A stretch of 64,000 nt of DNA, taken from contig NZ_CP108143.1 of NCBI RefSeq assembly GCF_036206005.1, positions 2,728,001 through 2,792,000 on the forward strand, written 5' to 3'. The notes beneath the pieces were generated by a model, which was not told the origin of the DNA, did no database searches, and worked only from the letters and a program-made list of their open reading frames with translations. Source of the stretch: Streptomyces sp. NBC_00178 (lineage in GTDB: Bacteria; Actinomycetota; Actinomycetes; Streptomycetales; Streptomycetaceae). Position numbers and translations under genes: made by a program. Below, in pieces: positions 1-64,000 of this stretch (within the stretch, counting starts at the first letter, position 1; every line of letters begins with the position of its first letter).

Positions 1-469
1 GCTGCGGGAGGCGGGTGCCCGGGCGTGGCTCGGGGACCGTACGGGGTGCGAACAGGCGATCGGCCGGGCCCGCACGGCGTTCGGCCGGGGGCCGTGCGAC
101 GCGGACCCGGAGTGGATGAGCTTCTTCCGGGAGGCGGAGCTCGAACTGCTGGAGGCGCAGTGCTGGTCCGCCCTGGGCGACTGGCCGAGGGCCGCACGCC
201 ACGCCCGGCGGGCCACCCGGCTGCAGGACCCGCACTTCACCCGGAACCTCGCGCTGTACCGGGCCCAGCTGGCCGGTGACCTGGCGCGCGCGGGCACGGC
301 GGACGAGGCGGCGGCCGCGGGGCACCAGGTGCTGGATCTGCTCGACCGGGTCCAGTCCTCCCGTATCAGGGGGATGCTGGCGAGCGCCGTACGCGTGCTG
401 AGGCCGCGCGGCGGCCCGGAGGTGGCGGCGCTGCTGGCCCGTTACGAGGAGCTCCCGCCCAGCGCCTGA
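1..469 (+). CDS. C-terminal part of a TPR-containing regulator (5' end outside window)
   Basis: The reading frame is open from base 2 and ends at 467-469, so only the last 155 or so residues are here. The protein is helical and alanine/leucine-rich, with repeated patterns such as LLEAQCWSALGDWPRAARHARRA and LYRAQLAGDLARAGTADEA. These are typical of degenerate tetratricopeptide units in Streptomyces XRE/TPR regulators, in which a helix-turn-helix precedes a long TPR tail. The DNA-binding part, if present, is outside the window. It converges on the histidine phosphatase gene. The TPR assignment is by pattern only, and which regulator subfamily it belongs to cannot be decided from this fragment. 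Confidence 0.6.
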   Translation, partial: LREAGARAWLGDRTGCEQAIGRARTAFGRGPCDADPEWMSFFREAELELLEAQCWSALGDWPRAARHARRATRLQDPHFTRNLALYRAQLAGDLARAGTADEAAAAGHQVLDLLDRVQSSRIRGMLASAVRVLRPRGGPEVAALLARYEELPPSA

Positions 470-485
470 GCCGGCCTCCGCCGGC

Positions 486-533
486 CCCGGCGCGCGTGAG
501 CGGTCCCGATCCCGGCGCGCGTGAGCGGTCCCG
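486..533. repeat. Two-copy 25-bp tandem repeat between convergent genes
   Basis: A 23-base unit beginning CCCGGCGCGCGTGAGCGG occurs at 486-508 and again, unchanged, at 511-533, with a period of 25 bp. It lies just after the TPR gene and is probably slippage-derived. No function is evident. Confidence 0.8.
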
Positions 534-613
534 CGAGCCCCGGCTCCGGTGCGCGAGATCCGTCCCGCCCCGCCGTGGAGCGCCGGGGCGGGGGCCCGGC
601 TACGGGACAGCCC

Positions 614-1210
614 TCAGCGGTCCAGGTGACCCGTGTCGTTCCAGCGTTCCAGGGCGGGAAGGCCGTACGCCCAGCCGAGCACCGACAGCGAGGTCGGCTC
701 CAGGCGGATCCGCGCGGCGAAGGACACGTCCTCGCCCAGCCACCGCGCGCCCAGGGCCCGCAGGATGTGCCCGTGGGCGAAGACCAGCACGTCGCGGTCG
801 GAGGACCGCGCCCACGCCACGACCTCGTCGGCCCGGGCCGCGAGCTCGGCCGTCGTCTCGCCGCCGGGGACCCCGTCGCGCCAGATGAGCCAGTCGGGCC
901 GGTCCGCCTTGATCTGCGCGGGGGTCAGGCCCTCGTAGTCGCCGTAGTCCCACTCCATGAGCGCGTCCCACGGCTCGGCGCGGTCCCCGAAGCCCGCGAG
1001 TGCGCACGTCTCGGCGGCCCGGACGAGCGGGCTGGTCCGCACCTCCACCCCGGGCAGGCCTCCCCAGGGCTGCCGGTGCAGCCGCTCGCCGAGCAGCTTG
1101 GCGCCCTCACGACCGGCGTCGAGGAGGGGGATGTCGGTCCTGCCGGTGTGATTGCCCTGCACCGACCACTGTGTCTGGCCGTGCCGGGCGAGCAGGATGC
1201 GCGGTGCCAT
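614..1210 (-). CDS. Histidine phosphatase family protein (phosphoglycerate-mutase-like)
   Basis: 198 aa. The N-terminus has the catalytic RHG signature ([11 protein letters not shown], catalytic His about residue 9). The second catalytic His is in VFAHGHILR near residue 140. An Arg in RTSPLVRA and the Glu in [10 protein letters not shown] complete the usual phosphate pocket. Family members are cytoplasmic monoesterases acting on sugar phosphates, nucleotides or cofactor intermediates; the substrate here cannot be named. The ATG at 1210 is chosen because GGGAGA lies about 6 nt upstream and the RHG motif follows directly; the frame stays open further upstream but without family-like sequence. 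It is divergent from the PAP2 gene. Confidence 0.85.
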
Positions 1211-1522
1211 ACGGCTCTCCCTGAAAAATACTGAGATCCGATGATCCGGGGACCCTAGGATCTGACGGGTCCGGGACAGCGGTGTCCGGGACAGCTTCGG
1301 AGCGGCGATCGCGGGCAACCGGTGGGGGACGGATGCGGGCGAGGGCCCCGCTCCATCATCCCGCACATGCTCCACGGGCAACCCGCGGGGCGGTCCCGGC
1401 GTCCCTCCCCTCGCACGAGCAGGGGCGTTCGCAGGGGGCGCCCCCGGGGGAGAACAAGGCACACGACCGCCGTACGGTTGAACGCCCGCCGTCGACCGCA
1501 TGAACCTGGGGAGAGCCACCGG
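1211..1522. promoter_or_regulatory. Divergent intergenic region, histidine phosphatase / PAP2 genes
   Basis: About 310 bp with no convincing gene. It must hold promoters for both flanking genes. An A-rich patch (AAAAATACT, about 1226-1234) near the phosphatase start is the only AT-rich spot. No reliable -35/-10 pair or operator could be assigned. Confidence 0.35.
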
Positions 1523-2470
1523 ATGCCGCACGCCACCACCGCGACACCGTCCTCCGGTCCCCGGCCCCGTTGGTGGACGGAGCTCCCGCTGATAGCGGTG
1601 GTGTACGGGCTGTACTCGGCGGGACGGCTCCTGGTCAGGGAGGACGTGCCCGCGGCCGTGGAACACGGGCTCGCGATACTCCGCCTGGAGAAGTCACTCC
1701 ACCTGAACGCCGAGCACCCCCTCAACCGGCTGCTCACCGCCCACCCCTCCCTGGGCATACCCGCCGACTTCGCGTACGCCTCACTGCACTACCTCGTCAC
1801 CCCGGCCGTGCTGATCTGGCTGTTCCGCCGCCGGACCGCGGTCTACCGCGCGGCCCGCACCTGGCTGATGACCTCCACGCTCCTCGGCCTCGTCGGCTTC
1901 ACGCTGATGCCGACCTGCCCGCCCCGGCTGCTCGACGCCCACCACGGTTTCGTCGACACGATGGCCCAGTACAGCGCGTACGGCTGGTGGGGCGCCGGCG
2001 CGAGCGCCCCGCGCGGACTCAGCGGAATGACCAACCAGTACGCGGCGATGCCGAGCCTCCACGTCGGCTGGGCCCTGTGGTGCGGCGTGCTGCTGTGGCG
2101 CCACGGCCGCCACCCGCTCGTCCGGGCGGCCGGCGTCGCCTACCCCCTGCTCACCGTCCTCGTCGTCATGGGCACGGCCAACCACTATTTCCTCGACGCC
2201 GTGGCCGGTGCCGCCGTGATGGCCGTGGGTGCGCTGCTGACCAGGCCGTTCATGTGGATCGCGGACGGCGTGAAGGGCAGGGTCGCGGCCCTGTTCGCCC
2301 GGCCCCCGGCCGTCGCCGTCCCCATGAGATCCACGATTGTCAGTGACGGATGCAAGACTTCCGCGGGTGAGCGAATACCCGGCAGGCGGACCCCCTCCGC
2401 AGATTCCATTGACGCGAGCACCGGCTTCGCGGCCCAGGCCAGCGACGACGCTCCGGCAGCGGCTCGCTGA
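1523..2470 (+). CDS. PAP2 / Aur1-like membrane phosphatase-transferase
   Basis: 315 aa with about six hydrophobic helices. The signature [13 protein letters not shown] (about residue 175) followed by [10 protein letters not shown] supplies the two catalytic histidines and Asp of the PAP2 superfamily, in the Aur1/inositol-phosphotransferase-like branch common in actinobacteria. Such enzymes dephosphorylate or transfer lipid-phosphate head groups at the membrane; the substrate is unknown. The ATG at 1523 has GGGGAGAG 6-7 nt upstream. The last 45 or so residues (after [10 protein letters not shown]) are polar and unlike a PAP2 tail. They are encoded in DNA that also encodes the start of the nuclease gene in another frame, an overlap of 134 bp. 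Confidence 0.85.
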
Positions 2471-3551
2471 GCTGCGCGGACCGTCCGTCGCGCCGCATCC
2501 GCTCGACGCACGCGCCCTGGCCGCGCTCGCCGCGAACCCGGGGTGCAGGCGACGCGCGCTGCTCGACGGCGCGGGTGTCGACAAGGCCGGGCTGGCCACC
2601 GCTCTCGGCTCGGGCGCCACGTTCGGCCAGTCGCAGTTCGCGTTCGTCCGGGGCAACGCCTTCGAGGCGAAGGTCAAGGCGGACGGCGGCACGGAGCTGC
2701 TGCGCCTGCTCTTCGAGCGCCTCGGTGACGGGGCGGACTCCCCCGGTGAGGCCTCGGTCCCCGACCTGACGGCCGCCGGGCCCGAGGGACGGGCCGCGCG
2801 TACGGCGCTGGCGCTCCGGGAGGCCACCGAGGCCGGCGGCTGGGCGCTGCTGGACCATCCGATGCTGGCCCTGGAGGTGGCGGGCTCCCCCGCCTATCTG
2901 GAACCCGACGCCGTGGTGGTGCACCCCGACGGCACCTGGACGGTCGTCGAGATCAAGTCCTTCCCCATGATCGACGCCTCGGCGGACGCCGCGAAGGTCG
3001 GAGCGGCCGCCCGCCAGTCCGCCGTCTACGTCCTCGCCCTGGAGCGGGTGGCCGCGGTGACCGAGGGCGCCCGGGTCGGGCACCGGGTCCTGCTGGTCTG
3101 CCCGAAGGACTTCTCCAACCTGCCGACCGCCTCGGTCGTGGACGTGCGCAAGCAGCGCGCCGTCACCCTGCGCCAGCTGACCCGGCTCACCCGCGTCGAG
3201 GACATCGCGGCGGCGCTCCCCGAGGGCACGACCTTCGCCCCCGACCGCACCCCCGAGGAGCTCGGCACCGCAGTGGAGGCGGTCCCCGCGGCGTACGCAC
3301 CAGAGTGCCTCGCCGCCTGCGAGCTGGCCTTCCACTGCCGGGCGAAGGCACGGGAACGGGGCGCGGTGGAGTCACTGGGCCGGAGCGTGCGGGGCGAGCT
3401 CGGGGGCCTGACGACCGTCGCCGGGGTGCTGGCCGCCGCGGCCGGCAAGGAGGGCGACCCCGCCGACCCGACGGTCGCGGCCCTGCGCCGGGCCGCCGCG
3501 CTGCGGGCCGAAGCACTCGGGAGCGCGAGGGACGGCGCCGCATGTCGCTGA
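2337..3551 (+). CDS. Fe-S cluster RecB/Cas4/Dna2-like nuclease
   Basis: 404 aa from the TTG at 2337. It shows the ordered PD-(D/E)XK nuclease motifs of the RecB/Cas4/Dna2 group: GNAFE (about 107-110), His in LDHPML (174), Asp191 in EPDAVVV, EIK (205-207) and QxxxY (Q227-Y231). Four cysteines frame the core in the Fe-S pattern of AddB, Cas4 and Dna2: Cys70 in NPGCRRR, then Cys324-x3-Cys328-x5-Cys334 (CLAACELAFHC). The expected activity is metal-dependent DNA end processing. The start is uncertain: GTG at 2343 or 2367 and TTG at 2409 are alternatives, none has a good ribosome site, and no start codon lies between 2410 and Cys70. The gene must therefore overlap the PAP2 gene. The next gene overlaps its 3' end. 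Confidence 0.8.
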   Translation: MSVTDARLPRVSEYPAGGPPPQIPLTRAPASRPRPATTLRQRLAELRGPSVAPHPLDARALAALAANPGCRRRALLDGAGVDKAGLATALGSGATFGQSQFAFVRGNAFEAKVKADGGTELLRLLFERLGDGADSPGEASVPDLTAAGPEGRAARTALALREATEAGGWALLDHPMLALEVAGSPAYLEPDAVVVHPDGTWTVVEIKSFPMIDASADAAKVGAAARQSAVYVLALERVAAVTEGARVGHRVLLVCPKDFSNLPTASVVDVRKQRAVTLRQLTRLTRVEDIAAALPEGTTFAPDRTPEELGTAVEAVPAAYAPECLAACELAFHCRAKARERGAVESLGRSVRGELGGLTTVAGVLAAAAGKEGDPADPTVAALRRAAALRAEALGSARDGAACR

Positions 3552-5161
3552 TCACCACACTGGCCCGGCTCGAGGCGGTGGACAGCGGGCGGGCCCAGCC
3601 GCTGGCGACCGTGCGCCACCGCCATCTGGCCGACGAGCCGCTCGTGCTCGTGCCGTTGACCACCGCCGGTGAGGCCGGCGCCCCGCTCGGCGCGCTCGTC
3701 GGCACGGACCGCGCGGCGCCCCGGCTGCTGGTGGTGGCACAGCCGCGCGACCGCGACCTGCGGTTCGCCTTCCTCGCCGAACTGGCCGAGGCGGTGCTCC
3801 CGCACATCGAGTCCCACGCGGACGCCGTCGAGCCCGCCGAGCGCGCGGAGACCGATCCGGAGACCGGCAAGAAGGTCAAGGTCGAGGTCGAACTCTGCTC
3901 GGACGCTGCCCAGCTGGTGGTTCCCAGCCGGGCGGGCATCGACTTCGTGCGGCTGCTCGGCCGGTCCATGCGCTTCCGCCGCACGGTGGAGGACGACCCG
4001 GACACGCCGTATCCGGCACCCGCCCGCGTGCCCCTGCTCGGGCGCTGGCTGACGCACTACGGCGAGCGGGCGCGGGTCCCCGGTTCGTCGCTGCTGCTCG
4101 CCACGACCGATCTGCTCAACCGCCACTGGGCGACGGGGCAGAGCAGCCTGGAGGACCAGCACCTCGGCGCGCTGCTCGCCTGGGTCGACCCGCCGGCCGG
4201 CGCGTCCGGGGCGGAGGCGGCGCTGCGGGCGGAGCTGGACCGGGACCGGGCCGGCCAGCTGGTCTGGCCCCCGGCGGGTCCGGCGACGGACCCGGCGTTC
4301 GACAACAAGCTGCTGGCACCCGCGATCGAGCGGTTCGACCGGGCGCGCACGGCGCTCGCGGCGGCCGAGGACGGCCTCTCGGCCGACGCCCGGCTCGGCG
4401 AACTGGCCGCCGCCGAGCGGGACATCAGGTCGCTCCTCTCCGGGGTGCTGCTGCCCACGTGGGACGCCGTGTGGCGGGGGCTGGACCTGCTGCGGGAGCT
4501 TCCGGAGGGGTCCAGGGCCGAGGACCGCTGGACGCGGGACCGCTGGTCCTTCACCGCGCACCGGGACCGTGTGCGCGCGGGTGAGCCGCCGCAGCCGCGC
4601 CGGGACGACGCGGTGACGGCGGCGCAGAAGCTGGCCTCGCGGGAGACGGCGCAGGCCCAGCTGGACGCCCAGGAGGCTCTGGACGACCCGCTGGTGCTCG
4701 CCGGGCGCCGGCTCGCGGGCGAGGCGTTCGTCGGGGAGGTGACGGAGGTGCGGATGGCGTACAGCGAGTCGAAGCGGCCGTCGCCGCGCCCGCTGGTCAC
4801 CGTGCGCACCACCGAACGCCCGCATCTCGGCGAGCGGACCAAGGTGTACCGCTCGCTGGAGGGCAAGCCGCAGACGGCGGAGTTCGCGGGGCACGCCGAG
4901 GCGGCGGACTCCGGGGGCGCGCAGGACGCGGAGGCCGTGCACCTCGTCCTGCGGATCACCGACCGCATGGGGCGCGGCAAGGAGCCCGCCCCGGGTTCGC
5001 TGCCCGAGCCGGGCGACCGGATCGCCTGGACCCTGTTCGAGCACGACCAGCGGGGCGGCCCGAAGCTGCCCGACCCGGACGACACCCCGTGGACGCACGG
5101 CGGCCCGCCCGGCGGACCGCCGGAGCAGCCCGACCCCGTGACCGCGGAGGACCTCCTGTGA
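3542..5161 (+). CDS. Unrecognised protein between Fe-S nuclease and SF1 helicase
   Basis: 539 aa, start ATG 3542, overlapping the nuclease stop by 10 bp and overlapping the helicase start by 4 bp. I do not recognise a family. The N-terminal 150 residues are mixed alpha/beta, the middle (about 240-400) is Ala/Glu/Arg-rich and probably helical, and the C-terminal part (about 400-520) alternates short strand-like stretches (FVGEVTEVRM, LVTVRTT, VHLVLRITDRMG, GDRIAWTLFEHD). That last part looks like a beta-barrel or OB-like module. The last 25 residues are Pro/Gly/Asp-rich and disordered. Dna2 and Upf1-like helicases carry a beta-barrel before the helicase core, so this protein may supply the missing barrel or act as a bridge between the two enzymes. 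That is inference from position and strand pattern only. Confidence 0.7.
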   Translation: MSLITTLARLEAVDSGRAQPLATVRHRHLADEPLVLVPLTTAGEAGAPLGALVGTDRAAPRLLVVAQPRDRDLRFAFLAELAEAVLPHIESHADAVEPAERAETDPETGKKVKVEVELCSDAAQLVVPSRAGIDFVRLLGRSMRFRRTVEDDPDTPYPAPARVPLLGRWLTHYGERARVPGSSLLLATTDLLNRHWATGQSSLEDQHLGALLAWVDPPAGASGAEAALRAELDRDRAGQLVWPPAGPATDPAFDNKLLAPAIERFDRARTALAAAEDGLSADARLGELAAAERDIRSLLSGVLLPTWDAVWRGLDLLRELPEGSRAEDRWTRDRWSFTAHRDRVRAGEPPQPRRDDAVTAAQKLASRETAQAQLDAQEALDDPLVLAGRRLAGEAFVGEVTEVRMAYSESKRPSPRPLVTVRTTERPHLGERTKVYRSLEGKPQTAEFAGHAEAADSGGAQDAEAVHLVLRITDRMGRGKEPAPGSLPEPGDRIAWTLFEHDQRGGPKLPDPDDTPWTHGGPPGGPPEQPDPVTAEDLL

Positions 5162-6492
5162 CAGCCGTGACCGACCCGGGCGCCGCCGCCGCGGAAGCGA
5201 CCGCCGCGATCCTCGGTGACACTCTGCGCGGCACGTCGCGCGGCATCGTGGTGGACTCCCCGCCGGGCGCGGGCAAGTCGACGCTGGTGGTGCGTGCCGC
5301 GCTGGAGCTCGCGGCGGCCGGACGCCCTCTGATGGTGGTCGCGCAGACCAACGCCCAGGTGGACGACCTGGTGCTGCGGCTGGCGGAGAAGGCCCCGGAC
5401 CTCCCGGTGGGCCGCCTGCACAGCAGCGACTCCGATCCGTACGACAAGGCGCTGGACGGCCTGGACCACGTGCGGAAGTCGGCGAAGGCGGCGGATCTGG
5501 CCGGACTGGACATCGTGATCTCGACGGCGGCCAAGTGGGCCCACGTGAAGAACGTGGAGCCGTGGGGGCACGCGATCGTCGACGAGGCGTACCAGATGCG
5601 GTCGGACGCCCTGCTGGCCGTGGCCGGGCTGTTCGAGCGGGCGCTGTTCGTCGGGGACCCGGGGCAGCTCGATCCCTTCTCGATCGTGGGCGCGGACCAG
5701 TGGGCCGGCCTGTCGTACGACCCCTCGGCGAGCGCCGTCTCGACGCTGCTCGCCCACAACCCCCAGCTGCCCCAGCACCGCCTGCCGGTGTCGTGGCGGC
5801 TCCCGGCGTCGGCGGCCCCGCTGGTCTCGGGCGCCTTCTACCCGTACACGCCCTTCCGCAGCGGGACGGACCACGGCGACCGGCGGCTGTCGTTCGGTGT
5901 GCCCTCGGACGGGTCGGGCCCCGACCGGGTGCTGGACGAGGCCGCGGAGTCCGGGTGGGGGCTGCTGGAGCTCCCGGCCCGGCACACCCCGCGTACGGAC
6001 CCGGAGGCCGTGCGGGCGGTGGCCCTGGTGGTGCGCAGGCTGCTGGACCGGGGCGGCGCGGCGACGAGCGAGCGCGGCCCGGACCCGGTTCCGGTGACGG
6101 CGGAGCGGGTCGCGGTCGGCACGGCCCACCGCGACCAGGCGGCGGCGGTACGGGCCGCGCTGGCCGAGCTGGGTGTGACGGGTGTGGCGGTGGACACGGC
6201 GAACCGGCTCCAGGGCCGTGAGTTCGACGTGACGGTGGTCCTGCATCCGCTGTCGGGCCGCCCGGACGCGACGGCGTTCCACCTGGAGACGGGCCGGCTG
6301 TGCGTGCTCGCCTCGCGGCACCGGCACGCGTGCGTGGTGGTCTGCCGGGAGGGGGTGGCCGACCTGCTGGACGAGCACCCGTCGACGGAGCCGGTCCAGC
6401 TGGGCGTGACGGTGAAGTTCCCCGACGGCTGGGAGGCGAACCACGCGGTTCTGGCGCATCTCGCCGAGCATCGCGTGCATTGGTCGCCCTGA
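5158..6492 (+). CDS. SF1 (Upf1/Dna2-like) helicase
   Basis: 444 aa. The GTG at 5158 overlaps the previous TGA (GTGA) and has GGAGG at 5146-5150, so translational coupling is likely. All core SF1 motifs are visible: Walker A SPPGAGKST (34-42), motif Ia VVAQTNAQ, Walker B/motif II VDEAY (141-145), motif III FVGDPGQLDP (about 164-173), motif IV-like SWRLP, motif V DTANRLQGREFD and motif VI-like RLCVLASRHRHA. The SPPGAGKS P-loop and GDPGQL motif III favour the Upf1/Dna2-like SF1B branch, which moves 5' to 3', over UvrD/Rep. Motif VI has ASRHRH where classical members have TRA. At 444 aa it is a bare motor, with no nuclease domain of its own. Confidence 0.85.
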   Translation: MTAVTDPGAAAAEATAAILGDTLRGTSRGIVVDSPPGAGKSTLVVRAALELAAAGRPLMVVAQTNAQVDDLVLRLAEKAPDLPVGRLHSSDSDPYDKALDGLDHVRKSAKAADLAGLDIVISTAAKWAHVKNVEPWGHAIVDEAYQMRSDALLAVAGLFERALFVGDPGQLDPFSIVGADQWAGLSYDPSASAVSTLLAHNPQLPQHRLPVSWRLPASAAPLVSGAFYPYTPFRSGTDHGDRRLSFGVPSDGSGPDRVLDEAAESGWGLLELPARHTPRTDPEAVRAVALVVRRLLDRGGAATSERGPDPVPVTAERVAVGTAHRDQAAAVRAALAELGVTGVAVDTANRLQGREFDVTVVLHPLSGRPDATAFHLETGRLCVLASRHRHACVVVCREGVADLLDEHPSTEPVQLGVTVKFPDGWEANHAVLAHLAEHRVHWSP

Positions 6493-6565
6493 TCCTGGGC
6501 AGCGCTCTTGCGCCCGGCTGGACAATGGAAGGTGGCCGTCCGGCCGCACGAGGAAGGAACACCAC

Positions 6566-6907
6566 ATGGCACAACCCGAGCGGAACGAGCGGCAGAGGCT
6601 GCGTCCGGCGCCGCTGCTCTTCGAGCCGTCCGCGGCGGCAGCCGACCCGGAACACTTCTTCGACCTGGAGTCGATGGACGATCCGAAGGAGCTGCTGGCC
6701 CGCGCGACGGAGCTGACGCTCGCCTTCCGGGCGGCCACCGACCGGGCCGTGGAGTTCCAGGCCGTGGCGGCCGCCCAGCTCGCCGATCCGCGCAGGTTCG
6801 ACCGGCTGACCGCCGCCGACATAGCGGAGCGGGCGGAGTGGACCGAGGACTACGCCAAGAAGATGATCGAGTTCGGCAGATCCCTGCTGGACAACCCCGC
6901 GCCCTGA
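6566..6907 (+). CDS. Small conserved hypothetical protein downstream of the helicase
   Basis: 113 aa, acidic and helical, with no membrane segment. The ATG at 6566 follows GAGGAAGG by about 9 nt. The sequence has an N-terminal linker (LRPAPLLFEPSAA) and a helical body (LFRAATDRAVEF-type segments, ending DYAKKMIEFGRSLLDN). I recognise no domain, though the style is that of conserved Streptomyces hypotheticals. It starts 73 bp after the helicase on the same strand, so it could be the fourth gene of that operon or have its own promoter in the gap. No function is assigned. Confidence 0.65.
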   Translation: MAQPERNERQRLRPAPLLFEPSAAAADPEHFFDLESMDDPKELLARATELTLAFRAATDRAVEFQAVAAAQLADPRRFDRLTAADIAERAEWTEDYAKKMIEFGRSLLDNPAP

Positions 6908-6959
6908 CCGCGCCGCCCCGGGACCCCGGCCGCCGGCCGGACGGGGGCGGTCCCGGCCG

Positions 6960-7195
6960 CGTGCCGACCGGTGGACGTGACGACCGTGCACGTGACGGCG
7001 GTGACGACGGGTGCACGTGAGGACGGGTGCGCGCGACGACCGGTGCACGCGACGACCGGCTGCTGTGACGGCTGTGACGCGGGACACCGGGTGCGCTCAA
7101 GGGCAGTGCCCGTGACGGCTGCGACGCGTGACAACGGGTGTACGCGGGGGCGGTGCACGTGACGGCCGTACGCGTGACGGCGGGTACACCCGTGG
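6960..7195. repeat. Degenerate GTGACG-rich repeat region
   Basis: Within the 385-bp gap 6908-7292 there is a run of imperfect short units built on GTGACG(G/A)C and GTGCACG (for example around 6974, 6991, 7000, 7065, 7110, 7158, 7176). Spacing is irregular, roughly 8-30 bp. The region is not a CRISPR because there is no fixed repeat length or spacer. The frames that stay open across it are repeat artefacts. The rest of the gap holds the leader of the next gene. Confidence 0.6.
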
Positions 7196-7292
7196 CATAT
7201 GCCGTCGGGCAAGATACTCCGTCCGTGTTCGCCCTGTCCGGCTTTCCGCGACTCTCGGGAACGGAAGCGTCACGCCCGGTAGACATGACGAC

Positions 7293-7979
7293 ATGAGCGC
7301 TTGGCTGAGTGACGAAACGACCCTGCGGACCGGTGCCGACCCGCGCCAGGGGGTGGACATCTTCACGCTGCTGCGGGAGCGGGCCGGCGACCGGGCCGCT
7401 CAGGTCACCGCCTCGGGGGCCGCGTGGCTGGCCGGCGCGTCGGCCTACCCCCGCAGCACACTGTCCCGGTGGGAGGCCAGCCCCGGCTCCCCGGGCGTGC
7501 TGCCGTGCGGATCCTCGTTCGACATCGTGAACGTCCCCGCGCTGTTCGGCCGGCGCATGCTGGAGCGGCTCTGGGCCGAGGGCCCCGGATCCGGCCCGGT
7601 CGCCACACACCGGGGCCGGATGCTGCTGTTCGCCTCGCCGGGCACCGCCCAGCGGCTCCCGTCCCTGCTGGCCTGGGAGGAGTGGGGCACCGGCTCCGGA
7701 GACGGCACCCGGGAGCAGCAGGGCGCCCTGCCCCCCGTGCTCTGCCACGGCGCGGGCGACGCGGTCACCGTCCCGCCGCTGGCCGGTGGCGCGGGAGCCG
7801 GCGGACCCCGCTGGGTGGTCGCCCCGGACACCCGCAACCCCTGGCTGCCGGGGCCGGACGTGCTTCTGTGGGCGTGCGTACGTGTGGGCAGGTCGGCGGC
7901 CCCGTCGACCACCGGATATTCGATTTTTCCTCCCGCCGATCCGGGTGCTAATGTCTACGACGTCACCAGGCGCCGTTAG
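7293..7979 (+). CDS. Conserved actinobacterial protein, primase/polymerase-N-like
   Basis: 228 aa from the ATG at 7293. Recognisable blocks are SRWEASPGSPGVLPCGSSFDIV (about 48-70), GPVATHRGRMLLFASPGTAQRLP, LPPVLCHGAGDAVTVPPL and RWVVAPDTRNPWLPGPDVLLW. They recall short Streptomyces proteins often labelled bifunctional DNA primase/polymerase N-terminal-like. I see no complete DxD/His catalytic set, so activity is doubtful. The reading frame ends ADPGANVYDVTRRR, and its stop (7977-7979) lies inside the tRNA-Lys gene, overlapping it by 10 bases. The tRNA promoter must therefore sit inside this coding region. A weak start context (no strong SD) leaves an upstream start possible. Confidence 0.65.
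   Translation: MSAWLSDETTLRTGADPRQGVDIFTLLRERAGDRAAQVTASGAAWLAGASAYPRSTLSRWEASPGSPGVLPCGSSFDIVNVPALFGRRMLERLWAEGPGSGPVATHRGRMLLFASPGTAQRLPSLLAWEEWGTGSGDGTREQQGALPPVLCHGAGDAVTVPPLAGGAGAGGPRWVVAPDTRNPWLPGPDVLLWACVRVGRSAAPSTTGYSIFPPADPGANVYDVTRRR
7949..7954 (+). promoter_or_regulatory. Candidate -10 box for tRNA-Lys copy 1
   Basis: TAATGT fits the Streptomyces TAnnnT pattern. It lies 15 nt before the mature tRNA 5' end, inside the coding region of the preceding gene. The other two tRNA-Lys copies have a TAnnnT box at the same distance. No convincing -35 was found. Confidence 0.45.
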
Positions 7980-8043
7980 CTCAGTTGGTTAGAGCAGCTG
8001 ACTCTTAATCAGCGGGTCCGGGGTTCGAGTCCCTGACGGCGCA
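7970..8043 (+). tRNA. tRNA-Lys(CTT), copy 1
   Basis: 74 nt folding into a full cloverleaf. The acceptor stem GCGCCGT (7970-7976) pairs with ACGGCGC (8036-8042), with discriminator A at 8043. The D arm starts GCTC. The anticodon stem is GCTGA/TCAGC with loop CTCTTAA and anticodon CTT at 8004-8006. The T arm is CGGGG-TTCGAGT-CCCTG. CCA is not encoded. It is identical to the copies at 37037 and 41810. Confidence 0.97.
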
Positions 8044-8049
8044 CAGACG

Positions 8050-8085
8050 GAAGAAGCCCCCTCGCGGAAGCGAGGGGGCTTCTTC
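8050..8085 (+). terminator. Hairpin terminator after tRNA-Lys copy 1
   Basis: A perfect 15-bp inverted repeat GAAGAAGCCCCCTCG / CGAGGGGGCTTCTTC (8050-8064 and 8071-8085) with a GGAA tetraloop if one more C-G pair forms. It begins 6 nt after the tRNA and ends the tRNA transcript. Confidence 0.9.
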
Positions 8086-8322
8086 GTGCGCCCGGCACGG
8101 GCCCCGGACCGGTCGAGGGCCCCGATGTCCGGATACGTCGGCATCGGGCCGGGCCGTCGCGTGCGCGGGGCCGGGACCATCGCGCGACCAGGCCCTTTTG
8201 TCTGCCCCGACGGACGTTGACGCGTAGGCAAGATCACTCCGCTAATGGACTCCGGCCGCAGCAGGATCGCCGCCGAACCTTCACGAGTTCGTTGCTTCGC
8301 GTGTTGACAGGAGAGCCGGACA

Positions 8323-11300
8323 TTGCGCGCTTTACGTATATCCCGCCCGCCCTTCGGGCGGGTACTGGTCACCTGGACGGCGGCGCTCGGCGCAGCCGCG
8401 GTGGCGGTGCTGGGAGTCCAGACACCGTCCTGGGCCCAGAACCCCTCACCCCCGGCCGCGACTGCGGCCACAGCCACCGCGGCGGGTGACGCAGAGGTGC
8501 CCTTCGAGGCGGCCTGCGGCGCCGCGAAGAAGGGCGAGGCCACCTGTTTCGCCCTGCGGCGCACCGATGTGCAGCCGTCGAAGGGCCTGCGGACGGCGAC
8601 TGCACCGGGCGGCTTCGGACCGGCCGACCTGCGTTCGGCCTACAACCTGCCCGACGACGGCGGTGCGGGGCAGACCATCGCCGTCGTCGACGCGTTCGAC
8701 GATCCGACCGCCGAGGACGACCTGGCGGTCTACCGCGAGCAGTACGGCCTGCCCGCGTGCACCACGGACAACGGCTGCTTCCGGAAGGTCGACCAGCGCG
8801 GCGGCACCGGCTATCCGCAGCCCGACCCCGACTGGGCCGGGGAGATATCGCTCGACCTCGACATGGTCTCCGCGATCGCCCCGAACGCTCACATCCTGCT
8901 CGTCGAGGCCGACAGCCCCACCTTCGAGGACCTCGGCGCCGCCGTGGACCAGGCGGTGGAGCTGGGCGCCGGGTTCGTCTCCAATTCCTACGGGACCGAC
9001 TACCGCTCCGGCAGCGGTGAGGACCCCTCCGACTCGACTGAGTTGGAGGCCCACTACGACCACCCCGGCGTGGCGATGGTCGCCTCCTCCGGCGACTTCG
9101 GACACGGCGTGTCCTACCCGGCCGCGTCGCCGCACGTGACCGCCGTGGGCGGCACCTCGCTGACCGCCGACAGCGGCACCGAGCGGGGCTGGTCCGAGAC
9201 CGTCTGGGACGGCGCCGGGTCGGGATGCTCGCTCTACCAGCCGAAGCCGGCCTTCCAGAAGGACACCGGCTGCGAGAACCGGGCGGTCGCCGACGTCGCC
9301 GCGGTCGCCGACCCCGCCACCCCCGTCGCCGTGTACCAGACGTACGGTGCCGGCGGCTGGGCGCAGTACGGCGGCACGAGCGCCGGCGCCCCCATCATCG
9401 CCGCGGTCTACGCGAACGCCGGCACCCCTGCCGGCGGGACCTACCCCAACTCCTATCCCTACGACGCGGGTTCCGGCCTGAACGACGTGACCGGGGGCAG
9501 CAACGGCACCTGCGCCCCGGCCTACCTGTGCTCGGGCGCCGTCGGATACGACGGCCCGACGGGCCTGGGCACCCCCGACGGCCTGCGTGCCTTCCGCGCC
9601 GGCCCGCACGGGACGCTGTCCGGCACCGTGACCGACCGGTCCACGGGCACGCCGCTCGCGGGTGCCGTGGTCAGCACCGGTGACGGCGTCGCCACCCGCA
9701 GCGGAGCCGACGGGGGTTACACCCTCGACGTCCCGGTGGGCACGCACGACGTGACCGCCGACGCCTACGGCTACGCCACCGGCACCGCCGAGGACGTGGC
9801 CGTCACCGACGGCACCACGCTGGAACGGGACTTCGCGCTGGCCCCCGTACCGAGTCAGCCGGTCTCCGGCAAGGTCACCGACGGCTCGGGGCACGACTGG
9901 CCGCTGTACGCGAGGATCACCGTGAGCGGGGTCCCCGGAGGTCCGGTGTGGACCGACCCGGCCACCGGCGCGTTCACGCTGAGCCTCCCGCAGGGGCACG
10001 CCTACACGCTGCGCGCGGAGGCCTACCTGCCCGGCTACACGCCCGTGACCAGGACCGTCACGGTCGGCGACGCGCCCCAGTCGCTGAAGGTGCCGCTGTC
10101 GGCCGATCCCTGGAAGGCCACCGCGCCCGGCTACGCCGTGCACCTGGCGGGACCCACCGAGCACTTCGCCGCCACCGACTCGGCCCCCCAGGGCTGGAAG
10201 GTCGTCAACGCCGACGGCACCGAGGGCGGCTGGGCGTTCGACGACCCGGGCGGGCAGGGCAACCAGACCGGCGGTGACGGCGCCTTCGCCGTCGCCGACA
10301 ACGCCACGATCGGGTCGCCCTTCGACTCCCAGCTGATCAGCCCCGCCTTCGACCTCACCGGTACGGCCGATCCCGAACTCGCCTTCGGCGCCATGTACTG
10401 GGCGGCCGGGGACGACGCGATCTCGGCCGACGCCAGTTCCGACGGCGGAGCCACCTGGAAGACCGTGTGGAGGACGACGGCGGGCTTCGCGGACCACGCG
10501 AGGATCGAGGTCCCGCTCACCGGCTTCGCCGGGGAGCCGGACGTCCGGGTGCGCTTCCACTTCGTCACCCAGTTCGCGTGGTGGTGGGGCATCGACGACG
10601 TCTTCGTCGGCAACCGCGACTACGCCCCGACGCCCGGCGGTCTCGTCACCGGCACGGTGACCGACGCCAACACGGGCAAGGGCCTGGCCGGCGCCACCGT
10701 CACCGCGAAGGACGACCCGAAGGTGACCACGACCACGGTCGCCACCCCCGGCGACCCCGCGCTCGACGACGGCCTCTACCTCCTGTTCTCGCCGGGTACG
10801 GGCAGGCATGACGTCACCGCGGCAAGGCCCCGCTACACACAGCTCACGAAGACCGTGGCCGTCGCCGCGGACAGTGCCGTCCCGGTCTCCTTCAAGCTCA
10901 GGGCCGGGCAGCTGACGGTGAACCCGGAATCCGTCGGCGCCACCGTCGGATGGGGGAAGTCGGCCGCCCGGAACCTGACGGTGAAGAACACCGGCGGCGC
11001 GCCCGTATCGGTCACCGTGGGCGAGCGGTCGGGCGGTTTCCACCCCCAGTCCGCGGGAGCCGGCGCTCCGCTGCAGACCGTCAAGGGGAAGTTCTCCCCG
11101 TACGCGAGCAAGAAGGGCACGGCACCGGCCCGGCGGACGCCCGCCGCCCCCTCCGGCTCCGCCTGGCAGAGCGCGCCCGACCTCCCGGAGACGGTCCTCG
11201 GCAACGCGGTCGGCACCCACGAGGGCAAGGTGTACTCCGCCTTCGGGTTCGACGGACGCGGCGTCACCGGCAAGATGTTCGTCCTGGACCCGGTCGTCGG

Positions 11301-12486
11301 CACCTGGACGGAGGCGGCCGCGGCGGCCGACGGCCGGGAGGCGCCCTCGGGCCAGTTCGTCGACGGCAGGTTCTATGCCGTCGGCGGCTGGCGCGCGGAC
11401 GGCACCACCGACCCCGAGCTGGAGATCTACGATCCCGGCACCGACACCTGGACCACCGGGGCACCGGCCCCCGTGGCCTACGCGGGGCAGGGCAACGCGG
11501 CGCTCGACGGCAAGCTCTACACCGTGGGCGGCTGCGACGTCGGCTGCGGCACCGTCGAGGCGTACGCCTACGACCCCGGCGCCGACACCTGGTCCCGGAT
11601 CGCCGACTACCCGGAGCGGACCTCCTGGGAGTCCTGCGCCGGTGTCAACGGCAAGCTGTACTGCGCCGGGGGCAACGCCGACTCCGTCGGCGAGAGCGAC
11701 CACGCCTACGTCTACGACCCGGGCGCCGACTCCTGGACGGCGCTTCCCGACCTCCCCATCCCGCTGTGGAGTTCGTCCTACGCCGCGGCCGGCGACCAGC
11801 TCGTGATGTCGAGCGGTATCACCCACGAGGCGATCACCAACCAGGGCTTCGCCTTCGACCCGGAGGCCGGTGCCTGGTCCGCACTGCCCAACGCCGACCT
11901 GGCGACGTACCGCGGCGGCGCGGGCCTCGGCCTCTACAAGGTCGGCGGCGGAAGCGCGCCGTACACCCCCAGCAAGACCGTGGAGCTGCTGCCGGGTTAC
12001 GACCAGGGCGGGGAGACCGACGTCACCTGGCTGAGCACGGATGCCAAGCGGTTCACGCTGCAGCCGGGGGCGAGTGCGACGGTGGCCGTCACGCTGGACG
12101 CCTCGGTGCCCGAGGTCGCCCAGCCGGGTGACTTCACCGCCGTGCTGACGCTCGACAACGACACCCCGTACGGGATGCGGAAGCTCCCGGTGTCGCTGCA
12201 CGTCGACCCGCCGAAGACCTGGGGCAAGATCACCGGGACGATCCGCGGTGTCCAGAGCGACGGCACCACCAAGCCGCTCGCCGGCGCGACCGTCGAGATC
12301 ACCAGCTGGGCGGCGGGCTACTCCCTCCGGACGGCTGCCGACGGCACGTACTCCCTGTGGCTGGACGCCCGGAACAACCCGCTGCAGGTCATCGTCGCCA
12401 AGGACGGCTACCGGCCGGTGGCCACCACCCTGAAGATCACGAAGGGGGCGGTCGTCACCGGCGACTTCACTCTGAAGAAGCAGTAG
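8323..12486 (+). CDS. Secreted S53 (sedolisin-like) protease with carboxypeptidase-regulatory-like and kelch domains
   Basis: 1387 aa. TTG start at 8323 with AGGAGAG 7 nt upstream and a signal peptide to about residue 38 (PSWAQ). The S53 triad is clear: Glu174 and Asp178 in GEISLDLDM, oxyanion Asp258 in ASSGDFG, Ser353 in GGTSAGAPI. The domain begins at GPADLRSAYNLP near residue 99, so only about 60 residues lie between signal peptide and catalytic domain. The usual long pro-kumamolisin prodomain is missing. After about residue 432 come carboxypeptidase-regulatory-like beta-sandwiches (LSGTVTDRSTGTPLAGA), a MAM-like region (about 600-765), kelch repeats (about 945-1240, GKLYTVGG, NGKLYCAGG) and a final regulatory-like domain. 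It is likely an exported or surface protease. A paralogue lies tail-to-tail at 12572-16459. Confidence 0.88.
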   Translation: MRALRISRPPFGRVLVTWTAALGAAAVAVLGVQTPSWAQNPSPPAATAATATAAGDAEVPFEAACGAAKKGEATCFALRRTDVQPSKGLRTATAPGGFGPADLRSAYNLPDDGGAGQTIAVVDAFDDPTAEDDLAVYREQYGLPACTTDNGCFRKVDQRGGTGYPQPDPDWAGEISLDLDMVSAIAPNAHILLVEADSPTFEDLGAAVDQAVELGAGFVSNSYGTDYRSGSGEDPSDSTELEAHYDHPGVAMVASSGDFGHGVSYPAASPHVTAVGGTSLTADSGTERGWSETVWDGAGSGCSLYQPKPAFQKDTGCENRAVADVAAVADPATPVAVYQTYGAGGWAQYGGTSAGAPIIAAVYANAGTPAGGTYPNSYPYDAGSGLNDVTGGSNGTCAPAYLCSGAVGYDGPTGLGTPDGLRAFRAGPHGTLSGTVTDRSTGTPLAGAVVSTGDGVATRSGADGGYTLDVPVGTHDVTADAYGYATGTAEDVAVTDGTTLERDFALAPVPSQPVSGKVTDGSGHDWPLYARITVSGVPGGPVWTDPATGAFTLSLPQGHAYTLRAEAYLPGYTPVTRTVTVGDAPQSLKVPLSADPWKATAPGYAVHLAGPTEHFAATDSAPQGWKVVNADGTEGGWAFDDPGGQGNQTGGDGAFAVADNATIGSPFDSQLISPAFDLTGTADPELAFGAMYWAAGDDAISADASSDGGATWKTVWRTTAGFADHARIEVPLTGFAGEPDVRVRFHFVTQFAWWWGIDDVFVGNRDYAPTPGGLVTGTVTDANTGKGLAGATVTAKDDPKVTTTTVATPGDPALDDGLYLLFSPGTGRHDVTAARPRYTQLTKTVAVAADSAVPVSFKLRAGQLTVNPESVGATVGWGKSAARNLTVKNTGGAPVSVTVGERSGGFHPQSAGAGAPLQTVKGKFSPYASKKGTAPARRTPAAPSGSAWQSAPDLPETVLGNAVGTHEGKVYSAFGFDGRGVTGKMFVLDPVVGTWTEAAAAADGREAPSGQFVDGRFYAVGGWRADGTTDPELEIYDPGTDTWTTGAPAPVAYAGQGNAALDGKLYTVGGCDVGCGTVEAYAYDPGADTWSRIADYPERTSWESCAGVNGKLYCAGGNADSVGESDHAYVYDPGADSWTALPDLPIPLWSSSYAAAGDQLVMSSGITHEAITNQGFAFDPEAGAWSALPNADLATYRGGAGLGLYKVGGGSAPYTPSKTVELLPGYDQGGETDVTWLSTDAKRFTLQPGASATVAVTLDASVPEVAQPGDFTAVLTLDNDTPYGMRKLPVSLHVDPPKTWGKITGTIRGVQSDGTTKPLAGATVEITSWAAGYSLRTAADGTYSLWLDARNNPLQVIVAKDGYRPVATTLKITKGAVVTGDFTLKKQ

Positions 12487-12501
12487 CCACCGGAACGGGC
12501 G

Positions 12502-12534
12502 GGGCGGGCCGGTCCCCTCGGGACCGGCCCGCCC
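12502..12534. terminator. Bidirectional hairpin between the two convergent S53 genes
   Basis: GGGCGGGCCGGTCCC (12502-12516) and its exact complement (12520-12534) separated by CTC. It sits in the 85-bp gap between the two stop codons and can serve both transcripts. Confidence 0.85.
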
Positions 12535-12571
12535 TGTTGTGCCGAGGGCAGGTCCGAGGGGACCGGCCTCG

Positions 12572-15500
12572 TCAGTGCCCGTGCCGGCCGGTGGTCACCT
12601 TCATCGTGACCGTGACGGGGGCGAGCGGGTAGGGCGTGTCGTGCGTCGCACCGAGCGCGGCACGGTACGTGCCGGCCTTCCTCGTCGCTGCCGTCGCGGC
12701 GTCCAGCACGGTCTCGACCGTGACCGAGGAGTGCGCGGGGACCGTGACCTTCTTCGCGCTGACGCCCAGCCAGCGGACGTCCGTGGAACCGGGCAGCGCG
12801 TATCCGGGCAGGTACTCGGCGGTGGTGACGCCATTGGAGCTGCCGTTGCCCGTGCTGCCGCCGACCTTGTAGAGGCCGGCGCCCGCGCCGCCGCGGTAGA
12901 CGGGGGTGCCGCTCCCGGGCAGCGGCGTCCAGGCGTCGGTGTCCGGGTCGTAGGCGAAGCCCCGGCCGGTGACCGACGCGGCGGCCGCGCTGCCGGTGGA
13001 GCCGCCGGACACCAGCAGCAGGTCGTTCGCCGTCGTGTACGCCGAGCCCCACAGTCCGACCGGGAGGGCGGCCGCCGGCGACCAGGTGTCGGTGGCCGGG
13101 TCGTAGGAGTAGGCGCTGTCCACGACGCCGGTGCCGGGGGTCTGGCCGCCGGCACAGACCACGTGCCCGTCGACCCCTCCGCAGGCCAGGTAGGCGATGG
13201 GCAGGGGGTACGGCGCCAGGGTCCGCCAGCTGTCGGACGCGACGTCGTAGGCCTGGGCCCGGGTCACGCCACAGCTGTCGGCGCAGCCGCCGATCATGTA
13301 GAGCCGGCCGTCGAGCACCGCGCTGCCGGACAGCGAGTAGGCGGCGGGTGCCGCGGCGCGCGAGGACCAGGTGTCGGTGGCCGGGTCGTAGACGGCGACC
13401 TCCCGGACGTTCGCGCCGGAGTCGTTCTTGCCTCCGGCCACGTACCACTTGCCGTCGATGAAGCCGTGGACGGTGCCGCGGCGGGCCTCGGGCGCGGGGG
13501 CCAGTTCCTTCCACGCGGCGCCCTCGCCTGCCGCGGGGTCGTACGCGTGCAGCTGCCGCTGCACCGTGTCGTCGCCCTCCATGCCGAAGCCGCTGTAGAC
13601 GATGCCCCGGTAGGTGTCCACGGCGTTGTCGATGATGCCGTAGGGCAGGCCCGGGAGGGACTGCCAGGTGTCGCCGGGCGGCGGACCGGTGACGGCCTCG
13701 GTGGCCTCGTGGAGGGTGACGGTGGCCGCCGCGCCTCCGGTGTTGCGCAGGGTCACCTTCTGCCGGACGGTGTGGCCGGACCGTACGGTCCGCTCGATCG
13801 TGCCGGGAGAGACCTTGATGCGCCCGGCCTCCAGGGAGAGCACCTGGTGAACGGTCCGGTCGCGGACGACGCGGACCTTCTCGGTGCGGTCGGAGTAGAG
13901 GTGCCGTGCCCCCGTCAGGGGTTGCACGGCGCTGCGTGCGGCGTCACCGGTGGGGGCGAACAGCCAGAAGAAGCCGTCGTCGAGGCCGGGGTCGGCGGGT
14001 GTGGCCGCGGAGACGGCGGGCCTCGGGGAGCTTCCCTCCACGCCGGTCACCCGGACGCCGTCGACCGGGTCGGAGGTGTTGGCGTCGACGGTACGGCCGA
14101 CGACGAGCCCTCCGGGCACCGCGTCGTAGGTGCGGTCACCGACGAACACGTTGTCCACCGCCCACAGCCAGCCGAAGCTGCCGGTGAAGTGGAAACGCAG
14201 CCGGACGTCGGCCAGGCCCGCGTATCCGGTGAGGGGGATCTCCACGCGCGCGGGGCCGGCGACGGAGTCTGCGGAGTGCTTCCAGACGCTCGTCCAGGAG
14301 CGGCCGTGGTCGGTGCTGACGTCGACGGACGCGGACTGCTCCTCGTAGCCGCGGTAGTCGGTGTCGAACGCGACGTACGGGACGGTCCGGCCCGTCAGGT
14401 CGTATGCGGGGCTGAGGAGTTGGGAGTCCTGCGTGACATCGGAGCCGTAATGGTCGCTGTCGGCGACGGCGAACGCGCCGTCACCGCCCGTGGTGTTGCC
14501 ACGCCCGGCGGGATCGTCGAAGACCCAGCCGCCCGTGGTGCCCTCGGCGTTGGACACGCTCCAGCCGCCGGGGGCGGAGACGGCCGAGGCGAACGGTTCG
14601 GTGCTGCCGGACCGCTTCACCTCGTAGCCGGGGGCGGTGGCCGTCCCGGCGTCCACCGGGACACCGATGTCCAGGGTGCGCGAGGTGCGGCCGAGTTCGA
14701 CCGTCCGGCTCGCGGCCTGGTAGCCGGGGTAGGCACTGGCGACGCGGAGCGTGTAGTGGTGGTCGACCGGGAGCGAGACCTCGTAGCGGCCGGTCCTGGG
14801 ATCGGTCCACACCGGGGCCTGGGGAGCACCGTCCACGGTGATCGAGGCGTAGAGCGGCCAGCCGTGCCCGGAGGCGTCGGTGACGGTCCCGGACACGGTC
14901 CTGCTCGGCACCGTGTGGATGGCCAGGTCGCGGGTGAGGACGTCGCCGTCGTCGACCGTGACCCCTCCGACGCGGAGGGTGCCGTAGCCGTACGCGTCCA
15001 CGGTGACGTCGTGCTTCCCGGCCGGGAGGGTGAGCGCGTAGCGGCCCTGGCCGTCGGTGTCGGTGCGGTAGTCGGAACCGGCGGTGACGGACGCGCCGGC
15101 GACGGCCTTGCCGGTGCGGCTGTCGGTGACGGTGCCGGACAGGCGGCCGTGCGGGCCCATGCGGAAGGCGTCGAGGCCGTTGGGGGTGCCCAGGCCGGTC
15201 GGACCGTCGTAACCGGTGCCGGCGGCACACAGATAGGCGGGAGCGCAGGTGCCGTTGGAGCCCGCCGTCACGTCGTTGAGCGCAGGGCCGTCAGCGGCGT
15301 AGGGGTAGGTGTTGGGCTCGCTCCCCTCGGCCGGGCGGCCCGCGGTGGCGTAGACCCCCGCGATCAGCGGCGCGGAGGCGCTGGTGCCGCCGTACACGTT
15401 CCAGCCGGTGGAGCCGAAGCTGTTGTAGACGGCGACGCCGGTGGCGGGGTCGGCGACGGCGGAGACGTCGGCGACGGTCCGCTTCTCGCAGCCGGTGTCC

Positions 15501-16459
15501 TTCTGGAAGGCGGGCTTGGGCAGGTAGCGGGAGCACCCCGACCCGGCGCCGTAGCCGTCGTGCGACCAGACCGACTCGGACCAGCCGCGGGCCGCACCGG
15601 TGTCACGGCGCAGCGTGGTGCCGCCCACGGCGGTGACGTGGGGCGACGCGGCGGGGAACGACACTCCGTGGTTGTCGTCGCCGGACGAGGCGACCACCGC
15701 CACTCCGGGATGGTCGTAGTAGGAGTCCCACGCGGTCACCGCGGGGTCCTCCTCGAACAGGGAGTAGCGGGTGCCGTAGGAGTTGGAGACCACGTCCGCG
15801 CCGAGGGCGACTGCCTGCTGGACGGCGGCGCCGAGGTTCTCGATCTCGGGGCCGTCGGCCTCCACCAGCAGCAGGCGGGCGTCGGGAGCCGCCGCGGACA
15901 CCATGTCGAGGTCGAGCGCGGCCTCTCCGGCCCAGCCCTCGTCGGGCTCGGGGTACGACGTCCCGCCGCGCTGGTCGACCTTGGTGAAGCAGCCGTCGGC
16001 GCCGGTGCAGGCCGGCAGGCCGTACTGCGCCCGGTAGACCGCCAGGTCCTCCTCGGCCTTGGGGGCGTCATGGGCGACGACGACGGCGACGGTCAGTCCG
16101 GTGCCCCCGCCCGTGGGCAGGCCGTAGGCGTCGCGGAGGTCCGCGGGGCCGTATCCGGCGGGGTCCTGTCCGGCCGCACCGAAAGCCGTCCCGCTCTGCA
16201 CGTCCGTGCGGCGCACGGCGAAGCAACTCGCCTCACCGGCCGCGGGGGTGCCGCACAGCGGTTGCGTCTCCACCCGGTCGCGCCCCGTGGGAGGGGCCGC
16301 TTCGACAACGTTGTCCACGGTGGTCCGTGCTTCTGCGGGCGACGGCACCACGCATGTGGTGACGACGGCGGCGCAGAGGGCCGCGGCTGTGGCCACGGCC
16401 CGTCCGGAGGTTCTCAACGACCTCCAACGGGCACCGGCGTCAATGACTGGTATGCGCAC
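12572..16459 (-). CDS. Secreted S53 (sedolisin-like)-kelch protease, paralogue of 8323-12486
   Basis: 1295 aa from GTG at 16459 (GAAGGAG 6-7 nt upstream) with a signal peptide ending near SPAEA. Catalytic residues are conserved: GEAALDLDM (Glu, Asp), ASSGDDNHG (Asp) and GGTSASAPLI (Ser). The order of modules matches the first paralogue: S53 domain, regulatory-like sandwiches (LSGTVTDSRTGKAVAGA), MAM-like segment (WVFDDPAGRGNTTGGDGAFAVAD), a third regulatory-like domain and kelch repeats (GKWYVAGG, GRLYMIGG, VVCAGG). It differs at the C-terminus: it stops after the post-kelch sandwich (KVTTGRHGH) and lacks the last regulatory-like domain of its partner. It too lacks a long activation prodomain. 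Divergence is high enough that this is an old duplication. Confidence 0.88.
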   Translation of the reverse strand: MRIPVIDAGARWRSLRTSGRAVATAAALCAAVVTTCVVPSPAEARTTVDNVVEAAPPTGRDRVETQPLCGTPAAGEASCFAVRRTDVQSGTAFGAAGQDPAGYGPADLRDAYGLPTGGGTGLTVAVVVAHDAPKAEEDLAVYRAQYGLPACTGADGCFTKVDQRGGTSYPEPDEGWAGEAALDLDMVSAAAPDARLLLVEADGPEIENLGAAVQQAVALGADVVSNSYGTRYSLFEEDPAVTAWDSYYDHPGVAVVASSGDDNHGVSFPAASPHVTAVGGTTLRRDTGAARGWSESVWSHDGYGAGSGCSRYLPKPAFQKDTGCEKRTVADVSAVADPATGVAVYNSFGSTGWNVYGGTSASAPLIAGVYATAGRPAEGSEPNTYPYAADGPALNDVTAGSNGTCAPAYLCAAGTGYDGPTGLGTPNGLDAFRMGPHGRLSGTVTDSRTGKAVAGASVTAGSDYRTDTDGQGRYALTLPAGKHDVTVDAYGYGTLRVGGVTVDDGDVLTRDLAIHTVPSRTVSGTVTDASGHGWPLYASITVDGAPQAPVWTDPRTGRYEVSLPVDHHYTLRVASAYPGYQAASRTVELGRTSRTLDIGVPVDAGTATAPGYEVKRSGSTEPFASAVSAPGGWSVSNAEGTTGGWVFDDPAGRGNTTGGDGAFAVADSDHYGSDVTQDSQLLSPAYDLTGRTVPYVAFDTDYRGYEEQSASVDVSTDHGRSWTSVWKHSADSVAGPARVEIPLTGYAGLADVRLRFHFTGSFGWLWAVDNVFVGDRTYDAVPGGLVVGRTVDANTSDPVDGVRVTGVEGSSPRPAVSAATPADPGLDDGFFWLFAPTGDAARSAVQPLTGARHLYSDRTEKVRVVRDRTVHQVLSLEAGRIKVSPGTIERTVRSGHTVRQKVTLRNTGGAAATVTLHEATEAVTGPPPGDTWQSLPGLPYGIIDNAVDTYRGIVYSGFGMEGDDTVQRQLHAYDPAAGEGAAWKELAPAPEARRGTVHGFIDGKWYVAGGKNDSGANVREVAVYDPATDTWSSRAAAPAAYSLSGSAVLDGRLYMIGGCADSCGVTRAQAYDVASDSWRTLAPYPLPIAYLACGGVDGHVVCAGGQTPGTGVVDSAYSYDPATDTWSPAAALPVGLWGSAYTTANDLLLVSGGSTGSAAAASVTGRGFAYDPDTDAWTPLPGSGTPVYRGGAGAGLYKVGGSTGNGSSNGVTTAEYLPGYALPGSTDVRWLGVSAKKVTVPAHSSVTVETVLDAATAATRKAGTYRAALGATHDTPYPLAPVTVTMKVTTGRHGH

Positions 16460-16765
16460 CTGTGACTCCTTCTTCCCGCCGGGGTCTCCGGCGGGGCGTT
16501 CCGCGCAGCGATCATGCGCTTGCTGCGCGGATGGTAACGGAGTCGGATCACAGGAACTTTGCCGCGAGCGGAGTCGCCTCCGCCCACCCAAGTGAGGTGT
16601 TTTCGCAGGTGGGTGACGACGCGCGCGGGCACGGCGGCCCCGAGGCGGGGGAGGGCCGGAGCGCCACGGCTCCCGGCTGCCGCAGCAGGGTGTGCCGCCC
16701 GGACGGCCGGGCGGCCTCGTCGGCCGGGCGGGCGAGGCCGTCGGCAACCACCGGCGGGTCGTGGT
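16460..16765. promoter_or_regulatory. Gap upstream of the second S53 gene
   Basis: 306 bp. It should hold the minus-strand promoter of the S53 gene, with an AT-richer patch about 16515-16565, plus the terminator of the M6 gene. No operator was recognised. Confidence 0.3.
16694..16715 (-). terminator. Hairpin after the M6 protease gene
   Basis: GCCGCCCGG / CCGGGCGGC (16694-16702, 16707-16715) around an ACGG loop, about 50 nt past the stop codon of the minus-strand M6 gene. GC-only stems are common by chance in this DNA. Confidence 0.5.
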
Positions 16766-18007
16766 TCAGACGCCGGTGGTGACCCGGACCGTCCACGCTC
16801 CCGACTTCGTCCGGTCGGTGACCTCGACGCGGACGCGCTCCCCCGGCACGGAGTAACGCTCGCCCTCCCGCAGGGGGGCGTCCGCGAGAGGCGGGTAGAC
16901 CGACCGGTCCCAGCAGGCGTCGGAGCGGGGGTGGGTGTCCAGTACCTCGACCGGCCCGCCGCCGGAGGGCGTGGCGTTGCGGATGCGGTAGATCAGCACC
17001 CCCTCGGTGCAGGTGGTCAGGTCGTTGCCGGTCGCGCTGCGGGCCTCGATGGCCAGGGCGGTGTCCGGGCCGGTCCTGATGACGGCGAGCCGGGTGCCGA
17101 GGGACGCGCCGGGCACGGGCACCTCGGCCATCGGTTCCAGGGTGAGGTCGGCGGCGCCCTGCACGCAGACGACCTGCTCGCCGCCGAGCCATCCGAGCTT
17201 CCACTTGTGCCAGCCGAACAGCTCGGGCGAGAGGCCGAACTGGCTGCCCATCACGTCCCAGTCGCCGACGTAGGTGTCCCAGTCGCCCTTGCCGTCCTCG
17301 GGCCGGTGGTAGAGGTCGGCCAGGTCGAAGACGTGCCCGGTCTCGTGCGCGAGGACGTTGCGGTCCGGGGGGTGTTCCTCGAAGACGGTGACCACGCGCC
17401 GGATGTCCGTGCCGTCGGCGCGCAGCGGCCGGTCGAAGTTGACGACCTTCGTGGCGTCGGAGTCGACTCCCGGCGCGTCCGGGTCGGCCACGAGGTAGAC
17501 GATGTCGTAGTCCGAGAAGTCGACCCGCGGGTCGGCCGCGGCGATCGCGTCCCGCAGATAGGCGCTGCGCCGCTCGGAGCCCCAGTCCCGCTGTATGCCG
17601 TACCAGGTGGAGGGGCGCGGCATGCGGATCCACCGGTGCTGGGGATGCGCCCGCAGCTCGAACTTCCCGTACGAGGCGCGCTCGAAGAAGCGGGTGGTCG
17701 AGGGGAAGTAGTCGGCCGCCAGCACGTCCGGGGGCACCGCCGGCTCGGAGTCCGGGAACGACAGGAAGACCATGACCGCGTCGAGGGCGTGGTCGGGACG
17801 GACGTAGGAGCCGTTCCACGTGTCGAGGCCGAGCGAGTGGTGGGCTCCGGTCCTGGGCAGCGCACAGGGTCCCGCGTCACGCGAGGCCGCCACGGCGGGG
17901 CCGGCCACGAGTCCGGTGGCGGCGAGCGCCAGGAGGGAGGTGAAGGCCGCCGCAGCGCTGCGCAGGCTCGGCCTTCCCACTCCCCCGGGTCCGTGCTGAC
18001 GCGGCAC
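16766..18007 (-). CDS. Secreted M6-family (immune inhibitor A-like) metalloprotease
   Basis: 413 aa. The GTG at 18007 is chosen because GGAGGT lies 5 nt upstream and a signal peptide follows (hydrophobic LLALAATGLVAGPAVAA). The zinc site HETGHVFDLADLYH (HExxH) and the downstream GDWDVMGSQF Met-turn-like segment match M6 metalloproteases, and DYDIVYLVAD and WYGIQRDWGSERR are typical of the family. The protein lacks the large C-terminal MAM region of InhA, so it is the short actinobacterial form. It would be secreted. It stands next to the two S53 genes, giving three exported proteases in 10 kb. Confidence 0.85.
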   Translation of the reverse strand: MPRQHGPGGVGRPSLRSAAAAFTSLLALAATGLVAGPAVAASRDAGPCALPRTGAHHSLGLDTWNGSYVRPDHALDAVMVFLSFPDSEPAVPPDVLAADYFPSTTRFFERASYGKFELRAHPQHRWIRMPRPSTWYGIQRDWGSERRSAYLRDAIAAADPRVDFSDYDIVYLVADPDAPGVDSDATKVVNFDRPLRADGTDIRRVVTVFEEHPPDRNVLAHETGHVFDLADLYHRPEDGKGDWDTYVGDWDVMGSQFGLSPELFGWHKWKLGWLGGEQVVCVQGAADLTLEPMAEVPVPGASLGTRLAVIRTGPDTALAIEARSATGNDLTTCTEGVLIYRIRNATPSGGGPVEVLDTHPRSDACWDRSVYPPLADAPLREGERYSVPGERVRVEVTDRTKSGAWTVRVTTGV

Positions 18008-18407
18008 ATCTACCTCCGGGTGGCGAATGCGGGGCTTGTCCTCACCCTGATCCGTCTCGCCGCCGCACGCCCTGTTGTGCTGCCCCACACGGGTCAGCGA
18101 TCGCCACGGCTTCGACGAGGCTCACTCACGGACAGTCACATTCGCTCACCAGGGAATCCGAAGAGATCAGATCACCACGCAATCGATCATTCCTGGGCAG
18201 AACGCAGCACGCCGCCATCCGGGGGACGGCCGTGGGCCATGCGCGTGCCGTGCGTCCGAAACCCCGGGCGCGCTGGTACCGCCGACGCACCACCCTCTAT
18301 GCTTCACCTCGTTTTCCGGCGTGGTCAGCGCCTGCGGCGCGGCACGCCGCCCGAAACCCCTGCCCGGCGACAACTGTTCACGACGATCTGCACAGTGGGA
18401 GCGAGTG
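18008..18407. promoter_or_regulatory. Divergent promoter region M6 protease / cdgA, with BldD-like half sites
   Basis: 400 bp without a gene. At 18121-18150 there is a cluster of CACTCAC, AGTCACA and GCTCACC words. BldD sites are built from similar GTGAC/GTCAC half sites, and cdgA of S. coelicolor is a known BldD target. The match here is by eye and degenerate, about 260 bp before the cdgA start. Confidence 0.35.
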
Positions 18408-20246
18408 GTGAGCAGAACCCCCGAAGGGCCGGCGCCCCGAGCGGGCGTGACCTCCGGCGCACGGCCACCGGGCGTCACGGAGCGTGAACATCAGCGGTCG
18501 GGGCTCTCCGAGCTGCGCGACTACCGCGCCGCCTTCTCGGCCGCCGCCCTCCCCATGGCCGTGGTCGACGACCGGGGCCACGTCGTCCGGGCGAACGACG
18601 CGCTGGGCTGCCTGCTCGGCGCCGATCCCGCGGCCCTGGTGCACCGGCCGGCGGCGGAACTCGTCGGCCTCACCTCGGACAGCTCCACCTGGCGTGCGTA
18701 CAGCGAGGTGCTCAGCGGCGAGCGTCAGCAGCTGCGGTGCACCCTGCGACTCAAGCACGCCGACGGAAGGCCGCTGTGGGCGGAGGTCACCGTCGTCCCC
18801 ATGGGGGAACCCGCCGCCGGCACGGGCCGCGCCCTGCTGTCCCTCGCCGATGTGAGCGACCGGCGCGAACTGCGGGAGCGCCTGCGCCATCTGCGCATAC
18901 ACGATCCCGTGACCCGCCTGCCCAACCGCACGCTGTTCTTCGAGCGCCTCACGGGAGCCCTGGAGACCGGGCCCCTCCAGGAGGGCCCGGCAGCCCGGGA
19001 GGGCCGCATCGGCCTCTGCTACCTCGACATCGACGGCTTCAAGGCGGTCAACGACACCCTGGGGCACCGCATCGGGGACCGGCTGCTCGCCGCCGTCGCC
19101 GGACGGCTCACCGACTGCGCCGAGGCCGGCGCACACCGCACCGGCGGGCACCTGGTGGCGCGCATGGGCGGCGACGAGTTCGCGATCCTGATCGAGGACT
19201 CGGCGGGCACGCACCAGCTCACCGAGCTCGCCCGTTCGGTGCTCACCGCCTTGCAGCGCCCGTTCGACGTCTCGGGGACCCGGCTGTCGGTGTCCGCGTC
19301 GATCGGCGTGGTGGAACGGGCCTCGGCGGGCACCTCGGCCACCGCCCTGATGCAGGCCGCCGACACCACGCTGTACTGGGCCAAGGCCGACGGCAGGGCC
19401 CGCTGGACCCTCTTCGACCCCGAGCGCAACGCGCACCGGATGACCCGGCAGGCGCTCTCCTCCACGCTCCGGCCCGCCGTCGAACGCGGCGAGTTCACGC
19501 TGGAGTACCAGCCGCTGGTCGGCATGGCCGACGAGGTCGTACGGGGTGTCGAGGCCCTGGTCCGCTGGAACCACCCGCGCTTCGGGCAGCTGGCCCCGAG
19601 CCGCTTCGTGCCGATCGCGGAGGAGGACGGCGCGATCGTCGAGCTCGGGCGGTGGGTGCTGCGCACGGCCTGCCGCCAGGCGCGCCGCTGGCAGCTGGAA
19701 CACCCGGACGAGCGGCCCCTGTTCATCAGCGTCAACGTCGCCGTGCGGCAGGTCTGGGACTCCGACCTGGTCGCCGACGTCGCGGAGATCCTCGCGGAGA
19801 CCGGGCTCGACCCCCGCCTGCTGCAGCTGGAGCTGACCGAGTCCGCCGTGATGGGTTCGTCGGGCCGGCCGCTGCGGGTCCTCCAGGCGCTCAGCGACAT
19901 GGGGGTGCGCATCGCGATCGACGACTTCGGTACCGGCTACTCCAACCTGGCCTATCTCAGCCGGCTGCCCGTCTCGGTGCTGAAGCTGGACGGGTCCTTC
20001 GTGCGGGGCTTCCGTTACGAGGACGGCGCCCACCCCAGCCCGGCCGACGAGACGATCGTGGAGGCCATGGTGCAGCTCGCGCACCGCCTGGGCCTGACGG
20101 TCACCGCGGAGTGCGTGGAGACCTCGGGCCAGGCGGAACGCCTGCGCCGGATCGGCTGCGACACCGGTCAGGGCTGGCTGTACTCGCGGGCGGTGGCCCC
20201 GGAGCGCATCGCCGAACTGATCGGCACCCGGCCCCAGGAGGGCTGA
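18408..20246 (+). CDS. cdgA: PAS-GGDEF-EAL cyclic-di-GMP enzyme (CdgA-like)
   Basis: 612 aa from GTG at 18408 (GGGAG about 6 nt upstream). An N-terminal PAS domain (about 35-145, AAALPMAVVDDRGHVVRAND) is followed by a GGDEF domain with intact ARMGGDEFAIL (about 250-260) and an EAL domain with intact GVEALVRWNHP (about 380) and DDFGTGYSNL. Both catalytic signatures are complete, so synthesis and hydrolysis of c-di-GMP are both possible. No membrane helices were seen, so it should be cytoplasmic. Domain order and neighbourhood fit CdgA (SCO2817), which affects the timing of development through c-di-GMP and BldD. The symbol rests on that comparison from memory. Confidence 0.85.
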   Translation: MSRTPEGPAPRAGVTSGARPPGVTEREHQRSGLSELRDYRAAFSAAALPMAVVDDRGHVVRANDALGCLLGADPAALVHRPAAELVGLTSDSSTWRAYSEVLSGERQQLRCTLRLKHADGRPLWAEVTVVPMGEPAAGTGRALLSLADVSDRRELRERLRHLRIHDPVTRLPNRTLFFERLTGALETGPLQEGPAAREGRIGLCYLDIDGFKAVNDTLGHRIGDRLLAAVAGRLTDCAEAGAHRTGGHLVARMGGDEFAILIEDSAGTHQLTELARSVLTALQRPFDVSGTRLSVSASIGVVERASAGTSATALMQAADTTLYWAKADGRARWTLFDPERNAHRMTRQALSSTLRPAVERGEFTLEYQPLVGMADEVVRGVEALVRWNHPRFGQLAPSRFVPIAEEDGAIVELGRWVLRTACRQARRWQLEHPDERPLFISVNVAVRQVWDSDLVADVAEILAETGLDPRLLQLELTESAVMGSSGRPLRVLQALSDMGVRIAIDDFGTGYSNLAYLSRLPVSVLKLDGSFVRGFRYEDGAHPSPADETIVEAMVQLAHRLGLTVTAECVETSGQAERLRRIGCDTGQGWLYSRAVAPERIAELIGTRPQEG

Positions 20247-20280
20247 GCCCTCGGAGCCGGGTGCCGGGGGCCTTGCCGGG

Positions 20281-21381
20281 TCAGGCCGCGCCGGGCAGCC
20301 CGTAGGCGTCCGCGATCAGCTCGTACGAGCGCAGCCGCGCCTCACCGCCGTGCGCGTTGGCCGTGATCATCAGCTCGTCCGCGCCGGTGCGCTTCGCCAG
20401 GTCGTCCAGGCCGCTGCGGACCTCGTCGGGCGTGCCGTGGACGATGTCCTTCAGCCAGCCGTCGACGAACTCGCGCTCCATGGGGCTGAATTCGTACGCC
20501 TCCGCCTCCTCGGGGCTCGGCACCAGACCGGGGCGGCCGGTGCGCAGCCGGACCATCGAAAGGGCGCCGCTCAGCACCTGCCGCCGCGCCTCGCGCTCCT
20601 CGTCGGCGGCCAGCGCCGCGACCCCGATGAGGGCGTACGGCGCGTCGAGCACCGCGGAGGGCCGGAAGGACTCGCGGTACAGGTCGAGGGCGGGCACGGT
20701 GTTGCGCGCGGAGAAGTGGTGGGCGAAGGCGAAGGGCAGCCCGAGGACGCCGGCCAGCCGTGCGCTGAAGCCGGAGGAGCCCAGGAGCCAGACGGGGGGC
20801 CGGGCGGCCGACTGGACCCCGCCGGGCGAGGTGGCCTGGACGGGTCCGGGGACGGCGTGGATCCGGGCGTAGGGGTGGCCGTCGGGGAAGTCGTCGTCCA
20901 GGAAGCGGACGAGTTCGGCCAGCTGCTCCGGGAAGTCGTCGGCGCCCTCGTTGAGCCGGTCCGTGCGCCGCAGGGCGGCGGCCGTCGCCCCGTCCGTGCC
21001 GGGTGCGCGGCCGAGGCCGAGGTCGACGCGTCCGGGAGCCATCGCCTCCAGGGTGCCGAACTGCTCCGCGATGACCAGCGGCGCGTGGTTGGGCAGCATC
21101 ACGCCGCCGGACCCGAGCCGGATGCGTTCGGTGTACGCGGCCAGGTGCGCCAGGATGACGGCGGGCGAGGAGGAGGCCACACCCGGCATCGAGTGGTGCT
21201 CGGCGACCCAGTAGCGGTGGAAGCCGCGGCGCTCGGCGAGCTGCGCGATGTCCACACTGGTGCGCAGGGCCTGGCTCGCGGTCCGGCCGGCGCCCACGCC
21301 CACCAGGTCGAGCACGGAGAGGGGCACGGGGGCCGTCCCTCCCGCGGTGCCGCGAATGCCGTCGCCTCGGTTCTCTTCCAC
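20281..21381 (-). CDS. LLM-class flavin-dependent oxidoreductase
   Basis: 366 aa. The family pattern is clear: [11 protein letters not shown] at the N-terminus, [17 protein letters not shown] (about 57-73), [43 protein letters not shown] and a C-terminal [13 protein letters not shown]-like strand. This is the LuxA-like F420/FMN-dependent fold in the branch with unknown substrate. The GTG at 21381 has GGAGAGG 8 nt upstream. Another GTG about 20 codons in (VPLSVLDL) and a TTG at 21423 are alternatives. It reads convergently towards cdgA and stands alone. Confidence 0.85.
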
Positions 21382-21498
21382 GTGTTCGGCCTCTCCGGTG
21401 CGTCTGCGTATCGGAGGGTGCAAACAGGAGGATGGCTCCGCTTATTCCCGTGCGGCCGTTTCGGCCCGCCCCCGCGCCGTCGCCGCGGCTGCTCGCGG

Positions 21499-22263
21499 CT
21501 ACTCGCGCACCTCGATGCCCCGCGGCTCCCCGGCGCCCACCGGGGGTTCACGGGTCGCGAAGAGGGTGCCGAGGGTCGGTGCCCAGATGCGGCGTTCGGC
21601 GAGCCGGAGCCCCTCCCAGACGGCGACCTGGTTCGCGGTGAGGACCGGCTTGCCGAGCAGTTCCTCCAGCTCGGGGACGAACGCGGTGGTGTGCAGGGCG
21701 TTGTCGGGGAGCAGGACGACCTCCGCGTCGGGGTGGTCGCCCGCCACGGCCAGCTCCTTGACCCGGTCCACGTCGGCGGCCGCGGCGTCGGACGCGTTGA
21801 TGATGCCCGCGCCCCGGGTCGCGGTCACCTCGACGCCCCCGGCCGCGAGGAAGCCGGCGAAGAGCGCGGCGACGTCCTCGGAATAGGTCGCCGCGACGGC
21901 GACCCGGGACGCCCCCAGCTCACGCACCGCGTGCACGAAGGCGAAGGAGCTGCTGGAGGCGGGCAGCCCGGCGGCCCTGGCCAGCTCCGCGATCTGCTCG
22001 TGCGCGCCGTCCCAGCCGTAGACGAAGCTCCCGCCGGAGCAGGCCCACACCAGCGACTCGGCGCCGGCCATGCGCAGCTCCTCGACCCCGGCGGCCAGGC
22101 GGTGGGGCGCACCGGCCTCGCGGAGGGAGTCGGGCCTGCGGGCGTCCTCGTCGATCTCGGTGTGGAACAGCGGCACCCTGATGTCACTGTCGAGCATGAC
22201 CTCGATCCGCGGGAAGTCGTCCTCCGCGGAGTGGCCCGGATAAAGAAGTCCTACGGTCGTCAT
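21499..22263 (-). CDS. Asp/Glu racemase superfamily, maleate-isomerase-like protein (possibly EutA-related)
   Basis: 254 aa. Start ATG 22263, with GGAAGG six nt upstream; an ATG two codons earlier abuts the SD. VGLLYPGHSAEDDFPRIE and ESLVWACSGGSFVYGW fit the maleate cis-trans isomerase / arylmalonate decarboxylase fold. Two catalytic cysteines are usual. The first is present in WACSGG, but the region of the second reads LLPDNALHT, with no cysteine. EutA-like proteins near ectoine transporters belong to this superfamily, and the Ehu-type importer starts 1.35 kb away, so a role around ectoine or a related acid is possible but unproven. Confidence 0.7.
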   Translation of the reverse strand: MTTVGLLYPGHSAEDDFPRIEVMLDSDIRVPLFHTEIDEDARRPDSLREAGAPHRLAAGVEELRMAGAESLVWACSGGSFVYGWDGAHEQIAELARAAGLPASSSSFAFVHAVRELGASRVAVAATYSEDVAALFAGFLAAGGVEVTATRGAGIINASDAAAADVDRVKELAVAGDHPDAEVVLLPDNALHTTAFVPELEELLGKPVLTANQVAVWEGLRLAERRIWAPTLGTLFATREPPVGAGEPRGIEVRE

Positions 22264-22439
22264 GTCCATCCTTCCCGTGCGTCCGGATGTCGTGCCTCCA
22301 CCGCTGCCCCTGCCTGGGACAAGTATTCCCCTTTTGGGGGCATACTGCCGCCCGCAACGTCCGTGACCTGCGGTTTCTTCAGCGGCACACGAGGCCGTGT
22401 TGACGGGCGTGTGCCCCGGTGCGAGCGTGGTCATTCCTG

Positions 22440-23399
22440 ATGACCACTCCCGTGATCCTCGTCCTGGAGGCCGACCCGCCACCGCGCCTGGGCCGGCTGA
22501 CCGGCCGTGCCCACGTCCGGTACGCCGACGCGCGGACGCTCGCCTCGCAGCTCCCCGGAGCCGACGTACTGCTCGTCTGGGACTTCACCTCCGACGCCGT
22601 CCGCGAGGCGTGGCCGGGCGAGGGTCCCCGCCCCGGCTGGGTCCACACGGCGAGCGCCGGGGTCGACCGGCTGGTGTGCCCGGAGCTGGCCGCGTCGTCC
22701 ACCGTCGTCACCAACGCCCGGGGCGTTTTCGAGCTGCCGATCGCCGAATACGTCGCCGGCCTGGTGCTCGCCTTCGCGAAGGACCTGCCCGGCACGCTGG
22801 CGTCGCAGCGCGAGCACCGGTGGCGCCACCGCGAGACCCGCCGGCTCGCGGGCAGCCGCGCGGTCGTCGTCGGCGCGGGCCCCGTGGGCCGGGAGATCAT
22901 GCGGCTGCTGCACGGCCTCGGGGTACGGGTGGCGCTCGTGGGCCGTACGGCACGGCGGTCGATCCACGGCGTCGAGGACCTGGACCGGCTGGCCGCCGGA
23001 GCGGACTGGGTGATCTCGGCGGCTCCGCTCACGGACGCGACGCGCGGGATGTTCGACGCGCGGTTCTTCGGCCTGCTCCAGCCCTCGGCGCACTTCGTGA
23101 ACGTGGGCCGGGGACAGCTGACGGTGGAGGACGACCTCGCCGAGGCGCTCCGCAGACGGTGGATCGCCGGCGCCGCGCTCGACGTGTTCCAGGAGGAGCC
23201 GCTGGACCCTTCGAGCCCCCTGTGGGACGTGCCCGGCCTGGTGGTGTCCCCGCACATGAGCGGCGACACCGCGGGCTGGCGCGACCGGCTCGGCGAGCAG
23301 TTCGTTTCGATGTACGAGCGCTGGGCATCCGGGGAGTCGCTGCCCAACGTGGTGGACATACGGCGTGGTTACGTCCCGTCTCCGGACATCCCGCTCTGA
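22440..23399 (+). CDS. D-isomer-specific 2-hydroxyacid dehydrogenase
   Basis: 319 aa. The NAD-binding motif is VVVGAGPVGREI (about 141-152). The catalytic Arg lies in NVGRGQL, Glu in FQEEPLD and His in SPHMSG, the standard order. The family reduces or oxidises short 2-hydroxy acids with NAD(P)H in the cytoplasm; the substrate is not evident. The ATG at 22440 is preferred; an in-frame GTG at 22419 adds seven residues. It is divergent from the maleate-isomerase-like gene with 176 bp between, so the two may share control. It precedes the ehu genes. Confidence 0.85.
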   Translation: MTTPVILVLEADPPPRLGRLTGRAHVRYADARTLASQLPGADVLLVWDFTSDAVREAWPGEGPRPGWVHTASAGVDRLVCPELAASSTVVTNARGVFELPIAEYVAGLVLAFAKDLPGTLASQREHRWRHRETRRLAGSRAVVVGAGPVGREIMRLLHGLGVRVALVGRTARRSIHGVEDLDRLAAGADWVISAAPLTDATRGMFDARFFGLLQPSAHFVNVGRGQLTVEDDLAEALRRRWIAGAALDVFQEEPLDPSSPLWDVPGLVVSPHMSGDTAGWRDRLGEQFVSMYERWASGESLPNVVDIRRGYVPSPDIPL

Positions 23400-23616
23400 C
23401 CGTCAGGTATGACGGACAGTCACATGCGCACCTGAAGAAGGCGATACGCCCCGCACACCGGCCGTCGCCCTCCGCCCCCGACGGGACACGGGAAGGTCTC
23501 CCTCCGGCCACCGTTCGGTCACATGACAGCGCTTCCTGCATAGAAGTCCCGGACCGGGCAGGTGCTCAGCCTGTCCGGAACGTGTCACACCCGATTTCTT
23601 CAGGAGACCGCGAACC

Positions 23617-24519
23617 ATGGCTGACTTCCCTCACCTGTCCCGCCGGGGCTTCCTCAACCGAACCGCGGCCGTGGGAGGTCTGCTCGTCGTCCCGGGCCTG
23701 CTCTCCGCCTGCAGCAGGACCGACGCCGGCGCGGCGGACGGTGAGGGCGCCCTGGACAAGCTCCGCAAGCAGGGCTTCGTCCGCGTCGCGTACGCCAACG
23801 AGGCCCCGTACGGCTACATGGAGGGCAAGCAGCTCAAGGGCGAGGCGCCCACCCTGCACCGGGAGATATTCAAGGCGCTCGGCGTCGACGAGCTGAAGCC
23901 CACGCTCTCCGAGTGGGACGGGCTGATCCCGGGACTGCAGGCCGGGAAGTACGACGTGGTCAGCGCGGGCATGGCCATCACCCCCGAGCGCTGCGCCAAC
24001 GCACTGTTCTCCGAGCCGGAGTTCATCTCCCCGACCGCACTGATGGTGAGGAAGGGCAACCCGCGCAAGCTGACCGACCTGGCGTCCGCGAAGGCGGCGG
24101 GGATCACCGTCGGCGTGATGTCGGGGGCGGTCGAGGCCTCGTACGCCAAGGGCGCGGGCATCCCCGAGGACAGGATCAAGACACTGCAGAAGCCGCAGGA
24201 CGGCGCGGACGCCGTGAAGGGTGGCCGGGTCGACGCCTTCCTGCTCACCGGCATCTCGCTGCGCTGGCTCGCGAAGACCAACCCGGACACCGAGGTCACC
24301 GAGCCCTTCGTGCCGGAACTGGACGGCAAGCAGCAGTTCTCCCCGGGCGGCGCGGTGTTCCGTCAGGGCAACGAGGACCTGCGGGACGCCTTCAACCGCG
24401 AGCTGAAGAAGATCGTCTCGGACCGTTCGCGCTATGTGAGCCTGCTGCGGGACTACGGCTTCGGCGCGACGGAGGTCCCGCCGGCCACGCTGAAGACGGC
24501 CGACCTGTGCAAGGGCTGA
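23617..24519 (+). CDS. ehuB: Amino-acid/ectoine ABC transporter substrate-binding lipoprotein (EhuB-like)
   Basis: 300 aa. The N-terminus has a twin-arginine SRRGFLNR and then a lipobox LLSAC (Cys about 32), so it is probably exported by Tat and lipid-anchored. The body is a family-3 periplasmic-type binding protein: FVRVAYANEAPYGYMEG, EWDGLIPGLQAGKYDVVSAGM and KPQDGADAVKGGRVDAF. This pattern is that of EhuB (ectoine/hydroxyectoine binding), which many Streptomyces annotations use. The ligand could also be another small polar amino acid. It is the first gene of ehuBCDA. The 217-bp gap before it shows no clear operator. Confidence 0.8.
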   Translation: MADFPHLSRRGFLNRTAAVGGLLVVPGLLSACSRTDAGAADGEGALDKLRKQGFVRVAYANEAPYGYMEGKQLKGEAPTLHREIFKALGVDELKPTLSEWDGLIPGLQAGKYDVVSAGMAITPERCANALFSEPEFISPTALMVRKGNPRKLTDLASAKAAGITVGVMSGAVEASYAKGAGIPEDRIKTLQKPQDGADAVKGGRVDAFLLTGISLRWLAKTNPDTEVTEPFVPELDGKQQFSPGGAVFRQGNEDLRDAFNRELKKIVSDRSRYVSLLRDYGFGATEVPPATLKTADLCKG

Positions 24520-24538
24520 CGGGGGCGGACCACACCGT

Positions 24539-25273
24539 ATGAGTGACTTCTTCTCCACCTTCCTCGACGAACTGCCCCAGATCTCCGCGGGTCTGTGGGT
24601 CACGCTGGAGGCGACCGTCCTCGGCTCGCTGCTCGCGCTGGTGCTGTCGTTCGCCCTCGGCCTGATGGCCGGCAGCCGGCTGCTCGCGGTGCGCGGGGTC
24701 TCCCGGACCGTCGTGGAGTTCTTCCGCGGCACCTCGCTCTACGTCCAGCTGTTCTGGTTCTACTACGCGATGCCGCAGCTGACGGGCTACGAACTGACGC
24801 CCCTGCTCTGCGGGGTGGTCGCCCTCGGCCTGAACTTCGGCGCCTACGGCGCCGAGATCGTGCGCGGGGCGGTCAACTCGGTTCCGCGCGGCCAGTACGA
24901 GGCGGCCCTGGCGCTGAACATGTCCCCGGTCCACCGGATGCGGAAGGTGATCCTGCCCCAGGCGTGGGTACAGATGATCCCCTCCTTCACCAACCTGCTG
25001 ATCCAGCTGCTGAAGGCCACACCCCTGCTGTGGCTGCTGTCCGCAGCCGACCTGATGACGGCCGTCGAGCACGTCCGCAGCCTGACCGGTGAGAGCCTCA
25101 CGGCCTATCTCCTGCTGCTGGCCGTCTACTTCGTGCTCGCCTACGCGCTGACCCTGCTGATGAACCTGCTGGAGCGGAACGCCAAGCGGCGCCTCGGCCT
25201 GCACACCGGTGCGGCGGGTCTGTTCAGGACCCGAAGCGCCGAACCCGTCACGACGGCCGGAGGCGATCGGTGA
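24539..25273 (+). CDS. ehuC: ABC transporter permease (EhuC-like)
   Basis: 244 aa, ATG 24539, 19 bp after ehuB. It has about five membrane helices. The EAA loop lies in NSVPRGQYEAALALNMSPVHRMRKVILPQA, as in His/Glu/Gln-type permeases, and the opening SAGLWVTLEATVLGSLLALVLSF is typical of the family. It forms a heterodimeric channel with the next gene product. Its stop overlaps the ehuD GTG. Confidence 0.85.
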   Translation: MSDFFSTFLDELPQISAGLWVTLEATVLGSLLALVLSFALGLMAGSRLLAVRGVSRTVVEFFRGTSLYVQLFWFYYAMPQLTGYELTPLLCGVVALGLNFGAYGAEIVRGAVNSVPRGQYEAALALNMSPVHRMRKVILPQAWVQMIPSFTNLLIQLLKATPLLWLLSAADLMTAVEHVRSLTGESLTAYLLLLAVYFVLAYALTLLMNLLERNAKRRLGLHTGAAGLFRTRSAEPVTTAGGDR

Positions 25274-25914
25274 ACCCGACATTCGACTGGGAGGCGGCCC
25301 GTGAGGCCCTTCCCCTGCTGCTCGAAGGCTTCCGGGTCACGCTGCTCGCGACCGTGCTCGGCACGCTGGTCGCGGCGGTGCTCGGACTCGCGATCGCGGT
25401 GGCCGGGCGAGCCCCCTCCCGGCTCGTGACGGTGCCGGTGAAGGCCGTCATGGAGTTCGTCCGCTCGACCCCGCTGCTGGTGCAACTGGTCGGCGCGGCC
25501 GCAGTCTTCACCTCCGTGGAGCCGCTCACCGTCGGCATCGCCGTCCTGGGCGTCCACTACGCCGCGTACACCTCGGAGGTCTACAGGGCCGGGATCGACG
25601 GCGTGCCCCAGGGCCAGTGGGAGGCCTGCAGGGCCCTCTCCATGTCACCCCGGCGCACCTGGCAGGCGGTGATCCTGCCGCAGGCGGTGCGCAACGTGCT
25701 GCCCGCGCTGGGCAACTACGCCGTCTCGATGTTCAAGGAGACCCCGTTCCTGGCCGTGATCACGGTGCAGGAGATGGTCTTCGAGGCCCGGAAGTACGGG
25801 GCCGACCACTTCGCGTACACCGAGGCGTGGACGCTCGCCGGCCTGGTCTTCCTGGTCGCGAGCTACCCGACCTCGCTGCTGATGAGAAAGCTGGAGAAGC
25901 GCCTTGGCCACTGA
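25270..25914 (+). CDS. ehuD: ABC transporter permease (EhuD-like)
   Basis: 214 aa, GTG 25270 in a GTGA overlap with ehuC. The membrane-helix pattern is the same as EhuC, with EAA loop DGVPQGQWEACRALSMSPRRTWQAVILPQA. AYTSEVYRAGIDGVP and MFKETPFLAVITVQEM are signatures of polar amino-acid permeases. It is shorter than EhuC by 30 residues. It overlaps ehuA by 11 bp, so the operon is tightly coupled. Confidence 0.85.
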   Translation: MNPTFDWEAAREALPLLLEGFRVTLLATVLGTLVAAVLGLAIAVAGRAPSRLVTVPVKAVMEFVRSTPLLVQLVGAAAVFTSVEPLTVGIAVLGVHYAAYTSEVYRAGIDGVPQGQWEACRALSMSPRRTWQAVILPQAVRNVLPALGNYAVSMFKETPFLAVITVQEMVFEARKYGADHFAYTEAWTLAGLVFLVASYPTSLLMRKLEKRLGH

Positions 25915-26737
25915 ATCCGCCCCCATCGAGGACCCCGCGGACGCGGCTCCGGTCACCGGGACGACCGGTGTGGAACCCCTGGTCCGCTTCGACAGGGTCG
26001 TCAAGCGCTACGGCGACCACGTGGTCCTGGACGAGCTGGACTTCACCGTCCGGCGCGGTGAGCACGTCACGCTGATCGGGCCGAGCGGTTCGGGGAAGAC
26101 CACGATCCTGCGGCTGCTGATGACGCTGGAGCGGGTCAGCGACGGCGTGATCTGGGTCGACGGCTCGCCGCTGTCCCACGTGCGCACGGCCTCCGGCGCG
26201 CTGAAGCCCGCGGGCGAGAAGGATCTGCGCGCGTCCCGGAAGAAGATCGGGATGGTCTTCCAGCAGTTCAACCTCTTTCCCAACATGAAGGTCCTGCAGA
26301 ACATCACCGAGGCACCGGTCAACGTCCTCGGTATGGACAAGGACGAGGCGGAGGCACGGGCCCGCGAGCTGCTCGACCTGGTGGGGCTCGCCGGGAAGAC
26401 CGACGCCCATCCCTCGCAGCTGTCCGGCGGGCAGCAGCAGCGCGTCGCGATCGCGAGGGCCCTGGCGATGCGGCCGGAGATCCTGCTGCTCGACGAGGTG
26501 ACGTCGGCGCTGGACCCCGAGCTGGTGGCCGGTGTGCTGGAACTGCTCGCCGACATCGCGAGGAACACCGACATCACGATGCTCTGTGTGACCCACGAGA
26601 TGAACTTCGCCCGGGACGTGTCGGAGAAGGTCCTGATGTTCGACGCGGGGAAGGTCGTGGAGTCCGGTTCGCCGGAAAAAATCTTCTCCGATCCGGAGCA
26701 CGAACGTACACGCGAATTCCTGAACGCGGTCCTGTGA
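25904..26737 (+). CDS. ehuA: ABC transporter ATP-binding protein (EhuA-like)
   Basis: 277 aa from TTG 25904 (GGAG 7 nt upstream). Walker A is GPSGSGKTT (about 62-70), the Q-loop QQFNLFPNM, signature LSGGQQQRVAIARAL, Walker B ILLLDEVTSALDPE and switch His in VTHEM. The 30-residue N-terminal extension before the first ABC strand is Pro/Asp/Ala-rich and may be spurious if translation starts later. It is a polar-amino-acid importer ATPase. Confidence 0.88.
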   Translation: MATESAPIEDPADAAPVTGTTGVEPLVRFDRVVKRYGDHVVLDELDFTVRRGEHVTLIGPSGSGKTTILRLLMTLERVSDGVIWVDGSPLSHVRTASGALKPAGEKDLRASRKKIGMVFQQFNLFPNMKVLQNITEAPVNVLGMDKDEAEARARELLDLVGLAGKTDAHPSQLSGGQQQRVAIARALAMRPEILLLDEVTSALDPELVAGVLELLADIARNTDITMLCVTHEMNFARDVSEKVLMFDAGKVVESGSPEKIFSDPEHERTREFLNAVL

Positions 26738-26783
26738 CCATGCTCTTGGCATAGTGCGCATGACCGGGTCATATGCCAGCGGA

Positions 26784-26814
26784 GTGCGCCCCAGCTGACG
26801 GAGCCGGGGCGCAC
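26784..26814 (+). terminator. Hairpin after ehuBCDA
   Basis: GTGCGCCCC (26784-26792) pairs with GGGGCGCAC (26806-26814) across a 13-nt loop, about 47 nt after the ehuA stop. AT-rich bases follow (CAATAACTC). Confidence 0.7.
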
Positions 26815-26914
26815 CAATAACTCGTCAACCCCCTCTCCGAACAGGCCTCTTGGCGACTATCGTGGGGACGCGAGCCTGCGGTCACGACCTGGCAGAGGAC
26901 CTGAGGGGGAACCC

Positions 26915-27673
26915 GTGGCGTTGAAGCCGGAGCCGAAGGCGCCGTTCCATTCGGTGCAGTACGCCCTGCGTGTGCTCGAGTCGGTGTCCACGCACGGTGA
27001 CGGCGTGACCGGCGCCCAGCTCTCCCGCGAGACGGGACTCCCGGCCGGACACCTCGCGCCCCTCCTGCTGACCCTGCGCCGTGAGGGCTACGTCGAGCAG
27101 GTCACCGACGGCGCCTACGTCATCGGGTCCTCGCTCCTGGAACTCGGCTCCGGATCGGCCCGCCGGCAGGCCCTGGAGGCGAAGCTCCAGCAGACCCTCG
27201 TGCAGCTGCGCGACTCGGTCGGCGCGGCGGTCTACGTCAGCCGCTACGTCGACGGCGAGATCCGCGTGACGCAGATGGCGGACGGGCCGCGCACCCCCGC
27301 CGTCAACGAGTGGGTGGACTTCCGGTCGGCGGCGCACGCCAGCGCGATCGGCAAGTGCCTGCTGACGCAGCTCGACCAGAACGGCCGCCGCGACCACCTC
27401 TCGCGGCACCGCATCGCGCGGCTGACGTCGCGGACCATCACCAACGAGAAGGTGCTGTTCTCCAAGCTGGACAGCCAGCCGGCGACGGTGCCCGTCCTCG
27501 ACCTGCAGGAGTACGCCGTGGGCACCGTGTGCGCGGCGGTGCCGCTGACGGCGGGCTCGTCGGCCGGATGCCTGGCGCTGTCGCTGCCGATCGAGCACGC
27601 GCACCGGCTGCGCGCCGCCGCGGCCACCCTGAACCGGCGCGCGGCGCCCGTGCTCCTGTCCCTCGCGCTCTGA
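26915..27673 (+). CDS. IclR-family transcriptional regulator
   Basis: 252 aa, GTG 26915 with GAGGGGG just upstream. The N-terminal winged helix-turn-helix (about 10-70: VQYALRVLESVSTHGDGVTGAQLSRETGLP) is followed by an IclR ligand-binding domain (RSAAHASAIGKCLLTQL, ISRHR-like, LQEYAVGTVCAAVPL). It lies directly after ehuBCDA in the same direction with a terminator between, so it could control the transporter. The 100 or so bases before it contain TATCGT, a plausible -10. Confidence 0.85.
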   Translation: MALKPEPKAPFHSVQYALRVLESVSTHGDGVTGAQLSRETGLPAGHLAPLLLTLRREGYVEQVTDGAYVIGSSLLELGSGSARRQALEAKLQQTLVQLRDSVGAAVYVSRYVDGEIRVTQMADGPRTPAVNEWVDFRSAAHASAIGKCLLTQLDQNGRRDHLSRHRIARLTSRTITNEKVLFSKLDSQPATVPVLDLQEYAVGTVCAAVPLTAGSSAGCLALSLPIEHAHRLRAAAATLNRRAAPVLLSLAL

Positions 27674-27724
27674 GCCCGGACCCGGGGTGCTGGAGGAATC
27701 CGGTGAGCACCCCGCGCCGGACGC

Positions 27725-29341
27725 TCAGAGGGAGAGCCACACCGTGGTGTCCGGCGGGACCGTGCCGCCCGGGAGCGGGCCGCTGGCGAGCAGGACCCGC
27801 GCGCCGTCCGGCAGCCCGACCGCCGCGGAGGACGCGTTGAGCAGGCAGCGGAAGCCGTCCTGCCGGTCGAAGCACACCGTCCCCGGCCCGGCGTCCACCC
27901 AGGTCAGCGTCTCGGGCAGGGGGACCAGGCGTGCGCGGCGCAGCGCCAGCGCGGTGCGGTAGAGGTTCAGGACGGACTCCGGATCGTCCTGCTGCGCCTG
28001 GGCGGTCAGCCCGGACCAGGACACCGGTTGCGGCAGCCAGGAGGGCGCGGCCCCGTCGGGCGAGAATCCGAGCGACGTGCCAAAACCGCTCCACGGCAAG
28101 GGCACCCGGCAGCCGTCGCGGCCCCGGTCCGCGCCGCCCGAGCGCACGTAGGTGGGGTCCTGGAGCAGTTCGTCGGGCAGATCCTGGACCTCGGGGAGGC
28201 CGAGTTCGTCCCCCTGGTAGACGTACACCCCGCCCGGCAGGGAGAGGGTCAGCAGCGCGGCCGCCCTGGCCCTGCGGCGGCCGAGCACCGGGTCGCTCGG
28301 GTCGAGCAGCCGCTTGTCGCCCATGTCGAACGAGGTGTCCTCGCGGCCGTAGCGCGTGACGTGCCGGATCGTGTCGTGGTTGGACAGGACCCACGTGGCC
28401 GGCGCCCCCACCGGTGCGAGCCCGGCCAGGGTCTCCTCGACGACCCGGCGCAGCGCGTCCGCGTCCCACGCGCAGCACAGGAACTCGAAGTTGAACGCCG
28501 AGTGCAGCTCGTCGGGGCGCAGGTAGCGCGCCGACTGCTCAGGCGTCGGCAGCCAGACCTCTCCGACGAAGGTGCGCTCGCCGTCGTAGGTGTCGAGGAT
28601 CTTGCGCCAGGAACGGTAGATGCCGTGCACCGCGTCGCAGTCCTGGTAGGGCAGGTCCGTGACGTCCGGGTCGGCTCCGACGTCGGGCAGGCCGGGCTTC
28701 TTGGCCAGGCCGTGCGCGACGTCGATACGGAAGCCGTCCACGCCCCGGTCCAGCCAGAAGCGCAGGACGTCCTCGAACTCGGCGCGCACCTCGGGGTGCT
28801 CCCAGTTCAGGTCCGGCTGTTCGGGGGCGAACATGTGGAGGTACCAGGGTCCGGCGCTGCCGTCCGCCTCGGTCACCCGGGTCCACGCGCTGCCGCCGAA
28901 GTAGGACGTCCAGTCGTTGGGCGGGAGTCCGCCGTCGGCGCCGCGGCCGGGGGCGAACCAGAAGCGCTCGCGCTCCGGCGATCCGGGGCCGGCGGCGAGC
29001 GCGGCCCGGAACCAGGCGTGCTGGTCGGAGCAGTGGTTGGGCACCAGGTCGATGAGGACGCGCAGCCCGTGGCCGTGGGCCTCGGTGATGAGCCGCTCGG
29101 CGTCGGCGAGGGTGCCGAAGCGCGGGTCGATGTCGCGGTAGTCCGCGACGTCGTAGCCGCCGTCGGCCATCGGCGAGGTGTACCAGGGGGTGAACCACAG
29201 GGCGTCCACACCGAGCTCGCGCAGGTACGCCAGGCGGCTGCGGACACCGGCGAGGTCGCCCGTGCCGTCTCCGTCGCCGTCCGCGAAACTGCGTACGTAG
29301 ATCTGGTAGATCGCGGCGTGCCGCCACCAGTGGGTGGTCAC
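27725..29341 (-). CDS. GH13 alpha-glucosidase
   Basis: 538 aa, GTG 29341 with AAGGAG 5 nt upstream. It is a complete GH13 catalytic barrel: IYQIYVRSFADGDGDGTGDLAG, LIDLVPNHCSD, nucleophile Asp in GFRIDVAHG, acid Glu in FVGEVW and transition-state Asp in LSNHDTIRH. There is no signal peptide, so it is cytoplasmic and should split short alpha-glucosides after uptake (oligo-1,6-, maltose- or nigerose-type linkages cannot be told apart here). It is the last gene of a same-strand cluster with LacI, SBP, two permeases and a GH87-like gene. A hairpin separates it from the GH87-like gene. Confidence 0.88.
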   Translation of the reverse strand: MTTHWWRHAAIYQIYVRSFADGDGDGTGDLAGVRSRLAYLRELGVDALWFTPWYTSPMADGGYDVADYRDIDPRFGTLADAERLITEAHGHGLRVLIDLVPNHCSDQHAWFRAALAAGPGSPERERFWFAPGRGADGGLPPNDWTSYFGGSAWTRVTEADGSAGPWYLHMFAPEQPDLNWEHPEVRAEFEDVLRFWLDRGVDGFRIDVAHGLAKKPGLPDVGADPDVTDLPYQDCDAVHGIYRSWRKILDTYDGERTFVGEVWLPTPEQSARYLRPDELHSAFNFEFLCCAWDADALRRVVEETLAGLAPVGAPATWVLSNHDTIRHVTRYGREDTSFDMGDKRLLDPSDPVLGRRRARAAALLTLSLPGGVYVYQGDELGLPEVQDLPDELLQDPTYVRSGGADRGRDGCRVPLPWSGFGTSLGFSPDGAAPSWLPQPVSWSGLTAQAQQDDPESVLNLYRTALALRRARLVPLPETLTWVDAGPGTVCFDRQDGFRCLLNASSAAVGLPDGARVLLASGPLPGGTVPPDTTVWLSL

Positions 29342-29370
29342 TGAGACTCCTTGCTCGGTATATATGAGGT

Positions 29371-29405
29371 GGTGCGGGCCCGCAGGTCAGGGGCGGGCCC
29401 GCACC
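29371..29405 (-). terminator. Hairpin between GH87-like and GH13 genes
   Basis: GGTGCGGGCCCGC (29371-29383) is an exact inverted repeat of 29393-29405 with a 9-nt loop. In the minus-strand operon it follows the GH87-like stop and precedes the GH13 start. It may lower GH13 expression or end the long transcript. A TATATA stretch lies between it and GH13. Confidence 0.75.
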
Positions 29406-29412
29406 GGTCGGG

Positions 29413-32358
29413 CTACCAGCCGGTGTTGCCGGCGCCCCGGGTGATCGTGAAACCACCCGCACTGGAGAGACCGCCGGCGGCCGCGCCGCTCACGGTCACG
29501 CGGGAGAAGGTTCCGGCCCCCGCGGAGTTGATCTCGATGCCGTACGAACCGGCCTTGTCGATCGTGAGTCCGTCGACGGTGAGCGCGCTGACGTTCTTCT
29601 GCCAGGAGACGAGCAGTCCGCTGTAGGTGCTGTCGAGGATCTCGTTGTCCTTGACCAGGACGGGTGCGGTGATGTCGGAGGAGTCGGCGTAGATCCAGAG
29701 GGCGCCGAGCCTGCTCTGCCAGTTCGGCTCGTAACCGCCCGTGCGTGTCAGGGTGTTGCGCTGCACGGAGGTCGTCCCGCTGAAGGGCACCGGGGCGAAG
29801 CGGCTGCTGATGGCGATGCCGGAGGAACCGGTGACCGTGTCGGCGAGGATGTTGTCCTCGACCCGGTTGCCGTTGCCGCCGTAGACGCCCACCGTGTTGG
29901 CGAGCATCGGGAGCTGCACGGTGTTGAAGCGGAACGCGCTGCCGGTGACGGCCTGGCCCTCGGAGAACATCGCGAGTCCGTCGTCGCCGGTGTTGCGGAC
30001 GCTGCTGCGGGAGACCTCGGTCGCCCTGGTGCCCTTGTGCAGGTTGACGCCGTCCGCGAAGGTGTCGCGGATGCGGAGCCCGGCGGCGTACAGGCCGTCG
30101 GTCGGGGCGTCGATCCAGAGGCCGACCTTGGTGTGCTGGATCCAGAGGTTCGTCAGGGTCGACCCGTTGCCGAAGTCGCCCTCCACCGCAGCGTCGAAGT
30201 TCGCGTCGTCGCGGTAGGAGACGTCACCGGCGATCATCAGGTCCTGGACGTTGCTGGTGCCGCCGCGCCCGAAGAGCCCGCCCTTGCCGTTCCTGCCGCG
30301 CAGGACGGTGTGCCACTGGCCGGCACCGCGCAGGTCGGCGCCGGCGAGGTCGACGTGCCCGGAGATGTCGTACGTCCCGGCGGGCAGCCAGAGGCCCTTG
30401 CCCTGGGCGGTGGCCGTGTTCAGCGCGGAGTTCAGGGCGCCGGTGTCGTCGCCCGAGTCGTTCGGGGTGACGCCGAGCGTGGTCGCGGAGACGAAGCCGG
30501 TGGACGGCATGGTGAGCGCGGTGGGCGCGGCCTCGGTCTCGACGAGGTCCAGGGTGTAGGAGGCGGCGGTGTCGCCCGTGTCCTTCTGGAACTTCAGCAC
30601 GGTGCCCGCCGGGAGCGTCCCGGTGAGCAGGGTGCGGGTCTCGTCGAAGAAGTGGTGGCCGGAGCCCTGGGAGGGGTTGTTGGTGTAGGGGTAGCCGCCG
30701 TAGACCCAGCTGTACTTGGAGGTGAGGGGCAGGTCCCGGAGCTGGGTGCCGTCGGCGTAGACGCTCAGGGTGGTGTCGATGCCGGTGCCCGCCGCGTTGT
30801 CCGGGACGGAGTAGCGCAGGGTCAGGGCGTTGGCCGGCTTGGTCAGCGTGAACTGCACGTATTCGCCGGTGGCGTCCAGGACGACGGCCTTGCGGCCGGA
30901 CGCCTCGGACGGGACGGTCAGGTAGGTGCGGTCGGGCCCTGTCGTGCCGGCGTTGGTGCTGCCGCTCTCGGCCTCGTAGGCGGTGTAGGGCATGGTCGCG
31001 CCGCGGGTGCTGTTGGGCGTGGAGCCGGTGACCGCGATGCCGTCGAGCTGGAGGGTGCCGTTGTCCCCGGATGCGGTGCGCAGGGTGACGTGGTTGAGCG
31101 CGGCGCGCAGCGGCACGTCGGTGGCGGCGCTCTTCCAGGCGCCCGCGGTGCCGGGGAGGGTGAGCCGCCGGACGGTGGTGCCGTTGGCGAGCAGGGTGAC
31201 GGTGGACGCGGTGGCGTCGGGAGTGCGGTAGCGCACGGTCAGCGGGTAGGCCGCGGCGCCGGGGGCGTTCACGGCGAAGACGGCGCGGGCTCCGGTGGCG
31301 GTGAAGCCGGACAGATAACCGCTCCCCTCGTAGCCCGTGACGGCGGTGGTCCTGGCCGGTCCGCCGGAGGCGAAGGCGTCCTCGGCCTGGTGGGTCAGGG
31401 TGGTGGGACCGCCGGGGTCGGTCGGGGTGGTGGGGGTGGCCGGGGTGAGGCTGTCGATGTTGACGTTGCCGCTGTCGGCCGCGGTGAACGTCCAGGCGAC
31501 GGTGTTGGCCCCCTTCGCGTACGTCACCGCCTCCTCCTGGGTGGCCCAGGTGTCCCAGTTCGCGGTGGGCGGCAGGCTGACCTGGCGGACCTTGGCCCCG
31601 TTGACGTACAGGCTCAGCGTCATCGTCGCGCCGGTGCCGTTCGCGTACCGCAGCGATGCCGAACCGGACCCGGCTTCGGTGGAGTCGACCGCGAAGGCGA
31701 CGGAGGCGGAGCCCTTGTGGGCGTCGGTGAGGCCGCCGGCGAAGCCCGTGCCCGTGAACCCGGTGTGGTCGGCGGCGGCGACGGCGCCGCCCGAGAGCTG
31801 CGCGGACTCCGCCTCCAGCGCGCCGGCCGGGGTCGGGGTGCCCGTGCCCGCGGACGTGTCGGCGGTGCTGTGGTCGATGTTGACGTTGCCGCTGTCGGAG
31901 CCGGTGAACGTCCAGGCGACCGTGTTGGCGCCCTTGGCGTAGGTGACCGTCTCGCGCTGGGTGGCCCAGGTGTCCCAGTTCGCCGTCGGCGGCAGGCTGA
32001 CCTGGCGGACCCTGGCCCCGTTGACGTACAGGCTCAGCGTCATCGTCGCGCCGGTGCCGTTCGCGTACCGCAGGGCTATCGAGCCGGTGCCGGCGGCCTG
32101 GGCCGTGACGCCGAAGGACACCGAGGCGGAGCCCTTGTGGGCGTCGGTGAAGCCGCCGACGAAACCGGATCCGGTGTAGCCGCCGTGTTCGGTGGAGACG
32201 GCGGCGCCCCCGGACAGCTGGGACGACTCGGCCTCCACGGTGACGGTGGCCGCCTGGGCGGACCCCGCCCCGTACAGCAGGGTGCCGAGCAGGGACGCGA
32301 GGACGGGGAACGTGAGCCGGACTGCGGCCCGGGAGCGCTTTCTTGGTGCAGGAGACAC
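29413..32358 (-). CDS. Secreted GH87-like alpha-glucanase (mutanase/mycodextranase type) with CBM35 modules
   Basis: 981 aa from GTG 32358, with a signal peptide ending near GSAQA (about residue 31). Two almost identical CBM35-type modules follow (each EAES..LSGGA to NVNID, about 35-150 and 175-290). A third module comes next (about 305-430), then a fourth CBM-like region (YEAESGSTNAG). The C-terminal half is a right-handed beta-helix starting at GVTPNDSGDDTGALNSAL. Asp in FADGVNLHKG (about 769) and a paired Asp in NTGDDGLAMF (about 790), with NTVGVYGGNGN following, resemble the GH87 catalytic arrangement. The likely role is cutting alpha-1,3- or mixed alpha-glucan outside the cell. GH49 or another beta-helix enzyme is the main alternative. 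The transporter genes directly upstream suit import of the products. Confidence 0.72.
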   Translation of the reverse strand: MSPAPRKRSRAAVRLTFPVLASLLGTLLYGAGSAQAATVTVEAESSQLSGGAAVSTEHGGYTGSGFVGGFTDAHKGSASVSFGVTAQAAGTGSIALRYANGTGATMTLSLYVNGARVRQVSLPPTANWDTWATQRETVTYAKGANTVAWTFTGSDSGNVNIDHSTADTSAGTGTPTPAGALEAESAQLSGGAVAAADHTGFTGTGFAGGLTDAHKGSASVAFAVDSTEAGSGSASLRYANGTGATMTLSLYVNGAKVRQVSLPPTANWDTWATQEEAVTYAKGANTVAWTFTAADSGNVNIDSLTPATPTTPTDPGGPTTLTHQAEDAFASGGPARTTAVTGYEGSGYLSGFTATGARAVFAVNAPGAAAYPLTVRYRTPDATASTVTLLANGTTVRRLTLPGTAGAWKSAATDVPLRAALNHVTLRTASGDNGTLQLDGIAVTGSTPNSTRGATMPYTAYEAESGSTNAGTTGPDRTYLTVPSEASGRKAVVLDATGEYVQFTLTKPANALTLRYSVPDNAAGTGIDTTLSVYADGTQLRDLPLTSKYSWVYGGYPYTNNPSQGSGHHFFDETRTLLTGTLPAGTVLKFQKDTGDTAASYTLDLVETEAAPTALTMPSTGFVSATTLGVTPNDSGDDTGALNSALNTATAQGKGLWLPAGTYDISGHVDLAGADLRGAGQWHTVLRGRNGKGGLFGRGGTSNVQDLMIAGDVSYRDDANFDAAVEGDFGNGSTLTNLWIQHTKVGLWIDAPTDGLYAAGLRIRDTFADGVNLHKGTRATEVSRSSVRNTGDDGLAMFSEGQAVTGSAFRFNTVQLPMLANTVGVYGGNGNRVEDNILADTVTGSSGIAISSRFAPVPFSGTTSVQRNTLTRTGGYEPNWQSRLGALWIYADSSDITAPVLVKDNEILDSTYSGLLVSWQKNVSALTVDGLTIDKAGSYGIEINSAGAGTFSRVTVSGAAAGGLSSAGGFTITRGAGNTGW
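31453..32170. repeat. 420-bp-period direct repeat encoding two CBM35 modules
   Basis: The segment about 31453-31750 recurs at 31873-32170, shifted by exactly 420 bp. Long blocks match base for base, for example from the shared GACGTTGCCGCTGTCGG to GCGTACCGCAG. Only scattered third-position changes separate them, so the module doubled recently or is kept alike by gene conversion. Confidence 0.85.
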
Positions 32359-32387
32359 GGCAGTGTGCCCTTCCCTTGGGGGGCGGG

Positions 32388-33275
32388 TCAGCCCTTGAGG
32401 CTGCCCGCGGTGAGACCCGCGATGATGTGGCGCTGGAAGATCAGGAAGAGGACGAGCAGGGGGATGCTCGCCATGACCATCCCGGCCAGCAGCTGGTTGG
32501 CCGGCATGAACTCCGAGAGCCGGTTGAGCGCGACGGTGATCGGCTGCTTCGCCTCGTCGGGGAGGACGAGCATGGGCCAGAGGAAGTCCTTCCAGACTCC
32601 GACGACCGCGAAGATCGACACCACGGCGAGCACCGGGCGGGAAAGCGGCAGGACCACGGAGACCAGGACCCTGAGCGTGCCCGCTCCGTCGATCCGTGCG
32701 GAGTCGAGGAGTTCGGCGGGTATCTGGTCGAAGAACCGCTTGAGGATGAAGATGTTGAAGGCGTTGGCCGCGGCGGGCAGCCAGATCGCGAACGGTGTGT
32801 TGATCAGGTTGACGTGGAGGAGCGGCACGTCGACCACGGCCAGGTACGTCGGCACGAGCAGCGCCGACACCGGCAGCATCAGCGTGGCCAGCATCATGCC
32901 CAGGACCACGTTCCCGAGCACCGGACGGAGCTTCGAGAGGGCGTACGCGGCGGACACGTCCACCAGCAGTTGTGTCAGCCACGCCCCCAGGGCGAGCACG
33001 AGCGTGTTGAGGAAGAAGTGGCCGAGCCCGACGTTCGTCCACGCCTCGGTGTAGCTCTCGGGGTGCCAGCTCTCCGGGAACAGGGTGGGGTTCGGGTCGG
33101 CCAGTTCGGAGGAGGACTTCACCGCACCCGACGCCATCCAGTAGAGCGGGAGGACGAAGGCGACGGTGAAGCCGGTCAGGGTGGCGGTGAGCACGAAGCG
33201 GTGGAGGAACCGGCCGGTGCGCCGGTTCATCTCGGCGGGCGCGATCAGTGTGCGTACGGGGGTTTCGGCGGCCAT
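32388..33275 (-). CDS. Carbohydrate ABC transporter permease (MalG-like)
   Basis: 295 aa, ATG 33275 with GAGGGAG 7 nt upstream. It has six membrane helices. The EAA motif ELLDSARIDGAGTLRVLVSVVLPLSRP is that of MalG-type sugar permeases, and the protein ends in GLTAGSLKG, a typical C-terminus of the family. Its start is 14 bp after the stop of the MalF-like gene. It feeds oligosaccharides to the cytoplasmic GH13 enzyme. The ATPase is not in this cluster; Streptomyces sugar importers usually share MsiK. Confidence 0.9.
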   Translation of the reverse strand: MAAETPVRTLIAPAEMNRRTGRFLHRFVLTATLTGFTVAFVLPLYWMASGAVKSSSELADPNPTLFPESWHPESYTEAWTNVGLGHFFLNTLVLALGAWLTQLLVDVSAAYALSKLRPVLGNVVLGMMLATLMLPVSALLVPTYLAVVDVPLLHVNLINTPFAIWLPAAANAFNIFILKRFFDQIPAELLDSARIDGAGTLRVLVSVVLPLSRPVLAVVSIFAVVGVWKDFLWPMLVLPDEAKQPITVALNRLSEFMPANQLLAGMVMASIPLLVLFLIFQRHIIAGLTAGSLKG

Positions 33276-33289
33276 GGCGGTACTCCCTC

Positions 33290-34267
33290 TCAGCCCTTGC
33301 TCCGGGTCAGGCGCAGATAGACGACGGAGAAGAGGCCGAGCACGACGAAGAGCAGCGTGCTCATGGCGCTGGCCAGGCCGAAGTCGTTGTAGACGAAGGC
33401 GTAGCGGTAGAGGAGCAGGAGCACGGTGACCGTGGCGTCGTCGGGTCCGCCGCCGGTCAGGACGAAGGGCTCGACGAAGACCTGCATGGTGCCGATGACC
33501 TGGAGCAGCAGGGTGATCATCAGGATGAACCGCATCTGCGGGATCGTGACGTGCCACAGCCGCTGCCGGATCGACGCGCCGTCCAGCTCGGCGGCCTCGT
33601 ACAGCTCGCCGGGGATGCCGCCGAGCGCCGCCAGGTAGATCAGCGTGGTGGTGCCCATGTTGGCCCAGGTCGAGACGAGGACCAGCGAGACCATGGCGAG
33701 GTTCTCCGACTCCAGCCACTGCTGGGCCGGCAGCCGGAAGGTCTCCAGCACGTTGTTGAACAGGCCGGGACCGGGGTCGTAGAACTGGCGCCAGAGCAGC
33801 ATGGTGACGACGGGCGGCAGCATGACCGGCAGGTAGACGGTCATGCGCAGGTACGCGCGCCCGCGCCGCAGCTCGTTCAGGACGACGGCGGTGGCGAACG
33901 GTGCCGCGAAGCCGAAGACCAGGGCGAGCAGCGTGAAGTAGCCGGTGTTCTGCCAGGCGGTCGGGAACAGCGGGTCGTCGAACAGCCGCCGGAAGTTGTC
34001 CAGGCCCACCCACCGGGCCGGTTCGGCGAAGGTGACCTGCTGGAAGCCGAGCAGGACCCCGCGCACGATCGGGTACCAGGAGAACAGTGCGAAGCAGAGC
34101 ACTCCGGCGGCGAGGAAGAGGTGGGCGACCAGGTTCTCGCGGACGGCCCTGCGGAGGCGGGAGGCCCCGGCCCGGGCCCCCGTCCGGGGCACGGGCCCGG
34201 ACGGGGGGCCGTCCTCGTCGGTGGCCTTCTCCGCTTCGGCGGAGAGCGGCTGGAGGGACATCGTCAC
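33290..34267 (-). CDS. Carbohydrate ABC transporter permease (MalF-like)
   Basis: 325 aa from GTG 34267; an in-frame ATG two codons later (34261) is an alternative. A cytoplasmic N-terminal tail of 45 residues precedes six helices (LFLAAGVLCFALFSWYPIVRG onward). The EAA motif is ELYEAAELDGASIRQRLWHVTIPQM. It starts one base after the binding-protein stop, so it is co-translated. It pairs with the MalG-like permease. Confidence 0.9.
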   Translation of the reverse strand: MTMSLQPLSAEAEKATDEDGPPSGPVPRTGARAGASRLRRAVRENLVAHLFLAAGVLCFALFSWYPIVRGVLLGFQQVTFAEPARWVGLDNFRRLFDDPLFPTAWQNTGYFTLLALVFGFAAPFATAVVLNELRRGRAYLRMTVYLPVMLPPVVTMLLWRQFYDPGPGLFNNVLETFRLPAQQWLESENLAMVSLVLVSTWANMGTTTLIYLAALGGIPGELYEAAELDGASIRQRLWHVTIPQMRFILMITLLLQVIGTMQVFVEPFVLTGGGPDDATVTVLLLLYRYAFVYNDFGLASAMSTLLFVVLGLFSVVYLRLTRSKG

Positions 34268-34268
34268 G

Positions 34269-35642
34269 TCACTTCACCGAGGCGAGGATGGTGTCGGCCT
34301 TCTTGGCCGCCTCGGCCAGCAGCGCGTCGATGTCCGCGTCCTCCTTGGTCAGCACCGCCTGCATGACACCGTCGAGGACCGTGTAGAGCTGCTGGGCGTT
34401 GGGCGGCTCGACCTTGGTCTCCACCTGGGCGTTGCGCTCGATGAACGGCTGGTAGTTCTCGACCGGCGTGTTGGCGTACTGCTCGTGGATCCCGTCGATC
34501 TTCGCCTGCGCCTCACCGGCGAACAGCCGGGGCTGCGGCAGCCCGATCGGCACGCCCGTCTCCTTGGACCGCTTGCTGTCGACAGCCTCGCGCTCCGGGC
34601 TCCGCAGGTACTTCCACTGGACCCACTGGAGCCCGGCCTCGATCTTCTCCGGGGACGCCTTCGGGTTGAACATGAAGCCGTCGCCGCCGCCGAGGGTGGC
34701 GGTGCCGGGCAGCGCGGCGAGGCCGTACTCCGCGTACTCCCGCTCGAACTGCTTGACGATGGTGGGGATGTTGTCGGGTCCGGCCATGTACATCCCGAGC
34801 TTGCCGGAGCCCATCATCTTCTGGACGTCGGCTATCTCCAGGAGCTGGCGGGTGCCCATGCTCCTGTCGGTCCAGCGCATGTCGTGCAGGGCGTTGAGGG
34901 CTTTGCGGCCCGCCTCGCTGTCGAAGGCGGCCTTCCAGCGGCCTCCCTGCTTCGTGGCCACCTCCCCGCCCATGGAGTAGATCCACGAGGTGAGGTGCCA
35001 GCCGCCCTGGTTGTTCTTGCTGTAGTCGGCGTAGCCGACGGTGCCGTCACCGAGCGCACTGATCTTCTTCGCGGCGGCGCGGACCTCCTCCCAGGTGACC
35101 GGCGGCTTCGCGGGGTCGAGTCCGGCCTTGGTGAACAGCGCCCGGTTGTAGAGGAGGCCGAGCGAGTAGTTGCCGGTGGGCAGGCCGTACGTCCTGCCCT
35201 CGGCGTCCTTGAAGACCTTCATCAGCGCCGGGTCGATGTCTTCAAAGTACGGCACGTCACCGACGTACTCGCTGATGTCGGCCGCCTGGCGCCGCTGGAT
35301 CAGTCCGGCCGGGTCGGTGAAGTAGACGTAGTACACGTCCTCCAGCTGGCCCCCCGCGAGTTTGGCCGCGAAGGTCTTCGGGTCCATCTGGCCCTCACGG
35401 GCGTCGATCCTGATCTTCGGATGGCTCTTCTCGAAGGCCGCGACGTCCTCCATGAAGTTCTTGCGGTCGACCGCCTGCGTCTTGGCCGGCATGCCGTTCA
35501 CGCTGATCGTGACCACCCCGTCCTTGTCCACGCCGGAGGGCGAGGAGCCGGAGCCGCCGCACGCCGTGAGGGCGAGGGCGAGAGCGGCGGCCGTCGCCGA
35601 GCCGAGAACCTGACGTCTGCTGGTGCCTGGCATGCCAACCAT
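34269..35642 (-). CDS. Carbohydrate ABC transporter substrate-binding lipoprotein
   Basis: 457 aa. The lipobox is LALTAC (Cys about 28) after a basic TSRRQVLG start that could also use Tat. The body is an extracellular solute-binding protein family 1 type: FEKSHPKIRIDAREGQM, GRTYGLPTGNYSLGLLYNRALF and PPVTWEEVRAAAKKI. GDGFMFNPKASPEKIEAGLQWV and the C-terminal helix KKADTILASVK close the fold. It is the first structural gene of the LacI-controlled cluster. The ligand is probably an alpha-glucan oligosaccharide, inferred from the GH87-like and GH13 partners. Confidence 0.88.
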   Translation of the reverse strand: MVGMPGTSRRQVLGSATAAALALALTACGGSGSSPSGVDKDGVVTISVNGMPAKTQAVDRKNFMEDVAAFEKSHPKIRIDAREGQMDPKTFAAKLAGGQLEDVYYVYFTDPAGLIQRRQAADISEYVGDVPYFEDIDPALMKVFKDAEGRTYGLPTGNYSLGLLYNRALFTKAGLDPAKPPVTWEEVRAAAKKISALGDGTVGYADYSKNNQGGWHLTSWIYSMGGEVATKQGGRWKAAFDSEAGRKALNALHDMRWTDRSMGTRQLLEIADVQKMMGSGKLGMYMAGPDNIPTIVKQFEREYAEYGLAALPGTATLGGGDGFMFNPKASPEKIEAGLQWVQWKYLRSPEREAVDSKRSKETGVPIGLPQPRLFAGEAQAKIDGIHEQYANTPVENYQPFIERNAQVETKVEPPNAQQLYTVLDGVMQAVLTKEDADIDALLAEAAKKADTILASVK

Positions 35643-35720
35643 GGGATTCGCGCCTTCCTCGGGGTCCGCTGCGGGGCTGTCGGACCCCGAGCACTGAGCT
35701 GCGCCGAAGGTAGAAGCCGG

Positions 35721-35778
35721 TTACGCAAGAAGTCAATGCATCAACGCAAGAAAGTAATCTCCACGGCTTGCGCAAGAA
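35721..35778. promoter_or_regulatory. Candidate LacI-type operators before the binding-protein gene
   Basis: CGCAAGAA occurs three times, at 35724, 35745 and 35771. The third is part of the perfect palindrome CTTGCGCAAG (35767-35776), the shape of operators used by MalR/CebR-like regulators. The sites lie between the lacI-type gene and the start of the transport operon. Confidence 0.6.
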
Positions 35779-35801
35779 ACACGGAGGACCCCCGGGGACC
35801 C

Positions 35802-36812
35802 TCAGGCCGGCCGGGCCGCGGTGGAGCCCCGGACGATCAGCTCGGTGTCGAACATCATGAGTTCGTTTGCACCCGCATGGCCCTCGATCTGTGCCATCAG
35901 GGAGGCCGCGACCGCCGAGGCCATGGCCTGGATCGGCTGGCGGGCGGTGGTCAGCGGCGGGTCCGTGGCCACCATGAAGGGCGAGTCGTCGAACCCCACC
36001 ACGGAGAGGTCCTGCGGTACGGACACCCCCTGCCGACGGGCCCCGCGCACCACCCCGAGGGCCAGTGCGTCGCTGGCGCAAACGATGCCGGTGACCCCTT
36101 CGGCCAGCAGGCGCGGCAGCGCGGTGGCGCCCCCCTCCATGGTGAAGAGCGCGTGCACCACCAGGCGCCGCCAGTCGTCCGCGGCGACACCCCGGCGGGC
36201 GCAGAAGGCGGCGAAGCCGGCGAGCTTGCGGGCCGACGGGACGTGCCCCACCGGGCCGAGGACCATGCCGATCCGCTCGTGCCCGAGTGCCGCGAGATGG
36301 GTCAGCGCCTGGTCGGCGGCCAGCGCGTCGTCCACCCGGACCTGGGCGACCCCGAGGTTCTCGTCGGCGGCGTTGATCAGCACCATCGGGATCCGGCGTT
36401 CGCGCAGCGCACGGCCGTGTTCCGGACCCGCGTCGGCGTAACTGGCCCCGATGAAGACGATGCCTCCGATGTTCTGCTGGAGCAGCATCTCGATGTAGTG
36501 CGCCTCGGAGACGCCGTCGGCGGTCCGGGTGCACAGCACGGGTATGAGCCCGCGCTTGTTCAGCAGCCCGCACAGCGCCTCCGCGAAGGCCGAGAAGATC
36601 GGATTCTGCAGATCGGGCACCACCAGACCGATGAGGGCGGCCCGGTCCGCCCGGTACCGGCGGGGCCTTTCGATGCCGCAGACGTCGAGCGCGCTGAGCA
36701 CCGCCTCGCGGGTCGCGCCCGCCACGTCGGGGCTGCCGTTCAGGACGCGACTGACCGTCGCCTCGCTGACACCCGCGTACTCGGCCACTTGAGAGAGTCG
36801 TCGTTTCGCCAC
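35802..36812 (-). CDS. LacI-family transcriptional regulator
   Basis: 336 aa. The N-terminal helix-turn-helix is canonical: RRLSQVAEYAGVSEATVSRVLNG, then the hinge helix TREAVLSALDVCG. The effector domain shows IGLVVPDLQNPIFSAFAEAL, GGIVFIGAS and SVVGFDDSPFM. The GTG at 36812 is favoured (GGTGAG just upstream); GTG 36821 adds three residues. It stands first in line with the same-strand transport/GH operon and probably represses it until an inducing sugar binds. Three near-repeated motifs downstream and two upstream of the gene suggest autoregulation too. Confidence 0.88.
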   Translation of the reverse strand: MAKRRLSQVAEYAGVSEATVSRVLNGSPDVAGATREAVLSALDVCGIERPRRYRADRAALIGLVVPDLQNPIFSAFAEALCGLLNKRGLIPVLCTRTADGVSEAHYIEMLLQQNIGGIVFIGASYADAGPEHGRALRERRIPMVLINAADENLGVAQVRVDDALAADQALTHLAALGHERIGMVLGPVGHVPSARKLAGFAAFCARRGVAADDWRRLVVHALFTMEGGATALPRLLAEGVTGIVCASDALALGVVRGARRQGVSVPQDLSVVGFDDSPFMVATDPPLTTARQPIQAMASAVAASLMAQIEGHAGANELMMFDTELIVRGSTAARPA

Positions 36813-36829
36813 GGAGCTCACCCTACAAA

Positions 36830-36870
36830 GAGCTACGCAAAAATGAAGATCACTTACGAAAAAAATCGAC
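36830..36870. promoter_or_regulatory. AT-rich promoter/operator region of the lacI-type gene
   Basis: This stretch is unusually A-rich for the window and contains CTACGCAAAAAT and CTTACGAAAAAA. Both share a central TACGnAAAA core with the motifs at 35721-35778. It is a likely autoregulatory site and minus-strand promoter. Confidence 0.5.
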
Positions 36871-37016
36871 GAACTTGTCACGGCAGGTTCCGGCAGGCGC
36901 GGACGCGGGGCTTACGGGCACACGGCGGGCCTCGCCGGAAGGGGGTCCGGGGGGCCTCGCACGCACGTCGGCGAGGCGGCCGGGAGCGCGTGTCATCAGC
37001 ACCCCGTTCGGCCAGG

Positions 37017-37022
37017 TACTAT
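37017..37022 (+). promoter_or_regulatory. Candidate -10 box for tRNA-Lys copy 2
   Basis: TACTAT (TAnnnT) lies 14 nt before the mature tRNA. A TGTCAT at 36991-36996 is a poor -35 at 20-nt spacing. Confidence 0.45.
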
Positions 37023-37036
37023 TTTCGAGTCAGCCG

Positions 37037-37110
37037 GCGCCGTTAGCTCAGTTGGTTAGAGCAGCTGACTCTTAATCAGCGGGTCCGGGGTTCGAGTCCC
37101 TGACGGCGCA
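37037..37110 (+). tRNA. tRNA-Lys(CTT), copy 2
   Basis: 74 nt, base-for-base identical to the copies at 7970 and 41810, with anticodon CTT in loop CTCTTAA and no encoded CCA. It lies between the LacI/alpha-glucan cluster and the lpmP gene. Confidence 0.97.
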
Positions 37111-37118
37111 CCGACACC

Positions 37119-37156
37119 ACAGTGGGCGGTCTCCCTCCGAGGAGACCGCCCACTGT
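37119..37156. terminator. Hairpin between tRNA-Lys copy 2 and lpmP
   Basis: A perfect 16-bp stem ACAGTGGGCGGTCTCC / GGAGACCGCCCACTGT with a 6-nt loop, between the tRNA end and the stop of the convergent lpmP gene. It can serve both. Confidence 0.9.
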
Positions 37157-37169
37157 GCGTTGTGCTGGA

Positions 37170-37760
37170 TCAGAACTGCACGTCGGAGCACGCGTAGAAC
37201 GCGTTGGTGGTGTCCGCGACGTTCCACACGGCCAGGATGATGTGCTTCCCGGTCTTCTGGGTCGGCATGGAGCCCTGGTGCGTCAGCGTCGCCGGCGGCT
37301 GCTGGTTGTTGTACGGCACCGTCATGAAGGGCTGCGATTCCAGGGCGGCCCTGGTGAGCGGCTTGGTGGGGTCCCAGCCGTTCTTGGTGATGTAGTACCG
37401 GAAGTCACTCGTGGAGTGGCGTGCCGTGAACTGCCACCGGAAGCTGTAGCCCTGCCCGGACGTGACCCTGGTGGCGGGCCAGCCGCCACCGCGCGGGTCG
37501 TCGAGCTGGGCGAACTGCCCGTTCCCGCCGGAACAGATCTTGCCGTCCGCCGGCCCTGCCGCCGGGAAGCCCTTGGGGCCCTCGACGCTCTGCGGCTCCC
37601 ACTGGATGTTGCCGCAGTTGGTGACGGTGCCGTTGGCGCAGAGCTTCTGCCGGCTGATGGGGGTGTCCGTGTATCCGTGGCTGCTCGCGCTGCCGGTCGC
37701 GAACATGGAGACGCCGGCTATCGCCAGGCCGATGACGGCCGCGCTTGCCCTTTTCCGCAT
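37170..37760 (-). CDS. lpmP: AA10 lytic polysaccharide monooxygenase (LpmP-like)
   Basis: 196 aa. After cleavage of the signal peptide at SASS the mature protein starts with His28 (HGYTDTP), the N-terminal copper ligand. The second ligand is His115 in FTARHSTSDF, and the axial Phe/Tyr region is TNAFYACSDVQF. Conserved Cys pairs and NGWDPTKPLTRA are typical of actinobacterial AA10 enzymes. It is a single-domain enzyme with no CBM, exported, and oxidises a crystalline beta-glycan such as chitin or the Csl glycan. The ATG at 37760 has GAGGAG about 9 nt upstream. In S. coelicolor the homologue (SCO2833) is linked to cslA-glxA as here. Confidence 0.9.
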   Translation of the reverse strand: MRKRASAAVIGLAIAGVSMFATGSASSHGYTDTPISRQKLCANGTVTNCGNIQWEPQSVEGPKGFPAAGPADGKICSGGNGQFAQLDDPRGGGWPATRVTSGQGYSFRWQFTARHSTSDFRYYITKNGWDPTKPLTRAALESQPFMTVPYNNQQPPATLTHQGSMPTQKTGKHIILAVWNVADTTNAFYACSDVQF

Positions 37761-37833
37761 GCTGTGTCGCTCCTCGAGAACGTGGGGGATGTTCTGGGGA
37801 TGATCTGAGCTGTGCTGCGCGCATCACTCTTGC

Positions 37834-37883
37834 GGTCTAGACCAAGTCCAGATTATTGACACGCCATGGACATGTCCAGACCA
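37834..37883. promoter_or_regulatory. DasR-type dre site and chitinase-like half repeat upstream of lpmP
   Basis: GGTCTAGACC at 37834-37843, extended to GCGGTCTAGACCAA, matches the core of the DasR-responsive element (ACTGGTCTAGACCACT). A second, partial copy GTCCAGACCA lies at 37874-37883, 40 bp further from the gene. The sites are 74-123 bp before the lpmP start, so GlcNAc-linked control is likely. Confidence 0.65.
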
Positions 37884-37928
37884 ATGGGGAGCGGGTTTGG
37901 GCGCACCCCCTGGTACGGGAAGAGGCGA

Positions 37929-40328
37929 TCAGGCCCCCTCGCCGCCGCTGCGCCCGGTGTAGAAAGCCACCGTCAGATCCCTGACCAGCGCCTTGTGTTC
38001 GTAGGCGTCGAGCTCGACGATGCCGCGCGCGGTCAGCCGTCCGACGGTGTCGTCCACCGCGTCGACGACCGCGGTGAGCACTCCGTCGCGGTGCTTCGCG
38101 TCGATGGCCGCCACCCGGCACCGCTGCATCGCGGCCGCGACCTCGGGGGCGTACTCGATCCCGGTCGGCTGGGCCGAGTACACCTCGACGCCCACGGGCT
38201 CGCAGTCCGCCCTCAGCACCCGGGTCAGCGCGTCGCCCACCGCTTCCGCGTCGCGCAGGGTGCGGGTGTCCTCGTGGAACGCGTCCGCCGGGAGCTGCGA
38301 CAGCACCCGGGCCAGCGCCGCCTCCACCTGGTCGCGCAGATAGCGCTCGTGGTCCGCGATGCCGAGCGCGGCCCGCGCCGTGTCCTTCACCCGCCAGACG
38401 ACGAGGACGACGACCCGCAGCGCGGTACCGCTCGCGTCCACGGCGGGCAGCGGCTCGCTGCGCCAGTGCCGGAGCCTCACGTCGACGCGGCGCCGCAGCA
38501 GGAGCGGGGAGACCCAGAGGAGTCCGGTGCGGCGGACGGTGCCCCGGTAGTCCCCGAAGAGGGTGAGCACCGAGGCGTACCCGACCCGCCCGCGCCCGAG
38601 GCCGCCGAGGGCGAAGAGCGCCACCGTCACCAGCAGGGCGATCAGCGCCCAGGACCCGGTGCCCATACCGGCGTACGGGCGCGCCCCGATCCCCAGCAGG
38701 TCCGGGACGGCGGCCGGAAGTGCACCGTGCCACCACAGCACGGCGAGGCCCGCGACGGCGCCGGCCGCGGCGGTGAGCAGCGCCGCCCAGCCGGGCAGCG
38801 CGGGTCCGGGGCGCTCCGCGAGCCGGGCATCGGCGAGCGGTGCGGGGCGTCCTGATGCGCGCGTCTGCGGCGAGCGCGGCATCGGCGGGCGCCGCACCGC
38901 TGTCCGCCGGGTGCCGCCCGTCGCGTCGGGTCCGGCGCCGTGGTCGTCGTCGCGGAAGAGCAGGTGGACGGGGATGGGCGCGGTCGTCTCGGTGCTGATG
39001 ACGGGCTGTCTGCGCCCGGCGCCCCACCAGGCGACGGGGTCGGCGGCCCCGACGGCCATCGTCACCGCCGCGCGGGCCTCCTCGCGCGGCCGGACCGCGT
39101 CCCCGGACGGCGTGGCCGCGAACTCCGGCAGCAGGGCCGTGTCGGCGTCCGCCGCGAGTGCGCCCTCGTCCTCCGGCGCGCGGTCCGGAGTCCGGGGCGG
39201 GGCGGGAGCGGCGGACGGCAGCCGGGAGCCGAGGGCGCGGGATGCCGCCCCGGTCTCCGTATCCGTCGCGGCGCCGGTCCCCGGCTTCACCCCTGTCCCC
39301 GCCTTCGTCTCCGTCCACGTCCCGGCCGTGGGAACGGCTTCGTGGGGCCCCGCGTGCGGGGCGGGCAGCAGGGTCGCGCCCTGGGCCGCCGTGTCCGTTG
39401 CGGGCGTCGGCCCGGCGACCGGTTCCTCGTGCAGCACCGGCCCGGGGATCGCGACCGGCCCGTCCACCGGTGGCGGTACCGGGCCGGTCGCCGGGGCGGC
39501 ATCCACCGGCTCGGGCTCCGTCACGGGGACGGCGTCCCGCTCCGCCTCGGTCCGCCGGTCAGGCGTGGTGCCGACGTCGGGTCCGAGGTCGATCACCGGT
39601 CCGGCGTCCGCCACGCGTCCGGCGTCCGCCACCGGTACGGCCGGCCCGGCCGCGTCCCGCACGTCACCGGCGTCCCGCACCGGGTCCGGGTCCCGCGGAG
39701 GCCGGGCCCCCCAGGCGGGCTTCGGCGCGCCCACCGGGCCCGCCCCCCACCTGGGCTGCGGGTCGCCCAGCGCCGCCCACCTCGGCTTCGGCCGCTCCGC
39801 AGCAGCCTCAGCCTGCGCGTCCAGCTCATCCGCAGCACGGGCCACGACGGGCCCCGATCCCCACCGCGGCGTGGTCTCGGGTACCGGCACGGGTTCGTGT
39901 ACGGGCTCACTCAGGATCCCGCGCACCGGCTCGGTCAGGAGCGCGCGCCCGGGCTCGCCGTCCGGGTCCGGCAGCAGGTCGAGCGCGGGTCCGAGGTCCG
40001 GCGGGGCGCCGCCCGCAGCCCTGCCCACCCCTGCCACCGCGTCCAGCGCGGGCCCCAGGTCGGCCGGGATGTCGTCGACGTCGACCGCCGCCGCCGGCAC
40101 CGGGCCGCACGAGGGCATGTCGACCGCCGCTGCCGGCACCTCGCCGCACGAGGGCGCGTCGGCCGTCCGCGGCAGGTCGTCGGCTCGCGCGCCGTCGTCC
40201 TCCACGGGCCGGCCGCCGCCCGCCGTCACGGCGGTCGCGTCACCCGCGCCCGGTCCGGGCACGACGACCCGCGGCCCCCTCTCCCCCAGCTCGTCCCACT
40301 CGCCGCGTACGTTCTCCGTGGATCGCAT
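37929..40328 (-). CDS. SPFH/band-7 domain membrane protein with a long disordered N-terminal region
   Basis: 799 aa; ATG 40328 chosen for GGAGG five nt upstream. About 490 N-terminal residues are Pro/Ala/Asp/Thr-rich, repetitive and probably disordered. A pair of membrane helices follows (GWAALLTAAAGAVAGLAVLWW and SWALIALLVTVALFAL, about 530-600). The C-terminal SPFH domain begins YRGTVRRTGLLWVSPLL and includes LRVVVLVVWRVKDTARA, VLSQLPADAFHED and RGIVELDAYEHK. Band-7 proteins form membrane scaffolds. It is co-directional with and 37 bp after the NlpC/P60-PG-binding gene, inside the cslA-lpmP neighbourhood. A role in placing cell-wall or glycan machinery is inference. Confidence 0.8.
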   Translation of the reverse strand: MRSTENVRGEWDELGERGPRVVVPGPGAGDATAVTAGGGRPVEDDGARADDLPRTADAPSCGEVPAAAVDMPSCGPVPAAAVDVDDIPADLGPALDAVAGVGRAAGGAPPDLGPALDLLPDPDGEPGRALLTEPVRGILSEPVHEPVPVPETTPRWGSGPVVARAADELDAQAEAAAERPKPRWAALGDPQPRWGAGPVGAPKPAWGARPPRDPDPVRDAGDVRDAAGPAVPVADAGRVADAGPVIDLGPDVGTTPDRRTEAERDAVPVTEPEPVDAAPATGPVPPPVDGPVAIPGPVLHEEPVAGPTPATDTAAQGATLLPAPHAGPHEAVPTAGTWTETKAGTGVKPGTGAATDTETGAASRALGSRLPSAAPAPPRTPDRAPEDEGALAADADTALLPEFAATPSGDAVRPREEARAAVTMAVGAADPVAWWGAGRRQPVISTETTAPIPVHLLFRDDDHGAGPDATGGTRRTAVRRPPMPRSPQTRASGRPAPLADARLAERPGPALPGWAALLTAAAGAVAGLAVLWWHGALPAAVPDLLGIGARPYAGMGTGSWALIALLVTVALFALGGLGRGRVGYASVLTLFGDYRGTVRRTGLLWVSPLLLRRRVDVRLRHWRSEPLPAVDASGTALRVVVLVVWRVKDTARAALGIADHERYLRDQVEAALARVLSQLPADAFHEDTRTLRDAEAVGDALTRVLRADCEPVGVEVYSAQPTGIEYAPEVAAAMQRCRVAAIDAKHRDGVLTAVVDAVDDTVGRLTARGIVELDAYEHKALVRDLTVAFYTGRSGGEGA
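40081..40158. repeat. Two-copy 39-bp tandem repeat inside the SPFH gene
   Basis: A unit starting TCGACCGCCGC and ending GCACGAGGGC occurs at 40081 and 40120 with a few mismatches. It encodes two copies of a 13-residue motif with core PSCG.VPAAAVD in the disordered N-terminal part. Confidence 0.75.
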
Positions 40329-40365
40329 TCCCGCCTCCGTCATGTCCGTTCCGTCACCTGAGCCG

Positions 40366-41640
40366 TCACGCGAAGAGCCGGCGCCATGTCTCCGGCCCCG
40401 GGTATCCGTCCGCCGCGCCGCCGCTCCAGCCCTGGGCCCGCTGGAAGGCCTCGACGTTGCGCCGGTCCGCCTCCGTCCAGTCCGGCCCGGGGCCCGTCGT
40501 GTAGTGCTTGCCGTATCCCTTCTCCACCAGGCGTGTGCCGAGCTTCCGGACATGGGCGCTGGACCGGCCGGGCGCGAAGAAGCTCCGGCCCGGGTACGCC
40601 TCGGTCCCGGCGGGGCTGCCGCCCGTGGCCGCGGCGGGGATCCGCTTGCCGGTTCCGGCGACCAGCAGCCGCCAGGTGTGCGGGCCGGGGAGGCCGTCGG
40701 CCTCCTTGCCCTTCCACCCCTGCGCCAGCTGGAACGCCTGCGTGGCCCGCTTGTCCGCGTCGCTCCAGCGCGGTCCCGCGCCCTGCTTGTAGAAGCGCTT
40801 GCCGCCCTGGGCGATGAGCAGCGTGCCGAGCCGGGTCACGTGGGCGTTGTCGGCGCCCGGGCCGAACTTCCCCGCACCGGGGAACGCGGTCGCCGACCCG
40901 CTGACGGCGACGCCCTTGTAGCGGTAGGCCACGTACTTGGAGGAGTTGCTCCAGTACGCCATGGGCGTCGTCGCCTTCCGCGCGGTCGGGCGCGTCAGTT
41001 CGTAGGCGAGGTAGTGGCTGTGGGTGTGGTCGCTCCAGCCGCCGAAGACCGTGACGTGGGAACCGACCGCGGGGTCGGCCAGGTTGTGGAAGAGCAGGAT
41101 GTCGCCGGGCTGCAGGTCGGCCCTGGCGATCTTCGTGCCGAAGGTGGCGAGGCTGCCGGTCCACTCGTTGCTGCCGAGGTTCCAGGCCATCGACACGAAG
41201 CCGGAGCAGTCCTGCCGGTACCCGTCCGACCAGTACGCCGCCATGTCGTACGGGACCTTCGCGGTCACCCACTTCTTGGCCCGGTTGATGATGTCGGCCC
41301 GGGTCGTGGTGCGCTGGACGGTGCCGGGGGCGGAGGGCGGGCCCGGGGTTCCGCCGCTGTTCAGGGGGCCCACCGATCCTTGCGGGGTGACCGGCTGCGG
41401 GTCGGCCGGCGTGTTGGCCCGGGTGTCCCGGGCCGAGGCGGCCGCGGCCGCCTCGTCGGCCCCGCAGGAGAGCACCATGCCCGCCGCGGTGACGAGCACC
41501 AGGGCGCGGCGCACACCGTGCGCCGCGGGGTGGCCTCCGTGCCGTACGGGCGTGGTGGCCGTCTCGCGCCGCCCCTGGGCGCACCCCGCGCATCCGCAGT
41601 CGGCGGCGGGTTCGTACTCCTCGAAGACCGGCACAGTCAT
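40366..41640 (-). CDS. NlpC/P60-like protein with two peptidoglycan-binding repeats
   Basis: 424 aa, ATG 41640 with GGGAG 7 nt upstream. A short Cys-rich head (DCGCAGCAQG) precedes a membrane-spanning or signal helix (RRALVLVTAAGMVLSCGA). The middle (about 110-260) has DCSGFVSMAWNLG, with a catalytic-type Cys, GDILLFHN and VGSHVTVFGGW, with a His, as in NlpC/P60 or CHAP amidases. Two C-terminal repeats (about 280-350 and 355-424) end in GLPGPHTWRLL and GYPGPETWRRL and match Streptomyces peptidoglycan-binding repeats. It likely cleaves or binds wall peptides near the tip. It heads a two-gene operon with the SPFH gene and is divergent from cslA across tRNA-Lys copy 3. Confidence 0.8.
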   Translation of the reverse strand: MTVPVFEEYEPAADCGCAGCAQGRRETATTPVRHGGHPAAHGVRRALVLVTAAGMVLSCGADEAAAAASARDTRANTPADPQPVTPQGSVGPLNSGGTPGPPSAPGTVQRTTTRADIINRAKKWVTAKVPYDMAAYWSDGYRQDCSGFVSMAWNLGSNEWTGSLATFGTKIARADLQPGDILLFHNLADPAVGSHVTVFGGWSDHTHSHYLAYELTRPTARKATTPMAYWSNSSKYVAYRYKGVAVSGSATAFPGAGKFGPGADNAHVTRLGTLLIAQGGKRFYKQGAGPRWSDADKRATQAFQLAQGWKGKEADGLPGPHTWRLLVAGTGKRIPAAATGGSPAGTEAYPGRSFFAPGRSSAHVRKLGTRLVEKGYGKHYTTGPGPDWTEADRRNVEAFQRAQGWSGGAADGYPGPETWRRLFA

Positions 41641-41788
41641 GCGACTACTCCCTTTCCCTCGGCAGCCGTCCGGAGCTTCCACGACTCAGCTTTCCGGCAT
41701 CACTCATGTTGACGGATTAAAGGGACAAAACGACCATGCGACAGGCCGGACGGCCGGGAATTGGTCAGGAGCACCCCCGCCCATCGGG

Positions 41789-41794
41789 TAAAGT
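41789..41794 (+). promoter_or_regulatory. Candidate -10 box for tRNA-Lys copy 3
   Basis: TAAAGT (TAnnnT) lies 15 nt before the mature 5' end, the same place as in the other copies. No clear -35. Confidence 0.45.
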
Positions 41795-41809
41795 TCTCCA
41801 GGTCAGCAG

Positions 41810-41883
41810 GCGCCGTTAGCTCAGTTGGTTAGAGCAGCTGACTCTTAATCAGCGGGTCCGGGGTTCGAGTCCCTGACGGCGCA
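41810..41883 (+). tRNA. tRNA-Lys(CTT), copy 3
   Basis: 74 nt, identical to copies 1 and 2 (anticodon CTT, no encoded CCA). It sits between the NlpC/P60-like gene and cslA. Confidence 0.97.
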
Positions 41884-41889
41884 CGCAAC

Positions 41890-41926
41890 AGCAAGGCCCC
41901 TTCACTCAGAGTGAAGGGGCCTTGCT
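41890..41926 (+). terminator. Hairpin after tRNA-Lys copy 3
   Basis: AGCAAGGCCCCTTCAC and GTGAAGGGGCCTTGCT form a 16-bp stem with a 5-nt loop, starting 6 nt after the tRNA. It insulates cslA from tRNA transcription. The rest of the 321-bp gap 41884-42204 holds the cslA leader with no other recognised signal. Confidence 0.9.
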
Positions 41927-42204
41927 CGTGTTCACCCCCGGCACGGAAGCGCCCCCGGGGCGCCTTGAGTCACCCCCGTGCGCCCCCTCGGCGCTCATCC
42001 GCAAATCATACGTATGGCTGGCAAACAGCCCTTTTCATCCTTGCCTTCACGCTTCCCTCTCGGACAGCCTGACCGGATGCCGTCCGGGGCGCCGCGACCC
42101 CCCGGACGGGTGGGCGGCGGGCGGTCTTCTCGCGGGACAGGGACCCCGCTCGTGTACGAACAGGCACGAATCGCGCAGGAATCCTGCGCGCAGGGGGATG
42201 ACAC

Positions 42205-44118
42205 ATGACGTCGACGCCGTCAGGCGACCGGCAGCACCACGACCACCACGACCCTTCCGAGACGATCCGGCTGCGTGTGCCTCCGCAGCCGCGCCCCGGG
42301 AGACGGAGACAGCAGCAGAAGCCGCTGCCGCGCTACGACTACGAGCACTACAGCCGGCTCGCCGGGCCCCTGACCCAGCCGGACGCCGACCTGCCGTACA
42401 CGGTGCGTTACCGCTCGCTCCTCTCGCAGGAGACCCACCGGATACGCGCGGCCCTGCTGCTCGGGGCCGCCCCGCTCGTCTCGCTGGGGCTCTTCGTCTG
42501 GCTCATGCAGCCCGGACACTGGACGGAGCGCGACCCGAACCTCCGCGACGACACCCTGCTCGTCCTCGACGCCGTGATGCTGGTGTCAATCGGCCTCATC
42601 GAGCTCTTCCGCACGATGAACGTGCTGTCCAACGCGCACGCGACCCTCGTGGCCCGCGACCCGGTCCCCGTCGTGCCCGAGAGCGGCACACGGGTCGCCT
42701 TCCTCACCTCCTTCGTCCCGGGCAAGGAGCCGCTGGAGATGGTGACGAGGACGCTCGGGGCCGCCGTCCGGATCCGGCACCGCGGACCGATGGACGTCTG
42801 GCTGCTCGACGAGGGCGACGACCCCGCGGTCAAGGAGGTGTGCGTCCGACTGGGTGTGCGCCACTTCTCCCGCAAGGGCGTGGCCCGCTGGAACCAGGCC
42901 ACGGGCCCGCACCGCGCGAGAACGAAGCACGGCAACTACAACGCCTGGCTCGACGCCCACGGCGAGGCCTACGACTTCTTCGCCTCGGTGGACACCGACC
43001 ACGTGCCGCTGCCCAACTACCTGGAGCGGATGCTCGGTTACTTCCGGGACCCGGACATCGGCTTCGTCATCGGCCCGCAGGTGTACGGCAACTACGACAC
43101 GTTCGTCACGAAGGCCGCCGAGTCGCAGCAGTTCCTCTTCCACGCCCTCATCCAGCGGGCCGGGAACCGCTACGGCGCCCCCATGTTCGTCGGCACGAGC
43201 AACGCGGTGCGGATCAGCGCCATCAGACAGATCGGCGGCCTCTACGACTCGATCACCGAGGACATGGCCACGGGCTTCGAGATCCACCGCCACCGCAACC
43301 CGCTGACCGGCAGGAAGTGGCGCTCGGTCTACACGCCGGACGTCCTGGCCGTCGGTGAGGGGCCCACCGCGTGGACCGACTTCTTCACCCAGCAGCTGCG
43401 CTGGTCCCGCGGCACGTACGAGACGATCCTCAAGCAGTACTGGAAGGGCTGGTTCTCGCTGCCCCCGGGCAAGCTCTTCAACTACACGATGATGATCATC
43501 TTCTACCCGATGTCGGCCCTGAACTGGATCCTCGCCGCCCTGAGCTGCGCCCTCTTCCTCGGCATGGGCGCCTCGGGCGTGCAGATCGACCCGGTGATCT
43601 GGATGATGCTGTACGGCAACGCGTCGGCCCTCCAGATCGGGCTCTACGTCTGGAACCGCCGCCACAACGTCTCGCCGCACGAGCCCGAGGGCTCCGGCGG
43701 TCTGGCCGGCATGGTGATGTCCGCGCTCTCCGCACCGGTCTACGCACGCTCGCTGATGGACGCGGTGCTGCGGCGCGGGAGTTCGTTCGTGGTGACGCCC
43801 AAGGGCGACTCCTCCAGCCCGGACACCCTCTTCGGCACCTTCCGCATCCACCTGTTCTTCCTCGCGGTCTTCGGGGGGTCGATCGTCGCCTCCTTCGTCC
43901 TCGGACACAGCCACCCGGCGATGCTCACCTGGGCCTGTCTGGCCCTGCTGATCACCGCCGCGCCGATCGCCGGCTGGCGGTACACGGTCCGCGCGGAGCG
44001 GAAGCGGCGCCGGAGCGGGCCGCCGGCACCGCCCACCCGGCCCACACCGCCCGGGGAACCGGCCGCGGCACAGGACGAGCAGCCCACGCAGACCGCCCTT
44101 GGGGGACGTGACCGATGA
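42205..44118 (+). CDS. cslA: Cellulose-synthase-like processive glycosyltransferase (CslA)
   Basis: 637 aa, ATG 42205 with GGGGGA upstream. A disordered His/Arg/Gln-rich head of 60 residues precedes two membrane helices and a GT2 domain with the four cellulose-synthase motifs: LLDEGD (about 199-204), SVDTDH, TEDMATG (about 350) and QQLRWSRG (about 395). Several C-terminal helices complete the channel. It polymerises a beta-glucan-type glycan at hyphal tips. It lacks a PilZ domain, unlike BcsA, so control by c-di-GMP would be indirect. Its stop overlaps the glxA start (ATGA), a fixed pair in Streptomyces. Confidence 0.93.
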   Translation: MTSTPSGDRQHHDHHDPSETIRLRVPPQPRPGRRRQQQKPLPRYDYEHYSRLAGPLTQPDADLPYTVRYRSLLSQETHRIRAALLLGAAPLVSLGLFVWLMQPGHWTERDPNLRDDTLLVLDAVMLVSIGLIELFRTMNVLSNAHATLVARDPVPVVPESGTRVAFLTSFVPGKEPLEMVTRTLGAAVRIRHRGPMDVWLLDEGDDPAVKEVCVRLGVRHFSRKGVARWNQATGPHRARTKHGNYNAWLDAHGEAYDFFASVDTDHVPLPNYLERMLGYFRDPDIGFVIGPQVYGNYDTFVTKAAESQQFLFHALIQRAGNRYGAPMFVGTSNAVRISAIRQIGGLYDSITEDMATGFEIHRHRNPLTGRKWRSVYTPDVLAVGEGPTAWTDFFTQQLRWSRGTYETILKQYWKGWFSLPPGKLFNYTMMIIFYPMSALNWILAALSCALFLGMGASGVQIDPVIWMMLYGNASALQIGLYVWNRRHNVSPHEPEGSGGLAGMVMSALSAPVYARSLMDAVLRRGSSFVVTPKGDSSSPDTLFGTFRIHLFFLAVFGGSIVASFVLGHSHPAMLTWACLALLITAAPIAGWRYTVRAERKRRRSGPPAPPTRPTPPGEPAAAQDEQPTQTALGGRDR

Positions 44119-46049
44119 AGTACCGACCGAACCGCCGCACCCACCGCCTGGCGATCGGTACGGCGGTGGTGCTCGCGCTCGCGGCGACGAACGGTCCGTG
44201 GCTGCACCGCTTCGGCACCGAGCGCTACCGCGCCTACGCGATCAACAAGCCGGACTACAAGGCGGCGAACGGCCACTGGGACTTCCTGGACGTCCCCTCC
44301 GAGTACCGGATCAACACGATCCACGCGGCGCTGCTGCACACCGGCAAGGTGCTCCTGGTCGCCGGTTCCGGCAACAACCAGAAGAACTTCGACGCGAAGA
44401 CCTTCCGTTCGCTGCTGTGGGACCCGGAGAGGAACACGTACAAGGACATCCCGACGCCGAAGGACATGTTCTGCGCGGGCCACACCCAACTGCCGGACGG
44501 GAAGCTGCTCATAGCCGGCGGCACGAAACGGTACGAGAAGCTGAAGGGCGACGTCACCAAGGCCGGCGGCCTGATGATCGTCCACAACGAGGACCCGGAC
44601 AAGCCGGTCACGGTGCCCGCGGGGACCCGCTTCACCGGCAGGGGCAACGGCAAGACCTTCGTGTCCAAGGACCCGGTGCTGGTGGAGCGGGCCAGGAAGG
44701 TCTTCGACAAGCGGACCGGTGCCTTCCTCCGCACCGAGCCCGGCCTCGGCCGGATCTACGTCGAGGCGCGGAAGTCCGGCACGGCGCACGGGACGGGCAC
44801 CGAGGACAACTACCGGATCTCCGGGCTCTCCGGCTCCGACACCCGCAACGTGTACGGGATCGCGCAGAAGCTGGCCCTCGACAAGAAGGACTTCCAGGGC
44901 ATCAGGGAGGCCTTCGAGTTCGACCCGGTCGCCGAGAGGTACATCGGCGTCGACCCCATGAAGGAGGCCCGCTGGTATCCGACGCTCACGACTCTGGCGG
45001 ACGGCAGGGTCCTGTCGCTGTCCGGGCTGGACGAGATCGGCCAGATCGTGCCGGGCAAGGACGAGATCTACGACCCGGCGACCGGGAAGTGGGCCTACAC
45101 GGGCGTGGTCCGGAGATTCCCCACCTACCCCGCGGTCTTCCTCATGAACGACGGCAGGCTCTTCTACTCCGGTTCGAACGCCGGTTACGGCCCCGCCGAC
45201 GTGGGCCGCGACCCCGGTGTGTGGGATCTGGAGTCCGACACCTTCGAGAAGATCCCCGGACTCGGCGACCCCGACAGGACGGAGACCTCGGCGACCGTAC
45301 GCCTGGCTCCCGCGCAGGACCAGAAGTACCTGGTGATCGGCGGCGGTGGCGTCGGTGAGTCACGGCGGTCCAGCGAGAAGTCCCGGCTGGTCGACCTGAC
45401 GGAGGAACACCCGCGCTTCCGGGACGGCGCGTCGCTCGGCGAGGGCACCCGCTACCCGAGCGCCTCCCTGCTCCCCGACGACTCGCTGCTGGTCACCGGC
45501 GGTTCCGGCGACTACCGCGGGCGCGGCGGGTCCGACATCCTCCAGGCCAGGCTGTACGACGCGCGGACGGACTCCTACCGGCGGGTCGCGGATCCGGCGG
45601 TGGGCCGCAACTACCACTCGGGATCACTGCTCCTGCCGGACGGCCGCGTCATGGTCTTCGGCTCCGACCCGCTCTACGCGGGCCGGGCCGGCACGCGGCC
45701 GGGCACCTTCGAGCAGCGCATCGAGATCTACACGCCGCCGTACCTCTACCGGGACGGCCGGCCCGAGCTCACGGCGGGACCCGCGCGCATCGCCCGGGGC
45801 GGCAAGGGGCTGTTCACGACACGGCACGCGTCGTCGATCACCTCGGCGAAGCTGATGCGCCCCGGCGCCGTCACGCACGTCACGGACACGGACCAGCGGT
45901 CGGTCGCGCTGGGACTGGAGAAGTCCGGCGGCAGCATCACCGTGACCGTCCCCCGCGGCCGGGCGCTGGTCCCGTCCGGCTGGTACATGCTCTTCGTCAC
46001 CTACGCCGACGGGACGCCGTCGGAGGGGATGTGGGTCGAGATCCCCTGA
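44115..46049 (+). CDS. glxA: Mononuclear copper-radical oxidase GlxA (galactose-oxidase-like)
   Basis: 644 aa. One N-terminal membrane anchor or uncleaved signal (RLAIGTAVVLALAATNGPWL) precedes a seven-bladed propeller. The redox-cofactor pair is visible: Cys120 in DMFCAGH and Tyr288 in ARWYPTL, next to Trp287. Copper ligands are Tyr500-His501 in GRNYHSG and His588 in AVTHVTD. The family oxidises a primary alcohol to an aldehyde with release of H2O2, and GlxA is needed for the Csl glycan at the tip. The start overlaps cslA by 4 bp. The H2O2 it makes could feed the nearby LPMO, a known type of coupling that is inferred here. Confidence 0.93.
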   Translation: MKYRPNRRTHRLAIGTAVVLALAATNGPWLHRFGTERYRAYAINKPDYKAANGHWDFLDVPSEYRINTIHAALLHTGKVLLVAGSGNNQKNFDAKTFRSLLWDPERNTYKDIPTPKDMFCAGHTQLPDGKLLIAGGTKRYEKLKGDVTKAGGLMIVHNEDPDKPVTVPAGTRFTGRGNGKTFVSKDPVLVERARKVFDKRTGAFLRTEPGLGRIYVEARKSGTAHGTGTEDNYRISGLSGSDTRNVYGIAQKLALDKKDFQGIREAFEFDPVAERYIGVDPMKEARWYPTLTTLADGRVLSLSGLDEIGQIVPGKDEIYDPATGKWAYTGVVRRFPTYPAVFLMNDGRLFYSGSNAGYGPADVGRDPGVWDLESDTFEKIPGLGDPDRTETSATVRLAPAQDQKYLVIGGGGVGESRRSSEKSRLVDLTEEHPRFRDGASLGEGTRYPSASLLPDDSLLVTGGSGDYRGRGGSDILQARLYDARTDSYRRVADPAVGRNYHSGSLLLPDGRVMVFGSDPLYAGRAGTRPGTFEQRIEIYTPPYLYRDGRPELTAGPARIARGGKGLFTTRHASSITSAKLMRPGAVTHVTDTDQRSVALGLEKSGGSITVTVPRGRALVPSGWYMLFVTYADGTPSEGMWVEIP

Positions 46050-46061
46050 CGCCCCGCCAAG

Positions 46062-46100
46062 GGCTGTCCCGTGGTCCCCGGCGGGATCACGGGACAGCCC
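46062..46100. terminator. Hairpin between glxA and the convergent regulator gene
   Basis: GGGCTGTCCCGTG (46062-46074) is exactly complementary to 46088-46100 with a 13-nt loop. It lies between two stop codons, so it is probably bidirectional. Confidence 0.85.
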
Positions 46101-46850
46101 TCAGATGCGGTCCGGCCCCCGCTCGGCGGGGCTCCCGGAGGGCGGTTTCGTGAAGAGCACGTCGCGGGCCTGTTCGGCGGCGCGCGTGATGCTCTCGGAG
46201 ACGAAGTCCATGAAGCGGGCCACGTTCTCGAGGCGGGTACCGGCCTCGGTGCCGGGACCCAGGACTCCGACACCCTGCCGCGCGGTCTCGACGAGCTGTT
46301 CTGTCGCGCGTGCGCTCGCCATCATCGACTGGAACCAGACGTCGTTGTCGACGCAGTAGCGCTCACGGCGGCGTTCGTCACGCTCCCGGCGGACCAGGCC
46401 CTGGCCGTCGAGGAACGCCATGGCCTTGGAGACGGACGCCGGGCTGACCTGGAGGTGTTCGACGAGGTCCGCCGCCGTGAGGGTGCCGGAGTCCGTGATG
46501 GTGAGGGCGGCCAGCACGCGGGCCATCATCTTCGGCATGCCCGACTGGACGAGGACGGCGGTGTACGACTCCTCGAACGCGCGCACCTCCTCGGCGTCCC
46601 GCCCCGGCGCGACGGGTGTCGCCGACGGGTCCCGGAGCGCGGTCTGCTTGCGCCGGTGCGAGCGCTGTTCGGTGGCGCGGTGCGCACGGTCGGCCCGATA
46701 GGCGGTGGGTCCGCCGTTGCGCATGACTTCGCGCGTGATCGTCGAGGTGGGGCGGTCGAGGCCCCGGGCGATCTCCGCGTAGGCGAGGTCGTCCGCCAGT
46801 CCCAGCGCGATCTGCCGGCGTTCCTGCTGGGTGAGCCTGCCTCCCGGCAT
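46101..46850 (-). CDS. GbsR/MarR-like regulator with an IS30-type N-terminal helix-turn-helix
   Basis: 249 aa, ATG 46850 (AAGGAG 7 nt upstream). Residues 1-60 (GRLTQQERRQIALGLADD, YAEIARGLDRPTSTITREV, YRADRAHRAT) copy the HTH_38 domain seen at the start of IS30 transposases. No DDE catalytic domain follows. From about 85 on the protein is a MarR/GbsR-type winged helix: MMARVLAALTITDSGTLTAADLVEHLQVSPASVSKAMAFL and VRRERDERRRERYCV. It thus has two DNA-binding modules. It is divergent from the DUF4097-DrrAB genes across a region full of TTGCAA/TTGCGCAA words, which it probably binds. Confidence 0.82.
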   Translation of the reverse strand: MPGGRLTQQERRQIALGLADDLAYAEIARGLDRPTSTITREVMRNGGPTAYRADRAHRATEQRSHRRKQTALRDPSATPVAPGRDAEEVRAFEESYTAVLVQSGMPKMMARVLAALTITDSGTLTAADLVEHLQVSPASVSKAMAFLDGQGLVRRERDERRRERYCVDNDVWFQSMMASARATEQLVETARQGVGVLGPGTEAGTRLENVARFMDFVSESITRAAEQARDVLFTKPPSGSPAERGPDRI

Positions 46851-47073
46851 GGGGCGTCTCCTTCGTGGTCCGTGAGGCACCGACCATAGCGTTCACCTTC
46901 ATCCCATTGCAACGAACTCTCCTTCCCTGTTGCGTTAGCCCACAGAACCATTGCAATGAAATAGCGGCAACTACCTGCAACTACTGGCTCGTTGCGCAAT
47001 AACGTCATTGCCGGGTCCGCGAACGCAACGTAGCGTTTCTGTTGTCAGAAACGAAGAGCCCAAGGAGCACACC
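46851..47073. promoter_or_regulatory. Divergent promoter region with repeated ATTGCAAT/TTGCGCAA operator-like words
   Basis: ATTGCAAC at 46906-46913, ATTGCAAT (palindromic) at 46950-46957 and TTGCGCAA (palindromic) at 46992-46999, with further GTTGCG and CGCAAC words between. Such density of one motif in 220 bp fits operators of the flanking MarR-like regulator. Confidence 0.6.
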
Positions 47074-47742
47074 ATGCAGAAGTTCGACACCCCCGCCCCG
47101 GTCTCGGTCGTCGTGGACGTCCCCGCGGGACGCATCCGGCTCATCGCCGCCGACCGCACCGACACCGTCGTCGAGGTCCTCCCGGCGGACGCCTCCAAGA
47201 GCCGCGACGTGAAGGCCGCCGAGCAGACCGAGGTCGTCCACGAGGACGGGGTCCTGCGGATCAGTCGCCCGGCCGCGAGGAACCGCGTCCTCGGCACCTC
47301 CGGATACGTCGAGGTGACGGTCCGGCTGCCCGTCGGCTCGCACGTCGAGGCGAAGACCGCCGACGCCGAACTCCGCGGCGTCGGACGGCTCGGCGACGTC
47401 ACCTTCGACAGCGCGCAGGCCACCGTCAAGCTCGACGAGGCCGCGACCGCCCGCCTCACGGTCCTCGCCGGCGACATCACGGTCGGGCGCCTCGGCGGCC
47501 CCGCCGAGATCAGTACCAGCAAGGGCGACCTGACCGTCACCGAAGCGCTGCACGGCACCGTCACGTTGCGGACCGACAAGGGCGACATCACGGCCGGCGC
47601 CGCCCGCGGGGTCTCCGCCTCCCTGGACGCCGGCACCGCCTACGGCCGGATCGACAACGCGCTCAGGAACACCGCCGGCACCCCGGACCTCACCATCCAC
47701 GCGACCACCTCCTACGGCGACATCACCGCCCGCAGCCTCTAG
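47074..47742 (+). CDS. DUF4097-type beta-repeat protein
   Basis: 222 aa, ATG 47074 with AAGGAG 6 nt upstream. The protein is a run of short strands (VSVVVDVPAGRIRLIAADRTDTVVEVLP, GDVTFDSAQATVKLDEA, STSKGDLTVTEALHGTVTLRTDKGDITAGA). This is the ladder pattern of DUF4097/adhesin-like beta-solenoids. It has no signal peptide or membrane helix, so it is probably cytoplasmic. It lies 14 bp before the DrrA-like ATPase and shares its promoter. Genes of this type often precede such ABC pairs in Streptomyces; their function is unknown. Confidence 0.8.
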   Translation: MQKFDTPAPVSVVVDVPAGRIRLIAADRTDTVVEVLPADASKSRDVKAAEQTEVVHEDGVLRISRPAARNRVLGTSGYVEVTVRLPVGSHVEAKTADAELRGVGRLGDVTFDSAQATVKLDEAATARLTVLAGDITVGRLGGPAEISTSKGDLTVTEALHGTVTLRTDKGDITAGAARGVSASLDAGTAYGRIDNALRNTAGTPDLTIHATTSYGDITARSL

Positions 47743-47756
47743 AAGGAGCTCTCCCC

Positions 47757-48743
47757 ATGACGAACATGGCCATCGCCGCACACGGGTTGCACAAGTCCTA
47801 CGGCGACAAGACCGTCCTGGACGGCATCGACCTGGCGGTACCCGAGGGCACCGTCTTCGCCCTCCTCGGTCCGAACGGGGCCGGCAAGACCACCGCCGTC
47901 AAGATCCTCTCGACCCTCGTCTCCGCCGACGCCGGCGAACTGCGCGTCGCGGGCCACGACCTGGCCTCCGACCCGCAGGCGGTGCGTGCGGCGATCGGGG
48001 TGACCGGTCAGTTCTCCGCCGTCGACGGGCTCATCACCGGCGAGGAGAACATGCTCCTCATGGCCGACCTGCACCACCTGCCCAAGGCCGAAGGACGCCG
48101 CGTCGCCACCGAACTCCTCGAACGCTTCGACCTCACCGACGCCGCGAAGAAACCCGCCTCCACCTACTCCGGCGGCATGAAACGACGCCTCGACATCGCC
48201 ATGACCCTCGTCGGCAGCCCCCGCGTCATCTTCCTCGACGAACCCACCACCGGCCTCGACCCCCGCAGCCGCCACACCATGTGGCAGATCATCCGACACC
48301 TCGTCACCGACGGCGTCACCGTCCTGCTCACCACCCAGTACCTCCAGGAAGCCGACGAACTCGCCGACCGCATCGCCGTACTCCACAACGGCACCATCGC
48401 CGCCGAAGGCACCCCCGCCGAACTCAAACGCCTCATCCCCGGCGGCCACGTCCGACTCCGCTTCACCGACCCCACCACCTACCGGACCGCCGTCACCACC
48501 CTCACCCCCACCACCCACGACGACGAAGCCCTCACCCTCACCCTCCCCTCGAACGGCACCCAGCACGACCTGCGCACCATCCTCGACCGCCTCGACACCC
48601 ACCACATCCACGCCGACGAACTCACCGTCCACACCCCCGACCTCGACGACGTCTTCTTCGCCCTCACCACCCCCACCCTCCCCACACAGACCAACCCCCA
48701 CCAGGCCGACCAGCCCAACGCGACCAAGGAGAACGCCCGATGA
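47757..48743 (+). CDS. DrrA-like ABC exporter ATP-binding protein
   Basis: 328 aa, ATG 47757 with GAAGGAG 8 nt upstream. Walker A LLGPNGAGKTT (about 36-46), signature STYSGGMKRRLDIAM, Walker B VIFLDEPTTGLDPRS, and the C-terminal DrrA-type tail with HTPDLDDVFFALTT are present. It forms a drug or lipid exporter with the next protein. Base composition changes inside the gene. From about 48110 to 48735 the coding strand is strikingly C-rich and G-poor (runs of CACC/ACCC; codons ending almost only in C), unlike the first third. Confidence 0.9.
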   Translation: MTNMAIAAHGLHKSYGDKTVLDGIDLAVPEGTVFALLGPNGAGKTTAVKILSTLVSADAGELRVAGHDLASDPQAVRAAIGVTGQFSAVDGLITGEENMLLMADLHHLPKAEGRRVATELLERFDLTDAAKKPASTYSGGMKRRLDIAMTLVGSPRVIFLDEPTTGLDPRSRHTMWQIIRHLVTDGVTVLLTTQYLQEADELADRIAVLHNGTIAAEGTPAELKRLIPGGHVRLRFTDPTTYRTAVTTLTPTTHDDEALTLTLPSNGTQHDLRTILDRLDTHHIHADELTVHTPDLDDVFFALTTPTLPTQTNPHQADQPNATKENAR

Positions 48744-49525
48744 GCAGCCTCACCCTCGCCGCCCGCGACTCGGCCACCATGCTGCGCCGCAACCTCCTCC
48801 ACGCCCGGCGCTACCCGTCGCTCACCCTGAACCTGCTGCTCACCCCGATCATGCTGCTCCTGCTCTTCGTGTACGTCTTCGGCGACACCATGAGCGCGGG
48901 CATCGGCGGCGGCGGGCGGAGCGCCTACATCGCGTACATCGTCCCGGGGCTGCTCCTGATGACCATCGGCTCCACCGTGGTCGGGGCCGCGGTGTCCGTC
49001 TGCACCGACATGGCCGAGGGCCTCATGGCCCGCTTCCGCACCATGGCGATCCACCGCGGCTCCGTGATCATCGGGCACGTCGTCGGCAGCGTCCTCCAGT
49101 CGCTCGTCAGTGTGTTGCTCGTCGGTGCCGTCGGCGTGGCCATCGGCTTCAGATCCACCGACGCCACCGCCCTGGAGTGGCTCGCGGCCTTCGGGCTCCT
49201 CGCCCTGTTCGCCCTGGCCCTGACCTGGATCGCGGTGGGGATGGGCATGGCCAGCCCGAACGCGGAGGCCGCCGGCAACAGCGCGATGCCGCTGATCCTG
49301 CTGCCGCTCATCTCCAGCGCCTTCGTCCCGCTGGACTCCATGCCCGGCTGGTTCCAGCCGATCGCGGAGTACCAGCCCTTCACCCCCGCGATCGAGACCC
49401 TGCGCGGGCTGCTCCTCGGCACGGAGATCGGCGACAACGGGTGGATCGCCGTCGCCTGGTGCCTGGGCCTCACGGTCCTGGGCTACCGCTGGTCGAAGGC
49501 GCAGTTCGACCGCGACCCCAAGTAG
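48740..49525 (+). CDS. ABC-2 type exporter permease (DrrB-like)
   Basis: 261 aa, ATG 48740 in an ATGA overlap with the ATPase gene. It has six membrane helices (LTLNLLLTPIMLLLLFVYVFG, AYIVPGLLLMTIGSTVVGAA, LPLISSAFVPLD) and the ABC2-membrane layout with GMGMASPNAEAAG. The C-rich codon style of the preceding gene stops here. The substrate is unknown. The regulator gene 46101-46850 is the likely repressor of this set. Confidence 0.9.
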   Translation: MSSLTLAARDSATMLRRNLLHARRYPSLTLNLLLTPIMLLLLFVYVFGDTMSAGIGGGGRSAYIAYIVPGLLLMTIGSTVVGAAVSVCTDMAEGLMARFRTMAIHRGSVIIGHVVGSVLQSLVSVLLVGAVGVAIGFRSTDATALEWLAAFGLLALFALALTWIAVGMGMASPNAEAAGNSAMPLILLPLISSAFVPLDSMPGWFQPIAEYQPFTPAIETLRGLLLGTEIGDNGWIAVAWCLGLTVLGYRWSKAQFDRDPK

Positions 49526-49725
49526 GCGGCATGAGCACGCGGGCCTCCGCCCCCGCACCGGTCCACCCGAAGGCGGCGTACGCCGGCACCACCACGGCCC
49601 GCGCCGCCGGCCCTCCTCGCAACCGCCTCACCACCGGGCCTCCGCCCGGCGCACCACGCACCGCCCGGACAGCCACCAGGCCTGCCGGCCGAGGTCCCGC
49701 ACGACGGGGCACTCGGCCGGCGGGC

Positions 49726-50736
49726 CTATTTCTTCGCCCCGGCCAGTCCCCGTGCGTACTCGGGCCACCAGTCCCCCGCCTTCGGGCCGCCCCGGCACTC
49801 GCCGTCCGACTCGCCGGGCCGCTTGATCCACAGGTAGGCGTCGACCAGTTCGTCGCCCGTCTCCGTCGTCGGCGGCTCGCCGAGGGCGCGGCCCGGCGGG
49901 TTGCACCAGCTCTCCGCGGGATCGCCGCCCTCGTACGGTCCGTTGCCGTTGCGGCTGGTGTCGATCACGAAGGGCTTGCCGCCGACCTTCGCCGACAGCC
50001 GCTTGCCGAAGTCCGTGCTCTCGGCCGTCGTACGGAAGTTGGACACGTTCACCGCGAACCCGTCCGCCGCCTCGATCCCGGCCCGTCGCAGCGGTTCGAA
50101 CAGCGCGTCGGGCTCCTGCCATCCGGCGTTGCCCGCGTCGACGTACACCGTGGTGCCGGGCTGCCGCTTCAGGCGGTCCACCGCGTCCTTGAGCAGGCCG
50201 TAGCGCTCCGCGTGGTACTTCCGCGGCGTGCAGCCGTCGGCCAGGTGCAGTACGGCGTCCGGTTCCAGGACCACGGTGGCGCGGCGGTCGCCGATGCCGT
50301 CCGCGACACCGTCCAGCCAGGTGCGGTAGGCGTCGGCGTCTGCGGCCCCGCCCTTCGAGAACTGGCCGCAGTCCCGGTGCGGGATGTTGTAGAGGACGAG
50401 GACCGCCTCCCGGCCGGCCCGCTCGGCCGCCTCGGTGAGCTTCCGCGCGGCTGCGCGCGGGTCGTCCGGTCCGAGCCATTCGGCGACGGGCTGCTCGGCG
50501 ATCCGACGCATCAGCGCGGCGTCGCCCCGCGCGCCGTCCTTCGCGTAGGCGGCGGCCTGACGTGCGGCGTTGCCTTCGGGGTTGACCCAGTACGGGGCGC
50601 CCTTCCCGGGCAGCTGTCCGCCGGAGGCCACCGGGGGCCCGGCCGCGCCATCGGGCGAGGAACACCCGGCCAGCAGCAGGACGGCCCCGATCCCGGCTGC
50701 GGCGCCCCACCGCAGACCGGCACAACTGCCGTACAT
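49726..50736 (-). CDS. cslZ: GH6 family lipoprotein endoglucanase (CslZ-like)
   Basis: 336 aa. ATG 50736 follows AAGGGGGAG. Lipobox LLLAGCSS (Cys about 24) predicts surface lipid anchoring. GH6 residues are in place: LYNIPHRDCG (Asp of the proton network), VVLEPDAV (acid Asp), VYVDAGNAGW, FVIDTSRNGNG and WIKRPGESDGEC (second Asp). It should cut beta-1,4-glucan, probably the CslA product. It is convergent with the DrrB-like gene, and four genes (46101-49525) separate it from glxA. In S. coelicolor, as I recall, cslZ follows glxA directly, so that block may be an insertion here. The 200-bp gap 49526-49725 shows no clear signal. Confidence 0.82.
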   Translation of the reverse strand: MYGSCAGLRWGAAAGIGAVLLLAGCSSPDGAAGPPVASGGQLPGKGAPYWVNPEGNAARQAAAYAKDGARGDAALMRRIAEQPVAEWLGPDDPRAAARKLTEAAERAGREAVLVLYNIPHRDCGQFSKGGAADADAYRTWLDGVADGIGDRRATVVLEPDAVLHLADGCTPRKYHAERYGLLKDAVDRLKRQPGTTVYVDAGNAGWQEPDALFEPLRRAGIEAADGFAVNVSNFRTTAESTDFGKRLSAKVGGKPFVIDTSRNGNGPYEGGDPAESWCNPPGRALGEPPTTETGDELVDAYLWIKRPGESDGECRGGPKAGDWWPEYARGLAGAKK

Positions 50737-50945
50737 GCACTCCCCCTTGAGCCGCCGCACTGCCCGTCCGTGCCATCCAAGCACAGCGTTCCGGGCGCCG
50801 GACGCTCCCGCCCGGATCCGGACAACCTGCCAGAAAAACGCTGGGCCGCGCGGGGCGGTCGGCCTACAGTGTCGGCACGAACGGCCCCGGCCTCCCACGC
50901 CGCGCCCGGGTCACTCCCGCGGCCCGGACCGCGTGGTGGAGGACC

Positions 50946-50989
50946 GGCCCGGCCGGCTGCTCCGAGGAGGAGCGGGCTCCGGCCGGGCC
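50946..50989 (-). terminator. Hairpin after the sortase operon
   Basis: GGCCCGGCCGG (50946-50956) pairs with CCGGCCGGGCC (50979-50989), with an inner GCTCC/GGAGC helix. It starts 18 nt past the sortase stop on the minus strand. The rest of the gap 50737-51007 is the GH6 gene leader. Confidence 0.75.
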
Positions 50990-51007
50990 AGGTCGTTCCC
51001 GGACGTG

Positions 51008-51685
51008 TCAGACGCGGCTCTTCCCGCCGCCGCTCTTCTCGTCCGTCAGGTAGGCGGAGACGACGACGTTGGCCGTGTACGCGTGGGCCTCGCGGTCGTA
51101 TGTCCCGCCGCAGGTGATCAGCCGGAGTTCGGCCCGCCCGTCCTCCCGCGGTCCGTACGCCTTCTGCGCGTCGAAGCGTTCCCGGGTGAAGACCTGGACG
51201 TCGTCGATGGTGAACTCGGCGACCTTGCCGTCGGACCGGCTCACCCGGACCTTCTCGCCGGGCCGGGCCGCGCTGAGTCCGTAGAAGACGGCGGGCTTCG
51301 TCTCGGTGTCCACGTGCCCGACGAAGATCGCGGCACCCTCGGTGCCGGGTTCGGTGCCGTCGGCGTACCAGCCGACGGCCTTCGGCGTCGCGTACGGCGG
51401 TGGCTCGATCGCGCCTTCGCCGTCCAGCCCGCGCCGCACGATGCCCGCGTCGATCCCGATGGAGGGGATCTCGACCCGTTGCGGCGCGGCCCCGTCGAGG
51501 GGGTCGTGGGCGGGGGGCAGCGGGACGCCCAGGGGGCGTCCGACCGCGGCGACGTCACCGGTCGTGGGGGCCGAGTTCCCGGCGGTGGCCGCGCGGCCCC
51601 ACAGCCACAGTCCCAGCAGGAGCACCGCCCACGCGACACCGGTGAGCAGGCGTCCCGTGCCGGCGGGGCGTTCCGTGGCGGTCAT
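51008..51685 (-). CDS. Class F sortase
   Basis: 225 aa, ATG 51685. One N-terminal membrane helix (LLTGVAWAVLLLGLWLWG) precedes the sortase domain. Catalytic His lies in IFVGHVDTE (about 122) and Cys in LITCGGTYD (about 195). The short TLxTC-like block without a C-terminal helix is the class F form of actinobacteria. The third catalytic residue, Arg, is not in the usual place: YTANVVVSAYL follows and the nearest Arg is in YDREAH. It follows a small secreted protein gene by one base, so the two are an operon, and the partner may be its substrate or helper. Confidence 0.85.
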   Translation of the reverse strand: MTATERPAGTGRLLTGVAWAVLLLGLWLWGRAATAGNSAPTTGDVAAVGRPLGVPLPPAHDPLDGAAPQRVEIPSIGIDAGIVRRGLDGEGAIEPPPYATPKAVGWYADGTEPGTEGAAIFVGHVDTETKPAVFYGLSAARPGEKVRVSRSDGKVAEFTIDDVQVFTRERFDAQKAYGPREDGRAELRLITCGGTYDREAHAYTANVVVSAYLTDEKSGGGKSRV

Positions 51686-51686
51686 G

Positions 51687-52247
51687 TCAGTGCTGGGCCG
51701 TGCGGCGGCGGCGCGTGCTGCGGAACGCGACGGCGACGGCGGCGACGGCGCCGAGTCCGAGGCCGATCACCGCGTGCCGGGTGCCCGGGCCCTCGGAGCC
51801 GGCCTTCTCGGCGAGTGCGGCGGTGCCTCCGCCGCCGGCCCGGACGGGGGCGACGGGCGAGGGGCGGCCGTGGTGCACGACGGTGACCGTGCCGGTGGCC
51901 TTGCCGTGGCCGTCCTTGCAGGTCACCCAGATCTCGTAGTCGTCGGGAGCCGCGTCGCGGCGGATCCGGGCCGTCGCGGAGAGGCCCTTCCCGCCGGCCG
52001 GGGCGAAGTGCGCCTCGGAGGCGAACGCCTCGGAGTTGCCCCGGGCCGACCTGCCCTTGCCGCAGACGTCGACCCAGAGCTCCACCTCCCCGCCCGGGGA
52101 GACGCGGGACGGGTCGACGGAGACCGTCCCGGAGCGCTTTTCGTCCCTGGAGTCGTCGGCTTTCGACTCCGCCAGGGCGGCGGACGCGGGAAGGGCTATC
52201 GTCGCGGCCGCGACGGCGGCACAGAACGTGAGGGGCAGTGAACGCAT
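51687..52247 (-). CDS. Secreted protein with C-terminal membrane anchor, partner of the sortase
   Basis: 186 aa, ATG 52247 with AGGAGGT 5 nt upstream, one of the strongest ribosome sites in the window. A signal peptide (LPASAALAES) precedes a beta-sandwich-like domain with two Cys (WVDVCGKG, IWVTCKDGHG) and a Gly/Pro/Ala linker. A terminal helix (AVIGLGLGAVAAVAVAF) and STRRRRTAQH follow. The helix-plus-basic tail is the topology of sortase substrates, but no LPxTG/LAxTG precedes it, so it may simply stay membrane-bound. It is co-transcribed with the class F sortase. Confidence 0.75.
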   Translation of the reverse strand: MRSLPLTFCAAVAAATIALPASAALAESKADDSRDEKRSGTVSVDPSRVSPGGEVELWVDVCGKGRSARGNSEAFASEAHFAPAGGKGLSATARIRRDAAPDDYEIWVTCKDGHGKATGTVTVVHHGRPSPVAPVRAGGGGTAALAEKAGSEGPGTRHAVIGLGLGAVAAVAVAFRSTRRRRTAQH

Positions 52248-52313
52248 CGTAAACCTCCTGCTGGAAGGTTCACGCGTGGGGCGGCGTCCCGCATCCGCAG
52301 TCGGCCGGTCGGG

Positions 52314-53108
52314 TTACGGCAGCGGGAGGTCCACCAGGTCGACGAGGTCGGCGATCGAGTCGACGACCGTGGAGGGCCGGAAGGGGTAACGGTCCATGTC
52401 CGTCTCGGTGGTGAGCCCGGTGAGGACGAGGAAGGTCTGCATCCCGGCCTCCAGTCCGGCGAGCACGTCGGTGTCCATCCGGTCGCCGATCATGGCCGAG
52501 GTCTCGGAGTGCGCGCCGATGGCGTTGAGGCCGGTGCGCATCATCAGCGGGTTGGGCTTGCCCGCGAAGTACGGCGCCTTGCCCGTGGCCTTGGTGATCA
52601 GGGCGGCGACCGAGCCGGTGGCGGGGAGCGGGCCCTCGGCGGACGGGCCGGTCTCGTCCGGGTTGGTGCAGATGAAGCGGGCGCCGCCGTTGATCAGCCG
52701 GATCGCCTTGGTGAGCGCCTCGAAGCTGTAGGTGCGGGTCTCGCCGAGGACGACGTAGTCGGGTTCGTGGTCGGTGAGGACGTAGCCGATGTCGTGGAGC
52801 GCGGTGGTGAGACCGGCCTCGCCGATGACGTACGCCGTGCCGCGCGGCCGCTGGTCGTCCAGAAACTGGGCGGTCGCCAGGGCGGAGGTCCAGATGTTCT
52901 CCACGGGCACGTCGAGGCCCATGCGCTTGAGCCGGGCGTGCAGGTCGCGCGCGGTGTAGATGGAGTTGTTCGTGAGGACGAGGAAGGGCAGACCGGAATC
53001 CCGCAGCCGCTTGATGAAGGCGTCGGCCCCGGGGATCGGCGTGCCCTCGTGGATGAGGACACCGTCCATGTCGGTCAGCCAGGATTCGATCGGCTTGCGC
53101 TCTGCCAT
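52314..53108 (-). CDS. HAD-IIA (NagD-like) sugar phosphatase
   Basis: 264 aa, ATG 53108 with CAGGAG 8 nt upstream. The HAD motifs are complete: DMDGVLIHEG (nucleophile Asp13 and acid Asp15), LTNNS (motif II), Lys in GKPNPLM (motif III) and GDRMDTDV (motif IV). The cap (about 60-190) is that of NagD/AraL-like phosphatases, acting on small sugar phosphates or nucleotides in the cytoplasm. It stands alone, 66 bp upstream of the small secreted protein gene on the same strand. The substrate is not known. Confidence 0.88.
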   Translation of the reverse strand: MAERKPIESWLTDMDGVLIHEGTPIPGADAFIKRLRDSGLPFLVLTNNSIYTARDLHARLKRMGLDVPVENIWTSALATAQFLDDQRPRGTAYVIGEAGLTTALHDIGYVLTDHEPDYVVLGETRTYSFEALTKAIRLINGGARFICTNPDETGPSAEGPLPATGSVAALITKATGKAPYFAGKPNPLMMRTGLNAIGAHSETSAMIGDRMDTDVLAGLEAGMQTFLVLTGLTTETDMDRYPFRPSTVVDSIADLVDLVDLPLP

Positions 53109-53249
53109 GTGACGGGCTCCTGCCGTAGGCGCTGTGCGCTCGGGTGCTGGACGCCGGCGGCACCGCGCTGTGCAGCGCCGACGCCCCGATTTTAGGCTGC
53201 CCGCTCCGCCGGAAGGAACCGTTTGATCAGGGGGGACCTCCGGTACGGA

Positions 53250-54119
53250 TCAGCGGCGGACCGTCCGCAGCCGTCGTGCGAGGACCATGGCGGCGCCTCC
53301 CGCGAGGACGAGCGCCCCGGCGGCGAGTCCGGCCGGGAGCGCTCGCGTCCGGCCGGTGCGGGCGAGTTCGGGCTGCCCGTCGCCCGTCCCGTCGCGCAGG
53401 CCCTGGGTGTCGGCGGGCGCCTCGGTGCCGCTGTCGACGACGGCGAAGGTGTAGGCCGCCGACTCCCCCACCCACTCGCCGTCGCCCGCCTCGCCCTCGG
53501 CTCCCGGGTCGTCCTGGGCGGTACGGCGCTGGACGATGGCCGCGTGGGCCGTGACCTTGCCCGGCGAAGTGTCCGAGGTGAAGGCCATGCGCACCTCGAC
53601 GGTGACCGTCTTCCTGGCCGGGACGGTGAAGCCGGGGAAGTCGTCGCCCTGCTCCCCTCCGCCGAAGACGCCGATCTGTTCGTCGCGTTCGGTGGACTCC
53701 CAGCTCACCCGGTGTTCCTCGTCGGGGTGGGCGCGCTCGGTGAACTCCAGCTGGATCTGTTCGGCTGTCAGCTTGCGGTCCTCGTCGGTGAGCACCAGGA
53801 CCGGGTGGATGGAGTGGCAGGCCTCTGCCGTGGTGTTGGTCAGGTCGAGGTACCAGGTGCCGTAGCCGCCACCGGATGCGTAGGTGTCGGGACCGCCGTG
53901 GATGCGGGTCTCGATGGGGAAGTCCTGTGCGGCCGGGTCGCCGCACCCGGGCAGCTCCGGCCCCGCGGCCACGGCGCCGGTCGCGGCCGGGGCCGTGACC
54001 GGGATGGCGATGGCGGCCGGTACGCCGAGGAGGCCGGCCGGGACGACGAGGCCCGCGGCCAGTCCGAGCCGGGTGAGGGCGCGGCCGTCGCGCAGTCGTG
54101 CGGGTGGTCTGGTGGGCAT
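53250..54119 (-). CDS. Cell-wall-anchored protein with LARTG sorting signal
   Basis: 289 aa. A signal peptide (LGLAAGLVVPAGLLGVPAAIA) is followed by an extracellular beta-rich domain (about 55-230, with Cys in LPGCGD and EACHSIH). The C-terminus has LARTG, then a hydrophobic helix (LPAGLAAGALVLAGGAAMVLA) and a basic tail RRLRTVRR. LAxTG is the motif used by Streptomyces class E sortases, so the protein should be linked to peptidoglycan by a class E enzyme encoded elsewhere rather than by the nearby class F one. The extracellular domain is unrecognised. The start ATG 54119 is supported by AGGGTGA upstream. Confidence 0.82.
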   Translation of the reverse strand: MPTRPPARLRDGRALTRLGLAAGLVVPAGLLGVPAAIAIPVTAPAATGAVAAGPELPGCGDPAAQDFPIETRIHGGPDTYASGGGYGTWYLDLTNTTAEACHSIHPVLVLTDEDRKLTAEQIQLEFTERAHPDEEHRVSWESTERDEQIGVFGGGEQGDDFPGFTVPARKTVTVEVRMAFTSDTSPGKVTAHAAIVQRRTAQDDPGAEGEAGDGEWVGESAAYTFAVVDSGTEAPADTQGLRDGTGDGQPELARTGRTRALPAGLAAGALVLAGGAAMVLARRLRTVRR

Positions 54120-54340
54120 AGGGGGTCACCCTTTGCTGCTCGCGAACGGTCGGGGGCGGGGGCCCCGGCCGTGGCGGCGGCGCTGCCGTGCGCGGCCGGA
54201 CGCCGGGACCGTCGCCCGCGTGTCGGTGCCCGACGCTGCCACGGGACTGCGGGAAGAACCACCCGCGGGCGGCGTGCACCGCCCGTTCGGGCGTCGGAAT
54301 CCGCCCGACCGGCCGTGTGAAGGCCCGCCTCCACTCCGGG

Positions 54341-55471
54341 TCAGGCGGGTGCGCCGCCGTCCTCCCCGGCCCGGCCGAAGAGGGGGGCGAGGACCAGGTG
54401 CGCCGCCCCCTCGGCGACCGGGCGGTCGCCGCCGCCGGCCACGGTGACGGGTACGGAGGTGCCCGTGCCCTCGCGCCGGGCGCGCTCCTCGATGACCGCG
54501 CGGACCCCGTTCACATAGGCGTCCTCGTCCTCGGCGACCGTACGTCCGCCGAGGACGACCCGGTCGATGTCCAGGAGGCCGACGAGGTTGGCGGCTCCCG
54601 CGCCCAGGACCCGGGCCGCTTCGACGACGTCCCCGCGGGCCGCGGCGGCGAGGCAGAGCGCTTCGATGCAGCCGCGCCCTCCGCAGTCGCACGGCGGGCC
54701 GTCCAGCTGCAGGGTCTGGTGGCCGAACTCGCCCGCGCCGGTGCGCGCTCCGCGGTGCACGCTCCCGCCGAGGACGAGCCCGGCGCCGAGCCCGGTGCCC
54801 AGGTGGAGGTAGGCGAAGTCGGCGTCGGCGGGTTCGCGCAGGGCGAGGCCGAGCGCGGCGGCGTTGGTGTCCTTGTCGACGACGACGGGCAGGCCCGTCG
54901 CCTCGGCGAGTGCGTCGCGAAGCGGGTATCCGTCCCACCGGGGGAAGCCGGTGACCCGGTGCAGCACACCCTCGCGGTGGTCCAGCGGGCCGGGGAGCGC
55001 CGCGCCCACGCCGAAGACGCGGCGGTCCTCGGTCCGGGGGACGTCCGCACGTACCGTCTGCACCGCGTGGGCCGCCGTCGCCAGGACCTCGGCGGCCGGG
55101 GCTCCCAGGTCGAGCGGGAAGGTGCGGGTCGCGACCGGCGTGCCGGCGAGATCGGCCAGGACGGCGGTGAGTTCGTCGCGGTCCAGGTGGAGTCCGACCG
55201 CGTATCCGGCGTCCGGGACGAGCCGCAGCACGGTGCGGGGCTTGCCGCCGGTGGAGGCGAGGCGGCCGGCTTCCGCGGCGAGGCCCTCGGTCCGCAGCCT
55301 GGCGGTGATCTTGCTGACGGCCTGCGGGGTGAGTCCGGTGCGCTCGGCGAGTTCCAGCCTGCTGATGCCCTGCTCACCGGCCGTGCGCAGCAGGTCGAGC
55401 ACGAGCGAGGCGTTGTGGTGGCGCAGGGCCGGAAGATTCGCCCCGCCGCTCCTGCTGCTGCTCCTGTTCAC
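54341..55471 (-). CDS. ROK-family transcriptional regulator
   Basis: 376 aa from GTG 55471. The N-terminal winged helix has SRLELAERTGLTPQAVSKITARL. The ROK sugar-kinase-like domain has DKDTNAAALG, HLGTGLGAGLVLGG, GEFGHQ and the zinc motif CDCGGRGCIE (about 255-264). The Asp needed for kinase-type catalysis is in a DKDTN context. Regulators of this class respond to sugars or amino sugars. It is divergent from the Gfo/Idh/MocA operon with a short gap holding an inverted repeat, so it most likely controls that operon and itself. Confidence 0.88.
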   Translation of the reverse strand: MNRSSSRSGGANLPALRHHNASLVLDLLRTAGEQGISRLELAERTGLTPQAVSKITARLRTEGLAAEAGRLASTGGKPRTVLRLVPDAGYAVGLHLDRDELTAVLADLAGTPVATRTFPLDLGAPAAEVLATAAHAVQTVRADVPRTEDRRVFGVGAALPGPLDHREGVLHRVTGFPRWDGYPLRDALAEATGLPVVVDKDTNAAALGLALREPADADFAYLHLGTGLGAGLVLGGSVHRGARTGAGEFGHQTLQLDGPPCDCGGRGCIEALCLAAAARGDVVEAARVLGAGAANLVGLLDIDRVVLGGRTVAEDEDAYVNGVRAVIEERARREGTGTSVPVTVAGGGDRPVAEGAAHLVLAPLFGRAGEDGGAPA

Positions 55472-55501
55472 CGCACCATTGTGCCTATCGCTTGCACTTT
55501 G

Positions 55502-55514
55502 GCAACAGCGTTGC
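55502..55514. promoter_or_regulatory. Candidate ROK operator
   Basis: A perfect inverted repeat GCAAC-AGC-GTTGC in the 56-bp divergent gap between the ROK regulator and the Gfo/Idh/MocA gene. A TTGCAC word lies a few bases before it. Confidence 0.55.
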
Positions 55515-55527
55515 TTAAGTGGTTCGC

Positions 55528-56634
55528 ATGACTGCCCACGCTCCTCTCCAAGTCGGGCTCGTCGGCTACGGCCTGGCGGGTTCCGTCTTCCACGCCCCGC
55601 TGGTCTCCGCGACCGAGGGCCTCGTCCTCGACACGGTCGTCACCTCCAGCGAGGAACGCCGGGCCCAGGCCCGCGCCGAGTTCCCCGACGTGCGCTTCGC
55701 GGCCTCGCCCGACGAGCTGTGGCCGCGCGCGGACGAGCTGGACCTGATCGTGATCGCGTCGCCGAACAAGACCCACGTGCCGCTCGCGCGGGCGGCGCTG
55801 GAGGCGGGCCTGGCCGTGGTCGTGGACAAGCCGATCGCCGGCACCGCCGCCGAGGCCCGCGAGCTGGCCGCGCTCGCCGAGGAGCGGGGGCTCCTGCTCT
55901 CGGTCTTCCAGAACCGCCGCTGGGACAACGACTTCCTTACGCTGGCGGCACTGATCGAGGAGGGCGAGCTCGGCGAGGTCCAGCGCTTCGAGTCCCGTTT
56001 CGAGCGGTGGCGTCCGCAGCTGAAGGGCGGCTGGCGCGAATCGGGCGATCCCGAGGAGATCGGCGGACTGCTCTACGACCTGGGCAGCCACATCGCCGAC
56101 CAGGCCCTGACCCTGTTCGGCCCCGCGGTCCAGGTGTACGCGGAGTCCGACGTGCGCCGCCCGGGCGCCGCCGCCGACGACGACACGTTCATCGCGATCA
56201 CCCACGCGAACGGCGTCCGCTCGCACCTGTACGCGAGCGCCACCACCGCCCAGCTCGGCCCGCGCTTCCGGGTGCTCGGCTCGAAGGCGGGTTACGTGAA
56301 GTACGGCCTGGACCCGCAGGAGGCGGCCCTGCGCGAGGGGCAGCGCCCGCGCGCCGGGGCGCCGTGGGGCGAGGAGCCGGCGGAGCTGTGGGGCCGGGTC
56401 GGGTCGGGCGAGTCCCCGCTGACCGGCGGCGGCGATCCCGTCCGCACCCTGCCGGGCGACTACCCCGCCTACTACGCCGCGGTCGCCGCCGCCCTGCGCG
56501 GCGAGGGCGAGAACCCCGTGACGGCGCTCCAGGCCGCGGCCACGCTGGAGGTCCTGGAGGCCGCGCGGCGCTCCACGCGCGAGGGCACGTCCGTCACACT
56601 CACCCCCCACCACGACGAGGAGCGGCACGCGTGA
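55528..56634 (+). CDS. Gfo/Idh/MocA-family oxidoreductase
   Basis: 368 aa. NAD(P)-binding motif VGLVGYGLAGSVFHAP, and EAGLAVVVDKPIAGT carries the family's EKP-like Lys. The C-terminal domain has GGLLYDLGSHIADQAL with the conserved His. It acts on a sugar, inositol or similar polyol in the cytoplasm. The ATG at 55528 is used; a GTG three codons earlier is possible. It is divergent from the ROK regulator, and its stop overlaps the next GTG. Confidence 0.88.
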   Translation: MTAHAPLQVGLVGYGLAGSVFHAPLVSATEGLVLDTVVTSSEERRAQARAEFPDVRFAASPDELWPRADELDLIVIASPNKTHVPLARAALEAGLAVVVDKPIAGTAAEARELAALAEERGLLLSVFQNRRWDNDFLTLAALIEEGELGEVQRFESRFERWRPQLKGGWRESGDPEEIGGLLYDLGSHIADQALTLFGPAVQVYAESDVRRPGAAADDDTFIAITHANGVRSHLYASATTAQLGPRFRVLGSKAGYVKYGLDPQEAALREGQRPRAGAPWGEEPAELWGRVGSGESPLTGGGDPVRTLPGDYPAYYAAVAAALRGEGENPVTALQAAATLEVLEAARRSTREGTSVTLTPHHDEERHA

Positions 56635-57110
56635 ACACCGGTGCTCCGACCATTTCCGAGCTGATCGCGCAGGAGCGCCGCCTGACGCTTCCGAGCTTCG
56701 GCTACGACGACGCGTACGCGCTGGGCGGCCTGCTGGTCACCCTGGCCCGCGAGCGGCACGCCCCCGTGGCCATCGACATCCGGCGCGGCGGCCAGCAGCT
56801 GTTCCACGCGGCGCTGCCCGGTTCGAGCGCGGACAACGACGCCTGGATCGACCGCAAGCGCAGGGTGGTGGAGCGGTACGGCGAGAGCTCCTACCTCGTC
56901 GGCACGCGCTTCCGCGCCAAGGGCACCACCTTCGAGGACTCCTCCCGGCTCGACCCGGACGTCTTCGCCGCGCACGGCGGTTCGTTCCCGATCGCGGTGG
57001 AGGGCGCGGGCGTGATCGGCGCGGTCACGGTCTCGGGCCTCCCGCAGGCCGAGGACCACGCGCTGGTGGTGGAGGCGCTGGAGCGCTTCACGGCACGGCC
57101 CCGGGACTGA
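56631..57110 (+). CDS. Heme-degrading-domain (DUF336/UPF0303-like) protein
   Basis: 159 aa, GTG 56631 overlapping the previous TGA. FGYDDAYALGGLLVTLARERHAPVAIDIRRGGQQLFHAALPGSS and WIDRKRRVVERYGESSY match the UPF0303 / heme-degrading-like family, which has an HbpS-like fold. Its biochemical role is unclear. Being translationally coupled with a sugar oxidoreductase, it may act in the same small-molecule pathway. Confidence 0.8.
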   Translation: MNTGAPTISELIAQERRLTLPSFGYDDAYALGGLLVTLARERHAPVAIDIRRGGQQLFHAALPGSSADNDAWIDRKRRVVERYGESSYLVGTRFRAKGTTFEDSSRLDPDVFAAHGGSFPIAVEGAGVIGAVTVSGLPQAEDHALVVEALERFTARPRD

Positions 57111-57128
57111 GGGGTCCCCGTACACGAG

Positions 57129-57156
57129 ACGGCCGCCGGGATCTCCCGGCGGCCGT
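57129..57156 (+). terminator. Hairpin after the Gfo operon
   Basis: ACGGCCGCCGGG / CCCGGCGGCCGT (57129-57140, 57145-57156) with an ATCT loop, about 20 nt after the stop codon. Confidence 0.8.
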
Positions 57157-57250
57157 TCGCGGTCCGGCCCGTCGTACAGGTCCGGTGGGTATCAAGGCCC
57201 CTCGTACGGCGGCCGTTCGCGGTCCGGCCCGTCGTGCGGGTCCGGTGGGG
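57147..57250. repeat. 44-bp direct repeat with 60-bp period in a convergent gap
   Basis: The stretch 57147-57190 recurs at 57207-57250 with three or so changes (both contain GGCCGTTCGCGGTCCGGCCC). The first copy begins in the terminator's right arm, so the duplication also copied half of the hairpin. It lies between two convergent genes. Confidence 0.85.
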
Positions 57251-57252
57251 TC

Positions 57253-58113
57253 TCAGGCGTCCTTGAGTTCCTGGCGCTGGCGCCCCAGACCCTCGACCTC
57301 CAGCTCCACCACGTCCCCGGCCCGGAGGTAGGGCTTGGGCTCGGGCCGGCCCATGGCCACTCCGGCCGGGGTTCCGGTGTTGATGACGTCACCGGGGTAG
57401 AGCGTCATGAAGTGGCTGAGGTAGCGGACGACCTCGCCGACCGGGAAGATCTGCTCGGCCGTCGTGCCGTCCTGCTCGAGTTCCCCGTTGACCCACAGTT
57501 TCAGGGGCAGCGCCTGCGGGTCGGCCACCTCGTCCGCCGTGACGAGCCAGGGGCCCAGCGGGTTGAACGTCTCGCAGTTCTTGCCCTTGTCCCAGGTGCC
57601 GCCGCGCTCGATCTGGAACTCCCGCTCGGAGACGTCGTGCGACGTCGCGTATCCGGCGATGTGCCCGAGCGCCTCATCGGCGGACTCCAGGTAGCGGGCG
57701 GTGCGGCCGATCACGATCGCGAGCTCGACCTCCCAGTCGGTCTTCCGGCTGCCGCGCGGCACGAGCACGGTGTCGTCGGGGCCCACCACCGTGTCCGGTG
57801 CCTTGAAGAACAGGATCGGCTCGTCCGGGATGGCCGCGCCGGTCTCGGCCGCGTGGTCGTGGTAGTTCAGCCCGATGCACACGATCTTGCCGATGCGGCC
57901 GAGCGGCGGACCGATCCGCAGCCCCTCGGCGTCCAGCGCCGGCAGCGTCTCGGGCGTGCGGGCCGCCTCCCGCACCCGGGCCAGGGCCTGCGCGTCGGCG
58001 AGCAGCCCGCCGTCGATGTCGGTGACGAGGGCCGAGAGGTCGCGCAGGGTCCCGTCACGGTCAAGCAGCGCGGGGCGCTCGGCGCCCGCCGTACCCACTC
58101 GAAGCAGCTTCAA
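57253..58113 (-). CDS. Fumarylacetoacetate hydrolase family protein
   Basis: 286 aa from TTG 58113, with GGGGAG 8 nt upstream. The conserved core is KIVCIGLNYHDHAAE, then DWEVELAIVIG (metal-binding Glu pair), YATSHDVSEREFQ, GKNCETFNPLGPWLVTADE and GDVINTGTPAGVAMG. Members hydrolyse, hydrate or decarboxylate 2,4-dioxo acids and related compounds with Mg or Mn in the cytoplasm. The substrate is not evident. It stands alone and is convergent with the Gfo operon. Confidence 0.88.
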   Translation of the reverse strand: MKLLRVGTAGAERPALLDRDGTLRDLSALVTDIDGGLLADAQALARVREAARTPETLPALDAEGLRIGPPLGRIGKIVCIGLNYHDHAAETGAAIPDEPILFFKAPDTVVGPDDTVLVPRGSRKTDWEVELAIVIGRTARYLESADEALGHIAGYATSHDVSEREFQIERGGTWDKGKNCETFNPLGPWLVTADEVADPQALPLKLWVNGELEQDGTTAEQIFPVGEVVRYLSHFMTLYPGDVINTGTPAGVAMGRPEPKPYLRAGDVVELEVEGLGRQRQELKDA

Positions 58114-58236
58114 CGGTCCATCTCCCCTTGGTCGAGGTCGAGCCCGCCGATGGGTTGCGGCCAGCGAGGGCTTGGCTGATCCTCCAAGACATCGGATCAC
58201 CCCGCAAGACCCCGTTCACACACTGGACCCGCTCTG

Positions 58237-59007
58237 TCAGACGGCGGGGGCGAGCGCGGCCTCCTTCACGGGGACGTCGCGGTAGAGGTAGGCCCTCTCG
58301 AGGGCGGTCCAGGTGGTGCTGGTGACGATGTACAGCGCGGCGGCGAGCGGCACGAAGGCCACCGAGAAGAGCGTCAGGAACGACATCAGCGGCATCACCT
58401 TCGTCATCGCGCCCATGCCGGGGACGGGCTGTCCGTCCGGGCCGGTGGCCGGGGTGACCGGGCTGGCCGCCATCTGCCGCTTGGTCCGGCCGTAGTTGAA
58501 GGTGGCGACGGCCGCGACGATCGCGAAGAGCGCGAGGTAGACCAGTCCCTGTCCGCCGAAGGGTCCGCCGTGCGCGAGGGCGTCGTGCCAGCGCTCCCCG
58601 AGGGGGGCGCCGAGGAGTTCGTGGCCGAGCAGCGAGTTGGGATCGCCGCCGATCCTCTGGCTGGAGAAGACGTGGTAGAGCAGGAAGAACGCGGGCATCT
58701 GGAGCAGGCTCGGCAGGCAGCCGGAGAGCGGGGAGACCTTCTCCTTCGCGTGGAGCTCCATGAGCGCCTTCTGCATCTTGTCGGGGCTCTTGGCGTGCTT
58801 CTTGCGCAGTTCGGCGATCTGCGGCTGGAGCTTCGTGCGGGCCTTCTGGCCGCGCGCCGCCGCCCGCGACAGGGGGTGGACGGCGAGCCGTACCAGTGCG
58901 GTGAACAGGATGATCGCCGCGGCCGTCGACGCGTGGTGGAAGAGCGGCTGGAGCAGGTCGGCGAATCCGCCGACCAGGCTCGCGAAAGCGGACATGAATG
59001 CGGACAT
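58237..59007 (-). CDS. YidC/Oxa1-family membrane insertase (paralogue-sized)
   Basis: 256 aa, ATG 59007 with GGAGGG 7 nt upstream; a second ATG four codons on is possible. The membrane-helix layout and loop are those of YidC: ALVRLAVHPLSRAAARGQKARTKLQPQIAELRKKHAKSPDKMQKALMELH, then SGCLPSLLQMPAFFLLYHVF. The positively charged groove Arg is in the first helix (LVRLAVHPL). It lacks the long basic C-terminal tail of the main actinobacterial YidC and is not near rnpA-rpmH, so it is a second, accessory insertase. A small membrane protein gene lies 85 bp upstream. Confidence 0.85.
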   Translation of the reverse strand: MSAFMSAFASLVGGFADLLQPLFHHASTAAAIILFTALVRLAVHPLSRAAARGQKARTKLQPQIAELRKKHAKSPDKMQKALMELHAKEKVSPLSGCLPSLLQMPAFFLLYHVFSSQRIGGDPNSLLGHELLGAPLGERWHDALAHGGPFGGQGLVYLALFAIVAAVATFNYGRTKRQMAASPVTPATGPDGQPVPGMGAMTKVMPLMSFLTLFSVAFVPLAAALYIVTSTTWTALERAYLYRDVPVKEAALAPAV

Positions 59008-59092
59008 GGGTGAGCCCTCCGGGGGGTCTCGTCGTGCCGGGATGACTGGAACTCGGCAGGACGGAACCGCGCAGAAGGGGGTGAAGGGTGCT

Positions 59093-59425
59093 CTACGCGG
59101 CCGTCGGGAGGGCGGCCCCGGGCGCTCGGGGCCTGCGACGCCCTCGGGCGTCGGGATCCCGTTGCGGCAGGAACGCGGTGCGCTTCTCACGGTCGCGCAT
59201 GGCCGTACGCACCCTCGTGCGGGGCACGGGGCAGGCGCAGCGGGCGCTGATGACGGAGCAGACGAGGAGCGCCGAGCCGGCGGCCGCGGTGGCGGCGAGC
59301 GCGACGGCGGCGGAGAGGCTGCCACCGTCGGCGAGCACGACCTCGGCGACGAACAGGACCAGGAAGGCGGCGGGGCGGAGCAGGCGGGCGATCCCGCGGC
59401 GCACACGGTTCGTGTCGTCGCTCAT
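59093..59425 (-). CDS. Small membrane protein (DUF6412-like)
   Basis: 110 aa, ATG 59425 after AAGGGAGGG. Two hydrophobic segments (AAFLVLFVAEVVLADG and VALAATAAAGSALLVCSVI) are followed by a CACP motif and a basic, Arg/Pro-rich cytoplasmic tail. Streptomyces proteins of this size next to the accessory YidC are often called DUF6412; I recall that name with moderate confidence. It could be a client or partner of the insertase, since the pairing places them in one transcript. Confidence 0.7.
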   Translation of the reverse strand: MSDDTNRVRRGIARLLRPAAFLVLFVAEVVLADGGSLSAAVALAATAAAGSALLVCSVISARCACPVPRTRVRTAMRDREKRTAFLPQRDPDARGRRRPRAPGAALPTAA

Positions 59426-59468
59426 CGTCCCTCCCTTCCCCTTCGCGGCCGTCGGTGTCCTCCAGCCG

Positions 59469-59999
59469 TTATACACGATCGGTGTCCAGCGGCTGAAGCA
59501 GTCGCCGGGGGGTGAGCAGGGCCCTGCCGACGTGGTCGTCCGGGCCGGGATCGAGTCCGGGACCCGGCCGCATCTCCACGTCCTCGGGCGCCACCTCGAC
59601 TCCGCAGGCCGGGCACTGGCCGTACGCGCCGAGCAGCGTCCCGCACGCGGCGTGGTGGAAGTAACGCATGGGCAGCGTGTCCTCGAAGTGCTCGCGGCCC
59701 CAGAGGCCGAGGGAGCGCAGGGTGGGCCAGAGCGCCTTGCCGCGGTCGGTGAGGACGTACTCCTCGCGCGGCGGCGACTCCTGGTAGCGGCGCTTCGCCA
59801 GGACGCCGGCCTCGGTGAGCGCCTGGAGGCGGGCGGCGAGGACGGCGCGCGGGATGCCGAGGTGACTCAGGAAGTCGTTGTAGCGGCGTACGCCGTAGAA
59901 GGCGTCGCGCACGACGAGGAGCGTCCAGCGCTCGCCGACCACCTCGAGCGCGCGGGCGATGGAGCACTGCTGTGCGACGTAGTCCTTGCCGAGGGCCAT
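59469..59999 (-). CDS. HxlR-family regulator with C-terminal Cys cluster
   Basis: 176 aa, ATG 59999. The winged helix-turn-helix of HxlR type covers residues 10-105: CSIARALEVVGERWTLLVVRDAFYGVRRYNDFLSHLGIPRAVLAARL. A C-terminal extension carries HHAACGTLLGAYGQCPACGVEV, a possible zinc ribbon, which minimal HxlR proteins lack. It is divergent from the MFS exporter with two identical-type operators between, so it probably represses the exporter and itself in response to a toxic compound or oxidation. Confidence 0.88.
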   Translation of the reverse strand: MALGKDYVAQQCSIARALEVVGERWTLLVVRDAFYGVRRYNDFLSHLGIPRAVLAARLQALTEAGVLAKRRYQESPPREEYVLTDRGKALWPTLRSLGLWGREHFEDTLPMRYFHHAACGTLLGAYGQCPACGVEVAPEDVEMRPGPGLDPGPDDHVGRALLTPRRLLQPLDTDRV

Positions 60000-60018
60000 G
60001 CGACCACTCTACCCAGTG

Positions 60019-60079
60019 GGTTCATTCAACGAACCTTGTCGTGCTAGCGTCACGCCCCAGTTGGTTCATTCATCGAACC
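60019..60079. promoter_or_regulatory. Two HxlR operators flanking a TAnnnT promoter
   Basis: GGTTCATTCAACGAACC at 60019-60035 and GGTTCATTCATCGAACC at 60063-60079 differ at one base, each an inverted repeat GGTTC-n7-GAACC, 44 bp apart. TAGCGT (60045-60050) between them is a good -10 for the MFS gene, so the sites bracket the core promoter. Confidence 0.75.
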
Positions 60080-60126
60080 CAGGCCGTGGTCCTGCTTGCC
60101 AGGCGGGCCGTTCCCGGAGGGACGTC

Positions 60127-61524
60127 ATGACCCAGCAGTCCGCACAGGCAGGCACCGCAGCCGCCTCCCGGCCGGCCCGCCCACCGCACCGGCCCGGCGC
60201 GACCCTCGCGGTCACCAGCGCCGCCACGACCGTCGCCCTGATGAACTACACCGCGCCGATGGCGGCGCTCCCCGCCCTCTCCACCGCCTTCTCCACCCCG
60301 CCGGCCGCCCAGGCCTGGCTCCTCAACGGGGCCCCGCTCGGCCTCGCCGTCGTCCTCCTCGTCGCGGGCAGCCTCGCCGACGACTTCGGGCGGCGCCGGA
60401 TCTTCCTCATCGGCACCCTGGGCCTCGGCGTCACCGCGGGACTCGGGGCCCTGACCACGGACACCCTCGGGTTCACCCTCGCCCGGGCGGGCCAGGGCGC
60501 GGCGAGCGCGGCGATCCTGGCCACCAGCCTCGGCCTGCTGGTCGGCGCGTATCCGGTCGGCCCCGCGAGGATCAGGGCGATGGGCGTCTGGGGCGCCTTC
60601 GTCAGCGCCGGCATCGCCCTCGGCCCGCTGCTGGCGAGCTCGCTCGGCACCGTCGACTGGCGCCTGACCTACCTCGCCCTGGGGGCCGGCGCCCTCGTCA
60701 CCGCGGCCTTCGCCCTGCGTACGCTCGCGGAGTCCCGCGCCCCGCGCACCGGCCGACCCGACCTCGCGGGCGCCGCCGCGCTCGGACTGGCGATGACCGC
60801 GCTGCTGACCGCGCTCACGCTGGGCCGGGACGGCTGGCTGCGCGCACCCGTGGGCCTCCTGCTGCTCGCGACGGTGGCCCTGACCGGGGTGTTCGCGGCG
60901 GTGGAGCGCCGGGCGGCGGCCCCGCTCATCGACCTGGGGCTGTTCCGCAGCCGCGCCTTCCTCGCGGCGACGGCGGGCGGCCTGTTCACGGGGCTCGCGG
61001 TGATCGGCCTGTTCAGCTTCCTGCCCACCCTCCTCCAGCACTCGCTCGCCCTCTCCGCGCTCGACTCGGCCTGGCTGTTCCTGCTCTGGTCGGGCACGTC
61101 GTTCGCCGTCGCGCTCCAGGCCCGGCGTCTGGCCGGCCGGGTGGCGGCACGCCACCAGCTCGCGGCCGGCTTCGCGCTCCACGCGGTGGCGGTCCTGCCG
61201 ATCCTCGGAACCCTGACGGGCGCACCGGGCGGGGCGTCCGCCTCGGTGTGGCTGCGTCTCGTGCCGGCCCTGGTCGTCGCGGGCGCGGGCAGTGGCCTGA
61301 TCAACGCGGCACTGCCCCGGCTCGCCGTCGGGTCCGTGCCCCCGGACCGGGCGGCCATGGGCTCGGGCGCCAACAACACGGCCCGCTACCTCGGCTCCTC
61401 GGCCGGCGTCGCCGTGACGATCGCCGTGGCGCCCACCGCCGCGGGGGCGGACGGCGCGGTCCTGCTGTCGGCCGGCCTGGCGGTGGTGGCCGTGGCGGCC
61501 GTCCTGTTCCTGCGGGAGCGCTGA
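60127..61524 (+). CDS. MFS drug-resistance-type transporter
   Basis: 465 aa, ATG 60127 with GGAGGG 6 nt upstream. About 12-14 membrane helices. Motif A appears as GSLADDFGRRRIFLIG, and ARAGQGAASAAILATSLGLLVGAYP fits the DHA2/QacA-like branch. LLNGAPLGLAVVLLVAG replaces the usual first-helix motif. It exports a hydrophobic or antibiotic-type compound using the proton gradient. It is controlled, most likely, by the divergent HxlR regulator. Confidence 0.9.
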   Translation: MTQQSAQAGTAAASRPARPPHRPGATLAVTSAATTVALMNYTAPMAALPALSTAFSTPPAAQAWLLNGAPLGLAVVLLVAGSLADDFGRRRIFLIGTLGLGVTAGLGALTTDTLGFTLARAGQGAASAAILATSLGLLVGAYPVGPARIRAMGVWGAFVSAGIALGPLLASSLGTVDWRLTYLALGAGALVTAAFALRTLAESRAPRTGRPDLAGAAALGLAMTALLTALTLGRDGWLRAPVGLLLLATVALTGVFAAVERRAAAPLIDLGLFRSRAFLAATAGGLFTGLAVIGLFSFLPTLLQHSLALSALDSAWLFLLWSGTSFAVALQARRLAGRVAARHQLAAGFALHAVAVLPILGTLTGAPGGASASVWLRLVPALVVAGAGSGLINAALPRLAVGSVPPDRAAMGSGANNTARYLGSSAGVAVTIAVAPTAAGADGAVLLSAGLAVVAVAAVLFLRER

Positions 61525-61681
61525 CCGCGTCCGCCCGGTCCGGGGCGCGGCAGCGGACGGGGGCGGGCGGCACCGGCCAGGGAGGGCGCACCGGGCGTTC
61601 CCCCGGCGGCCGTCCGGCCTTCACCACCACTCCAGCACGCTCCCTCTCATCCCGCCCCCGTCCCGCAGTACCGTGTGGTCC

Positions 61682-62689
61682 ATGCGCCCCGACACGCCTG
61701 CCGACCACACCACCGAAGCCGAGCGCCTGCTGCGCACCGCGGCGCAGTACCCCGAGGACCACGAACCGCTGTTCCTCCAGGCGGCGGCCCATCTGGAGCT
61801 CGCCGGGGACCGCGCCCGCGCGACCACCCTCTACGACGAACTGCTCGGATCGCCCGACATCCCCGTCGAGCAGCCGCACCTGGTGAAAGCCCTCAAGGCG
61901 GCCAACCTCTGGGAGTACGGCCACGAGGCCGAGGCCCGCGCGATCATCGACGGCATCCGCGCGGCCGGCCCGCTCGACGCGGCCCCGTGGGAGATCGCCG
62001 CGGAGACCCTCGAAGCGCACGACGAGCTGGAGTCCGCCCACGACTTCTTCTCGACGGCACTGACCCTGCTGATCGCCCCCGGCGAGGAAGTCCCGTACGC
62101 GACCCAGTCGTTGCTCATCGGACGGCACCGGGTACGCAGGCTGATGGGCGTCGGCCACGACGCCTGGGACGAGCTGGCCGACACCCTGCACACGGCGGCC
62201 GTGCCGCTGGACGAGCTGCACGACCCGAAGCGCCTGTGGGCCCTCGGCTCGTCGGACCCGGGTGAGCTCCAGGCGGAGATCAACCGGCTCCGTGCCGAAC
62301 TGGGCACCTACCGCACGGCGTTGTCCCGCCCCTTCCCCGTCGCCGTACTGCGCTGGCCCGGCGACGAGCTGCGCGAACTCCTGGCGGCCTACCCGGAGCT
62401 CGGCCAGGAGTACCTCTCGCACGAGGACCATCTCGCGCGCCTGGAAGCCGCGTTGCGCGATCTGCACGCGGCGGGCACGCCGAACCTGGGCATCGTCACG
62501 GGCACGGTCCCCTCGTACGAGGCGTTCGCCGCGTCGGAGGCCGCCTCGCCCTCCGACCCGGACCTCCTCCCCCAGTACGCCACGACGCTGGCGGCCCGGG
62601 GCCGCGCCGTCCCGTGGCCCCCGGCGCGCAGCGCGGCCTGCTGGTGCGGCGCGGAGCGCACGTACCGGGAGTGCCACGGGGCGGGATGA
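61682..62689 (+). CDS. TPR-like protein with C-terminal SEC-C zinc motif
   Basis: 335 aa. ATG 61682 lies only a few bases after a TACCGT box, so the mRNA may be leaderless; GTG 61673 adds three residues. Helical repeats (EAERLLRTAAQYPEDHEPLFLQAAAHLELAGDRARATTLYDELL) fill the first 200 residues. The end is CWCGAERTYRECHG, the SEC-C motif (Cys-x-Cys...Cys-His) that binds zinc and, in SecA, contacts SecB and the ribosome. A role as a Sec-related or ribosome-bound adaptor is inference. The 157-bp gap before it contains no other signal. Confidence 0.82.
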   Translation: MRPDTPADHTTEAERLLRTAAQYPEDHEPLFLQAAAHLELAGDRARATTLYDELLGSPDIPVEQPHLVKALKAANLWEYGHEAEARAIIDGIRAAGPLDAAPWEIAAETLEAHDELESAHDFFSTALTLLIAPGEEVPYATQSLLIGRHRVRRLMGVGHDAWDELADTLHTAAVPLDELHDPKRLWALGSSDPGELQAEINRLRAELGTYRTALSRPFPVAVLRWPGDELRELLAAYPELGQEYLSHEDHLARLEAALRDLHAAGTPNLGIVTGTVPSYEAFAASEAASPSDPDLLPQYATTLAARGRAVPWPPARSAACWCGAERTYRECHGAG

Positions 62690-62858
62690 GCCGCCGGGGT
62701 GCGCCCGGCACGTCCGGGCGCACCCCGTTCCGCCCGGCGCCCGGCACCGGTGGCGTCCGCCGCCGATGAGTTCCGGGGCCGCCCGCAGTCTTGAGGGGTG
62801 TGCGCGGTACGGCGTACGAGCACCACACGACGGCGGACACGACGGACGGGACGACGGC

Positions 62859-63071
62859 ATGACCGACGCAGTGAAGGGCCCCGCGAGCTACTTCCCCTCG
62901 ATCGAGAAGAAGTACGGCCGCCCGGTCACGGAGTGGAAGGAGCTCATCCGCTCCTCGCCCCTGACCAGGCACATGGAGATCGTCTCCTGGCTGAAGACCG
63001 AGCACGGCCTGGGGCACGGCCACGCCAACGCCCTGGTCGCGCACACCCTCGCCGAGGACAGGGCCGCGTAG
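62859..63071 (+). CDS. DUF4287 family protein
   Basis: 70 aa, ATG 62859. PASYFPSIEKKYGRPVTEWKELI and LTRHMEIVSWLKTEHGLGHGHANALV are the whole hallmark of the family, a short helical protein of unknown function widespread in actinobacteria. Upstream frames that join it are not conserved. It is convergent with the SpoIIE-type gene. Confidence 0.85.
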   Translation: MTDAVKGPASYFPSIEKKYGRPVTEWKELIRSSPLTRHMEIVSWLKTEHGLGHGHANALVAHTLAEDRAA

Positions 63072-63096
63072 GGCGCGTCCGGGGGCGGGGGCGCCG

Positions 63097-64000
63097 TCAG
63101 ACCCCGCTCCCCCGGAGCGTCTGCTCGGACCAGACGGTCTTGCCGTCGGGGGCGTAGCGGGTGCCCCAGAGCGAGGCGAGGTGGGACATGATGAAGAGCC
63201 CCCGGCCGCCCTCGTCGACGGCGCCCGCGTACTTCATGTAGGGGGCGGTGGTGCTGCCGTCCCTGATCTCGCAGATCAGTCCCCGGTCGAGGATCAGCCG
63301 CAGGACCACCGGCGGGGTGCCGTAGCGCACGGCGTTCGTGACGAGTTCGCTGACGATCAGCTCGGTCGCGTCCCCGGTGTCGTCCTCGATGTGCCACTCG
63401 GCGAGCGTCTTGGACGTGAGGCGGCGCGCGGTGGCCGGGGCGGTCCTGTCGTAGGGCAGTTCCCATGCGGCGTAGCGCTCCGGGGGCATGGCGTGGGTCC
63501 GGGCCAGGAGCAGCGCGGCGCCCCGTAGCTCGGCGGTGTCCGGCAGGGAGCGGGCGACCGCGTCGCACAGGTCGCGCATCGGACGGTCCGTGGGCATCAG
63601 GGCCTGGCGCAGCGCACCGGAGGACGGCTGGGAGTAGCTCCGCAGCGCGTTGGTGTGCAGGGCGAGCAGGCTGCCTTCCGGGAGCGTGACGGAGACCGCG
63701 GCGACCGGGGCGCGGTCCATCGCTCCGAGCGGCGGACCGACGGGCAGGCCCACCACGAAGGCCGCCCCGTCCGGTTCGACGACGAGCGGCGCGGGGTGGC
63801 CGGCGGACGCGACGGTGCACTTCTCGGTGAAGGGGTCGTACACGGCGTAAGCGCAGGTCGCGGCCAGCGGCTCACGGTGCAGCGGGTCGCTCTGCGGCAG
63901 GTGGGCGCGCTCCTCGGCCAGCCGTGCGGCGGTGTCGTACAGCCGCGCGAGGAGTTCGTCGGGTTCCAGGTCCAGGGCCGCGAGCGCGTGGACGACGGTG
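63097..64000 (-). CDS. SpoIIE-type phosphatase with C-terminal anti-sigma-factor-like ATPase domain (5' part outside window)
   Basis: About 300 C-terminal residues are here; the frame is open to the window end. The first part (LDLEPDELLARLYDTAARLAEE, CTVASAGHPAPLVVEPDG, GLPVGPPLGAMD) is the end of a PP2C/SpoIIE phosphatase domain. The second (about the last 135 residues, TELIVSELVTNAVRYGTPPVVLRLI, RDGSTTAPYM, DEGGRGLFIMSHL) is a HATPase_c_2/RsbW-like domain with N-box and glycine box. Such fused proteins control sigma factors through anti-anti-sigma phosphorylation in Streptomyces. The N-terminal sensor is outside the window. Confidence 0.88.
   Translation of the reverse strand, partial: TVVHALAALDLEPDELLARLYDTAARLAEERAHLPQSDPLHREPLAATCAYAVYDPFTEKCTVASAGHPAPLVVEPDGAAFVVGLPVGPPLGAMDRAPVAAVSVTLPEGSLLALHTNALRSYSQPSSGALRQALMPTDRPMRDLCDAVARSLPDTAELRGAALLLARTHAMPPERYAAWELPYDRTAPATARRLTSKTLAEWHIEDDTGDATELIVSELVTNAVRYGTPPVVLRLILDRGLICEIRDGSTTAPYMKYAGAVDEGGRGLFIMSHLASLWGTRYAPDGKTVWSEQTLRGSGV

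Follow-up and report, generated by a model that had tools for sequence, protein, structure and literature searches.

The window analysed here, a stretch of 64,000 nucleotides from Streptomyces sp. NBC_00178, contains an operon of three genes that overlap stop to start and encode a nuclease, a middle protein and a helicase (Table 1). An earlier note, made from the sequence alone, had described this arrangement, and its coordinates, reading frames and both overlaps proved exact. The TTG start of gene 1 is unproven because the conserved part of the protein begins at about residue 38 and an upstream PAP2-type ORF, ending at position 2470, covers the initial 134 bp of the gene. No published account of the trio was found in open-licence PMC full texts, a body of literature to which subscription papers mostly do not belong, and the passages of PMC12839542 that were consulted do not describe it.

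Table 1. Genes and features of the three-gene operon, with positions in the window
Feature	Position	Strand	Remarks
Gene 1, predicted Cas4/EXO5/Dna2-type PD-(D/E)XK nuclease with putative four-cysteine Fe-S frame	2337..3551	+	404 aa; start uncertain; assigned by motifs, alignment and fold
Cys70, first putative Fe-S ligand	2544..2546	+	invariant in alignment
GNAFE motif, residues 106-110 (G106-N-A-F109-E110)	2652..2666	+	E110 lost in 5/189 loci
Asp191 of LEPD	2907..2909	+	invariant
EIK, residues 205-207	2949..2957	+	E205 lost in 5/189 loci
QxxxY, residues 227-231 (Q227, Y231)	3015..3029	+	Q227 changed in 1/189 loci
Cys324-x3-Cys328-x5-Cys334, remaining putative Fe-S ligands	3306..3338	+	invariant
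Stop/start overlap of genes 1 and 2	3542..3551	+	10 bp
Gene 2, middle protein	3542..5161	+	539 aa; no Pfam match above cut-off; no PDB sequence match
RNase H-like fold, middle residues 31-330	3632..4531	+	best match, family B DNA polymerase exonuclease domains
Beta-barrel resembling SF1B helicase domain 1B, middle residues 388-500	4703..5041	+
TPWTHGGPP tail motif, middle residues 515-523	5084..5110	+	W517, T518, H519 invariant
Overlap of genes 2 and 3, GTGA	5158..5161	+	4 bp
Gene 3, Upf1/Dna2-like SF1 helicase motor without 1B domain	5158..6492	+	444 aa
Walker A region SPPGAGKST, residues 34-42	5257..5283	+
Walker B DEAYQ, residues 142-146	5581..5595	+

The nuclease and the helicase motor

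All of the nuclease residues and the four cysteines named in the earlier note are present at the positions given there and are conserved among relatives. Residues C70, F109, D191, Y231, C324, C328 and C334 are invariant in an alignment of 36 gene 1 rows (L049 and L051 left out), and every residue at 11 scored positions is kept in 184 of the 189 fetched loci, the window included; many of these loci overlap or share one genome, so that the number of genomes is smaller. Loss of the catalytic motifs in homologues, which the earlier note had named as evidence against its reading, does occur but is confined to five loci, so the system can evidently do without gene 1 cleavage in some cases. Of the four cysteines, one precedes the nuclease core and three follow it, and all are kept in the 189 loci. 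The structure model of gene 1 matched Cas4 with Z 10.6 over residues 38-361, a range that spans all four cysteines, and EXO5 with Z 8.4, with AddAB, AdnA and Dna2 among the further matches, and Foldseek gave a match to the Cas4-family protein ACE1 (E 2.1e-4). Motifs, cysteines and the match of the modelled fold thus show gene 1 to be a predicted nuclease of the Cas4/EXO5/AddB/Dna2 type, which would be expected to bind an Fe-S cluster and to cut single-stranded DNA.

Sequence searches reach this family less readily. The window protein scores 14.6 bits against Pfam PDDEXK_1, for which the curated cut-off is 22, and 7 of 36 relatives match this family at E 0.1 or better. The only PDB sequence matches of the nuclease profile with E < 0.1 were two designed proteins (E 1e-7 and 1e-5, positions 25-99), which we attribute to the N-terminus of gene 1 being helical and rich in alanine. 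We also considered a split form of TM0106/TIGR03491, in which Cas4-like, RNase_H_2 and helicase parts are fused in a single architecture; this is not supported, since gene 1 has no NCBIfam match at E 1 and the genome has no TIGR03491 match.

The assignment of gene 3 to the Upf1/Dna2-like SF1 helicases holds: the protein scores above the cut-offs of both Pfam AAA_11 and AAA_12, the helicase profile matches Dna2 (E 2.3e-11) and Smubp-2 (E 5.1e-11), and 13 scored motif residues are unchanged in 177 of 177 loci. The stretches before and after Walker A are short and leave no room for a 1B barrel in the chain of gene 3: 29-62 residues, by the chosen starts, precede Walker A in 35 of 36 loci, the distance from the middle stop to Walker A does not exceed 81 codons in 33 of 36, and Walker A and Walker B are spaced by 98-111 residues (L055 and L059, at which there is no helicase, were left out of the helicase alignment).

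The middle protein and its distant relatives

Although the middle profile retrieved nothing from the PDB up to E 10, the structure model of gene 2 is confident (pLDDT 90) and begins with an RNase H-like part, continues with long helices and has a barrel at the C-terminal side, bearing out the strand-rich C-terminus described in the earlier note. Foldseek, suggested there as a check, gave no match below E 0.001 for this protein when used alone, and the fold matches came from VIA-align. The RNase H-like part aligned with Z 9.2 over about 180 residues (rmsd 3.6), the matched ranges ending between residues 322 and 384. The range alignment pairs model residue 31 with residue 135 of KOD polymerase, and an ungapped reading, valid at the range level only, puts V37 and L39 at D141 and E143, which we take to be catalytic acidic positions of the family B polymerase exonuclease; an acid at residues 37/39 is absent in 183 of 183 loci. 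The barrel aligned with the 1B domain of Sen1 (residues 1177-1286; Z 8.8, 87 aligned, rmsd 2.7), and Sen1 and Setx 1B matches reach Z 8.7-8.8 compared with 7.8 for generic flavin-reductase barrels, a difference of one unit that equals the tie limit of the tool. The tail motif has low confidence in the model of the lone protein despite its three invariant residues. A phage or viral origin of the middle protein was rejected, as its profile yielded 10 pattern hits and no confirmed match in viral_contigs, and no phage record matched either the middle protein or the plasmid helicase.

A distant middle-helicase pair is encoded on Rhodococcus, mycobacterial and Euzebya plasmids. The plasmid middle homologue flanks a distant helicase and aligns with the middle protein by hhalign with probability 95.7 (E 9.3e-9, 336 columns including the barrel), the controls scoring 0.04 and 0.3. 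Whereas the Euzebya protein was found directly by the middle profile (E 1.2e-9), the Rhodococcus and Mycolicibacterium homologues were missed by that profile alone at E 1 and required profile-profile comparison. Among the 37 non-trio helicase rows listed, a middle homologue lies nearby in 31, within 550 bp in 30 of these, and no middle match was obtained for the other six. In three stretches with such a middle-helicase pair, a search with the nuclease profile gave no match at E 1, while the same profile recovered its target in L199.

Inheritance, accessory copies and neighbouring genes

The trio is inherited as one unit. Middle protein, helicase and nuclease occur in the same 70 of the 394 genomes of a class-wide sample, as seen when the lists were compared by eye, although shared ancestry means that such counts are not independent observations. 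Of 61 Streptomyces genomes, including the one analysed here, 59 have the middle gene, and the helicase profile had no match in three without it (G037 and G517, both complete, and G050, 82% complete). Among 137 loci, partly overlapping in origin, the trio is complete in 130; of the seven incomplete ones, two (L055 and L059) owe their state to relocation of the helicase, which in two genomes is retained at a distance of about 36 and 49 kb, and the rest apparently stop at contig ends or masked stretches. No natural fusion of the genes was found at these 137 loci, the candidates L122 (nuclease-middle) and L169 (middle-helicase) being artefacts of masked stretches, with a frame break inside the middle gene of L169 as well. 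The tree left out L055, L059 and L058, and the f6 genomes, without X, are consequently absent from it. Core copies share chromosomal neighbours, and Nonomuraea, in a record of the plasmid set, is a distant carrier.

In many lineages a fourth gene, located upstream, is part of the system. Accessory copies adjoin Wadjet (JetA-D or JetA2/B2), HmaA/HmaB, an HKD-Snf2 helicase or a type IV restriction-like protein, and at many of them SbcCD is divergent; SbcD adjoins the trio in 10 of 40 compared cassettes, with SbcC also in 9. Both Streptomyces plasmid records that match the Wadjet-linked JetA at E 1e-30 (n=2) carry the cassette, which in the plasmid NZ_CP108489.1 has the composition SbcCD-X-trio-Wadjet. 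Some accessory copies are located near replicon ends. In G631 one contig end is about 15 kb away, in G049 copies lie about 21 kb from both ends, as in terminal repeats, and on a linear plasmid the distance to the end is about 11-16 kb. Beside the window copy a search for SbcCD gave nothing, and comparison of the first 20 kb of the window with a few defence proteins gave no match to JetA-D, HmaA or HmaB (tblastn, E 1e-12). The claim that no restriction or methylase gene accompanies the operon agrees with what was seen next to the window copy, where the comparison covered these few defence proteins in the first 20 kb, but does not extend to the paralogous copies, which adjoin defence and methylase genes.

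These neighbourhoods, the positions near chromosome or plasmid ends and the two JetA-matching plasmids would fit a dedicated defence system against phages or plasmids, of which the Streptomyces chromosomal trio would be a domesticated or minimal form. We consider this unlikely, given that the near-universal middle gene and the shared core neighbours are unlike the patchy occurrence of defence genes, that genes 1 and 2 match no PADLOC family at E 1, and that the middle protein lacks viral or phage matches. It is less likely still that the three proteins are merely co-regulated and act apart, as an RNA/DNA helicase with its middle cofactor and an independent Cas4-like nuclease: the strict three-way co-occurrence across the 394 genomes and the 10-bp or 4-bp overlap that joins genes 1 and 2 at 107 of 136 loci (judged by hit start) argue against it, even though Sen1, Setx and Upf1 are RNA helicases, the plasmid pairs tested have no nuclease match, and the nuclease is inactivated in five loci while the scored helicase residues never change. 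Maintenance of telomeres or chromosome ends in linear replicons, which the presence of the trio in nearly all Streptomyces and the end-proximal copies might evoke, is very improbable, as the window copy lies at 2.73 Mb of a 7.3-Mb contig, a subtelomeric position is equally typical of mobile or defence cargo, and the complete genomes G037 and G517 lack both middle gene and helicase.

A proposed Dna2-like enzyme on three chains

We favour, with a probability of about 0.6, the reading that the three proteins are subunits of one ATP-driven DNA-end-processing enzyme, similar to Dna2 but distributed over three chains, with the barrel supplied in trans. Gene 3 is an SF1B Upf1/Dna2-like motor without its own 1B domain and gene 1 a nuclease predicted to cut single-stranded DNA, while gene 2 would be a scaffold whose C-terminal barrel docks onto the motor in place of domain 1B and whose RNase H-like part is probably catalytically dead; working at DNA ends or flaps, the motor would then pass single strands on to the nuclease. 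The types of nuclease and helicase, the barrel match, the missing 1B domain and the co-inheritance make it plausible at the fold level that gene 2 takes the place of the Dna2 barrel, as the earlier note had proposed, although most of the chain is not barrel, and overall that interpretation is partly supported. Near-universal presence in Streptomyces points to a vertically kept housekeeping function of the chromosomal copy, whereas the copies with the fourth gene, which are associated with SbcCD (Mre11-Rad50) as well as with Wadjet, Hma or further defence modules, would, judging by these neighbours, probably process invading or broken DNA. More tentatively, an ancient two-gene split helicase, with 1B as a separate subunit, may have gained a Cas4-like nuclease to become a three-chain Dna2, and its mobile copies, together with SbcCD and the fourth protein, may form a common module for degrading DNA ends on which Wadjet, Hma and further defence systems draw.

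An unnamed operon in nearly every Streptomyces tested implies that this genus, important to industry, may possess a basic DNA-processing activity that is uncharacterised. Should the barrel act in trans, the trio would be a natural three-piece Dna2 whose nuclease, barrel and motor could be deleted singly, so that the contribution of every Dna2 domain could be tested directly. Furthermore, the accessory copies suggest one resection-type module common to Mre11-Rad50, Wadjet and BREX-like defence.

Accessory trio copies are linked to Wadjet and Hma (DUF499, BREX-related) by close adjacency of the defence genes, and differ from these systems in that the PADLOC models gave no match to genes 1 and 2 at E 1. 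Gene 1 shares with the Cas4/EXO5/AddB family the predicted fold (Z up to 10.6) and the PD-(D/E)XK and QxxxY residues but falls below the PDDEXK_1 cut-off, has a long N-terminal helical part and is accompanied by the middle protein and the helicase in all 70 carrier genomes of the class sample. Likewise, gene 3 resembles the Upf1/Sen1/Smubp-2/Dna2 SF1B helicases in motifs and profile match, but its own chain carries neither the N-terminal 1B barrel nor the stalk. The adjacency of SbcD/SbcC to a Dna2-like trio in some cassettes recalls the eukaryotic resection pathway of Mre11-Rad50 and Dna2, although the trio is bacterial and the likeness is at the level of the gene cluster only. With eukaryotic Dna2 itself, the trio has in common a predicted Cas4-type nuclease with a four-cysteine frame, a Upf1-like motor and, in gene or domain order, a predicted and possibly 1B-type barrel between the two; it differs in having three separate chains, fused at none of the 137 loci, and a middle chain in which an RNase H-like domain and a long helical part accompany a barrel whose likeness is at the level of the fold only.

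Operon layout and co-inheritance of the trio

The window sits at 2,728,001-2,792,000 on a 7.3-Mb contig, and the three genes of the trio, all on the plus strand, overlap one another. The operon is preceded by a PAP2-family ORF that ends at 2470. Relatives of the 113-aa ORF on the other side were found downstream of the trio in seven of the eight compared core loci, the chromosomal Streptomyces copies, mostly at less than 200 bp.

Features of the trio region (window positions)
Feature	Position	Strand	Remarks
Gene 1, nuclease	2337-3551	+	404 aa; TTG start, start uncertain
Gene 2, middle protein	3542-5161	+	539 aa; ATG start
Gene 3, helicase	5158-6492	+	444 aa; GTG start
ORF, no known family	6566-6907		113 aa; downstream of the trio
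Short imperfect tandem repeats	6960-7189		CGTGACG-like units, periods 16 and 47; gap downstream of the operon
ORF, secreted peptidase-like and Kelch-like	8323-12486		1387 aa; identity by eye from the translated sequence only

The middle protein is encoded in 59 of the 61 Streptomyces genomes (own genome counted); it was missed in G037 and in G050, which is only 82% complete. Wider samples gave 70 of 394 genomes and 15 of 137 genera for the class, and 10 of 246 genomes for the phylum. The helicase (profile search, E 1e-60) and the nuclease (protein query, E 1e-10) were each detected in 70 of the 394 class genomes, and the three lists, matched by eye, contain the identical 70 genomes. Neither the middle gene nor, at E 1e-10, the helicase was found in Streptomyces G037, G517 and G050. 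The helicase has been relocated yet retained in G262 and G479, about 36 and 49 kb, respectively, from the other two genes. Among the 137 fetched loci, some of which share one genome, 130 contain all three genes, six the nuclease and middle genes, and one the middle and helicase genes. Two of the six helicase-less loci (L055, L059) are the relocated cases, and the fetched stretches of the other four (L105, L107, L182, L185) stop inside or soon past the middle gene; the sole nuclease-less locus, L169, has a masked stretch at the nuclease position. Counted up to the hit start, genes 1 and 2 share 10 bp in 77 of 136 loci and 4 bp in another 30. The co-occurrence of the trio is strong; the genomes are related, so that these counts represent non-independent events.

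Folds and conserved motifs of the three proteins

Gene 1 matched the PD-(D/E)XK group of Pfam only below threshold. Foldseek search with its AlphaFold2 model (pLDDT 88.6) retrieved the Cas4-family protein ACE1 and RecE at E < 0.001, with MGME1 and the Cas4 protein SSO0001 slightly above that value, and VIA-align matched Cas4 over residues 38-361, spanning all four cysteines (Z 10.6), followed by RecE, AddAB, EXO5 and AdnA, with Dna2 lower (Z 6.4). These matches fall in the nuclease clade proposed in the earlier note. C70, F109, D191, Y231, C324, C328 and C334 are invariant in a 36-row alignment, and the cysteines are kept in all 189 loci. Judging by the catalytic residues scored, the nuclease is apparently inactivated in five of the 189: four related accessory copies (paralogous trios) carry E110 to H, E205 to L and K207 to R replacements, and L067 carries E110 to T, E205 to A and Q227 to E.

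The helicase matched Pfam AAA_11 and AAA_12 above the cut-off, its profile matched Dna2 (E 2.3e-11), Smubp-2 and Upf1, and its 13 scored residues are unchanged in all 177 loci. In Dna2, Smubp-2 and Upf1 helicases, a 1B barrel and a stalk precede the first RecA domain. Here, 29-62 residues separate the chosen start from Walker A in all but one of 36 loci, L078 (99 residues), and Walker B follows Walker A by 98-111 residues. Even measured from the stop of the middle gene, Walker A is reached within 81 codons in 33 of 36 loci, the exceptions being L057 (92 codons), L078 (98) and L084 (156). Because both the pre-Walker A and the inter-Walker spans are short, the chain has no room for 1B in nearly all loci.

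The middle protein of the window had no Pfam match above the cut-off, no NCBIfam match and no PDB sequence match, and its model (pLDDT 90.1, pTM 0.88) had no Foldseek match below E 0.001. In VIA-align, residues 388-500 matched the Sen1 1B barrel (Z 8.8, rmsd 2.7 over 87 aligned residues) and residues 355-515 matched Senataxin (Z 8.7, rmsd 7.0). The next-ranked matches are flavin-reductase barrels (Z 7.8) and, given these and the negative Foldseek result, the barrel match by itself is not decisive; the Sen1 match is meaningful because the strict partner helicase misses 1B. For residues 31 to about 330, the match was to archaeal family B DNA polymerases, in their exonuclease domain (Z 9.2, rmsd 3.6 over about 180 aligned residues). 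An ungapped reading of the range alignment puts V37 and L39 at the first exonuclease motif, a placement that would make exonuclease catalysis by this domain unlikely. The tail after the barrel is modeled with poor confidence in the lone chain, yet W517, T518 and H519 are invariant, as might be expected of a partner-binding segment.

A middle-helicase pair on plasmids

Helicase matches were obtained on 47 plasmid records, three of which are trio records. In the three annotated stretches examined, from Rhodococcus (L200), Euzebya (L201) and Mycolicibacterium (L202) plasmids, a hypothetical protein of about 400-450 aa is encoded directly upstream of the helicase. Compared with the middle family, these upstream proteins gave a probability of 95.7 (E 9.3e-9, 336 columns) covering the N-terminus and the barrel region, against 0.04 and 0.3 for control profiles of the nuclease and of X, a fourth gene discussed below; plain profile search recovered only the Euzebya protein (E 1.2e-9). 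The best 40 of the 47 records yielded 37 non-trio helicase rows. For 31 of these, the record also has a match to the upstream protein, no more than 550 bp away in 30 cases and 1.6 kb away in one. The six rows with no such match are from Euzebya (1), Pseudarthrobacter (2), Arthrobacter (2) and Paenarthrobacter (1); in the Euzebya row the upstream protein is present by position, and the one Pseudarthrobacter record examined has a hypothetical gene upstream of the helicase on the opposite strand. The nuclease and X profiles gave nothing at E 1 in L200-L203 and found their targets in the trio-bearing Streptomyces plasmid L199. Since the upstream homolog accompanies plasmid helicases with no nuclease match in the tested stretches, the middle protein and helicase look like a separable unit that the nuclease joins in the Streptomyces-type trio. 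In L200 and L202, the pair comes after a very short ORF and the gene of a VWA-like protein.

Gene X, defense neighbors and relation to known systems

X encodes a protein of about 260-330 aa that has no confident Pfam match, and in 24 of the 40 compared loci (L048-L053, L060-L064, L067-L077, L198, L199) it is the gene immediately before the nuclease, in the same orientation. Genome-wide searches recovered it in 7 of 24 genomes and not in six Streptomyces that have the core copy only (this one among them), four members of family f78 or two of f6. On a tree of the joined middle and helicase sequences (35 rows), its presence requires two changes; with L064 as root, an unsure choice because this X-bearing locus is the longest branch, X would be ancestral, with losses in the f78 clade and in the core clade of Streptomyces (support 100/99).

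SbcD is encoded divergently beside X in 10 of the 40 loci, nine of which also have SbcC. Among the SbcD-bearing loci, JetA1-type Wadjet genes lie near L070, L198 and L199, JetA2 and/or JetB2 genes lie near L063, L064 and L074, and L077 contains genes clustering with those of L074. On the Streptomyces plasmid L198 (NZ_CP108489.1, 6-22.4 kb), SbcCD, X, the trio and JetABCD form one block, which recurs on L199 (NZ_CP027023.1), where the annotation splits the SbcCD side into small ORFs. Also among these SbcD-bearing loci, L070, L071 and L072 encode an HA-domain helicase and L073 a type IV restriction-like protein. The inactivated-nuclease copies L068, L069, L075 and L076 have a different, PprPDDEXK-like PD-(D/E)XK gene divergently upstream; downstream of the trio are HmaA and HmaB in L068 and an HKD-Snf2 helicase in L076. 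Some accessory copies are near replicon or contig ends: the distance is about 15 kb to a single contig end in G631, about 21 kb to either end in G049 and about 11-16 kb to the end of a linear plasmid; others are internal, e.g., in G009. The putative link of the trio to defense comes from the gene neighborhoods of its paralogs only.

We found no description of the trio in the open-licence literature searched. In its main text, a BREX survey (PMC12839542) treats Hma as a DUF499-centered, BREX-related system and does not mention Dna2, Upf1, SbcC, RecB or Wadjet. Gene order, joint inheritance, the folds, motif conservation, the motor's lack of 1B and the middle-helicase pairing in a second lineage are all observed. 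We infer that the three chains form a complex in which the barrel docks, and the polarity is likewise a prediction; DNA would be the substrate, the nuclease would bind Fe-S, and the role in Streptomyces may be housekeeping end processing. The simplest account of these observations is a three-chain Dna2-like enzyme consisting of a putative Fe-S nuclease, a helicase-barrel scaffold and a motor.
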